The notes under the pieces: generated by a model
Databases searched by the model: none
Seen by the model: the letters and a program-made list of their open reading frames with translations, nothing else
Told to the model about the DNA's origin: nothing
Shown: positions 1 through 64,000 of the stretch, piece by piece
How positions within the stretch are numbered: position 1 is the stretch's first letter
How the letters are laid out: the number at the start of each line of letters is the position of its first letter
Program-made: the position numbers and the translations under genes
Assembly (NCBI RefSeq): GCF_022565475.1
Contig: NZ_JAIUMR010000011.1
Location: 1-64,000 of the forward strand
Direction: 5' to 3'
Length of the DNA: 64,000 bases
DNA from: Aliidiomarina sp.
Lineage (GTDB): Bacteria; Pseudomonadota; Gammaproteobacteria; Enterobacterales; Alteromonadaceae

Positions 1-76
1 TGGTGGGTCGTGCAGGATTCGAACCTGCGACCAATTGATTAAAAGTCAACTGCTCTACCAACTGAGCTAACGACCC
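1..76 (-). tRNA. tRNA-Lys (anticodon UUU)
   Basis: Read on the minus strand this is a complete 76-nt tRNA that begins GGGTCGTTAGCTCAGTTGG and ends in an encoded CCA. The D arm, the anticodon loop CTTTTAA with anticodon UUU, and the T arm GGTTCGAATCC are all visible, and the acceptor stem GGGTCGT pairs with ACGACCC. It lies just downstream of cpoB in the same orientation; lysine tRNA genes follow the tol-pal cluster in enteric bacteria as well. Confidence 0.97.
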
Positions 77-185
77 ACTTTCAAACGTTGCTAATTTGCC
101 TCTGCAACGGCGGCATAGTTTACTGAAATCTGACCTCGATGCAAGAAACAATCTGCCTATATTGCTAATTTTTTTTGAAACAATC

Positions 186-216
186 GCGCTTCCGGCCAAT
201 TAATAACCGGAAGCGC
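186..216 (-). terminator. hairpin after the tol-pal operon
   Basis: Perfect 10-bp inverted repeat GCGCTTCCGG / CCGGAAGCGC with an 11-nt loop, between the cpoB stop and tRNA-Lys. On the minus strand it is followed by the weak U stretch GATTGTTTC; on the plus strand by five T. It is probably the end of the tol-pal transcript, but the poor U tract makes that uncertain. Nothing else was recognised in 77-288. Confidence 0.4.
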
Positions 217-288
217 CATTTTTGCAACTTTTCTTTAACGTTTTTCGCCAATTCTTCGATCACAAATTGTGAATTGAGCGAAAAAATT

Positions 289-1089
289 TTAGCGCAGCTG
301 CTCAAGCTGTCGACCGGCCATACCCGCTTCCGTTGAACCGGCGTATTCGCTGCGAACTTGTTCAAAGAAACGCCGTGCTTCACTGACGTTGCCGCGCGCT
401 TGGGCAATCATGCCTAATTTCAAAATGCAGTCAGCACGTTTATTTGAATCAGGGAAGTCTCGAACCACGCGCTGGAAATGCGGAATCGCTTGGTCGTATT
501 CTTCTTGGGCGTAGAACAGCTGACCGAGCCAATAGTGCGCATTACCGGCGTACGATGAATTCGGATAATTGCTTAAAAATGCCTGAAATTCTGGAATTGC
601 TTGGTCGTATCGACGATCTTGCAACACTAACCGCACTGCACGATCATAGGCTTCGTTCTCGCCGACATTGTCGGACAAGGTCACCGGTAAACTCGGTGCA
701 TCAATTGCTGCACTGCTACCTGAACCACCTGATGTCGCTGCACCAGATACCGCCCCACCGCTGCGAACTTGTTGTGAGACTCGGTCAAGCTCTTGATAAA
801 TATCACGTTGACGCTGCACGATTTGGTCGAGCTGATAGGCTTGCTCTTCAGAAATTCCGCGCAATTCACTGACTTCGCGCTGTAACCGTCCAAGCTGCTC
901 CATCATCGAGGCTTGACCTTGCGTGCGCGCTTCCAGTAATCGTTCAATACGATCTAACCGCTGTTGCACGCTTTCGTTACCTTGCTGGGCCTGCGCGACG
1001 TTGACCACAGGTGCTCCCGATTGCGCCATCACTAGCCCCGTGAAGCCTACCGCCAGTACCACTCCTGAAAGTTTCATCAGTTTCATCAC
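289..1089 (-). CDS. cpoB: Cell division coordinator CpoB (YbgF)
   Basis: Periplasmic Tol-Pal accessory protein that links peptidoglycan synthesis to outer-membrane constriction at the septum. The 266-aa product has a Sec signal peptide (about residues 1-22, cleavage near VMAQS), a heptad-like trimerising coiled coil (about 36-105, rich in L, Q, E and R), a Gly/Ser/Ala linker (about 110-130) and a C-terminal TPR region (about 145-266) with repeats such as YAGNAHYWLGQLFYAQEEYD. It is the last protein gene of ybgC-tolQRAB-pal-cpoB, the standard order. The start is one of two nearby Met codons (MMKLMKL) and is not certain to within a few residues. A hairpin between pal and cpoB may reduce read-through into it. 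Confidence 0.95.
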   Translation of the reverse strand: MMKLMKLSGVVLAVGFTGLVMAQSGAPVVNVAQAQQGNESVQQRLDRIERLLEARTQGQASMMEQLGRLQREVSELRGISEEQAYQLDQIVQRQRDIYQELDRVSQQVRSGGAVSGAATSGGSGSSAAIDAPSLPVTLSDNVGENEAYDRAVRLVLQDRRYDQAIPEFQAFLSNYPNSSYAGNAHYWLGQLFYAQEEYDQAIPHFQRVVRDFPDSNKRADCILKLGMIAQARGNVSEARRFFEQVRSEYAGSTEAGMAGRQLEQLR

Positions 1090-1135
1090 CTGTTTCTCGA
1101 TTTATCGACATTGCCAAAACAACGACGTGACCAAC

Positions 1136-1177
1136 AAAAAGGCGCAACCCGAGAGCCGAGCTCGCGATGGTTGCGCC
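1136..1177 (-). terminator. hairpin between pal and cpoB
   Basis: Inverted repeat GGCGCAACC / GGTTGCGCC (9 bp, 19-nt loop) followed on the minus strand by TTTTTG. It has the form of a rho-independent terminator just after pal and may attenuate transcription into cpoB. Confidence 0.55.
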
Positions 1178-1235
1178 ATTCTTTAAACTATTTCATCTTA
1201 CTTCAGCAACTGCCACCACTAAGGGCGTCAGTAAC

Positions 1236-1769
1236 TTAGTAGACTAAAACCGCACGACGGTTTTGCGCCCATGCACGCTCATTGCTACCACGTGCTAATG
1301 GCTTCTCTTCACCGTATGACACAATCGTCATTTGCGATGCAGAAACGCCGAGGTTACGCAGGTAGTCAGCGGTGGCTTGCGCACGACGCTCACCCAACGC
1401 GATATTGTACTCAGGCGTGCCGCGCTCGTCGGTGTGACCTTCGATAACAACGCGAACTGACGGGTTACGGACTAAGTAGTCAGCGTGCGCAGCTAATAGC
1501 TCAGCGAATTCACCACGTACTTCCGAGGTATCGAAGTCGAAGTAAATGATATGCTCTTGACGCAACTCAGCAAAGCGCTGTTGACGCTGCTCTTCCGGGC
1601 TTAACATGCGGTCAGCTGCGCCAGACTCAACGCCACGACGATCTGCACCTGTTGTGGTGGTACCGTCGGTTGAAGTGGTCGATGTGTCGTCAGGTGCACT
1701 TGAACACGCTGCTAACATCACAACTGGAACCGCTACGATCATTGCTTTTACTAATTTAGATAACTGCAT
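1236..1769 (-). CDS. pal: Peptidoglycan-associated lipoprotein Pal
   Basis: Outer-membrane lipoprotein that binds peptidoglycan and interacts with TolB and TolA in envelope constriction. The 177-aa product has a lipoprotein signal ending in the lipobox LAAC (Cys22), a Thr/Ser/Asp-rich linker (about 23-50) and a C-terminal OmpA-like domain (about 70-177) with the peptidoglycan-binding stretch IEGHTDERGTPEYNIALGERR. It lies between tolB and cpoB in the usual order, about 50 bp after tolB, and is followed by a terminator-like hairpin. Confidence 0.97.
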   Translation of the reverse strand: MQLSKLVKAMIVAVPVVMLAACSSAPDDTSTTSTDGTTTTGADRRGVESGAADRMLSPEEQRQQRFAELRQEHIIYFDFDTSEVRGEFAELLAAHADYLVRNPSVRVVIEGHTDERGTPEYNIALGERRAQATADYLRNLGVSASQMTIVSYGEEKPLARGSNERAWAQNRRAVLVY

Positions 1770-1820
1770 TATTGTCGTCCTGTCAGAAAGTTTTAGCCGA
1801 ATAACCTAATTTGTACCATA

Positions 1821-3218
1821 TTATAAAAACGGTGACCATGCAGGCGCCTTCACTTCACCTTCCCGTGAAGGTAGACGAGCGCGGAAACGCCCGTCCATCG
1901 ACACCAGAGCCAACACCTGCTTATCGCGGTGGGTTGTACTATAAATGATCATACTTCCGTTTGGTGCCACACTCGGCGACTCATCCAGAGACGTCTCAGT
2001 CAACACCTGTAAATTCCCGCTGGGGAAGTCCTGCCGCCCAATATGGAAACGCCCATTTGCGCGGTGCACGACCACCAGTCCATTGCCATCAGGAGTCACC
2101 ACGCCACCGAGGTTTGCTTCACCCTCAAAAGTCACGCGACGAATTTGCTTACTATTTAAATCCACTCGATACACTTGTGCGCGCCCACCTCGCTCTGAGG
2201 TGAACGTCAGCGACTGTCCATCCGGTGTCCACGACGGTTCGGTATCAATCCGCCAGTGGTCAGTAATTTGCTCTAAGCGACGGCTTTCAATGTCCATCAC
2301 ATAGATATTTGGTGCGCCGTCTTTCGACAACACCATGGCCATACGACGTCCGTCCGGAGACCACGCAGGCGAACCATTGATACCCGGAAAAGAGGTTAAC
2401 TTTTCTCGGCTGGTGGTGTAAATATCTTGCATGAAAATTTCTGGTCGGCCGTTCTCAAAACTGACATATGCCAGTTTGTTCCCGTCTGGCGACCAAGTCG
2501 GCGACATCAATGGTTCTGGTGATCTTAGCAACACCCTTTCATTATAGCCATCATAATCGCTAACCATTAAGTGGTAGGGATTTTCGGCATCAAAGTCGAC
2601 ATAAATGTAGGCGATGCGCGTTAAGAATGCGCCGCGTTCGCCGGTCAGTGCTTCATAAACAACATCGGAAATTCGGTGCGAATATTGGCGGAATTGTGGT
2701 TCGCTGACCACCGAACTGCGCCCTTCAATAATATGGTCATTGCTATCAATCAACCGACCGTCGACCAATGCTTGGGCACTGCCGCCGGTGATTTGGCCAC
2801 GCAGTGGATCAATGAGTTCGTAGGTGACTTGGTAACGACCGTCAGACAAGCGCGAAACTTCGCCGACTAACAGTGCTTCGACGCCAAGTCGTCCCCACGC
2901 CGCGTAGTCTTCGATATCAGCGTCTTTGCCCGGAGTGCCGGGTAATTGATTCCGGCTGACCGGGCCAAAGCGGCCACTGCGACGTAGGTCAGCGGCAACA
3001 ATTTCAGCGAAGTCGTACGGTGATTCGCCTTCACCACGGAATTGGAATGGCACAATGGCAATGGGCCGCGCACTGTCTTGGCCTTCAGTGATAACGATTT
3101 CTAATGCAGTCTGTGCTTGCGCTGTTTGCAGTGCCCCCGCGAGCAAAACAACACTTGCAACGAGCCACAACGCCGCTCGCTGCAGGAAAACTTGGGAAAC
3201 GTGCTTGAACATCTTCAT
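1821..3218 (-). CDS. tolB: Tol-Pal system beta-propeller protein TolB
   Basis: Periplasmic protein that shuttles between Pal and the TolA C-terminal domain. The 465-aa product has a long signal peptide (cleavage near TAQA-QT), an N-terminal TolB_N domain (about residues 40-170) and a six-bladed propeller of PD40-type repeats recognisable as [46 protein letters not shown] and similar. Its length is slightly above the usual 430-450 because of the signal region; a start at the second Met (MFKHVSQ) is equally possible. It follows tolA by 23 bp. Confidence 0.97.
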
Positions 3219-3241
3219 GGTTACCCTACTCCAGTTAAAAC

Positions 3242-4159
3242 TTAAAGCTGCGGTTCAACGCGCAAACGAATATTTCTTAATTGCTCGGCGACATCCGGAT
3301 CGTCGGACATTGGTAAACTACCTGCACGCATGACGGCTGCCCGCGCAGACTCACACACCGCCCGATCACCTTCACCAACAGTCACATTGGTAACAAAGCC
3401 GTCGCGAGCCAAACTAATATTCAGAATACACGACTTGCCGCGCATCGACGAGTCGACGATCCAGTTGCGTTGAATGGTTTGCCGAATCAGCGCCTGATAG
3501 CGCTCCACTTCAGTCAACACCCGCTGCTGCCGTGCCCGATTCCGTGCCGCCTGCTCTTCCGCCAAACGTTCTTGCAATTGGCGTTCACGCTCGGCACGCT
3601 CGCGGGCTTGTCGCTCCGCTTCTTGCCGTTCTTGTTCACGGCGCTGACGTTCAGCTTCCGCTTGTCGCTCTTGTTCCTGCTGCTGACGTAGACGTTCAGC
3701 TGCTTGCTCACGCTCTTGGTCTGCGCGTTGCGCTTCTTCCCGCGCTTGCCGTGCCTGTTGCTCCGCCTGCTGACGCTGACGTTCTTGCTGCTCACGTTCA
3801 CGTTGAACTTGTGCTGCCCGTTCCGCTTCGCGTTGTCTTAATTGCTCCGCTTCGCGAGCGCGGCGCTCTAACTCAGCCACCCGCTGCTCTTCGGCGCGGC
3901 GCTGTGCATCGCGCTCTTCCTGTAAACGCTGCACTTGCGCTTGCACCTGCGCTTCATCGACGGCAACCGCTTCGACAATATCCACATCAGGCGCTGACAG
4001 CATCGGTGAGTCTTTGGCATCATGCGCTGGGGTAAATTCCATACTCAGCACCAACACCAAAATCAGCACCACATGCAACGCCGCTGAATATCCATAGGCC
4101 TTCCAGCTGATGCCAAACAAACCTTTTTGCTGCGGTTGGTCCTGCTTCTTACTCATCAT
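3242..4159 (-). CDS. tolA: Cell envelope integrity protein TolA
   Basis: Inner-membrane protein that spans the periplasm and transfers TolQR proton-motive energy to TolB-Pal. The 305-aa product has one N-terminal membrane anchor (about residues 19-41), a long Gln/Glu/Arg/Ala-rich helical stalk (about 75-215) and a C-terminal globular domain III (about 220-305) that includes the paired-Cys region [12 protein letters not shown]...DRAVCESA. It is shorter than E. coli TolA (about 420) because the stalk is shorter. The start lies 1 bp after the tolR stop. The low-complexity stalk produces long spurious open frames on other strands. Confidence 0.95.
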
Positions 4160-4160
4160 C

Positions 4161-4589
4161 TTACTCCGGCGGCTGGGTCATGAGACCCACTTTCGGTGCG
4201 CCTGCTCGTTGCAACAGCACCATCAGCTGAACCACTTGCGCATAGGCGACATTGCCATCGCCGCGCACAACCACTGGAGTTTCCGGATCCATGCGCAGGT
4301 GCGCAGCAACTAATGTTGCAACGTCGACTGCCGACATGGGTTGATCCTGATTATCACCCAAATTCAAATAGTAATTCCCTTCGCGGTCAACCGAGGCGAC
4401 CAAGGGTTGGCGACTATCTTCGGGTAAGGGTTGAGCATCCGCTTGTGGCAAGTCGACATCGACCCCTTGCGTAATTAGCGGCGCGGTTACCATAAAGATA
4501 ATCAGCAACACCAGCATGACGTCGATATAGGGCACGACGTTAATTTCCGACATTGCTTTGCGCCGTTTGCGCGGAATAAAGGCTTCCAT
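4161..4589 (-). CDS. tolR: Tol-Pal proton-channel subunit TolR
   Basis: ExbD/TolR family inner-membrane protein that forms the proton-driven motor with TolQ. The start was set at the ATG at 4589 (MEAFIPRKRRKAMSEINVV), giving 142 aa; an AGGAGG ribosome binding site lies 7-8 nt upstream. The open frame continues upstream inside tolQ, but that extension is not TolR-like. One membrane helix (about residues 18-40) carries the channel aspartate in YIDVMLVLLIIFMV; the rest is the periplasmic domain. tolQ stops 1 bp before this start. Confidence 0.96.
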   Translation of the reverse strand: MEAFIPRKRRKAMSEINVVPYIDVMLVLLIIFMVTAPLITQGVDVDLPQADAQPLPEDSRQPLVASVDREGNYYLNLGDNQDQPMSAVDVATLVAAHLRMDPETPVVVRGDGNVAYAQVVQLMVLLQRAGAPKVGLMTQPPE

Positions 4590-4590
4590 A

Positions 4591-5289
4591 TTAAGCCTCC
4601 TGCCCCTGCGCTTCAGCCTGCGCAACACTGCCAAACGTTTGGCGCTGCAAAATACCGGTAAATTCTTCGGCAAAGTTAATGTAGTTGCCGTCAATCGTCG
4701 CCACTTGGGTAGAGAATTTGTTGTACGCAATGACCGCCGGAATGGCTGCGAATAGACCCATTGCCGTCGCCACCAATGCTTCCGCGATACCCGGTGCAAC
4801 CATTTGCAAGGTCGCTTGCTGCACGCTACCGAGCGCGATAAATGCATTCATGATGCCCCATACCGTTCCGAACAAACCAATATAAGGGCTGATGGAGCCA
4901 ATCGTCGCCAAAACACTAAGGTGCGTTTCAAGACGTTCCATTTCACGGCTGTGAGCAACCCGCATCGAACGCTGAGTACCAGACATCACCGACACAGGAT
5001 CCATACTGCGAACTTGGCGAAGTCGGGCAAACTCGCGGAAACCAGAATGAAATAGATGCTCGGTTCCTTGCACTTTATTGCCTTTCGCGCTGACTTCTTT
5101 GTAGAGTTTTGCGAGGTCAACGCCTGACCAAAAACGCTCTTCAAATTTCAGAGCTTCCGTTTCCGCTGCCTTTAAAACTTTGCGGCGCTGGTAAATCAAG
5201 GCCCACGATAAAATAGACATTGCCACCAATAACACCATCACCGCTTGCACTAACAGACTTGCTTCCAAGAACAAGCCTAAAAAGGACAT
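4591..5289 (-). CDS. tolQ: Tol-Pal motor subunit TolQ
   Basis: ExbB/TolQ (MotA-like) inner-membrane protein. The ATG at 5289 (MSFLGLFLEASLLVQ) is preferred, with GGAAG about 6 nt upstream and one base after the ybgC stop; a GTG four codons earlier is the alternative. The 232-aa product has three membrane helices: near the N terminus (about 8-30), around TIGSISPYIGLFGTVWGIM, and around EALVATAMGLFAAIPAVIAYN, the latter two forming the proton path. First of the tight tolQRAB series. Confidence 0.96.
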   Translation of the reverse strand: MSFLGLFLEASLLVQAVMVLLVAMSILSWALIYQRRKVLKAAETEALKFEERFWSGVDLAKLYKEVSAKGNKVQGTEHLFHSGFREFARLRQVRSMDPVSVMSGTQRSMRVAHSREMERLETHLSVLATIGSISPYIGLFGTVWGIMNAFIALGSVQQATLQMVAPGIAEALVATAMGLFAAIPAVIAYNKFSTQVATIDGNYINFAEEFTGILQRQTFGSVAQAEAQGQEA

Positions 5290-5290
5290 A

Positions 5291-5770
5291 TCAGCTTCCA
5301 CGTCCGAGTACCTCTATAATTGGGCCGGGAATTGCGACCGGCTTCATTGTTGCTAAATTGACACATGCCGCCTTCACTTCGGCGACACACAAAACTTGGC
5401 CATTGACGTTGCGAACTTCCTGCACGCACTCGATCGACACTTTACGAATTCGCGTTGGCACCACGGTCACTGTGAGGAAGTCATTAAATCGAGCCGGCGC
5501 ACGAAGATCAAGTGAAACATGGCGGACCACGAAACCTATTTTTTCATCGAGCCAACCATCTTGCTCAACACCTAAAGCACGCAGCCATTCGGTGCGTGCG
5601 CGCTCACAAAATTTTAGGTAATTTGCATAGTAAACAATGCCGCCAGCGTCAGTGTCCTCGTAGTACACGCGCACCGGCCAAGAAAATTCCCCCAAACTCA
5701 CTTCCCCCACGATCTGTCGAGCTTGCTGCGTTAGGTATGCAGCTTGTCTTTCAGTTCCGTCATACGTCAT
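5291..5770 (-). CDS. ybgC: Tol-Pal-associated acyl-CoA thioesterase YbgC
   Basis: Hot-dog-fold 4-hydroxybenzoyl-CoA-type thioesterase, the usual first gene of the tol-pal operon. The motif VYYEDTDAGGIVYYANYLKFCERARTEWLR contains the catalytic Asp of the family. The 159-aa frame has about 20 more N-terminal residues than E. coli YbgC, which begins near the FSWPVRVYYEDTD stretch, so an internal GTG or TTG start is possible. Its stop is one base before the tolQ ATG, suggesting translational coupling. Confidence 0.93.
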   Translation of the reverse strand: MTYDGTERQAAYLTQQARQIVGEVSLGEFSWPVRVYYEDTDAGGIVYYANYLKFCERARTEWLRALGVEQDGWLDEKIGFVVRHVSLDLRAPARFNDFLTVTVVPTRIRKVSIECVQEVRNVNGQVLCVAEVKAACVNLATMKPVAIPGPIIEVLGRGS

Positions 5771-5829
5771 CTATTTTTTCGTTTTCGCGCATTCGTTCTG
5801 GAACTGCGATGACTCACTAATCGCAGGTT

Positions 5830-5858
5830 ACTATACCTTAGCTACAAGAAGAAATTAA
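5830..5858 (-). promoter_or_regulatory. possible tol-pal operon promoter
   Basis: On the minus strand TATAGT (5835-5830) lies 60 bp before the ybgC start and matches a sigma70 -10 box in five of six positions. The -35 region (TTAATT) is a poor match, so this is a weak call based on position. Confidence 0.3.
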
Positions 5859-5905
5859 GAGTCGTTCGATTTGCGACAAACTTACGAAAAATGCGGTCTA
5901 CCGCT

Positions 5906-5988
5906 TTTTGGCTCGGAGCCGTAATTCATTTTGGCTCGGAGCCGCAATTCGTTTTCGACCCTGCCACGGCACATTCCGGCTCCGAGCC
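5906..5988. repeat. three GGCTCSGAGCC palindromes, two in a 23-bp direct repeat
   Basis: The 11-bp palindrome GGCTCGGAGCC occurs at 5910-5920 and 5933-5943 inside a direct repeat of 23-bp period (TTTTGGCTCGGAGCC followed by GYAATTCRTT). A third copy, GGCTCCGAGCC, the same palindrome on the other strand, is at 5978-5988. They lie between divergently placed signals in the 610-bp gap between ybgC and ruvB. No T tract follows them, so they do not look like ordinary terminators. Function unknown. Confidence 0.75.
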
Positions 5989-6171
5989 ACGAAGGCTTCC
6001 ATAAGCACGTTCGCAAGACTTTTACTTATCCGTCAAAATTTAATCGAATTTGTTAACTTGTTGATTTTATGCACCTAATTGGCAATTGTTAGGATTGTGT
6101 TGGCGAAAAAACAACCTTCACATTTCATTAACACATTACTTTATCTTATGCGAAGTTGTAGTTTTTCTCGT

Positions 6172-6199
6172 TTGAGACTGGTCGGAGAAGCCGTATAAT
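6172..6199 (+). promoter_or_regulatory. sigma70 promoter of the candidate small RNA
   Basis: TTGAGA at 6172-6177 (5 of 6 to TTGACA), a 16-bp spacer and a perfect TATAAT at 6194-6199. Transcription would begin near 6206. No protein gene on the plus strand lies downstream before the terminator at 6343-6371. Confidence 0.8.
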
Positions 6200-6205
6200 A
6201 CGCGG

Positions 6206-6371
6206 CATGTTCAGGGGGCAATCACAAGGTTCCTGCCTGACGAAAGAATTTAAGGTAACGATTGTCGCGTTCCTTATTTTGAGAGCAACTGCTCTCATGT
6301 AGTTCCTGGATTTAACTTCCTCCTTGTTGTTGTTACAACTTCGCCCACTCCCCCCGAGTGGGCTTTTTTTT
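6206..6371 (+). ncRNA. candidate trans-acting small RNA, about 165 nt
   Basis: A strong promoter and a strong rho-independent terminator bracket about 165 nt on the plus strand, antiparallel to both flanking operons. Inside are a small hairpin GAGAGC-AACT-GCTCTC (6281-6296), a single-strand-looking stretch AACTTCCTCCTT (6314-6325) complementary to a consensus Shine-Dalgarno region, and a GTTGTTGTT run. The only reading frame (ATG at 6207, 31 codons) has no ribosome binding site and would begin at the transcription start. It was compared by memory with 6S, 4.5S, GcvB, Spot 42, RyhB and CsrB-type RNAs and matches none. Hfq dependence and targets are inference. Confidence 0.65.
6343..6371 (+). 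terminator. rho-independent terminator of the candidate small RNA
   Basis: Perfect 8-bp stem GCCCACTC / GAGTGGGC with a CCCCC loop, followed by eight or nine T. There is no A run on the other side, so it terminates plus-strand transcription only; ruvB, which ends at 6381 on the minus strand, is not served by it. Confidence 0.93.
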
Positions 6372-6380
6372 GCCTATCAT

Positions 6381-7403
6381 TTACTCCGGCTTCTGCAGCC
6401 CAAAGTGTTGGTAGGCTCGCTGTGTGGCAATGCGGCCGCGCGGGGTGCGCTGAATAAAGCCTTGCTGAATTAAATACGGTTCCAACACATCTTCAATGGT
6501 GTCACGCTCTTCACCAATCGCGGCTGCGAGGTTTTCCAAACCAACCGGACCACCGGTGAACTTGTCAATAATCGCTTCAAGTAGCTTGCGATCCATATAA
6601 TCAAAACCAGCTTTGTCGACGTCGACCATGTTCAAGGCCGCCGCCGCAACCTCTGCGGTAATTGGGCCCGACGATTTCACTTGCGCGAAGTCACGCACAC
6701 GGCGTAATAGACGATTCGCTATGCGCGGAGTGCCACGAGAACGTGCCGCGACTTCACGAGCGCCATCCGCAGCGAGATCCATATTTAAATAGGAAGCCGA
6801 GCGCACGACAATTTTGGTCAGCTCGTCCACCGAATAAAACTCTAAGCGCTGAACAATGCCGAAACGATCACGCAGCGGCGACGTCAAAGCGCCAGCCCGT
6901 GTTGTTGCACCAACTAACGTAAAGGGAGGTAAATCGAGTTTAATCGAACGCGCCGCAGGCCCTTCGCCAATCATGATATCAAGCTGATAGTCTTCCATGG
7001 CAGGGTACAAAACTTCTTCCACCACTGGGCTTAAGCGATGAATTTCGTCGATAAAGAGCACGTCATTTGGCTCTAAGTTGGTCAGCAGCGCAGCAAGGTC
7101 ACCGGCCTTTTCAAGCACGGGACCTGACGTGGTTTTGATACCCACGCCCATCTCATTGGCAATAATATTTGCCAACGTAGTTTTACCCAATCCAGGGGGG
7201 CCGAATATCAGCACATGATCAAGCGCATCTTCACGTCCACGTGCTGCTTCAATGTATATACCGAGCTGCTCAACGACGTGTTTCTGACCTGTGTAGTCGG
7301 CCAAACGTTTGGGACGAATGGCGCGATCAATGACCTCGTCTTCGCCGGTAGCGCGCGCTTGCACCGGTCGTTCTGGCATCATCGAATCAGCTTCAATCAT
7401 CAT
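6381..7403 (-). CDS. ruvB: Holliday junction branch-migration ATPase RuvB
   Basis: Hexameric AAA+ motor that with RuvA moves Holliday junctions during recombinational repair. The 340-aa product has Walker A GPPGLGKT (residues 68-75), Walker [10 protein letters not shown] (about 117-124), the sensor region [18 protein letters not shown] and a C-terminal winged-helix domain ending near [17 protein letters not shown]. The length is typical (E. coli 336). It is the last gene of aspS-ruvC-ruvA-ruvB, 127 bp after ruvA; the yebC/nudB genes that often interrupt this group are absent. Confidence 0.98.
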
Positions 7404-7530
7404 TCGTCCTATGTATTCTCGTTTTTCTTTGTGGTCTCGGGTTTGCTACAAACTGCGCTGTCTTCGGCGGCTTCGCCCCTGCTCATCAAGAGTCGAGTAC
7501 TCACGACCTTACAGCAACAATTCAACAGCT

Positions 7531-8142
7531 CTATAGCATCGATTTTAACGCTGCCCGAATCAGCTCTTCCGCACTCATGCCATCGTCGGAAGTCTTCTTC
7601 AGCATATTCTGCGCCACCGACTCTTTATACCCAAGCGCCACCAATGCGCTTAAAGCTTCGTCACGGGCCGACACCAACACAACCGCTGGCGCCGTTGGCG
7701 TAACTCCCGGTAAACCTGTGTTCACATCAGCACCACCAAAGTCTTTCAGGCGGTCACGCATCTCGACCAACAAGCGCTCGGCGGTTTTCTTGCCGACGCC
7801 GGGAATCTTCACGAGCGTAGTCAAATCGCCTTGCTGCACGGAGTTAATAAACTGCGGTGCCGACAAGCTGGACATGATTCCGAGTGCCATCTTCGGTCCA
7901 ACACCTTGCGCTTTGATCAATTGCCGAAACAAAGCACGTTCGTCGAGCGTATTAAAGCCGAATAAAAGCTGCGCGTCTTCACGCACGACAAAATGGGTCC
8001 AGAGGGTCACCGCCTTGCCGAGTTCCGGCAAATCGTAAAAACACGTCATCGGCACTTGCACTTCATAGCCCACACCCTGCACGTCGATCAACAGTTCTGG
8101 GGGCTGCTTCGCCGCGAGTATCCCTTGTAATCGTCCAATCAT
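7531..8142 (-). CDS. ruvA: Holliday junction branch-migration protein RuvA
   Basis: Tetrameric junction-binding protein that loads RuvB. The 203-aa product starts MIGRLQGILAAKQPPELLIDVQGVGYEV (OB-fold domain I), has the helix-hairpin-helix motifs VGPKMALGIMS and IPGVGKKTAERLLVEM in domain II (about residues 70-145), and a flexible linker before the C-terminal domain III (about 155-203, ARDEALSALVALGYKE) that contacts RuvB. Length and layout are normal. It lies 58 bp after ruvC. Confidence 0.98.
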   Translation of the reverse strand: MIGRLQGILAAKQPPELLIDVQGVGYEVQVPMTCFYDLPELGKAVTLWTHFVVREDAQLLFGFNTLDERALFRQLIKAQGVGPKMALGIMSSLSAPQFINSVQQGDLTTLVKIPGVGKKTAERLLVEMRDRLKDFGGADVNTGLPGVTPTAPAVVLVSARDEALSALVALGYKESVAQNMLKKTSDDGMSAEELIRAALKSML

Positions 8143-8200
8143 GGCTGTCCCATTGTTTTAATTATTCTCATCGCTAGCGCAAGTCACTAGCTTAGGCCAC

Positions 8201-8698
8201 TCAACGCAACTGCGCCGACGTATGCAAATGACAAATAGCCACCGCCAAGGCGTCTGCGGCATCTGCCTGCGGCATACGAGGCAACTTCAGCATGTGCTTG
8301 ACCATGTGCTGCACCTGCTCTTTCGCCGCCCCACCGGTGCCAACCACAGCTTGCTTTACCGCTCGCGCAGCGTATTCATAAACGGGCAAATCAGCCAGCG
8401 CCGCAGCCACAATCGCCGCACCGCGTGCTTGCCCGAGTTTCAATGCTGAATCCGGGTTGCGCGCCATAAACACTTGCTCGACAGCAAATTCCGTCGGCTG
8501 AAATTGTTCAATGAGCTGCTGCACCCCATCATGAATCATCTTCAAGCGGGTCGACAGTGCTATGTCAGTCGAACCACCGGTGCGCGCCAGCTTGATGCAG
8601 CCACTCCCTAAATAAGTGAGCTTGCCCGCCGACATCTGCACCACCCCGTAACCGGTAATCCGTGATCCGGGGTCGATGCCCAACACGATGCGGGTCAC
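8201..8698 (-). CDS. ruvC: Holliday junction resolvase RuvC
   Basis: Dimeric RNase H-fold endonuclease that resolves Holliday junctions. The 165-aa product has acidic active-site residues at D9 (GIDPGS), E74 (AVEQVF) and D146/D149 ([13 protein letters not shown]); it is slightly shorter than the usual 170-175 at the C terminus. The start is GTG at 8698, supported by AGGA placed just before it; an ATG four bases upstream is out of frame. Only a few bases separate it from the aspS stop, so the two are probably translationally coupled. Confidence 0.97.
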
Positions 8699-8701
8699 CC
8701 A

Positions 8702-10456
8702 TTAATCCTTACGTAAATCGATGCCCAACTCAACCAATGCCGCAGGGTTGGCAACACCTGGCGCGTCGGTTAACGGACACTGTGCCGTGGTCGTTTTCGG
8801 GAACGCAATCACGTCACGAATCGAGCTCGCACCCACCATCAACATCACCAAACGGTCGAGGCCAAATGCTAAGCCCGCATGCGGTGGCGCACCATACTTC
8901 AATGCTTCTAACAAGAAGCCAAACTTCTCTTGCGCTTCGGCTTCGTCAATACCCAAAATACCAAACACCGCTTGTTGCATGGCATTGTCGTGAATACGCA
9001 CCGAGCCACCACCAACTTCACAGCCGTTCAGTACCATATCATAGGCATTCGACAGCGCAGCGCCCGGGTTGGCTTTCAATTCGTCGGCGGTCACACCAAT
9101 CGGTGCAGTGAACGGGTGATGCAAGGCAAAATAACCTTCATCGGTTTCTTCAAACATGGGGAAGTCGACCACCCACAATGGTTTCCAACTGTCTTCGACC
9201 AAACCAAAATCTTGGCCGAGTTTTAAACGCAATGCACCGAGCGCTTCCGAAACCACTGTGCCACGGTCGGCACCGAACAACAGAATGTCACCGTCCGCCG
9301 CGTCAACCCGCTCCAATAACGCCTGCACCACATCTTCTGGGAAAAATTTCAGCACCGGCGACTGCAAGCCTCCAAGGCCAGCAGCACGGTCATTGACCTT
9401 CATCCACGCCAAACCTTTGGCGCCATAAATGCCAACAAACGCTGTGTATTCATCAATTTGTTTGCGGCTCAAACTCGCGCCACCTGGCACTTTAATCACT
9501 GCCACACGACCTTTTTCATCATTCGCTGGGCCAGAGAACACCTTAAAATCGATGTCTTTGACCAAGTCGGCAACGTCCACCAATTCAAGCGGATTACGCA
9601 AGTCTGGTTTATCACTACCGAAACGACGCATCGCCTCGCTATACGGCATAATTGGGAAGTCACCCAATTCCACATTCAGCATTTCGTTAAATAACGACCG
9701 CACCATGCTTTCAGTGAGCGCACGCACATCGTCGGCGCTCATAAAGGTGGTTTCAATATCAATCTGAGTAAATTCAGGCTGACGATCCGCACGTAAATCT
9801 TCGTCGCGGAAGCACTTGACGATTTGATAGTAACGGTCAAAACCCGACATCATCAGCAACTGTTTGAACAGCTGCGGTGACTGTGGCAACGCAAAGAACT
9901 TACCCTTATGGGTGCGGCTTGGCACCAAATAATCGCGCGCACCTTCTGGCGTCGCCCGCGTTAACATGGGTGTTTCAATGTCCAAGAAGCCTTGACTGTC
10001 CATAAAACGGCGCACCGCACTCGCCACCCGCGCACGGAACTGAATTTTTTCATTCATGTCCGGACGACGGAGATCCAAATAACGATAGCGCAGGCGCTGC
10101 TCTTCGCTCACTTGCTGATTGTAATCAATGGGCAAAGGCGCCGAGCGATTCAAAATCGTCACTTCTTTCGCCAGCAATTCCACTTTACCCGTGGTCATGC
10201 GCTCATTCACTTGCCCTTCCGGACGGGCGCGCACGTCACCTTTAATTTGCACGCAGAATTCTTGGCGCAACTTGTTCGCTTCAGCAAACATGTCGGCTAA
10301 ATCAGGATCAAATACCACTTGCAGTAAGCCAGTACGATCACGCACATCAGCGAAAATCAAACCACCTAAATCGCGACGCTTATGAATCCAACCTGCAACG
10401 GTAACTTGATTGCCGAGCTCCTGCTCGGTGACCTGACCACAATAATGACTGCGCAT
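8702..10456 (-). CDS. aspS: Aspartyl-tRNA synthetase
   Basis: Class IIb aminoacyl-tRNA synthetase that charges tRNA-Asp. The 584-aa product (E. coli 590) has an N-terminal OB-fold anticodon-binding domain ([23 protein letters not shown]), motif 2 ([18 protein letters not shown]), the bacterial GAD insertion (about 290-420) and motif 3 ([14 protein letters not shown]). First gene of the aspS-ruvCAB group; an AAAG/GGAAG-type binding site precedes the ATG. The upstream 178 bp to the next gene hold only possible weak promoter boxes. Confidence 0.98.
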
Positions 10457-10634
10457 GTTTCTTTGCTTCCACGTTTTGAAAAATCGGAAAAAAATTTAAA
10501 GCCGCCAAACGAATTTTGGCAACAATAATCTAATTTAATAAAGGAGGTAGTATAAAGGACAGCAGGGGTTAAAGTCACCCTGTGCGGCTGTCTAAAGTGG
10601 TCACCTTAGAGCCGCTAAAATCATCGCGAGAAAC

Positions 10635-12440
10635 CTACTCCGCTGGAACCGCGGGCTTGGCCAAGAAAATACCATGCTTGCCCGACTCTTTAACCTTGTA
10701 CATGGCTTCATCGGCAGCGCTCAGCAGACTTTCAAGATCGTCGCCATGATCAGGGAACATGGCCACACCAATACTCGCACCGATTTGCGCCAAACCTGAA
10801 TCAATCCGGAACGGCTGACCCATGCGCGAAAGAATTTTCTCGGCGACCACAGTCGCTTGATCCGTCGCCGTTAAGTCGGTCAATAAAATCACAAACTCGT
10901 CACCACCGTAGCGTCCGACCAAGTCGGACTCGCGCACCGAATGCTGCAGCCGTTTAGCCACCGCAATCAAAAGTTCGTCACCCGCTTCATGACCGCGTTC
11001 ATCATTGATGGCTTTAAAACCGTCTAGGTCGATGAACAACAATGCGAATTTTTTATCGTCCAACAGATGCTTCGTTAAAACGTCGTTGACACGTTCAAGA
11101 ATGTGCGCGCGATTCGGTAACGCTGTTAAGGAGTCGTGCAGCGCCTGATGACGAATCTTGGCTTCGCGCTGCTTTTGTCGCCGAATGTGCTTTCGTAATA
11201 CAAACATCCGCGCGACGAACAAGGTAATAATGACGATGACCAAAATCGTCATGATAATGGCCCAGCGCTGCACTTGCTCCCGATTCAGGCCACTTTCCAA
11301 GCTCGGATCAAACCACGCTTCTTGAATCGCTTGGCGCTCGGCTGCCGACACCGAAAGTATCGCGCGGTCAATGATTGGCACTAAATCAGCAAAATCGCGG
11401 TGCACGCCAATACTCACCTGGTCGCCGGGCTCGTCGCGCAATATATTTAATACCATGCCCGTCAGCCCTTGCTCACGTACACGGTTCATCAATAAAGGCA
11501 AGCTATCTAAATACGCGTCCGCAACGCCGTTGAGCACCGCACTAAGACCGTCTTCCGGCGTTTCCACTAGCAAGATCGTCATGCCGGGAATCGCCTTAAT
11601 TTGATCTAAAATTGAGTAGTTTTCGACCACTGCAATAACCTTCGTGCGCAAACTATTAAAGTTCTGCCCACGCACCGGGTTACTTTCTAAACTGACCGTT
11701 GCCCAAGCAACATCCCAATAAGGTACGCTGAACGCAGCATAATTGAGCCGCTCGCTGGTCGGCGTCATAAAGCTCAGCACATCGATATCACGCTGTTCCA
11801 ATGCGCGCACACACTGATTCCAAGTGCCGCAGTCAACCCACTCATAGCTGAAACCGATCCGCTCTGACAGAAGTTGCATCACGTCAACATCAAGACCGAC
11901 TGCACGTTCGCTGCGGTCGCGAAACGAAATCGGTGAAGAATCTTCCGGCAGACCGATATAAAGCACACCTGCAGACAACACCGCTTCGAATTCCGATGGA
12001 CGCAGATTAATCGCTTGCTCGGATTCGCTTATAAAGTCTAGATCAAGGGTTTGATCCAACTGCACCGTACGTAACAAGTGAATGGACTGCTGCGGAATCA
12101 CCTGCAACTCAGCATGCAAAGCGTCCTCGAGATCGCTGCCGCACCACCACGCAAGAACCTGCTTACTTTGAATCGCCGTAAGGAACGAGGTTGATTGCCC
12201 GTTGCGCTGAATTTGGTCACTAACCACCCGCAACGTATACTCTGGATAAGCGCGCTGCAAACGCAAACGCACTGCTTCGTTGGGAACCGCGATGACTAAC
12301 TGGCTTAGCGTTTGTTCGTTAGCGTTAACATCCGCTGCCACACAAATCTGTGCGCCTGCCGACTGCGCCCACGCAGGGGATTGAAGCACAACCATAAACA
12401 ACAGGACCAACGACCAAAGACAACGAAGGTTATGCTGCAT
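10635..12440 (-). CDS. Membrane diguanylate cyclase with periplasmic solute-binding sensor domain
   Basis: Predicted c-di-GMP synthase regulated by a periplasmic ligand. The ATG at 12440 (MQHNLRCLWSLVLLFMVVL) gives a clean signal peptide ending PAWAQS and 601 aa; the open frame extends 22 codons further but would run over the likely cmoA promoter. Domains: an extracytoplasmic part with an SBP_bac_3-like module (LYIGLPEDSSPISFRDRSERAVGLDVDVMQLLSERIGF), one membrane helix (about residue 375-395, AIIMTILVIVIITLFVARM), then a GGDEF domain with an intact GGDEF signature (about 512-516). An RESD inhibitory I-site lies five residues before it, so product feedback is expected. The ligand is unknown; amino-acid-like solutes are typical of the module. 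Confidence 0.9.
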   Translation of the reverse strand: MQHNLRCLWSLVLLFMVVLQSPAWAQSAGAQICVAADVNANEQTLSQLVIAVPNEAVRLRLQRAYPEYTLRVVSDQIQRNGQSTSFLTAIQSKQVLAWWCGSDLEDALHAELQVIPQQSIHLLRTVQLDQTLDLDFISESEQAINLRPSEFEAVLSAGVLYIGLPEDSSPISFRDRSERAVGLDVDVMQLLSERIGFSYEWVDCGTWNQCVRALEQRDIDVLSFMTPTSERLNYAAFSVPYWDVAWATVSLESNPVRGQNFNSLRTKVIAVVENYSILDQIKAIPGMTILLVETPEDGLSAVLNGVADAYLDSLPLLMNRVREQGLTGMVLNILRDEPGDQVSIGVHRDFADLVPIIDRAILSVSAAERQAIQEAWFDPSLESGLNREQVQRWAIIMTILVIVIITLFVARMFVLRKHIRRQKQREAKIRHQALHDSLTALPNRAHILERVNDVLTKHLLDDKKFALLFIDLDGFKAINDERGHEAGDELLIAVAKRLQHSVRESDLVGRYGGDEFVILLTDLTATDQATVVAEKILSRMGQPFRIDSGLAQIGASIGVAMFPDHGDDLESLLSAADEAMYKVKESGKHGIFLAKPAVPAE

Positions 12441-12469
12441 AACACGCTTCTGCAGTTTCGACGCAAATA

Positions 12470-12498
12470 TGGTCGCTACACTCTGCTTAAGGTACAAT
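12470..12498 (+). promoter_or_regulatory. possible cmoA promoter
   Basis: TACAAT at 12493-12498 with a weak -35 (TGGTCG, 12470-12475) at 17-bp spacing, 38 bp before the cmoA ATG. No clear Shine-Dalgarno sequence lies in front of cmoA. Confidence 0.35.
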
Positions 12499-12535
12499 TT
12501 AGTCATTATCCCGAGTTATTAGTGCAAAAACACTC

Positions 12536-13294
12536 ATGAAACCAATTCAACCGACACAACGCGATGCCGTTTACTCGCAGCCATTAGAAAAAGTCAGTGA
12601 CTTTACCTTTGACGCCCAAGTCGTCAATGTGTTCCCTGACATGATTAATCGCTCAATTCCCGGCTACGCCAATATTATCCACACTATTGGACGTCTTGCT
12701 GAACGCTACATCCAACCGCATACGAAGGTCTACGACCTTGGTTGTTCGTTAGGTGCAGCAACGCTTGCCGTGAAACAGCATTGTCAACAATCCGGTGTTG
12801 AAATTATTGGTATCGACAATTCCCAGGCTATGGTCGAACGCTGCCAAACCTACGTCGATGCCTATCGCGGTGATAGCCAAGTGCACATTATCTGCGCCGA
12901 TATTAGTGACGTGCAGCTTGAGCCATGTTCAATGGTCATTCTGAATTTTACTTTACAGTTTGTCGATCCCAAACTGCGCCAGAAGATCATAAACTCGATT
13001 TTCGCACAATTATTGCCTGGCGGGCTACTAGTAATTTCCGAAAAAGTACGCCACAGCGACCCCGTAGCCGAAGAACTTTTAGTCGACTTGCACCACCAAT
13101 TCAAACGCGACAACGGCTACAGCGAACTTGAAGTCAGCCAAAAACGCGCCGCACTCGAAAACGTCATGCGCATCGATACACCCGAAACACAAGAGCGGCG
13201 TTTACATGATGCCGGCTTCACCACAGTGCAAAATTGGTTCCGCTGTTTCAACTTTGCCTCATGGGTTGCAATTAAAGGTGAGAGTCATGAATAA
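12536..13294 (+). CDS. cmoA: Carboxy-S-adenosyl-L-methionine synthase CmoA
   Basis: Converts SAM and prephenate to carboxy-SAM, the donor for cmo5U34 wobble modification of tRNA. The 252-aa product has the class I methyltransferase motif [12 protein letters not shown] (about residues 65-76) and the family signature [16 protein letters not shown] near the N terminus. It overlaps cmoB by 8 nt, a coupling seen in other gammaproteobacteria. It is divergent from the diguanylate cyclase gene. Confidence 0.96.
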
Positions 13295-14267
13295 AGCCAG
13301 TGAATTTAACGATTTTTACAAAGTTCTCGCCGACAGCCCACTTGCACATTGGCTCGAAACCTTGCCCGCTCAACTGCGGACATGGCAACAACAACCGCAC
13401 GGTGAATTTCACAAATGGCAGCGCGTTATACAGCAATTACCAGAGCTCACCGCCAAACATATTGACCTGCACAGTAAAGTCGAGCTCGGTCAAGCAGACG
13501 AAGCCAATGCCGGCCAACAAGCGCGCATCCGCGGCCTCTTAAAGCAACTAATGCCCTGGCGCAAAGGCCCGTTTGACTTGTTTGGTGTGCACATCGACAC
13601 CGAATGGCGCTCCGATTGGAAGTGGGACCGCGTGGCACCACATATCAGCGATTTAAACGGACGCACCGTTTTGGATATCGGTTGCGGTAGCGGCTACCAC
13701 CTTTGGCGCATGCTCGGCGCCGGCGCCGACCTCGCCGTTGGCATCGATCCCGGAGAGCTCTTCGTCAGCCAATTCCGCGCCGTACGCAAATTCGTACCCA
13801 CAGAACTGGCTCAACGTATTGAATTGCTGCCACTCGGCATCGAGCACATGCCCAAGCTCCAAGCATTTGACACCGTTTTCACCATGGGCGTCTTATACCA
13901 TCGCCGCTCACCGGTCGATTTCTTGCAGCAGTGCGTCGATCAACTGCGCAAAGGTGGCGAACTTATATTGGAAACCCTCGTCATCGACGGCGACCGCAAC
14001 ACCGTCCTTGTCCCCGGCGACCGCTACGCACAGATGCCCAACGTCTGGTTCCTGCCCTCATCCGCCGCCCTCTGCCACTGGCTTGAGCGCCTCGGCATGA
14101 AAAACATTCGCGTCGTCGACGAGTGCATCACCACCACCGACGAACAACGCGCCACCGAGTGGATGGAAAGCCATTCCCTCGCCGACTTCCTCGACCCCAA
14201 CGACAACAGCAAAACCATCGAAGGTTACCCCGCCCCGAAACGGGCCGTAATTGTTGCAGAAAAATAA
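13287..14267 (+). CDS. cmoB: tRNA U34 carboxymethyltransferase CmoB
   Basis: Transfers the carboxymethyl group of carboxy-SAM to 5-hydroxyuridine-34 of tRNA, giving cmo5U. The start is the ATG at 13287 ([22 protein letters not shown]), with GGTGAG upstream; the longer open frame reaching back into cmoA is not CmoB-like. The 326-aa product has the SAM motif [21 protein letters not shown] (about residues 126-146) and the conserved [25 protein letters not shown] region. Length equals the family norm (E. coli 323). Confidence 0.97.
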
Positions 14268-14272
14268 AGAGA

Positions 14273-14295
14273 GTAGGCAATCCGCGATTGCCTAC
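14273..14295 (+). terminator. hairpin after cmoB
   Basis: Perfect 9-bp inverted repeat GTAGGCAAT / ATTGCCTAC with a 5-nt loop just after the cmoB stop. No U tract follows, so termination efficiency is doubtful. Confidence 0.4.
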
Positions 14296-14361
14296 ATTCG
14301 TATCCCTTCAATTTCGCATTAAATCATCGCTACACTTCCCGCTTTGGCACACAACCACGAA

Positions 14362-14424
14362 CAAGAATTTTCCCAATTCGGGAAAATTCTTGCATAACTC
14401 AATTGATTTTCCCATAATGGGAAA
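14362..14424. promoter_or_regulatory. operator/promoter of the higBA remnant: two TTTCCC-N5-GGGAAA palindromes
   Basis: Two operator-like palindromes: 14362-14392 has perfect 13-bp arms CAAGAATTTTCCC / GGGAAAATTCTTG around AATTC, and 14408-14424 is the perfect palindrome TTTCCCATAATGGGAAA. Between and inside them lie TTGCAT (14390-14395) and CATAAT (14413-14418) with exactly 17-bp spacing, a good sigma70 promoter. A regulator binding both would occlude both promoter boxes. HigA-type autoregulation is the likely reading (inference). Confidence 0.7.
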
Positions 14425-14596
14425 TAAGGAACTCTATCGTCACGCAAGCTTTGTTGGGAATAATAGGGTTGTTTTTAATATCCATGGGAACAAGTACAGA
14501 TTAGTTGTCGCAATCAATTTTTCTTTTTCAATCATATACATCCGCTTTGTCGGAAATCATGATGAATATGACCAGATCGATGCAGCGACCATATAA
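14417..14596 (+). pseudogene. higB: C-terminal remnant of a HigB-type mRNA interferase toxin
   Basis: The frame from about 14429 to the TAA at 14596 encodes the second half of a HigB toxin: LYRHASFVGNNRVVFNIH, then GNKYRLVVAINFSFSIIYIR, then FVGNHDEYDQIDAATI. This matches the family's core strands and its H-EYD-ID end. Full HigB proteins are about 95-105 aa; about the first 45 residues are missing, and no frame upstream supplies them. The only Met (14417) sits inside the -10 box and operator palindrome, so it would not be in the mRNA. Conclusion: a deletion fused the operator/promoter directly to the middle of the toxin gene, leaving it inactive. higA follows 10 bp later. Confidence 0.8.
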
Positions 14597-14606
14597 AGGC
14601 TGAGCT

Positions 14607-14975
14607 ATGAACATCAAACCGATTAAAAGCGAACAAGACTATCGTGCCGCCCTCGCGCGAATTGACGAATTATGGAATGCCGAACCGAACACAACCGCAG
14701 GGGATGAACTGGAAGTATGGGTAACATTAGTCACCGCATATGAAGAAAAAGAGTTTCCTATCGATGCACCCGACCCAATCGAAGCCATTCGATTTCGAAT
14801 GGAGCAACTTGACCTAGCCGACAAAGATCTCATGCCGTTCTTAGGAACACGAAGCCGCGTGAGCGAAATACTTAATCGCAAACGCGGCCTGAGTATCAAA
14901 ATGATACGTAGCTTGCATGTTGGCTTACGTATCCCGCTTCATTGCTTGATTCAAGATTACCCTCTGGCCGATTAG
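14607..14975 (+). CDS. higA: HigA-family antitoxin / transcriptional regulator
   Basis: COG5499-type antitoxin with a C-terminal Xre-like helix-turn-helix (about residues 58-115: MEQLDLADKDLMPFLGTRSR, then VSEILNRKRGLSIKMIRSLH). The N-terminal half is the toxin-binding region. At 122 aa it is full length. Its partner toxin is truncated just upstream, so it persists as an orphan that may still repress its own palindromic operator. Base composition is somewhat more AT-rich than the flanking core genes, consistent with acquisition. Confidence 0.85.
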   Translation: MNIKPIKSEQDYRAALARIDELWNAEPNTTAGDELEVWVTLVTAYEEKEFPIDAPDPIEAIRFRMEQLDLADKDLMPFLGTRSRVSEILNRKRGLSIKMIRSLHVGLRIPLHCLIQDYPLAD

Positions 14976-14995
14976 CCATCCGACCACAACAGCGC

Positions 14996-15352
14996 CTAAT
15001 CTGCGCCACCGTCCTCGCCATCTCCATCCGGTGCGTCTTGGGCAAAGGCCTTGCTGCGCTGAAAACGGCTCGCCGCTTCCGGAATATAAGGCACCGCCAT
15101 AGTTAAAGTAATCGGTTGCAGCACCAAAGGATAGAGCAAGCCTACCGCTAACAACGCAACAATTTTCAAAGCGATACCTGGCACATCCAACAGTATCCAG
15201 AACATTGCTACCAGCAAAATGACTTTCAGAACATTCGCAATGGCTTTGCGCTCAAACGGCATCGAACGCGCCGCCATCGCTACAATCTGAGCACGCTCCA
15301 ACGTCGAAAAACCTTTCAATGCCTTAATTTTACTCGCTGAAAAATAAATCAT
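14996..15352 (-). CDS. Small membrane protein of unknown function
   Basis: 118-aa protein that begins MIYFSASKIKALKGFSTLER, with two closely spaced membrane helices (about residues 42-60, LKVILLVAMFWILLDVPGIA, and 62-82) and an acidic, Gly/Asp-rich tail (DAPDGDGEDGGAD). It resembles short proteins found in Alteromonadales (possibly the DUF6170 group; recalled, not checked). It stands alone between higA (convergent) and the palindromic repeat before galU. Function unknown. Confidence 0.75.
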   Translation of the reverse strand: MIYFSASKIKALKGFSTLERAQIVAMAARSMPFERKAIANVLKVILLVAMFWILLDVPGIALKIVALLAVGLLYPLVLQPITLTMAVPYIPEAASRFQRSKAFAQDAPDGDGEDGGAD

Positions 15353-15441
15353 TCGCTTGACTCCTTTGTTTCACAAAAGTTTAGCACAACTCCTGCATTC
15401 TGTTTACGGGCAACATGTTGTAAACTCAAGGTTAAAGCGAA

Positions 15442-15674
15442 GCACCACGCGAGGTGCCCGAGCGACGTGAATGCGCTGCACGCTGAAAAGGCGGAGTACC
15501 ACGTGAGGTGCCCAACCGGCCGGTTTTCAGAGCGTATGCGGCATGGATGCCGCATCCGAGCCCCCATGGATGGGTTTACGGCGTCTATGAAAACCGGTCG
15601 GTTGGGTACCGGAAGTGGTGCGACAGCATTTAGCGTGCAGCGCTTCCGCGGTGCAGGGGCACCGGAAGTGGTGC
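15442..15674. repeat. palindromic repeat copy A: 62-bp core with about 86-bp inverted arms
   Basis: The core is at 15528-15589 (starts CAGAGCGTATGCGGCATGG, ends ACGGCGTCTATG). It is flanked by an extended imperfect inverted repeat: CCCAACCGGCCGGTTTTCA (left) pairs with TGAAAACCGGTCGGTTGGG (right). Each arm holds two repeats of 54-bp period: CCACGCGAGGTGCCC and CCACGTGAGGTGCCC on the left, ACCGGAAGTGGTGC twice on the right. It fills most of the 352-bp gap before galU. No gene was seen in it. Copies B, C and D are at 55.7-57.2 kb. Confidence 0.9.
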
Positions 15675-15704
15675 AACAGTATTTTAAAACGAGAAAGGTG
15701 AATT

Positions 15705-16607
15705 ATGAGTAAGAAAGGACAAGCCGTAACCAAAGTGATTATTCCCGTGGCCGGCCTTGGGACACGGATGCTACCTGCGACGAAGGCGATTCCGAAGGAA
15801 ATGCTGCCGTTAGTGGATAAACCATTAATTCAGTATATCGTTAATGAATGTGCCGCCGCTGGGTTGACGGAAATTATTTTGGTGACGCATTCGAGTAAAA
15901 ATTCGATTGAAAACCATTTTGATACCAGCTTTGAACTGGAGTCGATATTAGAAAAACGCGTTAAGCGCCAATTATTGGACGAAGTACAGGCCATTTGCCC
16001 GCAAGGTGTGACCATCATGCATGTTCGTCAAGGCGCAGCTAAAGGCCTTGGTCACGCCGTGTTGTGCGCGCGGCCGTTGGTTGGCGACGAACCATTTGCT
16101 GTCGTTTTGCCTGACGTTCTCATGGACGAGGCGAGCTACGACACAAAAACAGAAAACATGGCAGAAATGATCGCAAACTTCGCTCACACCGGGGCCAGTC
16201 AAGTCATGGTCGAAAAAGTGCCCGCGAATCTCGTTGACCAATATGGAGTCGCCGACATTGGTGGTGCGGAACTTCGCCCGCGTGAACAAGCGCCAATTAA
16301 AGCCTTAGTCGAAAAGCCACCCGTAGACGAAGCACCGTCAGATCTTGCTGTGGTTGGACGCTACGTGTTTTCCAATGGCTTGTGGCCATTGCTGGAGAAA
16401 ACACCGACCGGAGCAGGCAACGAAATACAGTTAACCGACGCGATTGCAATGCTGCTTGAACAAGAAGGAGTGAACGCTTACTACATGCAGGGACATAGCC
16501 ACGACTGCGGTAATAAGCTGGGCTATTTGCAAACGTTTGTTACCTACGCCCTACGCCATCCGCAACTCGGCAAAGAGTTCGGTTCCTGGTTGCAGAGCAT
16601 TAAATAA
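15705..16607 (+). CDS. galU: UTP-glucose-1-phosphate uridylyltransferase GalU
   Basis: Makes UDP-glucose from UTP and glucose-1-phosphate for envelope polysaccharides. The 300-aa product has the nucleotidyltransferase motif [20 protein letters not shown] (about residues 14-33), the VEKP sugar-binding motif, and [10 protein letters not shown] near residue 245. The ATG is preceded by AAAGGTGA. It is convergent with rssB, 5 bp apart; galU and rssB are neighbours in E. coli too. The whole upstream region is repeat copy A, so its promoter must lie in or beside the palindrome. Confidence 0.97.
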
Positions 16608-16612
16608 GTCAA

Positions 16613-17593
16613 TTAGCTGCGGGGTTGCGCCCGCAGCCAAGTTTCCTCACAGGCCATATAGAAACCTTGTCGATCCAGCGGCACTTGGTGTTGACGGTAA
16701 GTCGCATTGCCCCAAATGCCCAACGCTAAATCAGGCTTCCCTTCATGGCTGAGCAAGATTTTGTCCCCGGCTTGGCTCCAACGTGCGACCCCCGTGCGCG
16801 TATCAATCCACACCACAACCATGTCAAAAGCCGCACGAATACGTGAATGACAGAGCTCACTGTTCAAGCGCGCCAGCAGTTTCGGCGGATGCATCAGTAA
16901 GTGTGTCGTTTCCGCCAAAGTAGCTCGCAAGAGCGGATTAAACAGTGTTTTCAGCACCAACAGCGCGAGAATATCTTGCCCACTGAGCGCTTGCGCTCGG
17001 GCAAGCACCATAATCAATTGATCATTGGGCAAGCGGTAGTAATCGAGCCATAGCCGTTGCTCGTCGCGAGGGCCGACATGGTGGATGATTTGGAATGGCC
17101 CCACGGCTAATTGATCGCGGCGAATTAAATCATAACTTAAACGTTGCACGACGCTGTCGTCTTGAAATAGAACATCAAGATGGTCATCAAATTCCCAACG
17201 GTCATGCTCGTGTTCCTTTTCGAGCGCTACTCGATCGAGACAACTCTCTAAAGCATATTCAAGCACATCGAGTTTCGCCACCGGTTTTACCAAATAGTCC
17301 GCTGCGCCAAGGCGCACAGCTTCACGAATATCGGCCATGCGGTCTGACGCTGAGATGACAATTACGGGAATCGGGTCTGGTGAGCTGACTAAACGTTCAA
17401 GAATCGCCAAGCCAGACATATCAGGTAGGCTTAAGTCACAGAGCACCACATCAGGTTCAATCTGTTTCAGCAGCCGCAGCGCCGTTTCGCCGTCAGGCGC
17501 ATGTGTAGCACTGTAGCCTCGTTCGCTTAAAAAACTGTCGAGAATCGAGGCATAAACGCGATCATCTTCAATGATCAGGACTTTTCGATTCAT
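16613..17593 (-). CDS. rssB: RssB-type response regulator (RpoS proteolysis adaptor)
   Basis: RssB delivers the stationary-phase sigma factor RpoS to ClpXP. The 326-aa product has an N-terminal receiver domain (about residues 1-120) with acidic pocket EDD (9-11), phospho-acceptor D53 (VLCDLSLPDMSG) and Lys in YLVKPV. Its C-terminal domain is PP2C-like but degenerate, as in RssB. Adjacency to galU supports the call. A generic receiver-PP2C protein is the alternative. Confidence 0.87.
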   Translation of the reverse strand: MNRKVLIIEDDRVYASILDSFLSERGYSATHAPDGETALRLLKQIEPDVVLCDLSLPDMSGLAILERLVSSPDPIPVIVISASDRMADIREAVRLGAADYLVKPVAKLDVLEYALESCLDRVALEKEHEHDRWEFDDHLDVLFQDDSVVQRLSYDLIRRDQLAVGPFQIIHHVGPRDEQRLWLDYYRLPNDQLIMVLARAQALSGQDILALLVLKTLFNPLLRATLAETTHLLMHPPKLLARLNSELCHSRIRAAFDMVVVWIDTRTGVARWSQAGDKILLSHEGKPDLALGIWGNATYRQHQVPLDRQGFYMACEETWLRAQPRS

Positions 17594-17678
17594 CTTGGGA
17601 ACTCCACTTCCTCGCCTACCTTAAGCGTCGTTCACAAACGCGCTGGCGTCAAACCTAGAATCGATAATATTGAGTAAA

Positions 17679-18578
17679 TTAAGGCGCTACTCGTACACGA
17701 ATGACAATGTAATCGTCGGGTAGTTTCAGTTGCGGCTGATAGATCGGCACGCGCACACTGCGATCATCCCAATCGCCCCAATCATCATCCCAGTCATCGA
17801 AGTCATCGTAAAAGTCGTCGATCGGCGGATTACCGTCATACACTTTATCGCGCCATGTGGAAAAATAGGCTTCTCGGACGAACGCATATTCGTCGATAGC
17901 ATTTTCCAACATAGGCTCCAGTTCACGCAGGGCGATTCGCGTTTCCAAACCCCGAATCACATAGCGACCGATACTCAGTGACCAGCTAAACAAGGTCGCC
18001 GGCCAGACATAGTCATCAATTACGTCACCGCCACGATCGATAATGACGGTTGGTCCTGCGCCGGGGAGCATAATATATGGGCCATCAGGCACACCGTAGA
18101 CCGCCAATGTTTGCCCGAAGCTTTCACTTTCTTGACCGACACCCATTTTACCGGCGACGTCAAACAAGCCAAACACACCAATCGTTGAGTTCATGAGAAA
18201 GCGGCCTGCACTAATGCCCGCCGACTTGAACTTACGCTGCAACAGGTTATTCACCGTCGACGCCGGCTCAGTAATGTTTTCCGTAGCATTATAGAGACCA
18301 TCACGCACAGGACTTGGAATCAACGCATAGGCACTCGCTGCTGGGCTGATTAAATACGGGTCGAGGACGTGCCGATTAAAATTGTAAAAACTGCGGTTCA
18401 TGGATTCCCATGGATCGCGCTCATCACGAAAATCGAAATCATACGATTCCGCTATCGCTGCTGTTGTATCGACATCGACATCGGTTGCACTGTCCGTGTC
18501 TGGTGTTTGGGCGCAGCCAGTTAAACCAACTGCTCCCAGAGCCACCATCATCGCTACGATAAAATGCACGCGCCGCAT
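17679..18578 (-). CDS. mlaA: MlaA (VacJ) outer-membrane lipoprotein
   Basis: Outer-membrane component of the Mla retrograde phospholipid pathway. The 299-aa product has a lipobox (LTGC, Cys22) and the MlaA domain from about residue 55: DPWESMNRSFYNFNRHVLDP, then the NLLQRKFKSAGISAGRFLMNSTIG and GVPDGPYIMLPG motifs. The C terminus carries an unusual acidic, Trp-rich stretch (FYDDFDDWDDDWGDWDD) beyond the standard domain. Its ATG overlaps the ccmI stop, so it is the last gene of the ccm transcript. The 85 bp before rssB may hold a promoter. Confidence 0.95.
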   Translation of the reverse strand: MRRVHFIVAMMVALGAVGLTGCAQTPDTDSATDVDVDTTAAIAESYDFDFRDERDPWESMNRSFYNFNRHVLDPYLISPAASAYALIPSPVRDGLYNATENITEPASTVNNLLQRKFKSAGISAGRFLMNSTIGVFGLFDVAGKMGVGQESESFGQTLAVYGVPDGPYIMLPGAGPTVIIDRGGDVIDDYVWPATLFSWSLSIGRYVIRGLETRIALRELEPMLENAIDEYAFVREAYFSTWRDKVYDGNPPIDDFYDDFDDWDDDWGDWDDRSVRVPIYQPQLKLPDDYIVIRVRVAP

Positions 18579-19780
18579 TATTCAACCATGTCCACAAGTG
18601 TAATCCGTATCTGCTGACCCGACTCACGCTCAATCAACATCGGTCGTGTCTCAAAATCGCCGCGACGTCGTTCCATGCTGTCACCTGTGGTCAACCGAGC
18701 TTGCACTAACCAGCTCGCAGCAGAGGACAAATTCACGCCTTCGAGCATGGCATCTTCATCCGTTAAGGTTACCGTCACAGGAAAATCGGTGACACGCTGG
18801 CGGGTCACCGCAATCGGTTCGCGACCACCATCAGGGTTGCGGACAAAGACAAACAAATTATTAATCCACGCCATTTCATTGCGCAAGGCTTCGCTAATAT
18901 CGATAGTGACGGTTAATGTCGTGATCGTACCGTCGATACGATCTTGCGCCTGCTGCAGCGAATCAGCAATTGCGCTGTATCGCGGATCACTCTCATCCAT
19001 CAGTGTTAACGCTAGATCCCATGAGGCGGCTGCGCGCTCAAAATCAGCGCGTTCAAAATGAACAATACCGAGTAATCCTAAGGCTTCGACGTTCTGATTA
19101 TTCTGCTGCAACACTTGACGCAAATTCCGTGCTGCCAGCGCCAAATCATGGTCACTACCGGACATAATTAGCGCCTGACTATAGGACATCAGATTGTTGT
19201 AGTTGTCTGGTTCAAGATTATAAGACACTTCGAACGCTTCCAGTGCTTGTTCAAGCTGACGAACTTGCATCATCAAGCGCCCATAGAGACTCCAAGCGTT
19301 TGGCTCTGGTTCTTCCATCAATCGCTGACGCAGCCCCAACGCGTAGGTCCAAAGCTCTTCTTCAGAACGCGGCGCAGCATTTTGGTCGCCTTGCAACCAA
19401 GCACTTAACAGCGGTAATGCCTCATGCGCACGATCCGACTGCTGTTGTTGCTTCCACGAACCGTCATAGATATAAATACCCACCGCGAGCACCACCAAAA
19501 TGATGGTCGGAATCAGCATGCTGGCCGGTTTTTTCTCGACGTGACTGTCCGGATCATGAATATCCGTGACGAAGGTTTTGAGCAGCTCTTTTTCCGCATG
19601 AACACGTTCTTTTTCGGAAATCACGCCTTGGCGAACGTCTTCTTCAAGTTCACTCAGACGGCTTTCATAAATCTCTTTATTTGCCTGTTCAATCGTCCAC
19701 GTTTCCCATTGATTGCGGCGCGCGAGCACCATCATGATAATGGCAAGGACTAACAGGAGCGCAAGAAGGAAGTACCACAT
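18578..19780 (-). CDS. ccmI: Cytochrome c maturation TPR protein CcmI
   Basis: Inner-membrane apocytochrome c chaperone that works with CcmF and CcmH. The 400-aa product has membrane helix 1 (residues 2-19), a cytoplasmic leucine-zipper-like loop (about 28-85, YESRLSELEEDVRQGVISEKE), helix 2 (about 88-107), and periplasmic TPRs (about 130-290) with AWSLYGRLMMQVRQLEQALE and similar. The C-terminal domain carries the DISEALRNEMAWINNLFVFV region. It overlaps ccmH and mlaA at start/stop junctions. Confidence 0.94.
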   Translation of the reverse strand: MWYFLLALLLVLAIIMMVLARRNQWETWTIEQANKEIYESRLSELEEDVRQGVISEKERVHAEKELLKTFVTDIHDPDSHVEKKPASMLIPTIILVVLAVGIYIYDGSWKQQQQSDRAHEALPLLSAWLQGDQNAAPRSEEELWTYALGLRQRLMEEPEPNAWSLYGRLMMQVRQLEQALEAFEVSYNLEPDNYNNLMSYSQALIMSGSDHDLALAARNLRQVLQQNNQNVEALGLLGIVHFERADFERAAASWDLALTLMDESDPRYSAIADSLQQAQDRIDGTITTLTVTIDISEALRNEMAWINNLFVFVRNPDGGREPIAVTRQRVTDFPVTVTLTDEDAMLEGVNLSSAASWLVQARLTTGDSMERRRGDFETRPMLIERESGQQIRITLVDMVE

Positions 19781-20286
19781 TATTGTTTGTGCTCCTCTTT
19801 ATTCTCTTCATCGGTATTGGTGTCAATGTCGCTGTTGGCCAACACTTGGCGCATACGCGCTTCTTCTTCAGGTGTTAATTCACTGTCGTCATGACGACGC
19901 AGCCGGACATTCAGTACAATGACGACAATGCCAATAACAAAAGCCAGTAACGGCCCAAGCCAGAGGATCAACGTCGAACGATTGACCGGTGGCCGATAAT
20001 GAACAAAGTCACCATAGCGAACTTTCATAAACTCAATAATTTCTTGGTTGCTTTCGCCGGCCATCACCATTTCATAAACACGCTGACGCATATCTTGCGC
20101 CAAAGGTGCGTCGGAGTCGGCAATGGTTTGGTTTTGACACTTCGGGCAGCGCAGTTCACCCGCTAATTGATTAAACCGGCGCTCTTGTTCTGCCGTTTCG
20201 AATTCATAAAATTCGGCTGACGCGGCCGCATGTCCGATGGCAAACGTGAATGCCAGCGTCATAACGAGGAGGAGTTGTTTCATCAT
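19780..20286 (-). CDS. ccmH: Cytochrome c maturation thiol oxidoreductase CcmH
   Basis: Periplasm-facing, membrane-anchored protein that reduces apocytochrome c for haem ligation. The 168-aa product has a signal peptide (to about residue 24), the hallmark LRCPKCQNQTIADSDAPLA with C47 and C50, and one membrane helix (about 107-127). It corresponds to the N-terminal half of E. coli CcmH; the TPR half is the separate ccmI gene. It overlaps dsbE by 4 bp. Confidence 0.96.
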   Translation of the reverse strand: MMKQLLLVMTLAFTFAIGHAAASAEFYEFETAEQERRFNQLAGELRCPKCQNQTIADSDAPLAQDMRQRVYEMVMAGESNQEIIEFMKVRYGDFVHYRPPVNRSTLILWLGPLLAFVIGIVVIVLNVRLRRHDDSELTPEEEARMRQVLANSDIDTNTDEENKEEHKQ

Positions 20287-20873
20287 AAGACCAGCTCCTG
20301 GCGATGTTCTGGAATCGGCAAGCCAGCATCACGCATCGCACGATAATAAATTGGCCCGACTTCACGTCGCCACACCCGCTCATTCAAGTCACCCACATGG
20401 CGATAAAGAATCACACCATGTTGATCAACCACATAGGTTTCTGGTGCGCCGTAGACACCTAAGTCCAATGCTAACAGTCCCGTCGCATCAAACAAATTGA
20501 TCGCATACGGGTCGCCCAAGTTTTGCAGCCAACGTACAGCCGCACCGCGGGAGTCGTCTTTGTAATTTAAACCAATAATGTAGACCTGCTCTTCAGCGAG
20601 GAGTTGGTTTAAAAACGTATGCTCGGCATAACAGGTTGGACACCAAGTGGCCCACACGTTGATCAACAACGGGCGCTGACCAATGATGCGGTTGTCATGA
20701 ATGACATCCGGTTGATACAAATCGGGTAACTCGAACTGAGGCACTTCACGTCCAACCAACGCGGAATCGAGCCGCGTTGGGTCGGAGAACAAGCCTTTAA
20801 ACAGGAATACCGCCACCAATAAAAATAGAATCAGTGGCATTAAAAAGAACGCAAGCTTGAGTTTCGGATTCAT
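20283..20873 (-). CDS. dsbE: Thiol:disulfide interchange protein DsbE (CcmG)
   Basis: Membrane-anchored thioredoxin-like reductant of the cytochrome c maturation system. The 196-aa product has an N-terminal membrane helix (about residues 8-27) and a periplasmic thioredoxin fold with active site WATWCPTC (C78, C81), plus the GVYGAPETYVVD cis-Pro region. It starts within the end of ccmF (4-bp overlap), so translation is probably coupled. Confidence 0.96.
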   Translation of the reverse strand: MNPKLKLAFFLMPLILFLLVAVFLFKGLFSDPTRLDSALVGREVPQFELPDLYQPDVIHDNRIIGQRPLLINVWATWCPTCYAEHTFLNQLLAEEQVYIIGLNYKDDSRGAAVRWLQNLGDPYAINLFDATGLLALDLGVYGAPETYVVDQHGVILYRHVGDLNERVWRREVGPIYYRAMRDAGLPIPEHRQELVL

Positions 20874-22864
20874 GCCTTCGCCTCCTGTTCAGCTGCGTCA
20901 TGTTCACGCTTACGCTCATCGCGTAAGCGACGACGCAGGCGGTAGCGCTTATCTGTCATACTGAATATACCACCAATGGCCATCAGGATGGAGCCACCCC
21001 AGATCCAGCGCACAAACGGCTTGATATGAATCCGCACCGCCCAACTACCATCCTCGAGCTCTTCACCCAAGGCGATGTAGAGGTCACGGAAAGGATTGAC
21101 CTGCAAGCCCGTTTGCGTTTGCATCTGCCGTGTTACCGTATAAAAGCGTTTCTCTGACTTGATAATGCCAACACGGCTGCCATCGGTGCGCGTAACACGG
21201 AACGTCGCTGTATCACTAATAAAGTTTGGCCCCTGCCATTCGTACATTTCTTCGAAACTAAACACATAACCGCGCTCTTCGAAGGTGTCACCCGGTCCCA
21301 TTCGCACCGTGCGCTCGACTTCGTAATTCTGCACCATGGCAATACCAATCACCATGACCGCAAAACCTAAATGGCCGAGTACCATACCCCAGTGGCTGCG
21401 TCCAAGCTTGACTAACGCTGGCAGCTTGTGTTCGCGGCTGGCCACACGCATACGTAACTCGGCGACCGTAGTAAACACCACCCATAACGCGAGGATTAGA
21501 CCAAGTGCGGCGAGACCATGCACGACATCAGCAAATATCCAGGGTAAGGCGAAACCAAGTACGACAGCTAACAGCAGTGCCAGACCTAAACTATTGCGGA
21601 TTTCGCTAAACCCTTGGCGGCGCCAGCGGGTCAGCGGGCCTAAGCCGAGAATAATGGCAAATGGGATGGTCAACCACATGAACATTTCATCAAAGAAAGG
21701 TTCACCGATGGAGATATTCCCTAAGCCTAGCTGCTGGAAGAATAACGGCAATAGGGTACCGATCATCACCACTACTGTGGCGGTGACGAGGACCACGTTA
21801 TTACCCAAGAGCAACACTTCGCGCGAGAATAGGTCATAGCGGCTGTGGCTTTGCACTTTCGCCGCTCGAATCGCATATAACAATAACGAGCCGGCAATCA
21901 CTACACCCAGGAACCCAAGGAGGAACATGCCGCGCGTTGGATCGGCTGCGAATGCATGGACCGAGACCAAAACCCCGGAACGCACCAAGAAGGTTCCTAA
22001 CAAACTCAAGCTAAATGCGGCTATGGCCAATAATACGGTCCACGACTTAAAGGTGCCGCGTTTTTCCGTGACCGCCAATGAGTGCATCAGCGCCGTACCT
22101 GCCAACCAGGGCATGAAACTGGCGTTTTCAACTGGATCCCAGAACCACCAACCGCCCCAGCCAAGTTCATAGTAGGCCCACCAGCTACCAACCATGATAC
22201 CGAGCGTGAGGAACACCCACGCAGCAATCGTCCACGGCCGCGACCAGCGTGCCCAGGCGGAATCTAAACGGCCACCCAGTAAGGCAGCAATCGCAAAGGC
22301 AAAAGCCACTGAGAAGCCAACATAGCCCATATACAGCAATGGCGGATGAATAATCATTCCCGGATCTTGCAGCAATGGATTCAAATCGCGGCCATCGACC
22401 GGAATTAATGGAATGGTGCGCTCAAATGGATTTGACGTCAGCAACATGAACAAATAGAAACCGACCCCAATCATCCCCATCACCGCAAGAACTCGCGCCG
22501 CGAAAACTAACGGTAAACGGTTTGAGAACAAGGCTAACGCTGCCGCCCAACTCGCTTGCACCAGCATCCACAGGAGGAATGAACCTTCATGCGAACCCCA
22601 AACTGCGGTAAAGCGGTAAATTGCAGGTAGTGCGGTATTGGAGTTATTGGCAACGTAAGCAATACTGAAATCATTCGCCAGAAACCCCCAAACCAGGGCA
22701 ATAAATGAAATCAGGGTAAAGATAAACATGCCATAGGTCAGTGGCCGAGCGAGCGCCATTTGACCACCATGACCACGCGCCACACCGATTAATGGAATGA
22801 AGGCGAGTAACGCTGAGAATGCAAACGCCAGCGCCAGCGCAAAGTGCCCTAACTCACCGATCAT
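20870..22864 (-). CDS. ccmF: Cytochrome c haem lyase subunit CcmF
   Basis: Large polytopic membrane protein that ligates haem from CcmE to apocytochrome c. The ATG at 22864 ([20 protein letters not shown]) was chosen; the open frame extends 26 codons into ccmE but that part is not CcmF-like. The 664-aa product has the tryptophan-rich WWD motif [19 protein letters not shown] (about residue 228-246), conserved His residues flanking it, about 15 membrane helices and a C-terminal basic tail. It overlaps ccmE by 11 bp. Confidence 0.97.
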
Positions 22865-23387
22865 AACCACCACCTGATTCGTTGTCGTCATCCTTGTCGT
22901 TGTTCCGATAGTCGTCATCACTCCACTGTGATGGCGGCACATGTTCGATACCTTTCAAGGCTTCCGCGAGCGCTGGCGGCATATATTCTTCGTCGTGGCG
23001 AGCCAAGACTTCGCTGGCCAACAAGCGATTCGGTTCAATCAAGACGCCTTGCGCGACAATCCCTTGGCCTTCGCGGAACAAGTCCGGCAGGATGCCTTCA
23101 AAATCAACAATAATTTCGGCTGGGCCGGTGTCAATCAGGTTAAAAGAAACCGTTAAACCTGAACCTTCGCGGCGCACCGAACCCGGCACAACCAAGCCAC
23201 CGACGCGAATCCGTTGCCCCACTTCGGGACGAACCTGTTCGCTACCCTTACCGTCGATGATTTCTGTTGGGGTATAGAACAAATCGATATTCTGCGACAA
23301 AGCGTACAGCACCAATGCGGTCGCGATGGCTACACCACCGAGAATACCGCTGGTCATGATGAATCGTTTTTTACGTCTTGGGTTCAT
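22854..23387 (-). CDS. ccmE: Cytochrome c maturation haem chaperone CcmE
   Basis: Periplasmic haem chaperone with a covalent haem-histidine bond. The 177-aa product has an N-terminal membrane anchor (about residues 10-30), an OB-fold core, and the haem-attachment motif [11 protein letters not shown] with H131 and Y135. Beyond the core is an acidic, low-complexity tail (about 155-177: [18 protein letters not shown]), longer than in E. coli (159 aa). It overlaps ccmF; an 82-bp gap separates it from ccmD. Confidence 0.96.
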
Positions 23388-23468
23388 GATCGTTCTCGTT
23401 TCGTCAATTTAAAATCGGTTCGCCTGTTCGTTTCGCTTTGCAACATGCAAGTCTACTACGCAACTCGG

Positions 23469-23693
23469 CTAGTTCTGGTTCGTTTGCTGGGCCTGTCGCC
23501 GTGCTTGCCGAGCCTGCAAAATACGCTCGGCACGAGCCGCATGTTTGTGCGCTTCACTGACCAGCTTACGCCGGCGCCAACTCGCTTCTACAGCGAGTAA
23601 TGCAAAACACAGCAAGGTGCCTAAAAACGACCACCATACCCACACTGCGTAACCGCCCATGTGGAAAAATGCTTGTAAGCTATCAAATTGCAT
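23469..23693 (-). CDS. ccmD: Haem exporter protein CcmD
   Basis: Small membrane protein that stabilises the CcmABC complex for release of holo-CcmE. The 74-aa product has the family start FDSLQAFFHMGGYAVWVWWS, one membrane helix (about residues 16-38) and a basic Arg/Gln/Ala-rich cytoplasmic tail. Its place between ccmC and ccmE fixes the identity. Confidence 0.92.
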   Translation of the reverse strand: MQFDSLQAFFHMGGYAVWVWWSFLGTLLCFALLAVEASWRRRKLVSEAHKHAARAERILQARQARRQAQQTNQN

Positions 23694-23697
23694 CGGC

Positions 23698-24468
23698 CTA
23701 CTCCTCGTTCCGTTGCACGACGGGAATACCTAAATAGGTCAGCGCCCAAGGCCGGTGAATTTCGCGGCGTAAGATTTCATTGTTCAGCCGCTTCATCACC
23801 AATACGGCACTCACCAGCATCATGGCAACAATGCTCACCAGCAGCGGGTAGAGCATTTCCGGCGCGATACTTGGCGCTTCCAAGCGGGTAATTGCGCGCG
23901 TCACGGTCGACTGCTGATGCAGAGTATTCCACCAATACACTGAGTAATGAATAATCGGAATATTGATCACGCCAACCAGTGCCAAAATACTCGCGGCTTT
24001 AGCCCCTGCGCGTTCATCTTCAAAGGCAATGTACAAAGCCATTACACCCAGATAAAGGAATAGAAGAATCAGCTGTGCCGTTAACCGAGCGTCCCACACC
24101 CACCATGTGCCCCACATCGGTTGGCCCCACAAGGCACCGGTAAACAGCGAAATAAAGGTCAATACTGCCCCCACCGGCGCAATGGCGAGCAAAGCCAATT
24201 CTGCGGTTCGGATTTGCCACACTAATGCCAGTAAGCCGGCGATTGCCATTGCCACATAAAAGCCCATCGACCACATGGCTGCCGGAACATGGACAAAAAT
24301 AATCCGGTAACTCTCACCCTGTTGATAATCCTGCGGCGCTATCGCCAGTCCCCACACCAAAGCCACAGCCGACAAAATCAGACCGGGAATCAGGAACCAA
24401 GGCAGCAGTTTTTGCACCAAGTGAAAGGTTGCTTCTGGCTTTGCATACGGATGTAACCATTGCCACAT
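23698..24468 (-). CDS. ccmC: Haem exporter protein CcmC
   Basis: Six-helix membrane protein of the haem-handling family that loads haem onto CcmE. The 256-aa product has the WWD-type motif GTWWVWDARLT (about residues 119-129) and conserved His residues in FVHVPAAMWSMG and IIHYSVYWWNTLHQ. It follows ccmB by 1 bp and precedes ccmD by 4 bp. Confidence 0.97.
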   Translation of the reverse strand: MWQWLHPYAKPEATFHLVQKLLPWFLIPGLILSAVALVWGLAIAPQDYQQGESYRIIFVHVPAAMWSMGFYVAMAIAGLLALVWQIRTAELALLAIAPVGAVLTFISLFTGALWGQPMWGTWWVWDARLTAQLILLFLYLGVMALYIAFEDERAGAKAASILALVGVINIPIIHYSVYWWNTLHQQSTVTRAITRLEAPSIAPEMLYPLLVSIVAMMLVSAVLVMKRLNNEILRREIHRPWALTYLGIPVVQRNEE

Positions 24469-24469
24469 A

Positions 24470-25177
24470 TTAATTCACACTCACTCGTAAACCGGCTTTC
24501 ACCGCGAACGGCGCGAGTGTCACACTGAGGACACTAAACGCACCAATTAATGCCAACGGGCCCGCCGGCGACACGCCTGCGAGGGTGGCTTCGACCGCCG
24601 CTGTTGCGAAAATAAGTAGCGGCACCAACAAAGGTAATAATAACAAACTGAGTAGCGCCCCGCCCTTGTTCAAACTGACCGTCAAGGCGACACCAATGGC
24701 GCCTGCTGCGCTCAATATCGGTGTACCGATCAGCAGCGTCAGCCATAACACCCCCCATGCTTGGATGGGTAAATTTAGCAACAAGGCCAACAACGGCGTG
24801 ATGACCAATACAGGTACGGCGGTCAGCAGCCAATGGACGATAATTTTTGCCAACACACTAAACTCTACTGCGACCGGCAATAACATCAGTTGTTCCAGAG
24901 CGCCGTCGCGAAAGTCGTCACGAAAAATTCGTTCTAAACCCAGCATGGCTGACAGTAAAGCCGAAACCCAAATAACACCGGCGGCAATTCGTCCCAAGAT
25001 ATCTGGCCCTGGCCCAACGCCGAGTGGAAACAGCGTGATCACAATCAGCAAAAAAATTAACGGATTCAATAAGTCACTGCGTTGACGCATGGCCACACGC
25101 AAATCTCGACGGATGATCTGGCGGAAAATCTGGCCACTGGCGACCGGCTTACGTGTGTTTGGTGTTGGCTTGCTCAT
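24470..25177 (-). CDS. ccmB: Haem exporter protein CcmB
   Basis: Membrane subunit of the CcmAB ABC-type transporter. The 235-aa product has about six membrane helices and the family pattern near the N terminus (IIRRDLRVAMRQRSDLLNPLIFLLIVITLFPLGVGP; position about 22-57). It is immediately downstream of ccmA with overlapping stop and start codons. Confidence 0.96.
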   Translation of the reverse strand: MSKPTPNTRKPVASGQIFRQIIRRDLRVAMRQRSDLLNPLIFLLIVITLFPLGVGPGPDILGRIAAGVIWVSALLSAMLGLERIFRDDFRDGALEQLMLLPVAVEFSVLAKIIVHWLLTAVPVLVITPLLALLLNLPIQAWGVLWLTLLIGTPILSAAGAIGVALTVSLNKGGALLSLLLLPLLVPLLIFATAAVEATLAGVSPAGPLALIGAFSVLSVTLAPFAVKAGLRVSVN

Positions 25178-25800
25178 TAGTGTTGATACCTCAACTGCAA
25201 GCGGTTCACCGGATAGCTCATACTCTGCAAATCTTGATGCGAGGTGAGGATAATTGCTCCACCCTGCGCCAAATGCACTTGAAAACGATCATGCAGCATG
25301 GCGATTCCGTCAACGTCGAGCGCCGTGAAAGGCTCATCCAAAATCCATAAGCGCGTTTGTGAAAACCATAGTCGGGCCAAGGCTATACGCCGCTGTTGAC
25401 CCGCTGAAAGTCGTTGCGCCGGGATGTCTTCAAGACCGACTAAGCCAACTTGTGCCAGTAATTCATAAGGCGGAGTGGAAAATTCATGGCCTTCAACTGC
25501 AGCATAGAACTCAAGATTTTCAATGGCGGTAAGTTCGGGTTTAATCCCCGATTTATGGCCGATAAACAGCAAGTCATGATAGTAGCGTTCGCGACACTGC
25601 TGAATCTCTTCTCCTTGGAACAGCACATCGCCCTGCTGGGCCGGCAATAAACCCGCAAGAATCCGCAGCAAGCTTGATTTACCAGCACCGTTGGGGCCTT
25701 CAATTTGCCACAATTGGCCGCTGGCAACGTCAAGGTTTATGTTGCTAAACAATACACGCTCACCGCGCACAGATTGCAGTTCTCTACCTTGCAATAGCAC
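25177..25800 (-). CDS. ccmA: Cytochrome c biogenesis ATPase CcmA
   Basis: ABC ATPase that with CcmB drives release of holo-CcmE from CcmC. The 207-aa product has Walker A GPNGAGKSS (about residues 35-43), ABC signature LSAGQQRR, Walker B LWILDEPFTALD and the switch His in LTSHQ. First gene of the nine-gene ccmABCDEFGHI operon, which is the complete system I set. Confidence 0.97.
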   Translation of the reverse strand: MLLQGRELQSVRGERVLFSNINLDVASGQLWQIEGPNGAGKSSLLRILAGLLPAQQGDVLFQGEEIQQCRERYYHDLLFIGHKSGIKPELTAIENLEFYAAVEGHEFSTPPYELLAQVGLVGLEDIPAQRLSAGQQRRIALARLWFSQTRLWILDEPFTALDVDGIAMLHDRFQVHLAQGGAIILTSHQDLQSMSYPVNRLQLRYQH

Positions 25801-25919
25801 CGCTCTAACAACCTTGGTCTGTAAGGATAAATTGGCCTCATCCTACCACAATAATTGCCTGTTCCGCGACCTTTTCCGCTGTCGAATCGGTTGAATAAGT
25901 CGCGTCGAATTGCGCGAAA

Positions 25920-26255
25920 TCAAGGAATTTCAAGCACCGCCCCAGAAGGGGTATACCACCCTTGCTCAATGCGTTCACCATCAACGTCGTCGACCCGCCA
26001 CGACCAGAGGCCATCGCTCGGCAGGATTTGCCAACGCAGTCCGCCGCTTAGCTCTCCGGTTTGATGCTGCTGAGGTGGCTGTTGCTGCCAATGGCTCAAC
26101 CACAGCTGGATCTCCATATCCGCCTTATATTGTGTCTGTACAAATCGCCAAACACGTTGCGACTCGATAAGAACTGTCAGCAAAAACACGACCGTCGTTG
26201 CTAACAGCGCACTGGCCAGCATAACCTCTGGCAAGGTAAAGCCGTGTGCCTTCAT
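25920..26255 (-). CDS. Type II/IV minor pseudopilin, PpdC/PilV-like
   Basis: 111-aa protein with a class III prepilin leader: short basic start MKAHG followed by FTLPEVMLASALLATTVVFL, with the conserved Glu at +5 of the mature protein. The rest is a short Trp/Gln-rich globular part. It is the fourth gene of a compact set resembling ppdA-ppdB-ygdB-ppdC of E. coli. Its start overlaps the previous gene by 4 bp. Role in pilus or secretion assembly is inferred from the family. Confidence 0.75.
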   Translation of the reverse strand: MKAHGFTLPEVMLASALLATTVVFLLTVLIESQRVWRFVQTQYKADMEIQLWLSHWQQQPPQQHQTGELSGGLRWQILPSDGLWSWRVDDVDGERIEQGWYTPSGAVLEIP

Positions 26256-26626
26256 TCACCGAGCCTTTGCCATGCAACGCCGCCATCGGTTACGTGACGT
26301 TGGTAAAAAAAACGTGTGGACCGTTGCAGTGGAATAACTGTATGGCGCAGCCTCAGATCGAGCAGCCAACATCGCTGTTCGCTATCAGTACAGTCAACGT
26401 CCGACCATTGCGCATCAATTTGGTAATCGGAATGCAGCGGTGCATTCTGCACCTTACCTTGAGCTAGTTGCCACGCAAACCAAGCGCCATAGCTGTCGAG
26501 TTGTCGCTCAATTCGCGCTAAACGAATGTCATGGAATAGCAGCACGACGCTCTGCTGAGAATAATTCAGACCCGCGAGCAGTTGAACGGACGACAGCTGA
26601 ATCAGTACTAAAATGAAGATAAGCAT
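26252..26626 (-). CDS. Pseudopilin-cluster membrane protein, YgdB/PilX-like
   Basis: 124-aa protein with one N-terminal hydrophobic helix (MLIFILVLIQLSSVQLLAGL) but no G-F-T-L-x-E prepilin cleavage motif. An in-frame stop lies just upstream, so no longer start exists; a GGAGG site precedes the ATG. Two Cys (about residues 79 and 86) may form a disulfide. Its place between PilW-like and PilV-like genes matches ygdB (DUF2509) of the E. coli ppd cluster; similarity is weak. Confidence 0.65.
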   Translation of the reverse strand: MLIFILVLIQLSSVQLLAGLNYSQQSVVLLFHDIRLARIERQLDSYGAWFAWQLAQGKVQNAPLHSDYQIDAQWSDVDCTDSEQRCWLLDLRLRHTVIPLQRSTRFFYQRHVTDGGVAWQRLGE

Positions 26627-27105
26627 TAACCATTACTCCTCCATGAGTAACACCATAACGTCGGCAACTCTCCCGAATGCAGTAGTTCAAGGCAGAGCTT
26701 TCGCGTGTCCGGTGTCGGCTGGTCAACAAAGAAATGATTGATTTTGAACAGTGCAGGATCGTGTAAATTTAGCCAGCCGGAGCTGCCGCAGTCACCGTGT
26801 TCGGGCTTCCATTGCAATGCGCCGTTGCGCAGCCTCACACCGTTGTCAGCAAACAACAAGCAACTAGACCTCGGATCAAACTGCCATAAGTGGCCGCCCC
26901 CATGTCGACGCAACTCCCGATAGAGCCAATGTCCCAAGGCGTAAAAACCTTGTTCAGACTCGCCTTGGGCTTGTTGCTGCCATGCATTGCGCCACAGTTC
27001 GCTATGGAGGGTTAAAGCCGCCAACGTCGAAACGGCAGCGATGCTGAGCGCAACCAACAATTCAATCAAGGTGAAACCGGCGGCTAGACGCTGAGACTTT
27101 AGCAT
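26626..27105 (-). CDS. Minor pseudopilin, PpdB/PilW-like
   Basis: Start taken at the ATG at 27105 (MLKSQRLAAGFTLIELLVAL), which gives a normal prepilin leader and a 159-aa product; an upstream ATG in the same frame adds 12 residues. The N-terminal helix has the G-FTLIE prepilin peptidase site. The globular part contains four or more Cys (SCLLF, DCGSSGW, LCLELL, LWCYSW). It overlaps the previous gene by 7 bp and the next at a shared ATG/TAA. Confidence 0.75.
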   Translation of the reverse strand: MLKSQRLAAGFTLIELLVALSIAAVSTLAALTLHSELWRNAWQQQAQGESEQGFYALGHWLYRELRRHGGGHLWQFDPRSSCLLFADNGVRLRNGALQWKPEHGDCGSSGWLNLHDPALFKINHFFVDQPTPDTRKLCLELLHSGELPTLWCYSWRSNG

Positions 27106-27590
27106 GGCGTGGTGCGCAGTTGCCGCGGACCGACCGCACAAGTGCGAATGCGTCCTAGCGATGAAACCACGATGCGCAAGCTTTCTTCAGGTAACGCCTC
27201 GTGAAAGAGTTCAAAACGACCTTGGACGAAGCCGGCCATCCCCGAACCGGGGAAAAAGCGCGTTGCTTTAAAATTCCCGAACTCAGGATTAACGCGTACT
27301 TGCGGTGCGGGTGAGTTTGCTAATTTTCCGGTGGTCGTACAGTTGGCCGGACGTTGTTCATCAAACCACATGCAGACCTCACCATTATACGCAGCACCAA
27401 CCCAAACCACATGATTGTTGGCTATCGCATATAACCGTGCAGAGCGGACTAATTGGGTTAAGTCATCGGCGGCTTGTTGCAGTTGAAATCGATGCCGGTA
27501 CGTTTGTAATGACGGCAAACTGAGTAACAACAGAAAACCGAGAATACCACAAACTAGCATCACCTCGTGTAATGTAAATCCTCGTTCCAT
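27099..27590 (-). CDS. Minor pseudopilin, GspH/FimT family (PpdA-like)
   Basis: 163-aa type IV prepilin-like protein with leader MERG and FTLHEVMLVCGILGFLLLLS, followed by the GspH/FimT pattern (LTQLVRSARLYAIANN; then FFPGSGMAGF...FEL near the C terminus). First of four overlapping pseudopilin-type genes; pilY1 and pilE, which accompany them in some relatives, are absent here. About 80 bp separates it from ispH. Confidence 0.8.
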   Translation of the reverse strand: MERGFTLHEVMLVCGILGFLLLLSLPSLQTYRHRFQLQQAADDLTQLVRSARLYAIANNHVVWVGAAYNGEVCMWFDEQRPANCTTTGKLANSPAPQVRVNPEFGNFKATRFFPGSGMAGFVQGRFELFHEALPEESLRIVVSSLGRIRTCAVGPRQLRTTPC

Positions 27591-27673
27591 GAGCTGCCCC
27601 TATGTTCCTAGCTGTTAGGAACATAGGTTGGTTCGACAATTTACTCAAGACAACTCAGTAATGACCTACAACT

Positions 27674-28618
27674 TTAAATCGCGGTCACGCGCAATTCCGG
27701 TGGAATGGAGAAGGTCACGTTTTCTTCTCGCCCAGAACGCTCTTCGACGGTGATGTCCTTGCCGCGAGCCTGCAACCAGCGGACGACGTTTTGGACAAGG
27801 ATTTCCGGGGCAGAAGCCCCTGCGGTTACGCCCACGCGTTCAACGCCTTCAAGCCAAGCAGGGTCAATGCAGCTTGCGTCATCAATAAGATGCGCCCGCG
27901 TCCCCATTTTCTCAGCCAACTCGCGTAAGCGATTAGAGTTCGAGCTATTTCGCGCGCCAACCACCAGCAATACGTCGACCTCATTGGTCAAATCACGAAC
28001 TGCGTCTTGGCGGTTTTGCGTGGCGTAGCAAATATCGTCTTTGCGAGGCCCGTGTATTTCCGGAAAACGCTCTCTCAGCGCGTCAATAATATCCGCAGTA
28101 TCGTCCACCGACAGTGTGGTTTGACTCATGTAATAAAGATTACTTGGATCTTTCACAGCCAACTTACCGACATCAGCAACGGATTCAACCAAATAGATAC
28201 CACCTTGATCACTATTATATTGGCCCATCGTACCTTCCACTTCCGGGTGTCCGGCGTGACCAATCAAGACACACTCGTGATGACGGCGACTCGCACGTGT
28301 CACTTCCATATGCACTTTGGTGACCAGTGGGCAGGTCGCATCAAACACTTTTAAACCACGATTTTTGGCATTCTCACGCACCGCTTGCGACACCCCATGA
28401 GCACTAAAAATGACAATGCTATCGTCGGGCACTTGGTGCAGTTCTTCAACAAACACCGCGCCGCGCTCGCGCAAACCATCCACCACGTGTTTGTTATGCA
28501 CCACTTCATGGCGCACGTAAATCGGCGGCGAAAACAATTCGAGGGCTTGTTCGACAATGGTGATTGCGCGGTCAACACCTGCACAAAATCCACGCGGATT
28601 GGCTAAGATAATTTTCAT
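27674..28618 (-). CDS. ispH: 4-hydroxy-3-methylbut-2-enyl diphosphate reductase IspH
   Basis: Last step of the MEP isoprenoid pathway, an iron-sulfur enzyme that forms IPP and DMAPP. The 314-aa product has the three cluster cysteines C12 (GFCAGVDRA), C96 (DATCPLV) and C197 (CYATQNRQ), and the EVVHNKHVV active-site region. Its start overlaps the fkpB stop by 4 bp, within ribF-ileS-lspA-fkpB-ispH, the E. coli order. Confidence 0.98.
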
Positions 28619-29082
28619 GGCGCCTCCACACTGAGTATTTCTACCGCAAACGTAACTTCTTGACCGGCCAATGGATGGTTAAAGTCAACGGTCACGATGT
28701 CGGCAGTGACTTCGCGGATAATTCCCGGAATTTCACGGCCGTCGGGTTGGCCAAAAGCGATGATCGCACCGACTTCCGCGGGGGTGTCACCCGAAAAACG
28801 CACGCGTTCGATATGGTAAATATTTTCTGGCAACGGTTGTCCGAAGGCATCCTCGGGTGCCAGCGTGAACTCACGATTGTCACCGGCTTTCAAGCCCAGC
28901 AAGCAGTCTTCAAAGTTCTTCGTTAGGTTGCCATCGCCAATGGTTAGACGCGCAGGTTTTCCATGCACTTTCGTGCTGTCCGCAGCAGAGCCGTCGGCAA
29001 GCTTGATGGAAAAATGCATGACCACGTGACTACCTGGGCCAATTAAAACGGGAGAACTTTGTACAGCTTCGCTCATGTTCAC
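28615..29082 (-). CDS. fkpB: FKBP-type peptidyl-prolyl isomerase FkpB (SlpA)
   Basis: Cytoplasmic SlyD-like prolyl isomerase/chaperone. The 155-aa product has the N-terminal FKBP strand [18 protein letters not shown], the [22 protein letters not shown] loop, the inserted flap domain (about 85-130) and the closing [18 protein letters not shown] strand. It lies between lspA and ispH, as in E. coli. Confidence 0.96.
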
Positions 29083-29094
29083 AGCTACCTTACA

Positions 29095-29601
29095 TTAAGA
29101 CTCTGATGATTTACCGAAGAAACCTTCATAAATCATTAAACCAGCACCAATGACGATGGCACTATCGGCGACGTTAAATGCTGGCCAATGATAGCTACCA
29201 ACATAAAAATCGAGAAAATCGACCACATAGCCTAAACGAATACGGTCGACCAAATTGCCAATTGCACCGCCAAGAATCAAAGCAAACGACCAGTTGGCGA
29301 TCACCATTTGTCGCGTTTGGCGCCGCAACAACCAAGCAATCACAGCGCTAATGGCTATCGCGATAACGGTAAAGAACCAGCGTTGCCAGCCACCTTGATC
29401 ACTTAAGAAACTAAAAGCCGCACCATAGTTCCGGACATGGACCAAATCGAAAAACGGCAATAGGTTAATTCGCTGAAACAAATCCATGTTGGCAACCACA
29501 AGCCACTTAGTGAACTGGTCAGCAAGCACTAAAGCAACAATAAGCCACCACAAGTGCCAGCCACTTTGCTGCCACTGCTCTGGTTTAGTAACCTTACTCA
29601 T
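29095..29601 (-). CDS. lspA: Lipoprotein signal peptidase LspA
   Basis: Inner-membrane aspartyl protease that cleaves prolipoprotein signal peptides (Pal and MlaA in this window are expected substrates). The 168-aa product has four membrane helices and the catalytic aspartates in GGAIGNLVDRIRLGYVVDFL and FNVADSAIVIG, plus the N-terminal DQFTKWLV motif. It shares a start/stop junction with ileS. Confidence 0.98.
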   Translation of the reverse strand: MSKVTKPEQWQQSGWHLWWLIVALVLADQFTKWLVVANMDLFQRINLLPFFDLVHVRNYGAAFSFLSDQGGWQRWFFTVIAIAISAVIAWLLRRQTRQMVIANWSFALILGGAIGNLVDRIRLGYVVDFLDFYVGSYHWPAFNVADSAIVIGAGLMIYEGFFGKSSES

Positions 29602-32453
29602 TAGGCAAACACTCGCACTTCACCGTCACCATCGACGTTGGTGACGCAACGGCCACACAGATCAGGATGCGCTGTAACTGCGCCAACGTCTTCACGATGG
29701 TGCCAACAACGACCACATTTCGCATGACTGGTGCGGGCAACGACAACCTGTAACTGTTTCATTTCTGTGCTCTCTGCGGTCGCCGGCGCTGCAGCAAGAT
29801 CAGCAACCGTCACCGCTGAGGTTAACAGCACAAAGCGCAGCTCATCCTCAAGTACCGCTAAAGTTTGCGCAAGTTCTGGGGCGGCATAAAGGGTAACTTC
29901 CGCTTGCAGTGCACCCCCGATCACTTCATTGCGACGTGCGGCTTCAAGTGCGCCATTGACCGCATCGCGGACGTCAATCAGTTGCTGCCATTGATCGTTA
30001 CTAACTTTGCCCGCAGCTAAATCGCTCGGCCAGTCTTGATACCACTCGGCGGTGAACACGTAGGTGCTACGCTCACCAGAGACCGGCTGCGGCATTTGCT
30101 GCCAAATTTCTTGCGCGGTAAAGCTACAAATCGGCGTCATCCAACGGACTAACGCTTCAGCGATGTGCCAAAGCGCTGTTTGGCACGAGCGTTGAGCGTT
30201 ACTATTGGCTTTCGCGGTGTATTGGCGATCTTTAATGATGTCCAAATAGAAACTACCCAGTTCAATTGAGCAGAAATGCATGAGTTTTTGCACCACACTC
30301 AAGAACTGATAGTTGTCGTAAGCGTCTTGGATTTCCGTCTGCAAAGCCTGCGCGCGGGCGACAATCCAACGATCCAATTCGACCATATCCGCTGCCGCCA
30401 CTTGATGTTCGGCTGGATTAAAACCGTTCAAATTGGCTAACAAGAAACGCGCGGTATTGCGGATACGACGATACGCATCGGCAGACCGTTTCAAGATTTC
30501 GTCAGAGACGGTCATTTCTGCCGTGTAATCGTTACTGGCAACCCACAACCGTAAAATGTCACCACCGAGTTTATTCATCACGTCTTGTGGTGAGACCACA
30601 TTACCGAGCGACTTCGACATTTTGCGACCGTGCTGGTCAACGGTAAAGCCGTGAGTAAGCACTTGCTTATAGGGCGCTTTACCTTGGGTCGCAACGCCGG
30701 TCAACAAGGACGACTGGAACCAACCACGATGCTGATCGGAACCTTCTAAATACAGGTCTGCAGGCCATTGTAAGTTCTCGTTTTGCTTCAACACACAATA
30801 ATGGGTGACCCCCGAGTCGAACCAAACATCTAAGGTATCCGTCAGTTTACGGTAGGACGAGGCGTCGTCGCCTAAGAGCTCTTTCGCGTCAAGATCAAAC
30901 CAGGCTTGGATCCCTTCCTTTTCCACGCGTTGGGCTACTTGCTCGAGTAACTCGAGCGAACGTGGATGCGGCTCAGCCGTTTCTGTGTGGATAAACAATG
31001 TAATCGGTACGCCCCACGTCCGTTGCCGGGAAATACACCAGTCCGGACGGCCGTCGATCATGCCAGCGATACGGTTCTCGCCCCACTCGGGCACCCAACG
31101 TACCTGCTTAATTTCGCTCAGTGCTCGGGCGCGCAAGCCTTGCTTGTCCATGCTCACAAACCACTGGGGTGTCGCCCGGAAAATAATTGGCGTTTTGTGT
31201 CGCCAGCAATGCGGGTAACTATGCTCGTAAGCTTCGTGATGAATCAGGTTGCCGGCGTCGCGCAACGCATCCACAATCGGGGTATTCGCTTTAAATACAT
31301 GTTGGCCAGCAAACAGTTCGGTGTCTTCTTTATAGACACCGTTGTCATTGACTGGGTTGTACACCTCTAAGCCGTACTCTTGACCGACCAAAAAGTCGTC
31401 GACACCATGGCCAGGTGCGGTATGCACACAACCCGTACCGGAGTCAGTGGTGACATGTGCGCCTAAAATTAATGGTACTTGGCGGTCATAGAGTGGATGC
31501 TGTAACTGCACCAACTCTAAATCAGCGCCTTTGCAGAAGCCAAGTTTGTGGTACTTGCGCACGCCGTAACGTTCCATCGCCGAAGTGACCAAGTCACTGG
31601 CCAAAATCACGCGTTCTGCAGCAATGTCATGCTCTGCGTCCGCTTCAATTTGTACCAGCGCATACTCAAGACTCGGTTCAATGGTGACGGCTTGGTTGGC
31701 TGGAATTGTCCACGGTGTCGTGGTCCAAATCAGTACACTAATTTTTCCTTCCCCCGCATGACCTTGCGGGTGCTCAAACTTGCTCACGAGCGCAGCTTCG
31801 TCGACTACAGGGAAACGAACATCAATCGCCGGCGACGTCTTGTCTTTATATTCAACTTCCGCTTCCGCCAATGCTGAACCACAATCGGTACACCAATGCA
31901 CCGGCTTAAAGCCTTGTTGCAAATGGCCACGTTCAATGATGGCACCAAGCGCCCGAATAATATTCGCTTCTTGGGCAAAGTTCATGGTCAGATACGGGTT
32001 GTCCCAGTCACCAAACACACCCAAACGTTTAAAGTCTTCGCGTTGCCCTTCCACTTGCGTCATTGCGTATTCACGACACTTGGCACGGAATTCCGCGTCG
32101 CTGAGCTTTTGTCCCGGCTTACCGTATTTTTTCTCAACGACCAACTCGATCGGTAGGCCATGACAGTCCCAGCCCGGTAAGTACGGTGAATCAAAACCAC
32201 CCATGGTTTTGGCTTTGACAATCATGTCTTTGATGATTTTATTGACCGCATGACCGATATGGATCGAACCGTTGGCGTAGGGAGGGCCATCGTGCAAAAT
32301 AAACTTCTCACGGCCTGCTCGCGCCTGACGAATTTGACCGTAGAGGTCATCCTGGTACCACTGCTTTAACATCTCAGGTTCGCGCTGCGCAAGGTTACCG
32401 CGCATTGGAAACGCGGTGTCTGGCAGGTTTAAGGTCTGTTTATAATCGCTCAT
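29601..32453 (-). CDS. ileS: Isoleucyl-tRNA synthetase
   Basis: Class Ia synthetase with a CP1 editing domain. The 950-aa product has the HIGH motif in [12 protein letters not shown] (about residue 57-68), editing-domain motifs ([23 protein letters not shown]), KMSKS ([11 protein letters not shown], about 600) and a C-terminal zinc finger CGRCW...CGRC. Length is close to E. coli (938). It follows ribF by 37 bp. Confidence 0.99.
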
Positions 32454-32490
32454 GCCATTTAGGTCCGTTTTATTTTGTACTGCAAGTGAG

Positions 32491-33516
32491 TTATTTGTTG
32501 TCTGACATATCGTCTAATGATTCGTGAAACGTTTCGTGAATCGTTTCGTGACACGTTTCATGTAATGCAGCGTCGTGCATGGCTGTGAAGAGTGCACGTG
32601 CCGTTGCTGCGTCTTCTTTAATTTGTGCTTGCAACTCCGCAAAGTCAGCAAATTTCTTTTCGTCACGTAACCACACTAAAGGTGTGACGTGTAGCGTTTG
32701 TCCGTACAAGTCGGGCAGTTCTGGCGTTGCTGCAAAGTCAAAAATATGAACTTCCAGCAACTCTTTATCGCCTGCAACCGTTGGCTTGCGGCCGATATTG
32801 GCGACGCCACCATATAACTTGCCCGCGGCTTCGACGTTCACCATGTAAACGCCATGCAAGGGTGAATGCAAGCGCTGTAAAGCGATGTTCGCCGTTGGAA
32901 AGCCTATCGTGCGACCACGTTTGGCACCATGCCGCACCCGCCCACTGAAGGTGAATGGCCGCCCTAGCATCCGTTCTGCCGCAGCAAAATCTGCGGTCGC
33001 TAATGCGCTACGGATGGCCGTGCTCGACACGCGAATTTCTTCGGTGCGATAACTCGCGGTATCAATCACGGTAAAGCCAAAATGCTCACCCGCACGCTGC
33101 AATAACTTAAAGTCACCGGTGCGGCCTTTGCCAAAACGAAAGTCATCACCGACCACCAACAATTTGACACCGAGCTTCGCCACTAACACGTCTTCAATAA
33201 ACTGCTCTGCCGTGAGGTTAGCAAAACGCGGATTAAATTGCGTCAGCAATACGCGATCAATGCCGTTCTCACTTAACAGCCGGAATTTGTCCTGCCAGCG
33301 ACACAACCGAGCTGGTGCCTTTTCCGGTGCGAATAACTCCAACGGTTGCGGCTCGAAAATCATCACCGCCGACGCCACGCCGTAACTCGCGGCTTGCTCA
33401 CGCACGCGCGCAAGCACCGCTTGATGACCCAAATGTACGCCGTCAAAATTGCCGATGGTAAGGACACACCCGCGATGCTTCGGCTTTATATTATGTAAAC
33501 CACGAATTAATTCCAT
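32491..33516 (-). CDS. ribF: Bifunctional riboflavin kinase / FAD synthetase RibF
   Basis: Converts riboflavin to FMN and FAD. The 341-aa product has an N-terminal nucleotidyltransferase domain with [11 protein letters not shown] (about residues 22-32) and SSTAIRSAL, and a C-terminal flavokinase domain (from about 185, [20 protein letters not shown]). It is about 25 residues longer than E. coli RibF because of a repetitive tail of His-Glu-Thr units ([19 protein letters not shown]) encoded by a 12-bp tandem repeat. Confidence 0.97.
32521..32568 (-). repeat. 12-bp tandem repeat in the 3' end of ribF
   Basis: Three near-perfect 12-bp units (TTCGTGAAACGT, TTCGTGAATCGT, TTCGTGACACGT on the plus strand) and a decayed fourth. 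They encode the tetrapeptide series T-F/I/C-H-E of the RibF tail, in frame because the unit is a multiple of three. Confidence 0.9.
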
Positions 33517-33556
33517 AGGCGCGCGATTATACTGTAAACCCTATCCGCATGCATCC

Positions 33557-35179
33557 TTAATGGGCGCGAATCGCCCGTAATCGACCACCAAATAAGAACC
33601 AGCTCAATACGTAGGTCACACCGCCCGCAACAATCAAGGCCATCAACCAACGTGTCCGTTGCCAAAAATGCGCGGCGATCCATTCTGCGCTTGCCGGTAG
33701 CCACCACAGCAACACCACCACCATGACTAGGGTCGCCAACGCGACTTGGACAATAAAGCGGCGCGTTTGCGAACTGAGCAATAAGACACCTTCACGATAC
33801 AAAACGATTCCCAATAACGCTGCATTTACGGTACCGGACAACGCGGTTGCTAAAGCCAAGCCAACGTAGCCAAATGGGATGGCGAGAACAATGTTCATCA
33901 CCATATTCGCTGCCATCGCAATAATGCCATATTTCACTGGACGTTTAGTGTCCTGCCGCGAGAAGAAGCCCGTGGCTAAAACTTTGACTAACATGAAGCT
34001 GAGCAAGCCCGTCGCGTATGCCATCAGTGCATAGGACGATAACGCAGCATCATTCGGCGTAAATGAGCCGCGCTCAAACAAGACCAAAATCATTGGTTCA
34101 GCCAGCACAAACAATGCGGCCATGGCTGGCAATCCGAGCATCACTACCATGCGCACGCCCCAATCCAGTGTTTGCTGAAACTTTTCCAGTGACTGATCGA
34201 CGTGGCGAGCAGACAGTGCGGGCAAAATTACCGTCGCAATGGCGATGCCGAACAAGCCCAACGGAAATTCGAGCAAGCGGTCGGCGTAATATAACCAACT
34301 GATCGAACCGGTGACTAAAAAGCTAGCAATGACGGTATCTAACAATAAATTAATTTGGCTGACCGACACGCCAAATAACGCTGGAATCATTAAGGTGCGA
34401 ATCTTCACCACGCCCGGATCGTTCCAACCCCATTTCGGCATGACCAACAAACCTGCTTGTTTAAGAAACGGGAGCTGAAAAAGAAACTGAACGATGCCAC
34501 CAAAAAATACGCCGAGCGCCAAACCAATTTCGGGACGTTCGAGCATAGGGGCAAGCCAAAGCGCGGCAACGATCACCGACACGTTTAACAGGACCGGGGT
34601 AAACGCAGCCACCCCAAAGCGACCCAATACGTTGAGTGAAGCGCCCGCTAATGCAGTGAGGGTAATAAAGAATAGGTAAGGAAAGGTAATCTTTAATAAC
34701 AGGCTGGCCAACTCAAACTTATCCGCCTGCTCGCCGCCCTGCAACCAATCCATGAACCAGCCCATACCAAACAAGGCCGCGACCACGGGAGAAAAAATAA
34801 CCGCGAGCAGGGTCACGACACCTACCAATGTACCGAGCGTTCCGGCGACTCGCGCCAATAATAAACGAGTCTCATCCAGTGACTTACCACGGTGATACTC
34901 GGTCAAAACCGGTACAAATGCCTGCGCAAAAGCACCTTCAGCAAATAGTCGGCGGAGAAAGTTAGGAATTTTATTGGCGAAAAGAAACACGTCCGCAGCT
35001 GCGCCCGCGCCGACCAAGGCTGCAATAGCCACGTCGCGCACTAAACCAAGAATGCGCGACAAAAAGGTCATGACACTGACAATTAAACCCGAGCGCAGCA
35101 GACGCGGAGCGGGAGGTGGTGCAGTCGGCACTGATTCGTTGGCCGGTTTCGGCTCTCTTTTGGGTGTATTAATGCTCAC
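33557..35179 (-). CDS. murJ: Lipid II flippase MurJ (MviN)
   Basis: MOP-superfamily membrane protein that flips lipid II for peptidoglycan synthesis. The 540-aa product has a Pro/Glu/Ala-rich N-terminal cytoplasmic extension (about 1-28) not present in the compact family members, then 14 predicted helices. The family signature SRILGLVRDVAIAALVGAGA is followed by DVFLFANKIPNFLRRLFAEGAF. Start ATG at 35179; first gene of the minus-strand group leading to ispH, divergent from rpsT. Confidence 0.96.
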   Translation of the reverse strand: MSINTPKREPKPANESVPTAPPPAPRLLRSGLIVSVMTFLSRILGLVRDVAIAALVGAGAAADVFLFANKIPNFLRRLFAEGAFAQAFVPVLTEYHRGKSLDETRLLLARVAGTLGTLVGVVTLLAVIFSPVVAALFGMGWFMDWLQGGEQADKFELASLLLKITFPYLFFITLTALAGASLNVLGRFGVAAFTPVLLNVSVIVAALWLAPMLERPEIGLALGVFFGGIVQFLFQLPFLKQAGLLVMPKWGWNDPGVVKIRTLMIPALFGVSVSQINLLLDTVIASFLVTGSISWLYYADRLLEFPLGLFGIAIATVILPALSARHVDQSLEKFQQTLDWGVRMVVMLGLPAMAALFVLAEPMILVLFERGSFTPNDAALSSYALMAYATGLLSFMLVKVLATGFFSRQDTKRPVKYGIIAMAANMVMNIVLAIPFGYVGLALATALSGTVNAALLGIVLYREGVLLLSSQTRRFIVQVALATLVMVVVLLWWLPASAEWIAAHFWQRTRWLMALIVAGGVTYVLSWFLFGGRLRAIRAH

Positions 35180-35313
35180 AGTGTCCCTGTTGCTGCGTTG
35201 TGAACGTGTAAAAATTACACTGAATCATAAATTGCTTAGCAGATTACCACAAAATGGTTGCTTTTCACCGTTAAGATCCGTAATATCCGCGCACAATATT
35301 TCATCGAATCCGT

Positions 35314-35342
35314 TTGACTTTTTATCGCAAACGAGGCATGAT
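35314..35342 (+). promoter_or_regulatory. rpsT promoter
   Basis: TTGACT (35314-35319) and CATGAT (35337-35342) with 17-bp spacing, about 50 bp upstream of the rpsT start codon. Confidence 0.6.
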
Positions 35343-35394
35343 CCTCGGCCTTAAAAAGTCCGGCACAAGTTTACGAATTATCAGGAGTTTCACC

Positions 35395-35661
35395 TTGGCT
35401 AACATCAAGTCTGCGAAGAAGCGCGCGATCACGGCGGAAAAGAACCGTCGCCACAATGCCAGCCGCCGCTCAATGATGCGCACTTATCTTAAAAAAGTTC
35501 AAGCAGCTATCGCTGCTGGTGACCAAGCTCAGGCTCAGCAGGCATTTGCTGTTCTGACTCCGGTTATCGATCGCTATGCGACCAAAGGTCTGATCCATAA
35601 AAACAAAGCTGCTCGTCATAAGAGCCGTTTGAATGCTCAGATCAATGCACTTTCTGCTTAA
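35395..35661 (+). CDS. rpsT: 30S ribosomal protein S20
   Basis: Small-subunit protein binding 16S rRNA; 88 aa. The start is TTG at 35395, with AGGAG about 9 nt upstream, giving the family N terminus (M)[19 protein letters not shown]. No ATG fits; E. coli rpsT also uses UUG, where the poor start codon is part of S20 autoregulation. Divergent from murJ, as in E. coli where rpsT precedes ribF. Followed by a strong terminator. Confidence 0.98.
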
Positions 35662-35678
35662 TCGCTAGAAGCTGCAAC

Positions 35679-35706
35679 AAAAAACCGCCACATGGCGGTT
35701 TTTTTG
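35679..35706. terminator. bidirectional terminator between rpsT and the lipoprotein gene
   Basis: Stem AACCGCC / GGCGGTT with an ACAT loop, flanked by A6 on the left and T7 on the right, so it can end both the rpsT transcript (plus) and the convergent lipoprotein transcript (minus). Confidence 0.93.
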
Positions 35707-35770
35707 TATCTGCGTTTTGATCGTCACTGCAGTCGACGCTGTTACAAGCAAGTCTATATTACCACTGGCG

Positions 35771-36619
35771 TTACCGACGCACGCGTACACGCCATTGGCG
35801 CACCGCCACTGCCGCAAGTAACGCAAGCCAAGCGCCCCATAAACTCGTACCAAAACTAGCGCCTGAATAGCCGCTGCGGCGCTCAACTCGAGCGATGCGC
35901 TCGTTCTTCACCCGATCCTCAAAGCGTGCTAATTCAAATTTAAGGTTCTCGTTCATTTCTTCCACCGCAAGGCTAAAACCTTCACTGCGCTGCGCATTAA
36001 GCTCTGCGCTCGCTTCAACTAACGTTGTGCGATTTGCGGTTGTCGCAACACCTGGCGCACGAAACAACATGGTTCGCGAACGCACATCAAATACGGCAGT
36101 ATCGACAAATGTTTGCACTTCATTCTCGGTGCCTTTGACGACGTACGCGCCAGCAATGGTCCAATACAAGAGCGAGCTTTTCCGATCAAAGGTATTCACC
36201 ACTTGGTCATGCGAAACCAATGCCATGACATCAACATTGTATAAGCGCGCGACTTGGTCGAGTGTAGTAAAACCCTGACCGCCACTTAAGTAAGTGCTCG
36301 GAATCACTTCAATGCGATCAATATATTCATACTGAGCAAATTCAGCTTTCACCTGCTCAAGCAAGGCAATTTGCTGCGCATGAGGAATCTCACGATGCGA
36401 GCGTTGCGCCGGTACAAAGGCCACGCCGACCCGCAGCGGCAATGACAAGGTCGGAATCGTCGGTTCCAGTACTTCCCGTGACTTTTCGTCAGGGTATAAG
36501 AAGTTAACTAAACTACTCGACGACGTCGCTGCGTCGTTATAATTCATAAATGCCGAGCTGCACCCAAAGAGTCCAAACACTGCAACCACACCGCCTACGA
36601 CCAGAAGCCAATTACGCAT
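35771..36619 (-). CDS. Rhombotarget-type lipoprotein with C-terminal sorting tail
   Basis: 282-aa protein with a lipobox near the N terminus (VFGLFGCSSA, Cys20) and the family core SSSSLVNFLYPD, LPLRVGVAFVPAQRSH, LYNVDVMALVSHDQ and SLLYWTIAGAYVVKGTENEV. The C terminus is tripartite like a GlyGly-CTERM rhombosortase target: a small-residue stretch (GYSGASFG), a hydrophobic helix (LWGAWLALLAAVAV) and an Arg cluster (RQWRVRVRR). Such proteins are predicted to be lipidated at one end and cleaved at the other. The rhombosortase is not in this window. An acyl carrier protein gene lies just upstream in the same direction. Family assignment is from memory of the rhombotarget lipoprotein group. Confidence 0.82.
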   Translation of the reverse strand: MRNWLLVVGGVVAVFGLFGCSSAFMNYNDAATSSSSLVNFLYPDEKSREVLEPTIPTLSLPLRVGVAFVPAQRSHREIPHAQQIALLEQVKAEFAQYEYIDRIEVIPSTYLSGGQGFTTLDQVARLYNVDVMALVSHDQVVNTFDRKSSLLYWTIAGAYVVKGTENEVQTFVDTAVFDVRSRTMLFRAPGVATTANRTTLVEASAELNAQRSEGFSLAVEEMNENLKFELARFEDRVKNERIARVERRSGYSGASFGTSLWGAWLALLAAVAVRQWRVRVRR

Positions 36620-36654
36620 GCACAGGTTCCTTTTAGAAACACACTTGAATCGAT

Positions 36655-36915
36655 TTAAAGTTCGCGCTGATAAACAGCAACGAGTTCAGAAAAGGTATGG
36701 GGAATTTGGTCTGCTGGCAAGCGCGAAAACGGGTCATAGCCAGTTTTTTGTTCGAGACGAGCAATGAGTATAGCAAAACCGAGCGAATCAAGGCCGCTTT
36801 CAGTCAGTACCGTATTGCCTTCGATCACACCTAGCTCTTCCCGGCCAGTTTCTGCGGCAACTTCGTCCATGACATCACGAATGAGTTGTTCTACTTGATG
36901 ATTTCGAATGGTCAC
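36655..36915 (-). CDS. Stand-alone acyl carrier protein
   Basis: 86-aa carrier protein with the phosphopantetheine motif ESGLDSLGFAIL (attachment Ser44). It differs from the housekeeping AcpP (which has DSLDTVELVMA), so it is probably a specialised carrier, as found near amino-acid- or acyl-modifying enzymes. No adenylation or ketosynthase gene is adjacent; its neighbour 35 bp downstream is the rhombotarget-type lipoprotein. Function unknown. Confidence 0.88.
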   Translation of the reverse strand: MTIRNHQVEQLIRDVMDEVAAETGREELGVIEGNTVLTESGLDSLGFAILIARLEQKTGYDPFSRLPADQIPHTFSELVAVYQREL

Positions 36916-37036
36916 AACGCCCTCTTACAGCCGCTTTACAGCTTTGCCGTTAGTATTTCAACGCTTGTATTTGTTATGATTATGTTGCGAGTATACGCAT
37001 TTTGCGCGAAATTGCAGCAAAAAGATCTTCGCTGGC

Positions 37037-37657
37037 TTAACGGCCTTGCTTCAGTAGCGCGGCGACTGAAGACTGATGGCCTGAAGCAAAACGGTAAGAT
37101 TGGGCCAAAAAGAGTTCTGCACACGCGATGGCGTCATTGAGAGCATGATGTCCATTAAATTCTGGTAAACCGTAGCGTGCTCGGCACGCCGCCAATGTTA
37201 ATTCGCCCTGCTGCAATTCTTGTTGTGAGCCCAGCAACCGTCGTCGTTCCGCTTGCAACGTACAATATAGTCCATCCGGCCGCCAACGCTCCTGGCCTAA
37301 TTTAGCCAATGCCACTTGCAGCACTTCGTAGTCAAAACGAACATTATGCGCCACGAGAAGTGAGTTTTGCGCGGCCTCCATGAACGCACGCATCACCCCT
37401 TCGAGCGGCTCTCCAGCTGCGAGATCTGCAGACGATAACTGGTGTACGACCGCTGCTTGGGAAAGACCTTCGGTGCGTTGCACAACCTTATAACCATGAC
37501 GATCGACAGCAATCACCGGTGGTCGAATCGGCACCCACGCCAACGTCAGCATGGCGTCATTTTTTGTATCTAAGCCATTGGTTTCGATGTCGACCGCAAG
37601 CCAGTTTCCCTGCTGCCAAGGCTTGCGGCGATGTTGCCAACGTGACCATGTTCCCAT
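37037..37657 (-). CDS. DEDDh 3'-5' exonuclease (DnaQ-like)
   Basis: Start placed at the ATG at 37657 (MGTWSRWQHRRKPW), one base after the upstream stop; an in-frame start 11 codons earlier is possible. The 206-aa product has the exonuclease motifs Exo I VDIETNGLD, Exo II AHNVRFDYEVL and Exo III HHALNDAIACAELF, so all four acidic residues and the His are present. It is coupled to the CBS/DUF294 gene; this pair accompanies the acetate symporter genes in many marine gammaproteobacteria. Substrate unknown. Confidence 0.9.
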   Translation of the reverse strand: MGTWSRWQHRRKPWQQGNWLAVDIETNGLDTKNDAMLTLAWVPIRPPVIAVDRHGYKVVQRTEGLSQAAVVHQLSSADLAAGEPLEGVMRAFMEAAQNSLLVAHNVRFDYEVLQVALAKLGQERWRPDGLYCTLQAERRRLLGSQQELQQGELTLAACRARYGLPEFNGHHALNDAIACAELFLAQSYRFASGHQSSVAALLKQGR

Positions 37658-37658
37658 G

Positions 37659-39503
37659 CTACATATTCCGGCCAAACTTAAACGCCACACCTTGCTGGCA
37701 ATCTTTAATCACTTTAAACGCCGCTTTCAGCTGCCGTCGTTGCAAGGTCGATAATGCTTCTGGATCGACCGAGTTGGATGGGATTTTCGAGCCTTCTTGC
37801 CGGTACATTTGCGCATTCATGCGCAGTTGCGTCAGAAATTGCCAGGCTTCAAGCAAATTTTGGTTGTCCTTACTACTCAGCGAACGGCTGCCTTTCAGTT
37901 GCTCGAGGCGCCCCGGCGTCGATGGCTCCACCAGCCCGGCCGCAAGTGCATACAGGCGAACAATATCGTTCAAGATCGCAATCGCCTGCTTCTTAATATC
38001 AATATAATCAAAGTCGCCCTCACTTTTGGTGCGAAAGCGATTGAACAAGCCCAGCGGAACAGTCAACTCACCAATATGACGGGCAATATTGCCAAGGAAC
38101 ATGTCTTTTTGCGCGAGCTTCGCAATGTCGTCACGATGGCGACGATACAAGGCATTGTTGCCCGCGACTGGACGACTATCAAAGAAAATCATCGAATGCA
38201 TAATGGCTTTCGGGGTTGGTGAGCGAATCCATTTCATAAACTGCTCACGCCATTCAATTTGATTTTTCTGCCAAGTCGGGTTCATTGCCATGATGTCACC
38301 CGGACACAAGCGAATCCCACAATCCGCCAGCCCTTCATTGACATATTTGGCCATGCCGGCAAACCACGCACGTTGACCATCACTGATTTCATCGGCAAAC
38401 AACAAGGCATTATCTTGGTCCGAACCTAAGGTTTGGTCGCCCCGCGCTTGCGAGCCGAAGGCCAACCAAACATACGTGGCCGGTGCGCTTCCATGCTCTT
38501 GTTCGTAGAGACGAATGAGCTTGCGCGTCATCCCGTCGGTTAACGAATTCAGTAGCCGACCGATCATGCTGATGTCCTTCACCCGCCCAGCAAAACTGCG
38601 CAAGTAATCGGGTATTTTTGTGGCCTCGGCAACCAATGCCGCACGATCCGGTGCTTTAAACAAAGCGCTAATCAAGAGCACCGGCTCGCTACGTTGCTGC
38701 TGCATGAGGTCGGTGTTGGTAATCACGCCGAGCGGCACGTCATTGCGATCGAGCACGGGTAAGTGATGGATATTCGTCTGACTCATGGTCGTTAGTGCAT
38801 CGAATAAACTTTGCTCGCCGTACACCACTTGCGGCGCTGGGGTCATTACCGCCGCAACCGCAATATCGACATTCAGCCCCGCGGCTACCACCCGGTTACG
38901 CAAGTCGCGATCGGTCACAATACCGCGCAATTGTTGCTCATCAACCACCAACAAACATGATACCCGTTCAGCTGACATCAGCTGAGCTGCTTCGCGAATA
39001 CTCGCTTGGCTGTGAATTTGAATGGGTGTGCGTTGAATCACTTCAGCGATGCGCATTTCACTCCAATCAGCACCGCGTTTCTGCCCTTGTTCTGTGAGCA
39101 GACGTTGACCGTGCGCGTTCACAAAGTAACGTTCAAAGTCTTGGTTTTTTCGGCGCAACTGTTCGAACACAGGTTCTGGCCACTGCCAAATAATGCCATC
39201 GGCAATGACTTGCAACTGATTTGTAATCTTGCGACCGGTGAGCAGCGACGGAAAACCAAACAGGTCGCCGGGCTCGAGGCGGTCGAGATGTTGCCCGTCC
39301 TTATCGACCAAGTCGTAGGCACCGGAACGCACGAGATACAACTGGTGTACATCCGGCTGCATGATCTCCTTACGATTATCATGACAGACGTACACCGCTT
39401 GTAACTTGTCGACCGCAAGTTGTAGCTCAGCGTCGGCTAAGCCGTCAAACGGCGGTGTTTGTTTAAGAAAGCTGCGAATATCGACACTGTCTGCGGTCAT
39501 CAT
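37659..39503 (-). CDS. cNMP-binding / CBS-pair / DUF294 nucleotidyltransferase-like protein
   Basis: 614-aa cytoplasmic signalling protein. Order: cyclic-nucleotide-binding-like domain (about residues 10-125, with LEPGDLFGFPSLLTG), two CBS domains (about 150-275), a DUF294 nucleotidyltransferase domain (about 290-430) with GSQARGDQTLGSDQDNALLF, and a DUF294_C helical domain (about 465-605). The GS-RG-D-D metal site resembles that of GlnD/GlnE-type enzymes. It lies between the symporter and exonuclease genes; a role in controlling acetate uptake is proposed in the literature on these clusters but is inference here. Confidence 0.9.
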   Translation of the reverse strand: MMTADSVDIRSFLKQTPPFDGLADAELQLAVDKLQAVYVCHDNRKEIMQPDVHQLYLVRSGAYDLVDKDGQHLDRLEPGDLFGFPSLLTGRKITNQLQVIADGIIWQWPEPVFEQLRRKNQDFERYFVNAHGQRLLTEQGQKRGADWSEMRIAEVIQRTPIQIHSQASIREAAQLMSAERVSCLLVVDEQQLRGIVTDRDLRNRVVAAGLNVDIAVAAVMTPAPQVVYGEQSLFDALTTMSQTNIHHLPVLDRNDVPLGVITNTDLMQQQRSEPVLLISALFKAPDRAALVAEATKIPDYLRSFAGRVKDISMIGRLLNSLTDGMTRKLIRLYEQEHGSAPATYVWLAFGSQARGDQTLGSDQDNALLFADEISDGQRAWFAGMAKYVNEGLADCGIRLCPGDIMAMNPTWQKNQIEWREQFMKWIRSPTPKAIMHSMIFFDSRPVAGNNALYRRHRDDIAKLAQKDMFLGNIARHIGELTVPLGLFNRFRTKSEGDFDYIDIKKQAIAILNDIVRLYALAAGLVEPSTPGRLEQLKGSRSLSSKDNQNLLEAWQFLTQLRMNAQMYRQEGSKIPSNSVDPEALSTLQRRQLKAAFKVIKDCQQGVAFKFGRNM

Positions 39504-39576
39504 TAAGTCCTTTGATCGGCCCTACCGAGATCATCTTCAGTCTAGCCTGTTCCCACATAAAACAACATGTTACTGA

Positions 39577-39609
39577 TAAAAAAGCCCCATGGCACTCACT
39601 CCATAGGGC
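39577..39609 (-). terminator. terminator after the symporter gene
   Basis: On the minus strand GCCCTATGG / CCATGGGGC forms a 9-bp stem with one mismatch and an 8-nt loop, followed by TTTTTT. It lies between the symporter stop (39641) and the CBS/DUF294 start, so the two may be separate or attenuated transcription units. Confidence 0.75.
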
Positions 39610-39640
39610 TTCCATGACTCAGGATTTCACCAGCTCAACC

Positions 39641-41347
39641 TTAGTGGTGAGTGGCTTCACCCGCACCTTTCGGATAACGAATCGACTCGACTAGCTCTTG
39701 AATCTCTTCTGGTGCATCTTTGGTGAACTTCAGCACAGTCAGCGCCACAATGAAGTTCAGGATCATACCCACGGTACCAATCCCTTCTGGCGAGATACCA
39801 AACAGCCAATTCTCTGGGGTATCTGCCGCTGGGTTGATAAAGCGGAAGTAGATGATGTACGACAAGGTAAAGACGACACCCACCACCATACCGGCAATTG
39901 CACCCGCGCTATTCATGCGTTTATGGAAGATACCCATAATAATCGCTGGGAAGAACGAGGCAGCTGCCAGACCGAACGCGAAGGCGACCACCTGCGCCAC
40001 GAATCCGGGTGGATTAATACCGAACCACGCACCGATAACAACCGCCACACCCGCTGCAATTCGTGCATAGAGTAGCTCTTGTCGGTCGGTGATATTCGGC
40101 GCCAATGTTCGTTTCATTAAGTCGTGGGACACGGAACTCGAAATTACCAAGAGTAAGCCAGCAGAGGTCGACAACGCAGCGGCAACACCACCTGCAGCAA
40201 CCAAAGCAATAACCCAGTTCGGTAAGTTAGCGATTTCTGGGCTGGCCAGTACGATAATGTCCGCGTCAACGCGCATTTCGTTACGCTCGTCAGCCGAGTA
40301 GAACATGCGACCGTCTTCGTTGTGGTCATTCCATTCAATTAAGCCGGTACGTTCCCAGTTGGTCACCCAGCTTGGTGCATTTTCATACAAGACACCTTGC
40401 TGCTCAGGGCCGTTCAGCGTGTTCAGAATGTTCACTTTAGTAATTGACGCAATTGCTGGAGCCGTCGTGTAAACCACTGCAATAAAGACGAGTGCCCAAC
40501 CACCTGATTTCCGTGCATCACTCACTTTCGGAACCGTGAAGAAACGAATAATTACGTGTGGTAAACCGGCGGTACCAACCATCAGTGCCATGGTAATGGC
40601 AAAGACATCGATGCCGGACTTCGTCCCTTCCGTATACGCAGCAAAACCAAGCTCTTGCGACAAGCCGTCGAGACGCTCAAGCATGTACATGCCTGAACCG
40701 TCCGCTAAGGTCGCACCGAAACCGGTTTGCGGCAGGAAGTGACCGGTCATTTGCATGGAAATGAACACCGCTGGCACGGTGTAAGCAAAGGCTAACACAC
40801 AGTACTGCGCCACCTGGGTATAAGTAATCCCTTTCATACCACCCAATAAGGTGTAGAAATACACTAAGGCCATACCAATCAGAACGCCGGTGGTGATATC
40901 AACTTCCAAGAAGCGACTAAAGACCACGCCAACGCCACGCATTTGGCCAGCAATGTAAGTAAAGGAAACCAGAATCGCACAAATTACGGCAACCGTTCGC
41001 GCGGTTTGCGAGTAATAGCGGTCACCAATAAAGTCTGGCACGGTAAACTTACCAAATTTCCGTAAGTACGGTGCTAAACACAGTGCCAGGAGTACGTAAC
41101 CACCGGTCCAGCCCATCAGGTAGACACTACCGTCATAACCGAGCATGGAAATCAAACCGGCCATGGAAATAAACGATGCAGCTGACATCCAGTCAGCGGC
41201 AGTGGCCATACCGTTGGCGACTGGAGGCACACCACCGCCAGCAACGTAGAAATCAGTTGTTGAACCAGCGCGCGCCCATATCGCAATACCGATATAAAGG
41301 GCAAACGTCGCGCCGACGACGATAAACGTCAGTGTTTTGATATCCAT
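39641..41347 (-). CDS. actP: Sodium:solute symporter, ActP-like (VC_2705 subfamily)
   Basis: SLC5-family Na+-coupled transporter, probably for acetate or other short carboxylates. The 568-aa product has about 13 membrane helices, beginning TLTFIVVGATFALYIGIAIW, and the Na+-site region GGVPPVANGMATAADWMSAA (about residues 37-56). A large hydrophilic insertion (about 310-370, NILNTLNGPEQQG...ERNEMRVDADI) is typical of this subfamily. It is 3 bp downstream of the DUF4212 gene, its usual partner. Substrate is inferred from the acs/crbSR context; the symbol is by analogy. Confidence 0.88.
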   Translation of the reverse strand: MDIKTLTFIVVGATFALYIGIAIWARAGSTTDFYVAGGGVPPVANGMATAADWMSAASFISMAGLISMLGYDGSVYLMGWTGGYVLLALCLAPYLRKFGKFTVPDFIGDRYYSQTARTVAVICAILVSFTYIAGQMRGVGVVFSRFLEVDITTGVLIGMALVYFYTLLGGMKGITYTQVAQYCVLAFAYTVPAVFISMQMTGHFLPQTGFGATLADGSGMYMLERLDGLSQELGFAAYTEGTKSGIDVFAITMALMVGTAGLPHVIIRFFTVPKVSDARKSGGWALVFIAVVYTTAPAIASITKVNILNTLNGPEQQGVLYENAPSWVTNWERTGLIEWNDHNEDGRMFYSADERNEMRVDADIIVLASPEIANLPNWVIALVAAGGVAAALSTSAGLLLVISSSVSHDLMKRTLAPNITDRQELLYARIAAGVAVVIGAWFGINPPGFVAQVVAFAFGLAAASFFPAIIMGIFHKRMNSAGAIAGMVVGVVFTLSYIIYFRFINPAADTPENWLFGISPEGIGTVGMILNFIVALTVLKFTKDAPEEIQELVESIRYPKGAGEATHH

Positions 41348-41350
41348 GGC

Positions 41351-41617
41351 TTACTCCTCGTCGACTTTATATTTTTTATCGAGCTTGTTCATTTGTGCGA
41401 TGTACACAAAGATCAGCACGATAAAGGTGTAAATTGCGCCTTGTTGGGCAAACCAAAAGCCCAACTTAAAGCCGAAGAAGGAGAACTGATTCAGCCAGTC
41501 CACCAAAATAATACCGAACCCAAAGGAGACCGTGAACCAGACAGCCAATAGCTTGACCATCAACGACAGGTTCTCTTTCCAGTAGGCTTTGGCATGATCT
41601 TGCGATTCAAATGCCAT
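41351..41617 (-). CDS. DUF4212 symporter small subunit
   Basis: 88-aa membrane protein with two helices (about residues 22-45 and 55-78), of the DUF4212 family that accompanies VC_2705-type symporters. The ATG at 41617 is preceded by GGAGGAAATC; the longer frame upstream is not conserved-looking. The leader holds an inverted repeat CTACTC-N6-GAGTAG (41647-41664). A candidate CrbR palindrome lies about 100 bp upstream. Confidence 0.93.
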   Translation of the reverse strand: MAFESQDHAKAYWKENLSLMVKLLAVWFTVSFGFGIILVDWLNQFSFFGFKLGFWFAQQGAIYTFIVLIFVYIAQMNKLDKKYKVDEE

Positions 41618-41715
41618 GTGATTTCCTCCACGTATGTTTGTTGGCGCTACTCTTAGTTGAGTAGTTCTACCTTTTTGTCGATAACAAGCATCGTAGAGAA
41701 ATGGCAATGAGGAAA

Positions 41716-41731
41716 TTGGACGTTAGTCTAA
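41716..41731. promoter_or_regulatory. candidate CrbR site upstream of the DUF4212-symporter operon
   Basis: TTGGAC-GTTA-GTCTAA, an inverted repeat matching the site TTAGAC-CATA-GTCTAG found upstream of acs. The shared consensus TTRGAC-N4-GTCTAR extends one base further to ATAGG/CCTAT in both. Assignment to CrbR is inference. Confidence 0.5.
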
Positions 41732-41830
41732 TAGGTGAATTATTTGTTAAGAAGACCCGTGGATTGTGTTGGAACAACACCGTTGAAAATCAGTCTTTTT
41801 CCTCAAATATGTCACTATTTACGTATAATT

Positions 41831-41902
41831 GTTCGCCATATGGCAAACTCTTTATATTCTTGCTATAATGCTTGCCAATTAGCGAACATTAATGGTGGCA
41901 AG
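41831..41902 (+). promoter_or_regulatory. hipBA promoter/operator region
   Basis: TATAAT at 41864-41869 with a weak -35 (TGGCAA). Repeated TTGCCA/TGGCAA half-sites form two inverted repeats: GTTCGCCATATGGCAAAC (41831-41848, one mismatch) over the -35, and CTTGCCA (41871-41877) with TGGCAAG (41896-41902) flanking the transcript start. This layout suits autorepression by HipB; the site differs from the E. coli TATCC-N8-GGATA operator. Confidence 0.6.
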
Positions 41903-42163
41903 ATGGCAACACGAATCGAGATCGGCAATGCAATTCGCGAGCGTAGAAAGGAATTAGGATACACCCAACACGCTTTGTCAGAGCTGACGGGTGTTCACAA
42001 ATCAACGATTTCTGAAATCGAAAATGGGCGCTTTAGCGGCTCTTTCGATATCTTCGAACGCCTGCTCGACAGTGTCAATTTGCAGTTTGAGGTGTCGAGC
42101 AAGACACATCGTTTACCGGACTGGGACGACATTGATTCCTTGTTTTCGGAGGATGAATCATGA
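41903..42163 (+). CDS. hipB: HipB-type antitoxin / Xre regulator
   Basis: 86-aa helix-turn-helix protein; start ATG at 41903 (MATRIEIGNAIRERRKELGY). The Xre domain spans about residues 6-62 (TQHALSELTGVHKSTISEIE), followed by a short acidic tail. Its stop overlaps the hipA start (TCATGA), the usual hipBA arrangement. It probably represses its own promoter. The pair sits between the acetate symporter operon and crbS and is more AT-rich than they are, which suggests insertion. Confidence 0.9.
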   Translation: MATRIEIGNAIRERRKELGYTQHALSELTGVHKSTISEIENGRFSGSFDIFERLLDSVNLQFEVSSKTHRLPDWDDIDSLFSEDES

Positions 42164-43404
42164 CTCGCACTGCGAATGGGCGACCTGAGTTACCTGCTAA
42201 AATCACCCGTATTCAAGTGTGTGTTGGCGAAATAGAAGCAGGACTGCTCACGCATGGTGCTGTCCACCATTTTCAGCCTACGCAAGAAGAGCATCACATC
42301 TCGCTCACAATGACAAGAAAGGGATTAGATGGCTACGCATCAGGAAACCTGCATCCCATTTTCTCGCAGAACCTACCCGAAGGTTTTAATCGTCGATTTA
42401 TTGCCGAAAAATTGGCCAGATACGCGAAAGTAAACGACATGTATCTTCTCGCACTACAAGGCGATCAAGGTATTGGCATGCTGTCTTATCAAAGCGAGAT
42501 TCAACTACCTGTAACTGAGTCCATAGCACTTAAAGACATCTTGTCTTACAACAGTCCCGAGCCGTTATTCCCGCAATTGCTAGAGAAATATTATTTACGC
42601 AACTCGTTAGCGGGCGTGCAGCCAAAAGTGAGCGTACCGAGCAGCAAAACGCTAGCGACGGATCGAACGGTTGAGCAACGCGACATCATTGTTAAAACGT
42701 TTGATGAAGAATTTCCCCTCCTTACCGTGAATGAGTTTGTCTGTATGGAAGCAGCACGTTGGTGTGGACTTAACCCACCGAAAACCTATTTGGCGGAAAA
42801 TTTGGAGACTTATGTGGTCGAGCGATTCGACACGTCAAGCAATGGGGACCGACTTGGGTACGAGGACTTCACCACACTGATGAAGAAGCCAAATGACCCC
42901 GACGCAAAATACTCAGGTAGCTATGAAGCAATTTTGCATGCAACGCTTTTGTACACCAATAGCCAAACAGAAGTCGAAAAAATGTATCGATACATTGCCT
43001 TTAACTGTCTTATTGGTAATGGCGATGCGCATTTGAAGAACTTTGCGCTGCAGTACTTGCCAGACATGAGTGATATCTATGTATCGCCCCCATTCGATAT
43101 CACGCATACGCTTATTTACGACACGATCGATAATAAGCTAGCCTTAAAATTAGCCCGGAGTAAATCTTTTCCAGACATGGCAACACTTCTGCGTTTAGCG
43201 GAAGGCAAGGGATATCGAATTCGCAAAGCCAGAGAAATCATTGAGCAACTCGCTGAAGGCATTCTTGATTATCTCAGGCAATCACAAGAAGTTGAGCTTT
43301 TTAAGGGCTTACGTGAATCCATTGAACACTCGGTCGCAAAGGTGATGGTCTCCTCTTCAGGTACGACAAAATATCGTCATGACCGGATCAAGAAGTATGA
43401 ATAG
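42160..43404 (+). CDS. hipA: HipA-type serine/threonine kinase toxin
   Basis: 414-aa HipA-family kinase. Visible motifs: N-terminal subdomain with GIGMLSYQSE, the Gly-rich/Ser loop NSLAGVQPKVSV (about residues 150-161), catalytic loop GNGDAHLKNFAL (about 285-296) and metal-binding SPPFDITHT (about 308). All catalytic residues appear intact, so it is probably active. E. coli HipA phosphorylates glutamyl-tRNA synthetase; the target here is unknown. Confidence 0.9.
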   Translation: MTRTANGRPELPAKITRIQVCVGEIEAGLLTHGAVHHFQPTQEEHHISLTMTRKGLDGYASGNLHPIFSQNLPEGFNRRFIAEKLARYAKVNDMYLLALQGDQGIGMLSYQSEIQLPVTESIALKDILSYNSPEPLFPQLLEKYYLRNSLAGVQPKVSVPSSKTLATDRTVEQRDIIVKTFDEEFPLLTVNEFVCMEAARWCGLNPPKTYLAENLETYVVERFDTSSNGDRLGYEDFTTLMKKPNDPDAKYSGSYEAILHATLLYTNSQTEVEKMYRYIAFNCLIGNGDAHLKNFALQYLPDMSDIYVSPPFDITHTLIYDTIDNKLALKLARSKSFPDMATLLRLAEGKGYRIRKAREIIEQLAEGILDYLRQSQEVELFKGLRESIEHSVAKVMVSSSGTTKYRHDRIKKYE

Positions 43405-43474
43405 CGGATTGACGAGCGTCTTCTAATACGCCACAGTGAGCCGTGAATATTCCATCAATGACATAACAACCGAC

Positions 43475-46400
43475 ATGATCTGGATTCTGATTGCCTCTGC
43501 ACTAGGCTACATTGCGCTGCTGTTTCTTATTGCCCTATGGGGTGAGCGCAAACACTCATTAGGCTACAAAATTAGCTTACACCCCTGGGTGTATGGCCTT
43601 TCTTTGGCTATTTATTGTACAACCTGGACCTACTACGGCGCGGTTGGCAATGCCATTGACGGAGGCTGGAGTTTCTTACCGATTTTGCTCGGTCCTGTGT
43701 TGTTGTATGTGTTTGGCCTACCCGTTGTGACCAAGCTTGTGGCCGTCAGCAAACGGCAAAACATCACTTCGATAGCTGACTTTATCGCCTCGCGTTACGG
43801 TAAAAACCACAAAATGGCGTTGGTGGTCACTATGATTGCCGCTGCGGCGGTGATTCCCTACATTGCGCTGCAGCTGAAAGCGGTCGGTATCAGCTTTAAT
43901 GTGCTCAGCGGTATGCCGCCAGAAGTTACTGGCGGATCGCTGAAAGAACTCATTGTCGCCTTGCTGATGGCGGCATTTGCCATCGTTTTTGGTACACGGC
44001 GTCTGGACGTCACCGAGTACCGCAGCGGTATGATGCTCGCCATCGCCTTCGAATCAACAGTCAAGCTCGTCGCCTTGCTCGGCGTAGCCGTTTTTGCTTG
44101 GATTGCTTTTCGCAGCGACAGTGTGCTGACCATTACCGCCCAGCTGGAAAGCCTACAGCTCAGCAGCAGCTGGGGTTGGCAAGCACTTAACGCAGAGTTT
44201 TTCATTCAACTGGCGATGGCCGCTGGTGCGATTCTCTGTTTACCGCGTCAGTTCCACGTGACCGTCGTTGATAACGTTCATTTGTCGCACCTGAAAACTG
44301 CCCGCTGGCTGTTTCCGGTTTACTTACTACTTACCTCTGTAGCCATTGCCGTTCTGGCGATCACCAGCACACAGCTACTCGGTAGTTACAATGGTTTACC
44401 AGACGAACGCTCGGTATTTCCATTATTGATTCCTTATGTGAATGGCCAAACTTGGCTCGCGATTGTGGTCTATATCGGCGGTATTTCAGCGGCGACGGCC
44501 ATGGTCATCGTTGCTACCCTAACGCTCAGCACCATGATCAGTAACGACGTCGTCATGCCCGTTTGGCTCACCCGTGAAGGTCAGAAAATTCCGCAACCGC
44601 ACCGATTCTCACGACGGTTAATTCGCGTTCGTCGCTATGCCATTGTTAGCGTTTTAGTGCTCGGTTGGGCTTGTTACCACCTCTGGTTTGCACGCCTTAA
44701 CTTGGTCAGTATCGGTCTGCTGGCGTTCTCTGTGGTGTTGCAGCTATTGCCCGCCATCATCGGTGGCATGTACTGGCGGCGTGGTCATGCTCAAGGGGTC
44801 TATTGGGGTTTAATTGCCGGTATGGTGGCCTGGCTTATTGCGATACTGTTACCTCTGACTCAGGCGCCACTGGAACAAGCTGATACGATCATTACCCACG
44901 GCACCCTGATTGCCATGGCCGCAAACGTTGCTGGGTATGTGATTTTTAGCTACTTAGCCGTGCCGGCGCTCGTCGATAAAATTCAAGCCACGGCGTTTGT
45001 GCAACCGCGCAGCAGCCACACCAATGTCGGTCCCCAACGACCGCAGCAAACCCGTGTTGCCGACTTAGTTTTACTGATGGAGACCTTTCTTGGTCCGCAT
45101 CGCTGCGAAGAATTATTACAAAGTTACCAACGTCATCGCGAGCTCGACCGCGACGGTATTGCCGATGCCAAATTTACTGACTATGCCGAGCGTGCCATTA
45201 GCGGTGTGCTCGGTGCGGCCACTGCCCGTTCACTGGTGAATGCTGCGATTGAGAATCGCCAGCTCAATCTTGAAGAAGTGGTGCATTTCTTCGACGACAC
45301 TACCCAAGCGCTACAAACCCAACAGTCAATCATGTATAGCTCGTTGGAGAATCTTGCCCAAGGTATTTCCGTCGTCGACAAAGAATTGCGGTTAGTGGTG
45401 TGGAACCGCCGTTACCTCGAGTTGTTTGACTATCCCGACGGCATGGTACAACCGGGGCGTCCGATTGCTGACTTGATTCGTTACAACGCCGAGCGCGGTG
45501 AATGCGGCGTCGGTGAAGTCGAAGAGTTAGTCAACAAGCGTTTGTACTATATGCAAATTGGCTCACCGCACCGATTCATTCGTCGTCGCTCTGACGGTCG
45601 CGTGATTGAAATGGTCGGTAATCCGCTGCCCAACGGTGGCTTCGTGACCAGTTTTACCGACGTCACTGAACACATTGAAACTCAGCAGGCGCTCGAAGAT
45701 GCCAATATCGACCTCGAAGCGCGGATCCGCAGTCGCACCGACGAAGTCCGGGAAATTAACCGTGAGCTAACCGAGGAAATCGACCGTCGTCGTGAAATCG
45801 AAGTCGCCTTACAAGCGGCCAAAGCGGAAGCAGAAAATGCTAATGCCAGCAAAACACGCTTCCTCGCATTGGCTAGCCACGATATTTTGCAACCGTTGAA
45901 CGCAGCGCGTTTGTATTTGTCCGCAGTGGATCATGAACAGCTTGATCCGAAGAACCAAGGGTTGATTCATAAAGTCGATAACGCCCTCGATTCGACCGAG
46001 CATCTGCTCTCGGCCTTACTATCCATTGCCAAAATGGAACAGGGCGCGATGCAGCCACAGCTGAAACACATTGACCTCAATACGATTTTGGGGCCATTGG
46101 TACCTGAATACGCGGTCTTAGCCGAACAACGCGACTTACAGTTCAAAGCCCGTTTGCGCAACTTAACCGTGTATACCGACCCAACGTACTTGCGGAGAAT
46201 TGTGCAGAACTTCCTGTCAAATGCGGTGAAATATACCGAAAGCGGCCGTGTTTTGTTAACCGTTCGCAAACGCGGCGAACATGCCGAATTAGCGGTTTGG
46301 GACACGGGCCCCGGTATTCCAGAACAAAAACACGACGAAGTTTTTGAGGCCTTTATTCGTTTGCATCAAGGCTCCATTAGCGGTGTCGGTTTGGGGCTAA

Positions 46401-46966
46401 GCGTGGCCAAGCGCATGGCTGAACAACTAAACTGTCCATTAAAGATAAAGTCGGCACTCGGTCAAGGTAGCCGCTTCTCGGTGCTGGTGCCACTTGGTTC
46501 TGCTGCCATGGTGATTCCACGCGTCCGGCCAGAGCGCTCGAATCAAGCTTACGACGGTCTGAAGATTCTCTGTGTCGATGACGACCCAGAGAACTTAAAA
46601 GCGCTGGAAGCGCTGCTGCATAAGTGGGACTGCCACCCGATTCAGTTCACCACCCCGCAGGACGCTCTGGTTTGGGCAAAAGAAAATCCAGCGCCAGACG
46701 GCGTCTTGCTGGATTATCAGCTCGGTGAACACGGCGACGGCTTGACGCTGTGGCAAGCATTGAGTGGCATTTGGCCAACGCGAGTTCCGGGTGCTTTGGT
46801 GACGGCTGTTCGAGACCCCGATTTGAAAGCAGAAACACGGAAGCTCGGTCTGCAATTCTTAGCCAAGCCGGTTAAACCGGCGCAGTTAAAAGCGCTGATG
46901 CAGCATATGCAGCGCCATAAAGAGACACACCGAAGCCCGAGCGAGGAGCCTCCCCGTGCCAACTAA
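43475..46966 (+). CDS. crbS: Hybrid sensor histidine kinase CrbS (SLC5-domain)
   Basis: Acetate-switch sensor kinase. An ATG at 43475 (MIWILIASALGYIALLFLIAL) is preferred because family members begin at helix 1; a GTG 13 codons earlier is the alternative, and neither has a clear ribosome site. The 1163-aa product has an SLC5-like 13-helix transporter domain (about 1-500), a STAC-like linker (about 525-585), a PAS domain (about 615-725), a coiled coil, HisKA with His802 (LASHDILQPLN), an HATPase domain (DTGPGIPEQ, GVGLGLSVAKRMA) and a C-terminal receiver with D1080 (VLLDYQLG). Stop overlaps selO. Ligand unknown. Confidence 0.93.
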   Translation: MIWILIASALGYIALLFLIALWGERKHSLGYKISLHPWVYGLSLAIYCTTWTYYGAVGNAIDGGWSFLPILLGPVLLYVFGLPVVTKLVAVSKRQNITSIADFIASRYGKNHKMALVVTMIAAAAVIPYIALQLKAVGISFNVLSGMPPEVTGGSLKELIVALLMAAFAIVFGTRRLDVTEYRSGMMLAIAFESTVKLVALLGVAVFAWIAFRSDSVLTITAQLESLQLSSSWGWQALNAEFFIQLAMAAGAILCLPRQFHVTVVDNVHLSHLKTARWLFPVYLLLTSVAIAVLAITSTQLLGSYNGLPDERSVFPLLIPYVNGQTWLAIVVYIGGISAATAMVIVATLTLSTMISNDVVMPVWLTREGQKIPQPHRFSRRLIRVRRYAIVSVLVLGWACYHLWFARLNLVSIGLLAFSVVLQLLPAIIGGMYWRRGHAQGVYWGLIAGMVAWLIAILLPLTQAPLEQADTIITHGTLIAMAANVAGYVIFSYLAVPALVDKIQATAFVQPRSSHTNVGPQRPQQTRVADLVLLMETFLGPHRCEELLQSYQRHRELDRDGIADAKFTDYAERAISGVLGAATARSLVNAAIENRQLNLEEVVHFFDDTTQALQTQQSIMYSSLENLAQGISVVDKELRLVVWNRRYLELFDYPDGMVQPGRPIADLIRYNAERGECGVGEVEELVNKRLYYMQIGSPHRFIRRRSDGRVIEMVGNPLPNGGFVTSFTDVTEHIETQQALEDANIDLEARIRSRTDEVREINRELTEEIDRRREIEVALQAAKAEAENANASKTRFLALASHDILQPLNAARLYLSAVDHEQLDPKNQGLIHKVDNALDSTEHLLSALLSIAKMEQGAMQPQLKHIDLNTILGPLVPEYAVLAEQRDLQFKARLRNLTVYTDPTYLRRIVQNFLSNAVKYTESGRVLLTVRKRGEHAELAVWDTGPGIPEQKHDEVFEAFIRLHQGSISGVGLGLSVAKRMAEQLNCPLKIKSALGQGSRFSVLVPLGSAAMVIPRVRPERSNQAYDGLKILCVDDDPENLKALEALLHKWDCHPIQFTTPQDALVWAKENPAPDGVLLDYQLGEHGDGLTLWQALSGIWPTRVPGALVTAVRDPDLKAETRKLGLQFLAKPVKPAQLKALMQHMQRHKETHRSPSEEPPRAN

Positions 46967-48524
46967 CTTTCGTCCCGAGCATAGCTTTCAAGCACTTGGC
47001 TCATTTTTTTCGCAGCCAGTCGCCCCCTCACCGGTGCGCGAACCCCAGTGGATTGCCTTTAATCAAACGCTCGCAGAGCAACTGCAACTGCCAGCCGAAC
47101 TGCATGCAACACAGACCGGCCTCAGCGTTTGGTCCGGGAACGAGGTGCCAAGTTGGGCGCAACCGATTGCGCATGCTTATGCGGGCCACCAATTTGGTAA
47201 CCTCGTGCCGCAACTCGGCGATGGCCGGGCACTGCTCTTAGCTGAGGTTGTTGATAAACACGGCAAGCGTTGGGATGTTCAACTCAAAGGCGCTGGGCCA
47301 ACCCCGTTTTCCCGTGGTGGTGACGGTCGCTCAGCGGTTGGTCCGGTATTGCGCGAGTACTTGCTGAGTGAAAGCATGTTTGTTCTCGGGGTGCCGACGA
47401 CCCGCGCGCTCGCTGCCGTGGCCAGTGGCGAATTGGTATTTCGTGATCAAGGTGGCGTGCCGGGCGCTGTATTTACCCGTGTTGCCAGCAGCCATTTACG
47501 CATCGGTAGTTTTCAGTTTGCTTCCTTGCATGGCGGCGCCGAGAAAGTTCAAGAGCTGGCGGACTATGCGATTGCCCGCCACTATCCGGAACTCGCGGAC
47601 ACAACCGGAACTGAGCGCTACCTCGCCTTGTTACATGCAGTCGCCATGAAGCAAGCCGAGTTGGTCAGTCAGTGGCTACGCGTCGGGTTTATTCATGGCG
47701 TCATGAATACCGACAACACATCAATATGTGGCGAAACCATCGATTATGGCCCAGCGGCATTTCTTGACCGCTATCATCCGCAAAAAGTCTTTAGCTCGAT
47801 CGACCGCCGGGGACGTTATGCGTTTAGCAGTCAACCGGCGATCGCGCAATGGAATCTAGCTCGCTTGGCCGAATGCCTTTTGCCGTTGCTCACCGCTGAG
47901 TCAGAACATGGTGATGACGAAGCCAGCGTAAAGGCAGCGCGTGAAGACGCCATTGCCCTTGCCACTCGCGTTTTAGATGCGTATTCGGAGCAGGTACAAG
48001 CGCTGTGGCTCAGCACGATGGCCACCAAGATCGGTCTTGAACAAGCCCAAGCTGAGGACGACGAACTGATTCAAGATTTTCTCGTCGTATTGCAAACCCA
48101 TGACGTCGACTACACCCAGGCGTTCTGGCAACTCGCCAATGAACTGAGCGAAAGAGCTGGGTCATCTCTACAAGGGGAGTCTGCATTAGTCGCCCCAACC
48201 GCGCCAGCCGCCAGCCTCTTTACCCAGCCGGAAGATTACCTCGCTTGGCGCCAACGCTGGCTGCAACGACTCAGCGAGAATCAGCGGTCAGTCAAGGATA
48301 CCATCGATGCCATGCGCAGCGTGAATCCAGCGCTCATTCCGCGCAATCATCGTATTGCCGAAGCGATTACCGAAGTTGAGGAAAGCGGCAGCCTAAAACG
48401 TTTCTATACCCTGCTCAATGCGTGGAAAACACCCTATAACATGCCCACCAGCGAGCTAGAACTTGAGCTCTATCAGGCGCCGTCCAAAGCAGAGGAAGTG
48501 CAACGAACCTTTTGTGGAACTTAA
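46956..48524 (+). CDS. selO: Protein adenylyltransferase SelO (YdiU)
   Basis: Pseudokinase-fold enzyme that AMPylates Ser/Thr/Tyr of redox proteins. Start GTG at 46956, with GAGGAG upstream, overlapping crbS by 11 bp. The 522-aa product has AYAGHQFGNLVPQLGDGRA, LKGAGPTPFSRGGDGRSAVGPVLREYL, and the active-site region FIHGVMNTDNTSICGETIDYGPAAFLD. It is somewhat longer than E. coli YdiU (478). The C terminus TFCGT has Cys third from the end, the position of selenocysteine in eukaryotic SelO. Confidence 0.97.
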   Translation: MPTNFRPEHSFQALGSFFSQPVAPSPVREPQWIAFNQTLAEQLQLPAELHATQTGLSVWSGNEVPSWAQPIAHAYAGHQFGNLVPQLGDGRALLLAEVVDKHGKRWDVQLKGAGPTPFSRGGDGRSAVGPVLREYLLSESMFVLGVPTTRALAAVASGELVFRDQGGVPGAVFTRVASSHLRIGSFQFASLHGGAEKVQELADYAIARHYPELADTTGTERYLALLHAVAMKQAELVSQWLRVGFIHGVMNTDNTSICGETIDYGPAAFLDRYHPQKVFSSIDRRGRYAFSSQPAIAQWNLARLAECLLPLLTAESEHGDDEASVKAAREDAIALATRVLDAYSEQVQALWLSTMATKIGLEQAQAEDDELIQDFLVVLQTHDVDYTQAFWQLANELSERAGSSLQGESALVAPTAPAASLFTQPEDYLAWRQRWLQRLSENQRSVKDTIDAMRSVNPALIPRNHRIAEAITEVEESGSLKRFYTLLNAWKTPYNMPTSELELELYQAPSKAEEVQRTFCGT

Positions 48525-48533
48525 AGGTAAAAA

Positions 48534-49532
48534 TCAAAGCACTTGCCAAGAGCCGCCTTTGCGCGGCCCGATGCGCTTGAGCTTCTTGTCTTGCTGTAAT
48601 TTCGCTACAGCTCTTTCAACGGTACTAGTCGCAACACCGAGCTGCTGAGCAACCCACGCGAGACTGTGTGTTGGGCTTTCTTGCAACAGCGATAATATCG
48701 CATCCGGCGTTTTTACCCGCATTTCTACCCGCGTTTCTACCCGCATTTCGGGTGCTAATTCCCGCACTGTCGTATCCGCGTCGATCGCATTTTCCAGCGC
48801 AGTTGCTATTGCTGCCAGCATATACTCAATAAATTGCGTGCAGTCGCTCTTCTGATCGGCATCGCGCAAGGCTTGGTAATATTCCGTTTGGGAGTCTTTA
48901 ATAACCGATTCAACGGGGAGGTACGCAAACAGCGGCTGCCATTTACTTAGAATCAAGGTTTGCCATAACCTGCCCAAACGACCATTACCATCTGCAAATG
49001 GATGAATAAATTCAAATTCGTAGTGAAATGCTGCAGAAGCCACAAGCGGATGCACTTTGGTTGTCGCAAGCCAATCGACGAGCTGGTTCATCAAGCGTGG
49101 AACTTGATTCGCGGGCGGTGCCATATGCACAAGCTGGTCACCTCGATAGATACCGGCTCCACCACAGCGCCAGCGACCTGCTTCAGCAAGTAAACCTTGC
49201 ATCATTAGCTGATGTGCTGCGCACAGGTCTTGAAGACTCTGCGGTTGCCAGTTCAGTAATGCTTCGTAAGCCTGAAAAGCATTCAAGACCTCCTGAATCT
49301 CGCGCGGTGGACCGAGTACACGCTTGCCTTCTAACACAGCTGTCACCTGCTCAAGACTCAAGGTATTTTGCTCAACCGCCAGCGAGGCTTGAATGGTCTT
49401 GATCCGGTTCTCTCGTCTTAAACTTGGTTGTTGACGTTGCTCTTTCACCACCCAAGAACCAACTAATATCGAAATATTCGCCACATGGTTCAGAATCGCC
49501 GTGTTGAGCTTAAAGGGTGGTGAATAAGCCAA
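48534..49532 (-). CDS. Fic-domain protein adenylyltransferase with winged helix
   Basis: 332-aa Fic protein. TTG at 49532 is preferred because AGGAG lies 7 nt upstream; a TTG eight codons earlier is the alternative. It has an N-terminal inhibitory helix-like motif SLAVEQN (about residues 50-56; inhibitory Glu54), a full Fic motif HPFADGNGRLGR (about 177-188) and a C-terminal winged helix (LAWVAQQLGVATSTVERAVAKL). Between them a 12-bp repeat encodes EMRVETRVEMRV. Convergent with selO, 9 bp apart. Target unknown. Confidence 0.92.
   Translation of the reverse strand: MAYSPPFKLNTAILNHVANISILVGSWVVKEQRQQPSLRRENRIKTIQASLAVEQNTLSLEQVTAVLEGKRVLGPPREIQEVLNAFQAYEALLNWQPQSLQDLCAAHQLMMQGLLAEAGRWRCGGAGIYRGDQLVHMAPPANQVPRLMNQLVDWLATTKVHPLVASAAFHYEFEFIHPFADGNGRLGRLWQTLILSKWQPLFAYLPVESVIKDSQTEYYQALRDADQKSDCTQFIEYMLAAIATALENAIDADTTVRELAPEMRVETRVEMRVKTPDAILSLLQESPTHSLAWVAQQLGVATSTVERAVAKLQQDKKLKRIGPRKGGSWQVL
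48715..48750 (-). repeat. 12-bp tandem repeat inside the fic gene
   Basis: Three near-perfect units on the plus strand: ACCCGCATTTCT, ACCCGCGTTTCT and ACCCGCATTTCG. They encode alternating E-M-R-V and E-T-R-V between the Fic domain and the winged helix; in-frame linker length variation is expected. Confidence 0.88.
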
Positions 49533-49559
49533 ACTCAAACTCCTTAGCCGTCCCAATGA

Positions 49560-50219
49560 TTAACGATCACCTTCACTTTCAGGCGGTGAAAGCTGTAGGC
49601 GTTCGGCTAACAGTACCGCTTGAGTGCGGCTGTAGACATCAAGCTTACGGAAAATAGCCGTCATGTGAGCCTTCACCGTCGCTTCGGTAATGCCCAGTTG
49701 ATAGGCAATTTGCTTGTTCAGTAAGCCTTCGTGTACGTAATACAACACCCGATATTGTTGCGGGGTTAAGTCGGCCACTTTCTCGGCGAGCTCTTTGTCC
49801 TCTTGGCTGACATCAACGATTTGCTCAGCCATGCCCTCTGGCAACCATTCATCGCCATCAAGAATTGCAGCAATTGCATTGGCAATGTCGGCCGACGACA
49901 ATGATTTTGGAATAAAACCGAGCGCACCGAAACCCATACAGCGGGAAATCACCTGCAAGTCTTCCGACCCAGAAATGACCGCCACCGGTAACAACGGATA
50001 GTCGTTGCGAATGCGGATTAAACCATATAAATCACCCGCACCGGGCATGTGTAAGTCGAGCAACAACAAATCAATGTCGTCGTCTTGGCTTAACGCGTCG
50101 AGGGTAGAGTCGAGGGTATCGGCCTCGCGAATATCGAGGTCGGCAAAATGATTCGCGAGAGCCCCCTGCAGGGCCTCGCGAAATAACGGATGATCATCAG
50201 CAATTAGTAATCGGGTCAT
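49560..50219 (-). CDS. crbR: LuxR-family response regulator CrbR
   Basis: Cognate regulator of CrbS that activates acs in Vibrio and Pseudomonas. The 219-aa product has a receiver domain (about 1-120) with acidic pair D8/D9 and phospho-acceptor D55 (LLLLDLHMPG), and a NarL/LuxR helix-turn-helix (about 150-205: LTPQQYRVLYYVHEGLLNKQ, IAYQLGITEATVKAHM). It lies 40 bp downstream of acs in the same direction, so it may be co-transcribed and form positive feedback. Confidence 0.93.
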   Translation of the reverse strand: MTRLLIADDHPLFREALQGALANHFADLDIREADTLDSTLDALSQDDDIDLLLLDLHMPGAGDLYGLIRIRNDYPLLPVAVISGSEDLQVISRCMGFGALGFIPKSLSSADIANAIAAILDGDEWLPEGMAEQIVDVSQEDKELAEKVADLTPQQYRVLYYVHEGLLNKQIAYQLGITEATVKAHMTAIFRKLDVYSRTQAVLLAERLQLSPPESEGDR

Positions 50220-50259
50220 AGCACTTTTTGTGGAAGCGCTACCTGGTCGCTTCCTATCC

Positions 50260-52203
50260 TTAGCGGTTTAATCGATTCTCAATTAACGAATCTACCACAC
50301 TCGGATCGGCGAGCGTAGAGGTATCACCCAAATTACTGTACTCATTGCTGGCAATTTTCCGCAGAATACGACGCATGATTTTACCCGAGCGAGTTTTCGG
50401 TAGGCCTGGCGCCCACTGAATATGGTCTGGCGTCGCAATCGGACTCAGCTCTTTACGGACCCACTGCACTAAGGTTTTGCGCAGATCGTCATTGGCTTCA
50501 ACGCCATCAACCACAGTCACATACACATAAATACCTTGGCCTTTGAGATCATGCGGGTAACCGACCACAGCGGCTTCGGCAACGGCTTCATGGGCAACCA
50601 ATGCGCTTTCAATTTCAGCGGTACCTAAGCGGTGTCCTGAGACGTTGAGTACATCGTCGACTCGACCGGTAATCCAGAAATGACCGTCGTCGTCGACACG
50701 TGCGCCGTCACCGGTGAAATAAACGTTTTTGTAGGTGCTGAAGTACGTCTGCTCAAAGCGCTCATGGTCGTTCCACAAGGTGCGTGCCTGACCTGGCCAC
50801 GAGTCTTCGATAATCAAATTACCTTCTGTCGCGCCAGCAAGCTTTTTGCCTTCATTGTCGACTAACGCTGGTTTCACACCGAAGAACGGCAACATCGCCG
50901 AGCCTGGCTTCATATCAGTAGCTGCTGGGAACGGCGCAATCAAAATGCCGCCGGTCTCGGTCTGCCACCAAGTGTCGACAATCGGGCACTTGCTGTTACC
51001 GATAACCTTGTAATACCACTCCCACGCTTCTGGGTTAATTGGTTCACCCACCGAGCCCATAATCCGCAGCGAGTCACGTTTACTGCCCTTAGCTGCAGCA
51101 TCGCCTTTGGCCATTAAGGCACGAATCGCTGTCGGTGCGGTATACAGAATATTAACTTGATGCTTGTCGACCACCTTACCAATGCGCGACACGTCCGGAT
51201 ACGTTGGCACGCCTTCAAACATCAGCGTGGTCGTACCGTTGGCGAGCGGGCCGTAAACAATATAACTGTGACCGGTAATCCAGCCCACATCGGCCGCACA
51301 CCAGTAGACGTCGTCTTCTTTAATATCGAAAACATATTCGTGCGTCATTGACGCATACACCATGTAGCCACCCGTGGTATGTACAACGCCTTTCGGCTTG
51401 CCGGTTGAGCCAGAGGTATAGAGAATAAACAGCGGATCTTCGGCTTGCATCACTTCCGGTGGACAGTCGGCGTCACAATCACCAATGAGTTCCTGCCACC
51501 AAACGTCGCGGCCCTCTTGCATGTCAAAATCAACGTCGGTGTGTTTCAGAACCACCACGTGTTCAATGGTTGGGCAGGCGTCACCACTTAAGGCTTCGTC
51601 GACGTTTGGCTTCAACGCGACGCCTTTACCGCCACGACGGCCTTCGTTCGAAGTGATAATCACTTTCGCACCACAGTCATTCACTCGGTCGGCAATCGCA
51701 TGCGGCGAGAACCCAGCAAAAATCACCGAATGTACCGCGCCTAACCGGGCGCAAGCCAGCATGGCATAGGCGGCTTCTGGCACCATCGGCATATAAATCG
51801 CAACGCGGTCGCCCTTCTTCACACCGAGTTTCTTTAGACCGTTGGCAAAACGAGCCACTTCTTCATGGAGTTCACGGAACGTAATGTGCTTTTGCACATC
51901 AACTTCGTCACCTTCCCAAATGATCGCGGTCTTGTCGCCGCGCTCACTCAAGTGACGATCAACACAGTTGTAGCAAGCGTTAAGGGTGCCGTCGGCATAC
52001 CACTGAATGTCGAGTTCACCAGACGCAAAGTTAGTCTTCTTAACTTGGCTATACGGGCTGAACCAGCTAATACGCTTACCTTCTTCTGCCCAAAACGCTT
52101 CTGGGTCAGCAATCGACTGCTGATACTTCTCCGCATAGGTTTGCGGATTCAGCCGTGCAGACGCTTTCACTGCTTCAGGCATTGGATAACTCAGTGCTGA
52201 CAT
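50260..52203 (-). CDS. acs: Acetyl-CoA synthetase
   Basis: AMP-forming acetate activation to acetyl-CoA. The 647-aa product has the P-loop-like motif [20 protein letters not shown] (about residue 265), WWQTETGG, the [17 protein letters not shown] hinge region and the C-terminal [15 protein letters not shown] stretch, whose first Lys is the conserved catalytic residue acetylated in other bacteria. ATG is preceded by AGGAGG. Divergent from the porin gene; a candidate CrbR palindrome lies 60 bp upstream of the start. Confidence 0.99.
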
Positions 52204-52262
52204 ATTTCATTCCTCCTAAATTCTATAGCCTCATTTGTACTGATTTCGCTGGCTGAAACCTA

Positions 52263-52278
52263 TTAGACCATAGTCTAG
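52263..52278. promoter_or_regulatory. candidate CrbR site in the acs-porin intergenic region
   Basis: TTAGAC-CATA-GTCTAG inverted repeat, about 60 bp upstream of the acs ATG and 112 bp from the divergent porin ATG. A near-identical palindrome is upstream of the DUF4212-symporter operon at 41716-41731. Confidence 0.55.
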
Positions 52279-52389
52279 ATTGACCCATTGCGCATCTTCC
52301 CGAATGCTTAAAAGCACGCACAAACCTGCAGTAGCTGTGCACTCAAGGCATGCCAACAATGCCATAAAAGACAACATGAGGAAGCTTAC

Positions 52390-53550
52390 ATGCAACGTTT
52401 ACAAACCGCGATGACGGCCACTGCTGTTGCTGCTGCGTTAACCGCAGGCGGCCTAATCAGCATGGCTAGCGCCAAGGCAGAAACCGAATTTAGCTATGGC
52501 GGCTACATCAAACTCGACGCCATGGTTACCCGCACCGACAGTGGCTCGTTGCCGTCAGGCAGTATTGGCCGGGACTTTTACATTCCTGGCTTAACCCCAA
52601 TTGGCGGCGATAGCAATACATACACGGATTTTCATGCGCGCGAAACTCGGTTCTTCTTCCGTGCCAACCAAACCTTGGAAAATGGTGAGACCATTTCTGG
52701 TTATGTCGAGTTCGATTTCCTCGGCACACCGGGCGGCGATAAGCGCGTCACCAACTCCTACTCGCCGCGCGTCCGCCACGCCTATATTCAATACCGTAAT
52801 TGGCTCGCCGGCCAGTTTTGGAGCAACTTCCAGGATACGGCAATTATTCCTGAATCGGTTGACTTTATTGGTTCACCAGACGGCATTGTGTTTAACCGTC
52901 AGCCACAGATTCGTTACAGCAACAACGGTTTTTCCGTGTCTGTCGAGCAACCAGAAACGACGGTGACGCCAAACCTCGGCGGCACAGCACGTATCACCAC
53001 GGGTGACACCGCGATGCCGGATCTCACCGCCCGCTACCAGCAACAGGTGGACAACATTCACTACAGTATTGCCGGTATTTTCCGTCGTTTAGAGTATCGC
53101 CAGAACGGCGTCGATGCGACTGAAACCGGTTGGGGTGTAAATTTAACCACCAAAATCAACTTCGGCCCGCACGATTTGCGCGCTGGTATCGTTCATGGTG
53201 AAGGGATCGGCCGTTATGTCGGCGTCAACTCCGTCAACGACGCTGTGGTCGATCAGGCGCTGAACTTAGATGCACTTGGCTATACCGGCTTTTCATTGGC
53301 CTATCGCCATGTCTGGAATGCCCAATATCGAAGCAACTTGATTTTCACCCGCGGCAAATTCGAAGACAAACGCGAATTGACCGGATTGAATGCCAACGAT
53401 CACACCCAGCGTATCGCTGCGAACTTGATGTATCAAGCCAACGAGCGCATGGTCGTCGGTTTCGAATATAGCCGCGCAACCCGTGAATTACTCTCTGGCG
53501 ACGATGGCAATCTCGATCGTGTGCAAGTAAGCGTACAGTACGCGTTTTAA
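52390..53550 (+). CDS. DcaP-like outer-membrane porin
   Basis: 386-aa beta-barrel protein with a Sec signal peptide (cleavage near SAKA-ET) and DcaP-like sequence: FSYGGYIKLDAMVTRTDSGS, GRDFYIPGLTPIGG, DFHARETRFFFRANQTLENG and QFWSNFQD. It ends in the outer-membrane signature Phe (VQYAF). DcaP proteins are trimeric porins for anionic solutes such as dicarboxylates. Divergent from acs with a shared 186-bp regulatory region, so co-regulation in acetate or carboxylate uptake is plausible (inference). Confidence 0.87.
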   Translation: MQRLQTAMTATAVAAALTAGGLISMASAKAETEFSYGGYIKLDAMVTRTDSGSLPSGSIGRDFYIPGLTPIGGDSNTYTDFHARETRFFFRANQTLENGETISGYVEFDFLGTPGGDKRVTNSYSPRVRHAYIQYRNWLAGQFWSNFQDTAIIPESVDFIGSPDGIVFNRQPQIRYSNNGFSVSVEQPETTVTPNLGGTARITTGDTAMPDLTARYQQQVDNIHYSIAGIFRRLEYRQNGVDATETGWGVNLTTKINFGPHDLRAGIVHGEGIGRYVGVNSVNDAVVDQALNLDALGYTGFSLAYRHVWNAQYRSNLIFTRGKFEDKRELTGLNANDHTQRIAANLMYQANERMVVGFEYSRATRELLSGDDGNLDRVQVSVQYAF

Positions 53551-53625
53551 GCCATTCATCGCAAATTCCAGTCGGTCGTTGTGAAATACAGCGGCTGAGC
53601 TGCCCCCCCAAGGAAAATTTGTTAC

Positions 53626-53669
53626 ACTCCGGCGTTCAGTTTGCAGTTAATGAGCGTCGGAGTTTTTTT
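53626..53669 (+). terminator. terminator hairpin after the porin that contains the smrA ribosome site
   Basis: ACTCCGGCG (53626-53634) pairs with CGTCGGAGT (53655-53663) with one G-U pair, followed by seven T, then directly by the smrA ATG at 53670. The GGAG of the 3' stem, 7 nt before the ATG, is the only ribosome binding site for smrA, so folding would hide it. Confidence 0.75.
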
Positions 53670-54272
53670 ATGTCTGAGATAAAGTCACCCGATAACGACG
53701 ACGAAATCGCGCTGTTTCAAGAGCTCATGCAAGACGTTAAGCCGCTGACTAAGCCCGATACCGTTGCGCTTGAACGCAGCTGCCTGACCACCGAGCAACA
53801 AGCCGCTCGGCGCGAAGCAGCCATGGCAGCTGCAGAAGCAGAAGAAGCTGCCGCGCTAAGTGAACAAGTGCGTGACTGGGTTGAACCCAATGACCCCATC
53901 GAGTGGCGACTTAATGGCATCCAAGACGGCGTGTTTCGTCAGCTCAAGCGTGGCCACTACGAACCGCAAGCGACCTTGAACATGCACAATATGCGCGTCA
54001 GCGAAGCACGGATCGAAATCAGTCGCTTTATCAAAGAATGCTACCGAACTGGTGTTCGCACCGCGCTGATCATTCACGGCATCGGCTTGAAAAGCCAGCC
54101 TCGCCCGGGCTTATTGAAAAGCTTAGTCAATCAGTGGCTACCAGATATTGAGAATGTCATGGCATTCCATAGCGCCCAAAAATTTCACGGTGGCATGGGC
54201 GCAACCTATGTCATGATTCGGAAAAATCAAAGTGTTAAACTTGCGACCAAAGAACAAAATCGGAAACGATAG
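53670..54272 (+). CDS. smrA: Smr-domain endonuclease SmrA (YdaL)
   Basis: 200-aa protein; start ATG at 53670 (MSEIKSPDNDDEIALFQELM). The N-terminal half matches SmrA (ALFQELMQDVKPL; an Ala/Glu-rich helix; WRLNGIQDGVFRQLKRGHYE) and the C-terminal half is a Smr domain with LNMHNMRVSEARIEI, the IIHGIGLKS loop and HGGMGATYVMIRK. SmrA is an Mg2+-dependent nicking endonuclease in E. coli. Ends in a basic tail. Its ribosome site lies in the preceding terminator stem. Confidence 0.92.
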   Translation: MSEIKSPDNDDEIALFQELMQDVKPLTKPDTVALERSCLTTEQQAARREAAMAAAEAEEAAALSEQVRDWVEPNDPIEWRLNGIQDGVFRQLKRGHYEPQATLNMHNMRVSEARIEISRFIKECYRTGVRTALIIHGIGLKSQPRPGLLKSLVNQWLPDIENVMAFHSAQKFHGGMGATYVMIRKNQSVKLATKEQNRKR

Positions 54273-54318
54273 ACCGCACTGTCGCGGACTATTCAGGTGG
54301 GCAATACAGGAATTAACT

Positions 54319-55683
54319 ATGCGTATTTGGCAAAAAATCACTCATCTTTCACTCGTTGCTGTTGTCGCAACGTCCCTCTTCGCTTGGGCTCCAAACGCTC
54401 ACGCGGATGACAGTACTTCAGTGCAACCACAACGAATTATCCTTGTCATTGCAGACGGCATGGGCTTCCCTTACTTAACTGCATACCGGTACTTCAAAGA
54501 CGGACGCAATTTCACCCATGCCAGTGACATTTCACCAACCATTTTCGATAACTACTTGGTTGGCGCCGCAAGCACCTACCCTGCGGACGACACCTTAGTC
54601 ACGGACTCTGCCGCGAGCGCCACAGCACTCGCCACCGGCATTAAAACATACAATGGCGCCATTTCCGTCGATGCCGACGGTAATCCGCTGAAGACCATGA
54701 TGCAAATTGGCCGTGAAAACGGTTGGTTGACTGGCGCAATCGCGACCACCCGAGTCACCCACGCAACGCCAGCTGCTTTCTATACTCACGTGCCGTCTCG
54801 CCGAATGGAAGATGAAATTGCCGACCAATACGCAACATTAGACGAGAACGGTCAACCCATCTTCGACCTGTTGCTCGGTAGCGGCCGTAAACACTTTGTT
54901 CGCACTGACGAAGACGGTACAGAAATTAACCATTTAACGACGCTCACCGATGCCGGTGTTCGCATCGTTGAAACTTACGAAGAGCTGCATGCGCAACAAC
55001 GTCTGCCGGTACTTGGCCTGTTCTTCGACGATGCTTTCCCGTACGTGATTGACGACGAAATGCGTTTAGAACAGCTATCGCGCCATGGTCTTCGCTTATT
55101 CGACAACACTGATCAGCCCTATGTGGTCATGATCGAAGCGTCAATGGTCGACTGGTGTGGCCACGCCAATGACATTGCTTGTGCGATGCGTGAAATGGAA
55201 GAACTCGACCACTTGATGCAGTTTCTAGAAGCGTACGCCAACGAAAATCCGGGCACGCAAGTCCTACTCACAGCCGACCACTCAACGGGCGGCTTAACGC
55301 TCGGTGCTGACGGTAATTATCAATGGCGCGCCGCTGACGTCGCCCGCATTGGCCGCGGCTTGCGCACCATGGCTGAAGACTTAACCAGCATGCCGTTCAT
55401 CGACTGGGAAGCTTATGTTGAGCAGTACCTGCCATTCCCACTTACAGTCGACCAACAAAATGCACTACAAACAGTCGCGCAAGACAGCGGCTCGCGCCAT
55501 CGTCAACGCATTCAAGACGTGCTCATTGACATTGTTCGCTACCACACCAGCACCGGCTGGACCACGGGCGGTCACACCGGCGAAGATGTCCCAGTCATCG
55601 CTATCGGCCCTTGGAGCGACCGCTTCCGCGGCTTCCAAGACCAAACCGATATCGCCGACATCATCATCAACTGGCTGCAATAA
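54319..55683 (+). CDS. Alkaline phosphatase
   Basis: Periplasmic phosphomonoesterase of the PhoA superfamily. ATG at 54319 with AGGA upstream; 454 aa with a Sec signal (cleavage near NAHA-DD). Metal and active-site motifs: VIADGMGFP, the nucleophile region DTLVTDSAASATALATG, EASMVDWCGHANDI, LTADHSTGG, and TTGGHTGEDVPV. All zinc ligands expected for the family appear present. No Pho box was found upstream by eye. The downstream 430 bp is repeat. Confidence 0.93.
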   Translation: MRIWQKITHLSLVAVVATSLFAWAPNAHADDSTSVQPQRIILVIADGMGFPYLTAYRYFKDGRNFTHASDISPTIFDNYLVGAASTYPADDTLVTDSAASATALATGIKTYNGAISVDADGNPLKTMMQIGRENGWLTGAIATTRVTHATPAAFYTHVPSRRMEDEIADQYATLDENGQPIFDLLLGSGRKHFVRTDEDGTEINHLTTLTDAGVRIVETYEELHAQQRLPVLGLFFDDAFPYVIDDEMRLEQLSRHGLRLFDNTDQPYVVMIEASMVDWCGHANDIACAMREMEELDHLMQFLEAYANENPGTQVLLTADHSTGGLTLGADGNYQWRAADVARIGRGLRTMAEDLTSMPFIDWEAYVEQYLPFPLTVDQQNALQTVAQDSGSRHRQRIQDVLIDIVRYHTSTGWTTGGHTGEDVPVIAIGPWSDRFRGFQDQTDIADIIINWLQ

Positions 55684-55684
55684 C

Positions 55685-56030
55685 GAGCTTAGTGCCGCGA
55701 AGCCGCTTCCGCGCTGCATGCCTCGCGCGGTCAGAAAGCTGAGCTTTGTGCGTCGAAGCCGCTTCCGCGGTGCACGCCTAGGGGTGTCAGAGACGCCGTG
55801 AACCCATCCATGGGGGCTTGGATGCCGCATCCATGCGGCATACACTCTGCCACCCCTAGGCGCACACCGCTAGCGCTGGCTTCGAGCATGATGCTTACTG
55901 TTCTGACCGCACCAACCGTGCTTCGCTTACGCTGGCTTCGTTGCATTGACTGTATATCTCTAACCGCACCAACCGTGCTTCGCTTGCGCTGGCTTCGCTG
56001 CACTGGCTGTATATCTCTGACCGCCCGCTC
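55685..56030. repeat. palindromic repeat copy B with tandem arms
   Basis: The 62-bp core is at 55788-55849, inverted relative to copy A. Left arm: two tandem units of 56-bp period (from 55685 and 55741) containing CGAAGCCGCTTCCGCG. Inner arms CACGCCTAGGGGTGT and CCACCCCTAGGCG pair. Right arm: two units of 57-bp period (from 55906 and 55963, partial third from 56020), CCGCACCAACCGTGCTTCG, which are diverged inverted counterparts of the left units. It fills the gap between the phosphatase and thioesterase genes. No gene was recognised in it. Confidence 0.9.
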
Positions 56031-56123
56031 GCACACCCAAACAATTGACCAATCTTGACTAGTAACTTGCTTCTCGCCTAGCTAGAATTAAACGCATGTT
56101 TAAATTTCTAGGTGAAAGCAAAA

Positions 56124-56927
56124 ATGAGTGACGTGGCGAAGTTTTCTGACGTTTTAGCGAGTATTGACCCTGATGCAGAGCAAGAATTTGTGTTGCCGCA
56201 AGGTTGGGCACAGGGGCGTGCATTCTTTGGTGGTTTTTCGGCAGCGATCGCGTTTCAACATGCAAAACTCGGCGTTGATCTTGAGCAACCGATTCGAGCA
56301 CTAACCATTTCATTTGTCGGTCCGCTAGAACCTGGAACGGCCACTTTGCAACGCACCATTTTGCGTAAAGGTAAAAGCGTCACCCAAGTCCGCGTGGAAA
56401 TTGTGCAAAATGGCGGTGTGCAACTAAGTGGCTTATTCACGTTTGGCCGTTCACGGCCCTCGCAAGTCCGCATCACGGACACCTTACCTGCTGAGGTACC
56501 CAATCGTGAACACGGCTTGCCTTTCCCGAAAACACCCATTCTTCCTGAATTTGCACATCACTTTGACTACAGCGTCACGGTCGGTGGTTTACCGTTTAGC
56601 AACACCCAGTCGCGTCAATTTGGAGGTTGGGTACGTTTCTGTAACGAAGACACACCAATCGACGTCGGCCTCTTTCTTGGTCTCGTCGACGCTTGGCCAC
56701 CTGCGGTATTGCCGATGCTGAATCAGCCGGCACCTGCTAGCTCATTAACGTGGACGATCGAGTTCCCAGAATTATTACCGACCCACAAAAAAGCCACCGA
56801 CTGGTGGCAGTATGTTGCCTATATCGATTACGCCGCTGATGGTTACGGCCACACCCATTCCCACGTGTGGGACGATGACGGCAACCTCGTCGCCATCAGC
56901 CGCCAAACCATCACCGTATTCGCCTAG
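56124..56927 (+). CDS. Acyl-CoA thioesterase-like protein (TesB/4HBT_3 type)
   Basis: Start at ATG 56124 (MSDVAKFSDVLASID), with AGGTGA about 8 nt upstream; a GTG four codons earlier is less likely. The 267-aa product is a double hot-dog thioesterase-like protein: WAQGRAFFGGFSAAIAFQHA near residue 35, ALTISFVGPLEPGTATLQ, FGGWVRFCNEDTPID, and a C-terminal YVAYIDYAADGYGHTHSHVWDDDG. Substrate unknown. It is isolated between repeat copies B and C. Confidence 0.88.
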   Translation: MSDVAKFSDVLASIDPDAEQEFVLPQGWAQGRAFFGGFSAAIAFQHAKLGVDLEQPIRALTISFVGPLEPGTATLQRTILRKGKSVTQVRVEIVQNGGVQLSGLFTFGRSRPSQVRITDTLPAEVPNREHGLPFPKTPILPEFAHHFDYSVTVGGLPFSNTQSRQFGGWVRFCNEDTPIDVGLFLGLVDAWPPAVLPMLNQPAPASSLTWTIEFPELLPTHKKATDWWQYVAYIDYAADGYGHTHSHVWDDDGNLVAISRQTITVFA

Positions 56928-56931
56928 CTAC

Positions 56932-57063
56932 GAAGCCAGCGCAAGCGCTGTGCGATAGGCTGTGACAGAGTGTATGCCGCATGGATGCGGCATCCAAGCC
57001 CTCATGGATGGGTTCACGGCGTCTCTGACACAGTCTGTCGTGCGGCGCAAAAGCGGCTTCGAA
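56932..57063. repeat. palindromic repeat copy C
   Basis: Core at 56966-57027, same orientation as copy A, one base different from copy B. Arms: CTACGAAGCCAGCGCAAGCG on the left pairs imperfectly with the complement of GCGCAAAAGCGGCTTCGA on the right; GCTGTGACAGAG pairs with CTCTGACACAGT. It starts five bases after the thioesterase stop and abuts copy D. Confidence 0.9.
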
Positions 57064-57196
57064 GTTTGCGCGAGAGGGTTGGGCTGCGCGATGACAGAGT
57101 ATATGAGGCATGGATGCCGAATATAAGCCCCCAGGGATGGGTTCACGGCGTCTCTGACATCGTGTAGCCCAACCCTCGGAAGCAAACTTCGACGGC
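57058..57196. repeat. palindromic repeat copy D
   Basis: Core at 57095-57156, the most diverged copy but still exactly 62 bp. Arms about 37 bp: left TTCGAAGTTTGCGCGAGAGG then GTTGGGCTGCGCGATGA; right ACATCGTGTAGCCCAACCCT then CGGAAGCAAACTTCGAC. These are complementary to each other and unrelated to the arms of A or B. It ends at the purL stop and may also end convergent transcripts. Confidence 0.9.
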
Positions 57197-57200
57197 GACG

Positions 57201-60200
57201 CTAGCCTAAGCTGCGGCGGGCGTTGCGGAAGAGGCGTAGCCAGGCGCCGTCTTCGCCCCAGGATGAGGGGTACCATGAGTTGGCCACGGCGCGGAAAACG
57301 CGCTCAGGGTGTGGCATCATGATGGCAACGCGACCGTCGGCATTGGTTAGGCCGGTGATACCTTGTACGGAGCCGTTCGGGTTCGCTGGGTAACTTTCCG
57401 TCACCTTGCCATAGTTGTCCACATAACGCAGCGCAATCAATTGATCGGCATTGAGCGCCGATAGAGCTTGGTTGGCGTCGTTACGACTGAATTCAACGCG
57501 ACCTTCACCGTGAGAAACCGCGATGGGCATGCGCGAGCCAGCCATGCCAGCAAACCATGGTGACTTATTGTCTTGCACTTCAACCATCGCCACGCGCGCT
57601 TCAAAACGCTCAGAGCGGTTCGTGACAAAATGCGGCCAATGCTCCGTGCCCGGAATAAGCTCATGTAAGTTCGACAACATCTGACAGCCATTACACACGC
57701 CGAGCGCCAGCGTGTCTTGGCGAGCAAAGAAGTTACTGAATTGCTCCCGCGCATTGGCATTGAACAGAATTGATTTCGCCCAGCCTTCACCAGCACCGAG
57801 CACGTCACCGTACGAGAAGCCACCACAGGCGGCCAGCGCTTGGAACTCGTCTAAGCTAACACGGCCAGTAAGAATATCGCTCATGTGCACGTCAATCGCG
57901 CTAAAGCCGGCACGGTCAAAGGCCGCTGCCATTTCGTAGTGGGAGTTAACGCCCTGCTCGCGCAGAATCGCAATTTTCGGTGCCACACCTTTCAGAATAA
58001 ACGGCGCCGAAATATCTTCCGCCGGATCATACGTCAATTGCGCATGTAAACCTGGGTTATTGGTGTCTTGCTTGAGGGCAAATTCTTCGTCCGCACAGGC
58101 TGGGTTATCCCGCAAGCGTTGCATTTGATGCGTCGTTTCCGCCCAAGTGGTACGCAGCTCAGAACGCGTTGCTTGATACACCACTTGCTCGTCCTGACGA
58201 ATGACAAGTGAGTCTTCACTTACCGCACGGCCAAGATTAACCAGCATATCGTCATAACCGGCGGCAGCAAATTCAGCGTTCAAACGCGCAGCGACGGCTT
58301 CTGAAACCTGAATCACGGCACCAAGTTCTTCACTAAATAACGCAGCAACCGTGTCTTGACCAGCAGGCAGATCGATTTCAACACCGCAGTGGCCGGCAAA
58401 CGCCATTTCTGCCAAGGTCACCAACAAACCACCGTCTGAGCGGTCGTGGTACGCCAGTAGTTCGTCATTCGCCACCAAACTTTGAATGGTGTTGAAGAAG
58501 AAACGTAAATGCTCTGGTGAATCTAAGTCAGCTGGCTCAGCGCCTAACTCACGATACACTTGCGCCAGCGACGACGCGCCTAAACGGTTTTGACCACGGC
58601 CCAAGTCGATCAACATGAGGCGGGCATCATCGCGCTCCGCGCGCAACATTGGCGTAACGGTTTTGCGCACGTCCTGTACCGGTGCAAATGCGGTGATCAC
58701 GAGCGACAATGGCGAAATAACCGCTTTGTCGCTGCCGTCTTCTTGCCAACGCGTCTGCATTGACATGGAGTCTTTACCGACCGGGATAGTTAAACCGAGT
58801 GCCGGACAGAGTTCTTCACCCACGGCTTTCACCGCCGCATACAAACCAGCGTCTTCACCTGGATGGCCTGCAGGCGCCATCCAGTTGGCTGACAATTTAA
58901 TGCGTTTTAAATCACCAATTGCGGTCGCGGCAATGTTGGTAATGGCTTCTGCTACTGCCAAACGCGCAGACGCTGCATGGTTAAGCAAGGCCACTGGCGT
59001 GCGCTCACCCATCGACATGGCTTCACCGGCATAGGTGTCAAATGACGCAGCGGTCACACCACAGTTCGCCACCGGAATCTGCCAAGGGCCGACCATTTGG
59101 TCACGTGCGACTAAGCCGGTCACCGAGCGGTCACCGATGGTGATTAAGAATGTCTTTTCAGCGATTGTCGGTAGGCGTAACAAGCGGCTAACTGCATCTG
59201 CAACGTTCACGTTTGCTGTTGCTAGAGGCGTGCCCGCTACTTTGCCCGTCGTCGCTTCACGATGCATTTTCGGTGGTTTACCAAGTAACACATCGAGCGG
59301 CATGTCGACTGGGTAGTTATCGAAAACTTCGTCGTACAAACGCAGTGTTTGTTCAGACGTTGCTTCTCCAACAACGGCAAACGGTGCACGCTCACGGCGA
59401 CATATCTCTTCGAACAGTTCGCGGCGCTCTGGCACTAAGGCTAAAACGTAACGCTCTTGCGATTCGTTACTCCAGACTGCCATTGGCGACATGCCCGGTT
59501 CGTCATTCGGAATAGCACGGAGTTTAAATTCACCACCACGGCCACCGTCGTTAACTAACTCCGGCAGCGCATTCGACAAGCCCCCTGCACCAACGTCATG
59601 AATAAAGGCAATCGGGTTGTCGTCACCGAGCTGCCAACAGCGGTCGATGACTTCTTGGCAGCGGCGTTCCATTTCTGGGTTTTCCCGCTGTACCGAAGCG
59701 AAGTCGAGATCTTCGGACGAGTCGCCCGACGCCATTGACGACGCTGCACCGCCACCCAAGCCGATATTCATGGCTGGGCCACCGAGCACAACCAACGGTG
59801 CACCGACGAGAATTTCACCTTTCTCAACGTGGTTTTCACGGATGTTACCGAGACCACCGGCGATCATAATCGGCTTATGGTAGCCACGAACTTCTTCGCC
59901 GTTAAAGCTGACCACTTGCTCTTCATAGGTACGGAAGTAACCGAGAATATTCGGCCGGCCAAATTCGTTATTAAACGCCGCACCACCGAGAGGGCCTTCG
60001 ATCATAATCTCGAGTGCGCTGACAATCCGACTTGGGCGCCCAAAATCTTGCTCCCACGGCTGTTCAAAGCCCGGAATACGCAGATTTGACACCGAGAAAC
60101 CGACTAAACCGGCTTTTGGCTTGGCACCAATACCGGTTGCGCCTTCGTCTCGAATCTCACCACCAGAACCAGTTGCGGCACCTGGGTAAGGTGAAATTGC

Positions 60201-61106
60201 AGTTGGGTGGTTGTGGGTTTCGACCTTCATCAAAATATGAATTGGCTCGCCATGATAACGATATTCACAGCTGCCTGCGTCTGGGAAGAAACGACCGGCT
60301 TCGCAACCCACCATGACCGCGGCGTTATCTTTGTAGGCTGACAAGACGTAATCAGGCGTCGCTTCATAAGTACGCTTGATCATCTTAAACAAGGATTTCT
60401 CTTGTTCCACGCCATCAATCGTCCATGACGCATTGAAGATTTTGTGTCGGCAATGCTCCGAATTCGCTTGCGCGAACATGTACAGTTCGGCGTCGACCGG
60501 GTTGCGCTGGAGCTTTAAGAAGTTCTCGGTCAAATAGTCAATTTCGTCTGCGGCTAGTGCCAAGCCTAAGCTCTGGTTTGCAGATTCAAGCGCTGCTCGG
60601 CCTTGGCCAAGGATATCGACCGTGGTAAACGGAGCGGGCTGTTGTTCTTGAAAGAGCGCAGAGGCGGCGGCAAGTTCGGAAAAAGTGCTCTCGGTCATGC
60701 GGTCGTGTAATAAAGCCGCAGCTTGTGCTTGTTGCTCGTTGCTGAGCGAGCCTTCTAACGAAACCTCTAAATAATAGGCAATCCCGCGTTCAATCCGGCG
60801 AATGTGTTGCAAACCACAATTGTGTGCAATATCTGTCGCTTTCGAAGCCCATGGTGAAATCGTGCCGACGCGCGGCGTGACCACCACAAGTTGCCCTTCC
60901 GGTGCGTGCGATTCACGGGTGGGTCCGTACTGCAATAAGCGGTCTAAAACGTGCCGTTGCTCATTCGTGAGCTCGACTGAAGCATTCACAAAATGGACAA
61001 ACTCTGCATAGACCTGTTGAACGGGAAGGCCTGCAGCTTGCAGACGTTGAAGTAACTTTTCACGACGAAAATCAGACAAAGCAGGCGAACCGCGCAGGAT
61101 ATCCAC
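57201..61106 (-). CDS. purL: Phosphoribosylformylglycinamidine synthase PurL
   Basis: Large single-chain FGAM synthase of purine biosynthesis. The 1301-aa product (E. coli 1295) has an N-terminal PurS-like domain, two AIR-synthase-type ATP-binding halves ([20 protein letters not shown]...[10 protein letters not shown]; later [13 protein letters not shown] and [16 protein letters not shown]) and a C-terminal glutaminase domain with [16 protein letters not shown], nucleophile Cys in [10 protein letters not shown] and PHPERVFR. Divergent from mltF; the gene order purL-mltF-tadA is that of E. coli. No good PurR box was found. Confidence 0.98.
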
Positions 61107-61256
61107 TGGTTTAGCTCCGGATTAACTTGAAGGGATTAGGATGGCTCAGCATTATAATGAAATCTGTGCGAATTTGCGACCGTAAATGCGATGCAGTGAC
61201 ACGCAAGTTTTGCTATAACTGAGATTGTCTTACGAAGGAAAGTGGTTATCCCCTAC

Positions 61257-62696
61257 ATGCTGAAATGTTTTTCGACTAAAAAAAGCCGGCACTTACGCAG
61301 CACGAATGTGCGTTTCCGAGCGGCGCAGCGAACATTACGATCACTTGTAGTGATGCTATTTGCCTTGATCTTAGCCGCTTGTAACTTTGATAGCCTGGAG
61401 CAAAACCAGCTACAACGCATCGAAAATCGTGGTGTTTTATACGTTGGCACCATGATGGGGCCAACCAATTATTACCTCGATAGCTTTGAGCAGGAAGCCG
61501 GATTCGAATATGAACTCGCCCGTGGCTTGGCTGACAAGCTCGGCGTCCGTCTTGAAATCATCAATCGTTATGAGCTGCGCGAACTATGGGACTTACTCGA
61601 CGCCCAAGAAATCGATTTTGTCGCCGCCGGACTCGATGTAACCGAACCACGTCTTCAACGCTATCGGTTTACGCCGGCCTATCACGCTGTTGATCAAAAA
61701 CTCGTTTACAAACAAGGTACTCGTAACCGCCCTCGTGATTGGAGTCAGGTCGAAGGGATGATTCGTGTGGTCACCAGTAGCAGTCACGCGGAATTACTTT
61801 CCGAGTTAGAGCAAGAATATCCGCATCTGACGTGGACGAGTAGCCATCTTTATGACGCCGACGAGTTACTCGACCACGTGATTAACGAATCGATCGACTT
61901 TACCATTGCCGATTCACACCATTTAGATATTAAGCGCCGCACTTGGCCAGATTTAAGCATCGCCTTCACCGTGCGCAACCCAGCGCAATTAGCGTGGGCA
62001 TTTGCTGACAATGGCGACGATTCACTGTATGCCGCTGCCATTGAATATATTGGTAAGCACCATGAAAGTGGCGAGCTACTTACGTTAATTGATCGCCACT
62101 TCGGCCACGTCTCGCAGTTCAATTATGTGGACACCCAAGCGTTTATTGCCGCAACAGAAACCGTATTGCCCGACTATATCGATTTGTTTCGCCAATACGC
62201 AGGTGACTTCGATTGGCGTTTATTGGCCGCGATCAGTTATCAAGAATCACATTGGAACCCTTGGGCGCGCTCCGCGACCGGTGTACGCGGCCTGATGATG
62301 TTAACGTTGCCAACTGCTGAGCAACTCAATGTGTATAATCGCATCGACCCGGAGCAAAGCATTCGTGGCGGAGCGGAATACTTGCGTCAGTTGCATCAGC
62401 GCCTGCCAGACCGTATGACCGAGCCTGATCGCACTTGGTTTGCTTTGGCGGCATATAATGTCGGTCTTGGGCATTTAGAAGACGCGCGGGTGATCACGCA
62501 ACGCCAAGGCGCTGATCCGGATTACTGGATTCATGTGCGTGAGCGCTTGCCATTGTTGCGCCAGCGTCAATTTTATCGAAATACACGTTTTGGTTTCGCT
62601 CGCGGCGATGAACCTGTACGCTATGTAGAAAATATTCGCCGTTATTACGACACCTTAGTTTGGCTCGACGAGCAGGGACGTTTACCAGCCAATTAA
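61257..62696 (+). CDS. mltF: Membrane-bound lytic transglycosylase MltF
   Basis: Outer-membrane murein lytic transglycosylase. ATG at 61257 gives 479 aa with a long Arg-rich N region, a hydrophobic stretch and lipobox ILAAC; a GTG five codons earlier is the alternative and lies nearer to the AAGGAAA site. Domains: SBP_bac_3-like regulatory module (about residues 50-275, NRGVLYVGTMMGPTNYYL; FVAAGLDVTEPR) and a C-terminal SLT domain with catalytic Glu in ISYQESHWNPWARS, plus GLMMLT, GGAEYL and ALAAYNVGLGHLEDAR. Confidence 0.96.
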   Translation: MLKCFSTKKSRHLRSTNVRFRAAQRTLRSLVVMLFALILAACNFDSLEQNQLQRIENRGVLYVGTMMGPTNYYLDSFEQEAGFEYELARGLADKLGVRLEIINRYELRELWDLLDAQEIDFVAAGLDVTEPRLQRYRFTPAYHAVDQKLVYKQGTRNRPRDWSQVEGMIRVVTSSSHAELLSELEQEYPHLTWTSSHLYDADELLDHVINESIDFTIADSHHLDIKRRTWPDLSIAFTVRNPAQLAWAFADNGDDSLYAAAIEYIGKHHESGELLTLIDRHFGHVSQFNYVDTQAFIAATETVLPDYIDLFRQYAGDFDWRLLAAISYQESHWNPWARSATGVRGLMMLTLPTAEQLNVYNRIDPEQSIRGGAEYLRQLHQRLPDRMTEPDRTWFALAAYNVGLGHLEDARVITQRQGADPDYWIHVRERLPLLRQRQFYRNTRFGFARGDEPVRYVENIRRYYDTLVWLDEQGRLPAN

Positions 62697-62735
62697 CAAA
62701 TACAATTGCTGTATTGAGCAGCATAAGGAACCAGC

Positions 62736-62927
62736 ATGGGTGTAGTCAGACGAGGCGCTGCAAACCGATTTATTCGCAGCGAAAGACGCCGACAATTATG
62801 GCGTAAGCACACGCGCATGGTCGTCGACCGCCGCAATAAATGGTTCTATTTAAACGAAACTTGCGGACTCAATCCGCTCCCTGAGAATTGTGCCGACCCT
62901 GAGTGTGAAGACGGCGATTTCGAATAG
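62736..62927 (+). CDS. Small basic-acidic hypothetical protein
   Basis: 63-aa ORF with an AAGGA ribosome site 6 nt before the ATG, 39 bp after mltF and 2 bp from the convergent tadA stop. The N-terminal half is strongly basic (VRRGAANRFIRSERRRQLWR), the C-terminal half has NKWFYLNETCGLNPLPENCA and an acidic end with a third Cys. Spacing of the three Cys may allow metal binding, but no known motif was recognised. Probably co-transcribed with mltF. Confidence 0.6.
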   Translation: MGVVRRGAANRFIRSERRRQLWRKHTRMVVDRRNKWFYLNETCGLNPLPENCADPECEDGDFE

Positions 62928-62929
62928 AG

Positions 62930-63433
62930 TTAATCGCCTATCAGCTTGGCTTTGAGTGCTTTTTTACGCGCTCGCTGTTGCTGAAAAAAATTTGAAATTT
63001 GCGCCGCACATTCGTCGTGTAGCACTCCAGGCGTGACATCGATCTGATGATTGAGTTGCGGATGTGCAACTAGATTAAACAAACTCCCTGCCGCTCCCGT
63101 TTTTAAGTCAAAGGCACCAAACACTAAACGCTGAATTCGGCTATGTACCAGTAGACCCGCACACATTGGGCAGGGCTCTAAAGTGACGTATAGCGTGGTG
63201 TCGAGCAACCGATAATTGCCGATCGCAGCCGCACCTTGACGAACGGCTTCCATTTCCGCATGCAATGATGGGTCCAACCCACCAATAACACGGTTGCGGC
63301 CGCGACCGATAATTTCACCTTGGTAGACCAACACCGCACCAACCGGCACTTCGCCGTCAGACTCAGCCTCTGCAGCGAGACGCATGGCCTCGCGCATAAA
63401 TTTCTCATCTGTTGTCATGTCAATGATCTGCAT
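62930..63433 (-). CDS. tadA: tRNA-specific adenosine deaminase TadA
   Basis: Deaminates A34 to inosine in tRNA-Arg(ACG). The 167-aa product has the zinc/catalytic motifs HAEMEAV (H58, E60) and PCPMCAG (C88, C91), and a Lys/Arg-rich C-terminal tail. A start at the second Met (MTTDEKFM) is possible. It follows the antiporter gene by 8 bp in the same direction and is convergent with the mltF group. Confidence 0.97.
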   Translation of the reverse strand: MQIIDMTTDEKFMREAMRLAAEAESDGEVPVGAVLVYQGEIIGRGRNRVIGGLDPSLHAEMEAVRQGAAAIGNYRLLDTTLYVTLEPCPMCAGLLVHSRIQRLVFGAFDLKTGAAGSLFNLVAHPQLNHQIDVTPGVLHDECAAQISNFFQQQRARKKALKAKLIGD

Positions 63434-63441
63434 GTCCGAAT

Positions 63442-64000
63442 TTACACCACCATAATTCCGGCAATCAGGTAACCAATGGTTGCCAATAACGCAGCCAACA
63501 ACGCATAAGGCAACTGGGTTCGAACGTGATCGATGTGCTCCGTTCCCGAAGCCAAAGAGGCAATGATTGTGGTATCACTGATGGGTGACGCATGGTCACC
63601 AAATATGCCTCCGGCCAGCGCTGCGGCGATAAAGAGTGGTACCGGTAAGCCTAATGTCATCGCTAGCGGAATCGCCAACGGCAGCATAATCGCGAACGTG
63701 CCCCAGCTTGAGCCGATCGCAAACGCGGTCAAGGCCGACAACAGGAAAATGAGGGCTGGTAAAGTCCAGCTCGGTAAGGTTTGGTTCAAAATACCCGCCA
63801 AATACTCACCTGAGCCCAAGGCTCGCGTTACGTCACCTAGAGCAATAGCCAGCCAGAGAATGACCGCCAACGGTAAAATTTTCCATGCACCGCGCAAAAC
63901 ACTTTCCAAAATCACGGCTGCCGAGGCTTTCAAGGTGACCACACTACCGATAATAGCGATGACTAACGCTGTCACGATCGCAACAAAGACACTTTGCATC
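63442..64000 (-). CDS. Na+/H+ antiporter, NhaC family (partial, 3' end)
   Basis: C-terminal part of a polytopic membrane transporter; the gene continues past the right edge of the window, so the apparent Met at the edge is not a start. At least five helices are visible, with GSSWGTFAIMLPLAIPLA and GGIFGDHASPISDTTIIAS, motifs of the NhaC/ion-transporter superfamily. Coupled by position to tadA. The substrate (Na+ versus an organic acid such as malate or lactate) cannot be fixed from this part. Confidence 0.85.
   Translation of the reverse strand, partial: MQSVFVAIVTALVIAIIGSVVTLKASAAVILESVLRGAWKILPLAVILWLAIALGDVTRALGSGEYLAGILNQTLPSWTLPALIFLLSALTAFAIGSSWGTFAIMLPLAIPLAMTLGLPVPLFIAAALAGGIFGDHASPISDTTIIASLASGTEHIDHVRTQLPYALLAALLATIGYLIAGIMVV

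Follow-up and report, generated by a model that had tools for sequence, protein, structure and literature searches.

Four short intergenic repeats in a 64,000-nt stretch of the genome of Aliidiomarina sp. (the window; positions 1 to 64,000 of contig NZ_JAIUMR010000011.1) share a core of constant length, placed between arms that differ from locus to locus and nevertheless pair with each other. This raises the question of what is inherited in such an element, how its arms arise and stay paired, and whether it belongs to a known family. The initial annotation of the window had located four 62-nt cores that start with CAGAG and end with CTCTG or CTATG, and the sequence confirms them at these places (Table 1). 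The covariance model R1 rests on 63 copies, those of the window included; in a scan of the window it gives only four strong matches, at 97-106 bits, which are copies A to D, and a weak one of 17.8 bits on the reverse strand of copy B. In the same way, 4 matches are obtained in the window when a 22-mer of the core is searched allowing 3 mismatches, vs 0 in 100 shuffles. Cores B and C do differ by a single base (98% identity over 62). The exact forms first quoted for the two internal palindromes are true for copy B, and the other copies deviate from them: copy A carries a compensated TGCGGC..GCCGCA, copy C carries CTCATGGATGGG and copy D, located 129 nt after C, has the pairs of hairpin 1 replaced by a tandem G-A mismatch.

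Table 1. Repeat copies and their parts in the window.
Feature	Positions	Strand	Parts	Basis
Copy A	15508..15609	+	5' arm 15508-15527, core 15528-15589, 3' arm 15590-15609	R1 101.8 bits; fold z -7.95
Copy A, hairpin 1 loop	15543..15547	+	ATGGA (CsrA-type ANGGA)	Sequence; family loop statistics
Copy A, hairpin 2 loop	15566..15570	+	ATGGA, 23 nt downstream of loop 1	Sequence; family loop spacing
Copy B (inverted)	55768..55869	-	5' arm 55850-55869, core 55788-55849, 3' arm 55768-55787	R1 106.3 bits; fold z -7.51
Copy B, outer arms	55685..56024	.	Direct repeats each side (55685/55741, 51 nt; 55902/55959, 57 nt)	
Copy C	56946..57047	+	5' arm 56946-56965, core 56966-57027, 3' arm 57028-57047	R1 100.6 bits; fold z -6.53
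Copy D	57075..57176	+	5' arm 57075-57094, core 57095-57156, 3' arm 57157-57176	R1 97.3 bits; fold z -6.92

The arms are locus-specific and self-complementary, as described earlier: the 20-nt arms pair at 4/4 loci and continue past 20 nt with internal loops. Direct repeats are found within the arms of copies A and B. In copy B, tandem repeats with spacings of 56 and 57 nt lie in the two outer arms, which looks like parallel growth of both sides of the stem, and copy A (15434-15684) likewise has tandem repeats in both arms, with spacings of 54 and 53 nt. All four copies lie between long ORFs, in agreement with their reported intergenic location, and the only ORFs that overlap copies B, C or D are short (101-128 aa). 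The neighbours of copy A are a DUF6170 gene and a gene encoding a nucleotidyl transferase, presumably galU-like. Copy B is flanked by alkaline phosphatase and acyl-CoA thioesterase genes, while C and D together are flanked by the genes of a thioesterase and of a purL-like FGAR amidotransferase.

Two inner hairpins carried by a long outer stem had been proposed as the fold of the whole element, and both covariation and shuffle-tested folding support it. Each 102-nt element of the window is more stably folded than 200/200 of its shuffles (z -6.5 to -8.0). The core has a closing helix around two hairpins joined by a linker RAGYC, the second hairpin bearing a UUYAC bulge. The closing helix is CAGAG/CTCTG in most window copies; elsewhere it is CAGGG/CCCTG, GCGGG/CCCGC, TCGAG/CTCGA or others. 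Hairpin 2 has a base GCC/GGC that hardly varies (98.9% of cells), and hairpin 1 alternates between two forms, one fully paired and the other with the tandem G-A seen in copy D. The alignment A1 was derived from 104 distinct matches, reduced to 70 (7 were excluded by name, others as near-duplicates or for want of flank) and then to 63. In this alignment, made by MAFFT without structure from rows that were chosen by core similarity and from which the structure was also read, 82.1% of the cells are paired vs 58.7% after shuffling, and 612 cells show double changes vs 246 after shuffling, or 170-322 when the partner is slid by 1-3 columns. Double changes occur at 25/25 pairs of the outer helix. 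Pairing is indeed kept while the sequence of the arms changes.

The imperfect pairs of the arms indicate which strand folds. On the strand whose loops read ANGGA, G·U and A·C pairs occur in a ratio of 83:22 in well-paired copies and of 165:68 in all 70. Since an A·C on this strand would be a G·U on the other, and since G·U dominates, it is the folding of the ANGGA strand that has been kept. The sets used for arm composition were filtered with G·U counted as paired and lean towards G·U, and the ratios obtained without any pairing filter are 203:52 (set 1, 121 unique arms) and 157:68 (set 2, 108 unique arms). Set 1 uses 134/137 matches (two weak matches and a reverse-strand one that overlapped were left out), and set 2 uses 91/92 matches plus a further 34/34; the two sets share no locus, and set 1 includes copies of the Aliidiomarina genome itself (G000) that also enter the 70-copy count. 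The excess of G·U fits the folding of RNA and of single-stranded DNA alike. Selection for structure and inverted duplication around the core had been offered initially as two explanations of the paired arms. Both gain support, the former from this strand-specific G·U excess together with covariation, the latter from copy-like perfect arms or block replacement.

The repeats form a dispersed family, as first supposed, with many copies beyond the four of the window. A BLAST search with one core returns 18 matches in G000, 14 of them at E <1e-7 and 4 at E >0.2, and a match at E 0.001 or better in 22 of 58 relatives. Within the genus, 15/17 genomes have 1 to 15 BLAST matches each and none was found in 2/17. 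With R1, copies are carried by at least 59/147 genomes and at least 26/52 genera in a sample of the same taxonomic family, and by at least 32/398 genomes and at least 20/213 genera in a sample of the phylum; at most 27 and at most 10 candidates per genome, respectively, were scored in these samples, and copy numbers, perhaps presence too, are lower bounds. By a count of rows, the carriers of the phylum sample belong to one class only and to 13 families. Scored more fully, genome G120 contains 63 copies. An exact 25-base pattern finds 12 stretches among GTDB contigs, which come from Aliidiomarina, Alishewanella, Arsukibacterium, Amnimonas, one Aeromonadaceae genome and further Gammaproteobacteria. 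The Aliidiomarina-type core had no match in plasmids, phages or E. coli.

Some copies have a particular arrangement. In a congener, a tandem array of ~6 whole elements with a 174-bp period occupies positions 2630-3709 of L060, and same-strand series of copies also occur in L061, L062, L121 and L245. Another copy of G000 (G000:C15, L155 9897-9998) is enclosed by a perfect 21-bp outer inverted repeat, TAAAAGTGGCATGCGTATAAT, which looks like the ends of an insertion sequence or MITE.

Cores are homogeneous within a genome and arms are diverse. Identity of the 5' arm and of the core is 0.43 and 0.97 among the eight copies of G092, and 0.37 and 0.87 in G000. The arms of the G092 copies are complementary at 20/20 positions in 7/8 copies and at 18 in the eighth (L142), and L125:3367 runs on into a perfect outer repeat of at least 23 bp. 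Over 258 unique copies, positions outside the 20-nt arms carry at most 0.15 bits, and the arms themselves show composition bias only. For example, purines prevail in the outer half of the 5' arm (66-83% at -19 to -12 in 71 unique arms; more weakly in set 2, 58-78%), and position -3 is T in 51/71 unique arms. An AAGC internal loop of the outer stem, which seems conserved when the Aliidiomarina copies are inspected visually, carries no more than 0.13 bits per position on its side over the 258 copies. Arms are common to several copies in G015 and in G182/G029, so that unique and shared modes of arms both exist.

The comparison of G000 with its sister species G001 shows how single copies change. 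Copy C and the G000 copy at 95576 are absent at the syntenic places of G001, where the repeat-rich 95.5-kb stretch aligns poorly, and G001 has an orthologue of copy D. Between the two genomes, copy D and the copy at 96057 have 2 and 3 pairs changed on one side, and 0 and 1 changed on both. In 6/20 arm pairs of copy B and 10/20 of C9:21250 both partners have changed without loss of pairing, and along with these two-sided changes hairpin 1 has switched from one form to the other. Positions that fit neither class number 1 in D, 1 in B, 3 in C9 and none in 96057; B also has 1 one-sided change. Inner hairpins have been exchanged at fixed sites between the two species, and we read copy B and C9:21250 as probable cases of replacement. 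The empty site of a G092 copy was compared in four congeners: the gap is ~90 nt in G126 and G177 vs ~260 nt in G092, and a short TAAGTTAAC match there could be a faint sign that one outer arm is ancestral, at an identity of only ~72%. The stretches compared for empty sites, none of them near-identical, are 64-78% identical in one case and 73-94% in another. Hairpins are known to be both generated and preserved by template switching (PMC8794818), which would be the simplest source of perfect arms.

The loops of the ANGGA strand vary little. Among the 258 unique copies, 235 have ANGGA in both loops, 20 in one and 3 in neither, and the two loops are 23 nt apart in 213 of these 235; the counts come from model matches and lean towards the model. 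The SELEX consensus of CsrA is RUACARGGAUGU, and one dimer can span two sites separated by 10-63 nt, best at 18 nt (PMC3856055). Of the 235 copies, 134 have a T directly upstream of GGA in one loop and 130 in the other, so that over half of the loops depart from the consensus, which has R there. Concerning the features of CsrB/CsrC-type RNAs, GGA in hairpin loops and a spacing within 10-63 nt are present, and no sign of an own promoter or terminator was found in T-runs or flank conservation. On the 3' side, TTTTT occurs in 14/67 and AAAAA in 20/67, and since there is neither an excess of 3' T-runs nor any sequence conserved outside the arms, the element probably carries no promoter or terminator. 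Taking the carrier and CsrA samples as the same 398 genomes, CsrA is found in 32/32 carriers and in 220/398 genomes overall; by a count of rows, it is found in 104 genomes of the class or closer, and at least 20 genomes of the class are without it, with no carrier among those. This co-occurrence is a necessary condition only and is confounded by descent. Judging from their sequence, the ANGGA loops may bind CsrA.

The copies favour gene ends: where genes are taken as ORFs picked by length rather than from an annotation, and mixed-orientation clusters are left out, convergent neighbours outnumber divergent ones 40 to 19. Adjacent inverted copies are in the order minus-plus 25 times and plus-minus 2 times, so that the 5' sides of paired copies face each other. 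With the same ORFs, the ANGGA strand is antisense to co-directional neighbours in 36/47 clusters of set 1 and 27/48 of set 2 (63/95 combined). Antisense orientation was rejected as a general rule because the result of set 1 was not replicated in set 2; the bias of set 1 would argue against a CsrA site borne by mRNA, with the same lack of replication. The bias towards one replication strand is weak: local GC skew gives 37:23, and the distance from dnaA gives 73:48 for 121 one-orientation clusters among 150 listed of 164 matches.

The initial annotation pointed to RAYT or other Y1 transposases as possible partners, a link that gained no support. With carrier and Y1 samples taken as the same 147 genomes, of which 87 have Y1 matches, a Y1 transposase is found in 30/59 carriers vs 57/88 non-carriers. 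Furthermore, no match to it was obtained in the complete genomes G021, G120, G135 and G169, which contain 17, 63, 18 and 21 copies. Mobilization need not depend on a Y1 (IS200/RAYT) transposase encoded by the genome that carries the copies.

The explanation that we hold to be slightly better than an even bet is that these repeats are non-autonomous mobile palindromes, in which the 62-nt core is inherited, the arms are mainly copied, and the ANGGA loops are bridged by CsrA in RNA. The core would be the heritable unit, and copies would spread through a DNA or RNA intermediate, the cores being homogenized within a genome. The arms would arise and stay paired mainly because one is copied from the other, by template switching during DNA replication, and a selection acting on the ANGGA strand and tolerant of G·U would supplement this copying. 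The purine richness of the outer half of the 5' arm counts against pure copying of target DNA, which does not predict such a bias. The ANGGA strand folds as a three-way junction showing two CANGGA loops 23 nt apart. When it is transcribed, both loops could be bridged by one CsrA dimer, and the element would then be a decoy or a user of CsrA; the Ysr224 annotation, which lies on the complement of the ANGGA strand, counts against this step, as does the T in place of R in over half of the loops. A related reading, to which we give a rather low probability, is that of a selfish element at the tip of a hairpin: only the core would be inherited, the arms would come from fold-back copying of the flank upon arrival or from replacement of the tip of a hairpin already there, which would provide each copy with a perfect stem of its own, and CsrA would be recruited by the folded ANGGA strand. 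CsrA could then protect and deliver the RNA, or host regulation could be tuned through copy number. If true, this would tie a mobile element to the global RNA regulator of its host.

The same data could be explained by a palindrome that moves as DNA only, the single-stranded hairpin of the ANGGA strand being seen by a recombinase or nuclease and the likeness of the loops to CsrA sites being a coincidence. Perfect unique arms around near-identical cores, the lack of a carried promoter or terminator and the T found instead of the consensus R in over half of the loops would all be expected under this explanation. The mobility reported for YPAL (PMC2229807) and the outward order of paired copies (25:2) agree with it too, inverted dimers being the common form in REP families as well. 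However, ANGGA and one free base, a motif that CsrA needs in RNA, are kept in both loops of 235/258 copies, the replication-strand bias is weak by both measures, and the four complete copy-rich genomes lack a Y1 transposase. Coincidental loops on a DNA-only element are a rather unlikely account, albeit the one we would put next to the mobile palindromes bound by CsrA.

At the other extreme, the repeats could be small RNAs that serve the host as CsrA sponges, like CsrB/C, and that are selected rather than mobile. CsrA binding has been proposed for TwoAYGGAY (PMC4333381), and the two ANGGA loops 23 nt apart as well as the excess of G·U on their strand are what such RNAs would show. Their distribution fits poorly: there are up to 63 copies in one genome, and within the genus from 1 to 15 BLAST matches in 15 genomes and none in 2; copies are present or absent between sister species, one array repeats them in tandem every 174 bp, and no terminator signature accompanies them. 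Sponges kept for the host thus appear improbable, somewhat more so than the selfish hairpin tip. As for a recent segmental duplication within one genome, without any family, it could account for C and D, repeats 129 nt apart of which G001 has D only, and it is refuted by carriers in 32/398 genomes and 13 families of the phylum sample, which leaves it virtually no credit.

The repeats had not been recognized at first as REP, ERIC, Correia or attC, and this is right as far as these families were considered; attC was set aside on its general features only. GTAG-REPs, and REPINs with their RAYT, resemble the present copies in being short palindromes near gene ends that occur as inverted pairs. They were rejected since the copies have no GTAG tag, a larger three-way junction and no association with Y1. 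CGTC-REPs are defined by a stem of 8-9 bp with AT at the first two pairs, a loop of 4-5 nt and an unpaired CGTC tag. They were rejected as well, because the stems differ and the core has its CGTC partly within the closing helix and partly next to it. The novelty claimed initially is lost, since the core matches the catalogued repeat YPAL/RU-2, RF01731 TwoAYGGAY through related copies and, on the other strand, RF02770 Ysr224. The similarity of these sequences makes it close to certain that the window repeats are a lineage of a YPAL/TwoAYGGAY/Ysr224 superfamily, and a scan of the window against Rfam at gathering level gave nothing except one tRNA.

YPAL, or RU-2, is reportedly the Yersinia palindromic sequence of De Gregorio 2006, cited in Delihas 2007. 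A degenerate pattern made from the window core and one G000 variant retrieved L059, which was aligned with the window copies as a row of A1. The 63-nt core of the 168-nt RU-2/YPAL sequence published in a table of PMC2759123 is letter-identical to L059. This RU-2 core lies at 6223-6285 of L059, an IMG/VR contig, and is possibly on a phage or prophage. The review PMC2229807 describes YPAL as mobile, with target duplications of 3-26 bp and targets that span or adjoin dyad symmetry, deduces recent mobility from empty and filled sites, and reports expression with upstream genes ("co-translated"). The present repeats share with YPAL/RU-2 the core, the intergenic location, the palindromic form, the many copies and the presence or absence at orthologous sites. 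However, RU-2 is described as a 168-bp unit, whereas in G000 and G092 the core alone recurs and the arms are unique; recurrence of a whole ~168-bp unit was not found between the copies of G000 (arm 0.37 vs core 0.87). The repeats are therefore filed as a YPAL-type variant, with the same core and a different recurring unit. A YPAL-like stretch (83% identity over 126 bases) was also seen in 5/5,426 E. coli genomes, all from wastewater (NZ_CP022154.1 and four plasmid records), and plasmids of wastewater E. coli are a possible vehicle for its spread.

TwoAYGGAY, mentioned once, in a table, in Weinberg 2010, has two AYGGAY hairpins, a linker containing AAG and an outer stem on the same strand as the present repeats, while hairpin 2 and the outer stem are longer in the RF01731 model than in the window copies. 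RF01731 does not match the window copies even at E 1; with the G000:C9 copy it gives a full-length match of 34.1 bits, which is less than the cut-off of 43. Among 58 relatives, RF01731 has matches in 17, above cut-off in 6, and one locus of G018 is found by both models (RF01731 50.2 bits, R1 49.3 bits). Ysr224 differs in that its annotation lies on the other strand and gives it a different fold. Five R1 matches in G396 and G502, which would be Yersinia or close kin, overlap RF02770 on the opposite strand at 74.7-99.7 bits (cut-off 70), and copy B scores 20.7 bits with RF02770, below this cut-off. RF02770 and RF01731 look like descriptions of the two strands of a single element, and their merging or a revision of strand may be needed.

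A single search among open papers found none bringing together two of the names YPAL, TwoAYGGAY and Ysr224. What is new here is the unique and often perfect arms around a homogeneous core, the fixed outward order of paired copies (25:2), the copy-rich genomes without Y1 transposase and, as the sister species suggest, the replacement of inner hairpins. With cores that stay fixed and arms of their own, these long-stemmed copies constitute a natural set in which arm copying and compensatory selection are separable, and the family offers a concrete test of CsrA titration by repeats. TwoAYGGAY, so far an orphan candidate RNA, Ysr224, taken for a Yersinia small RNA, and the mobile palindrome YPAL are hereby joined in one family, which would change the annotations of two Rfam families.
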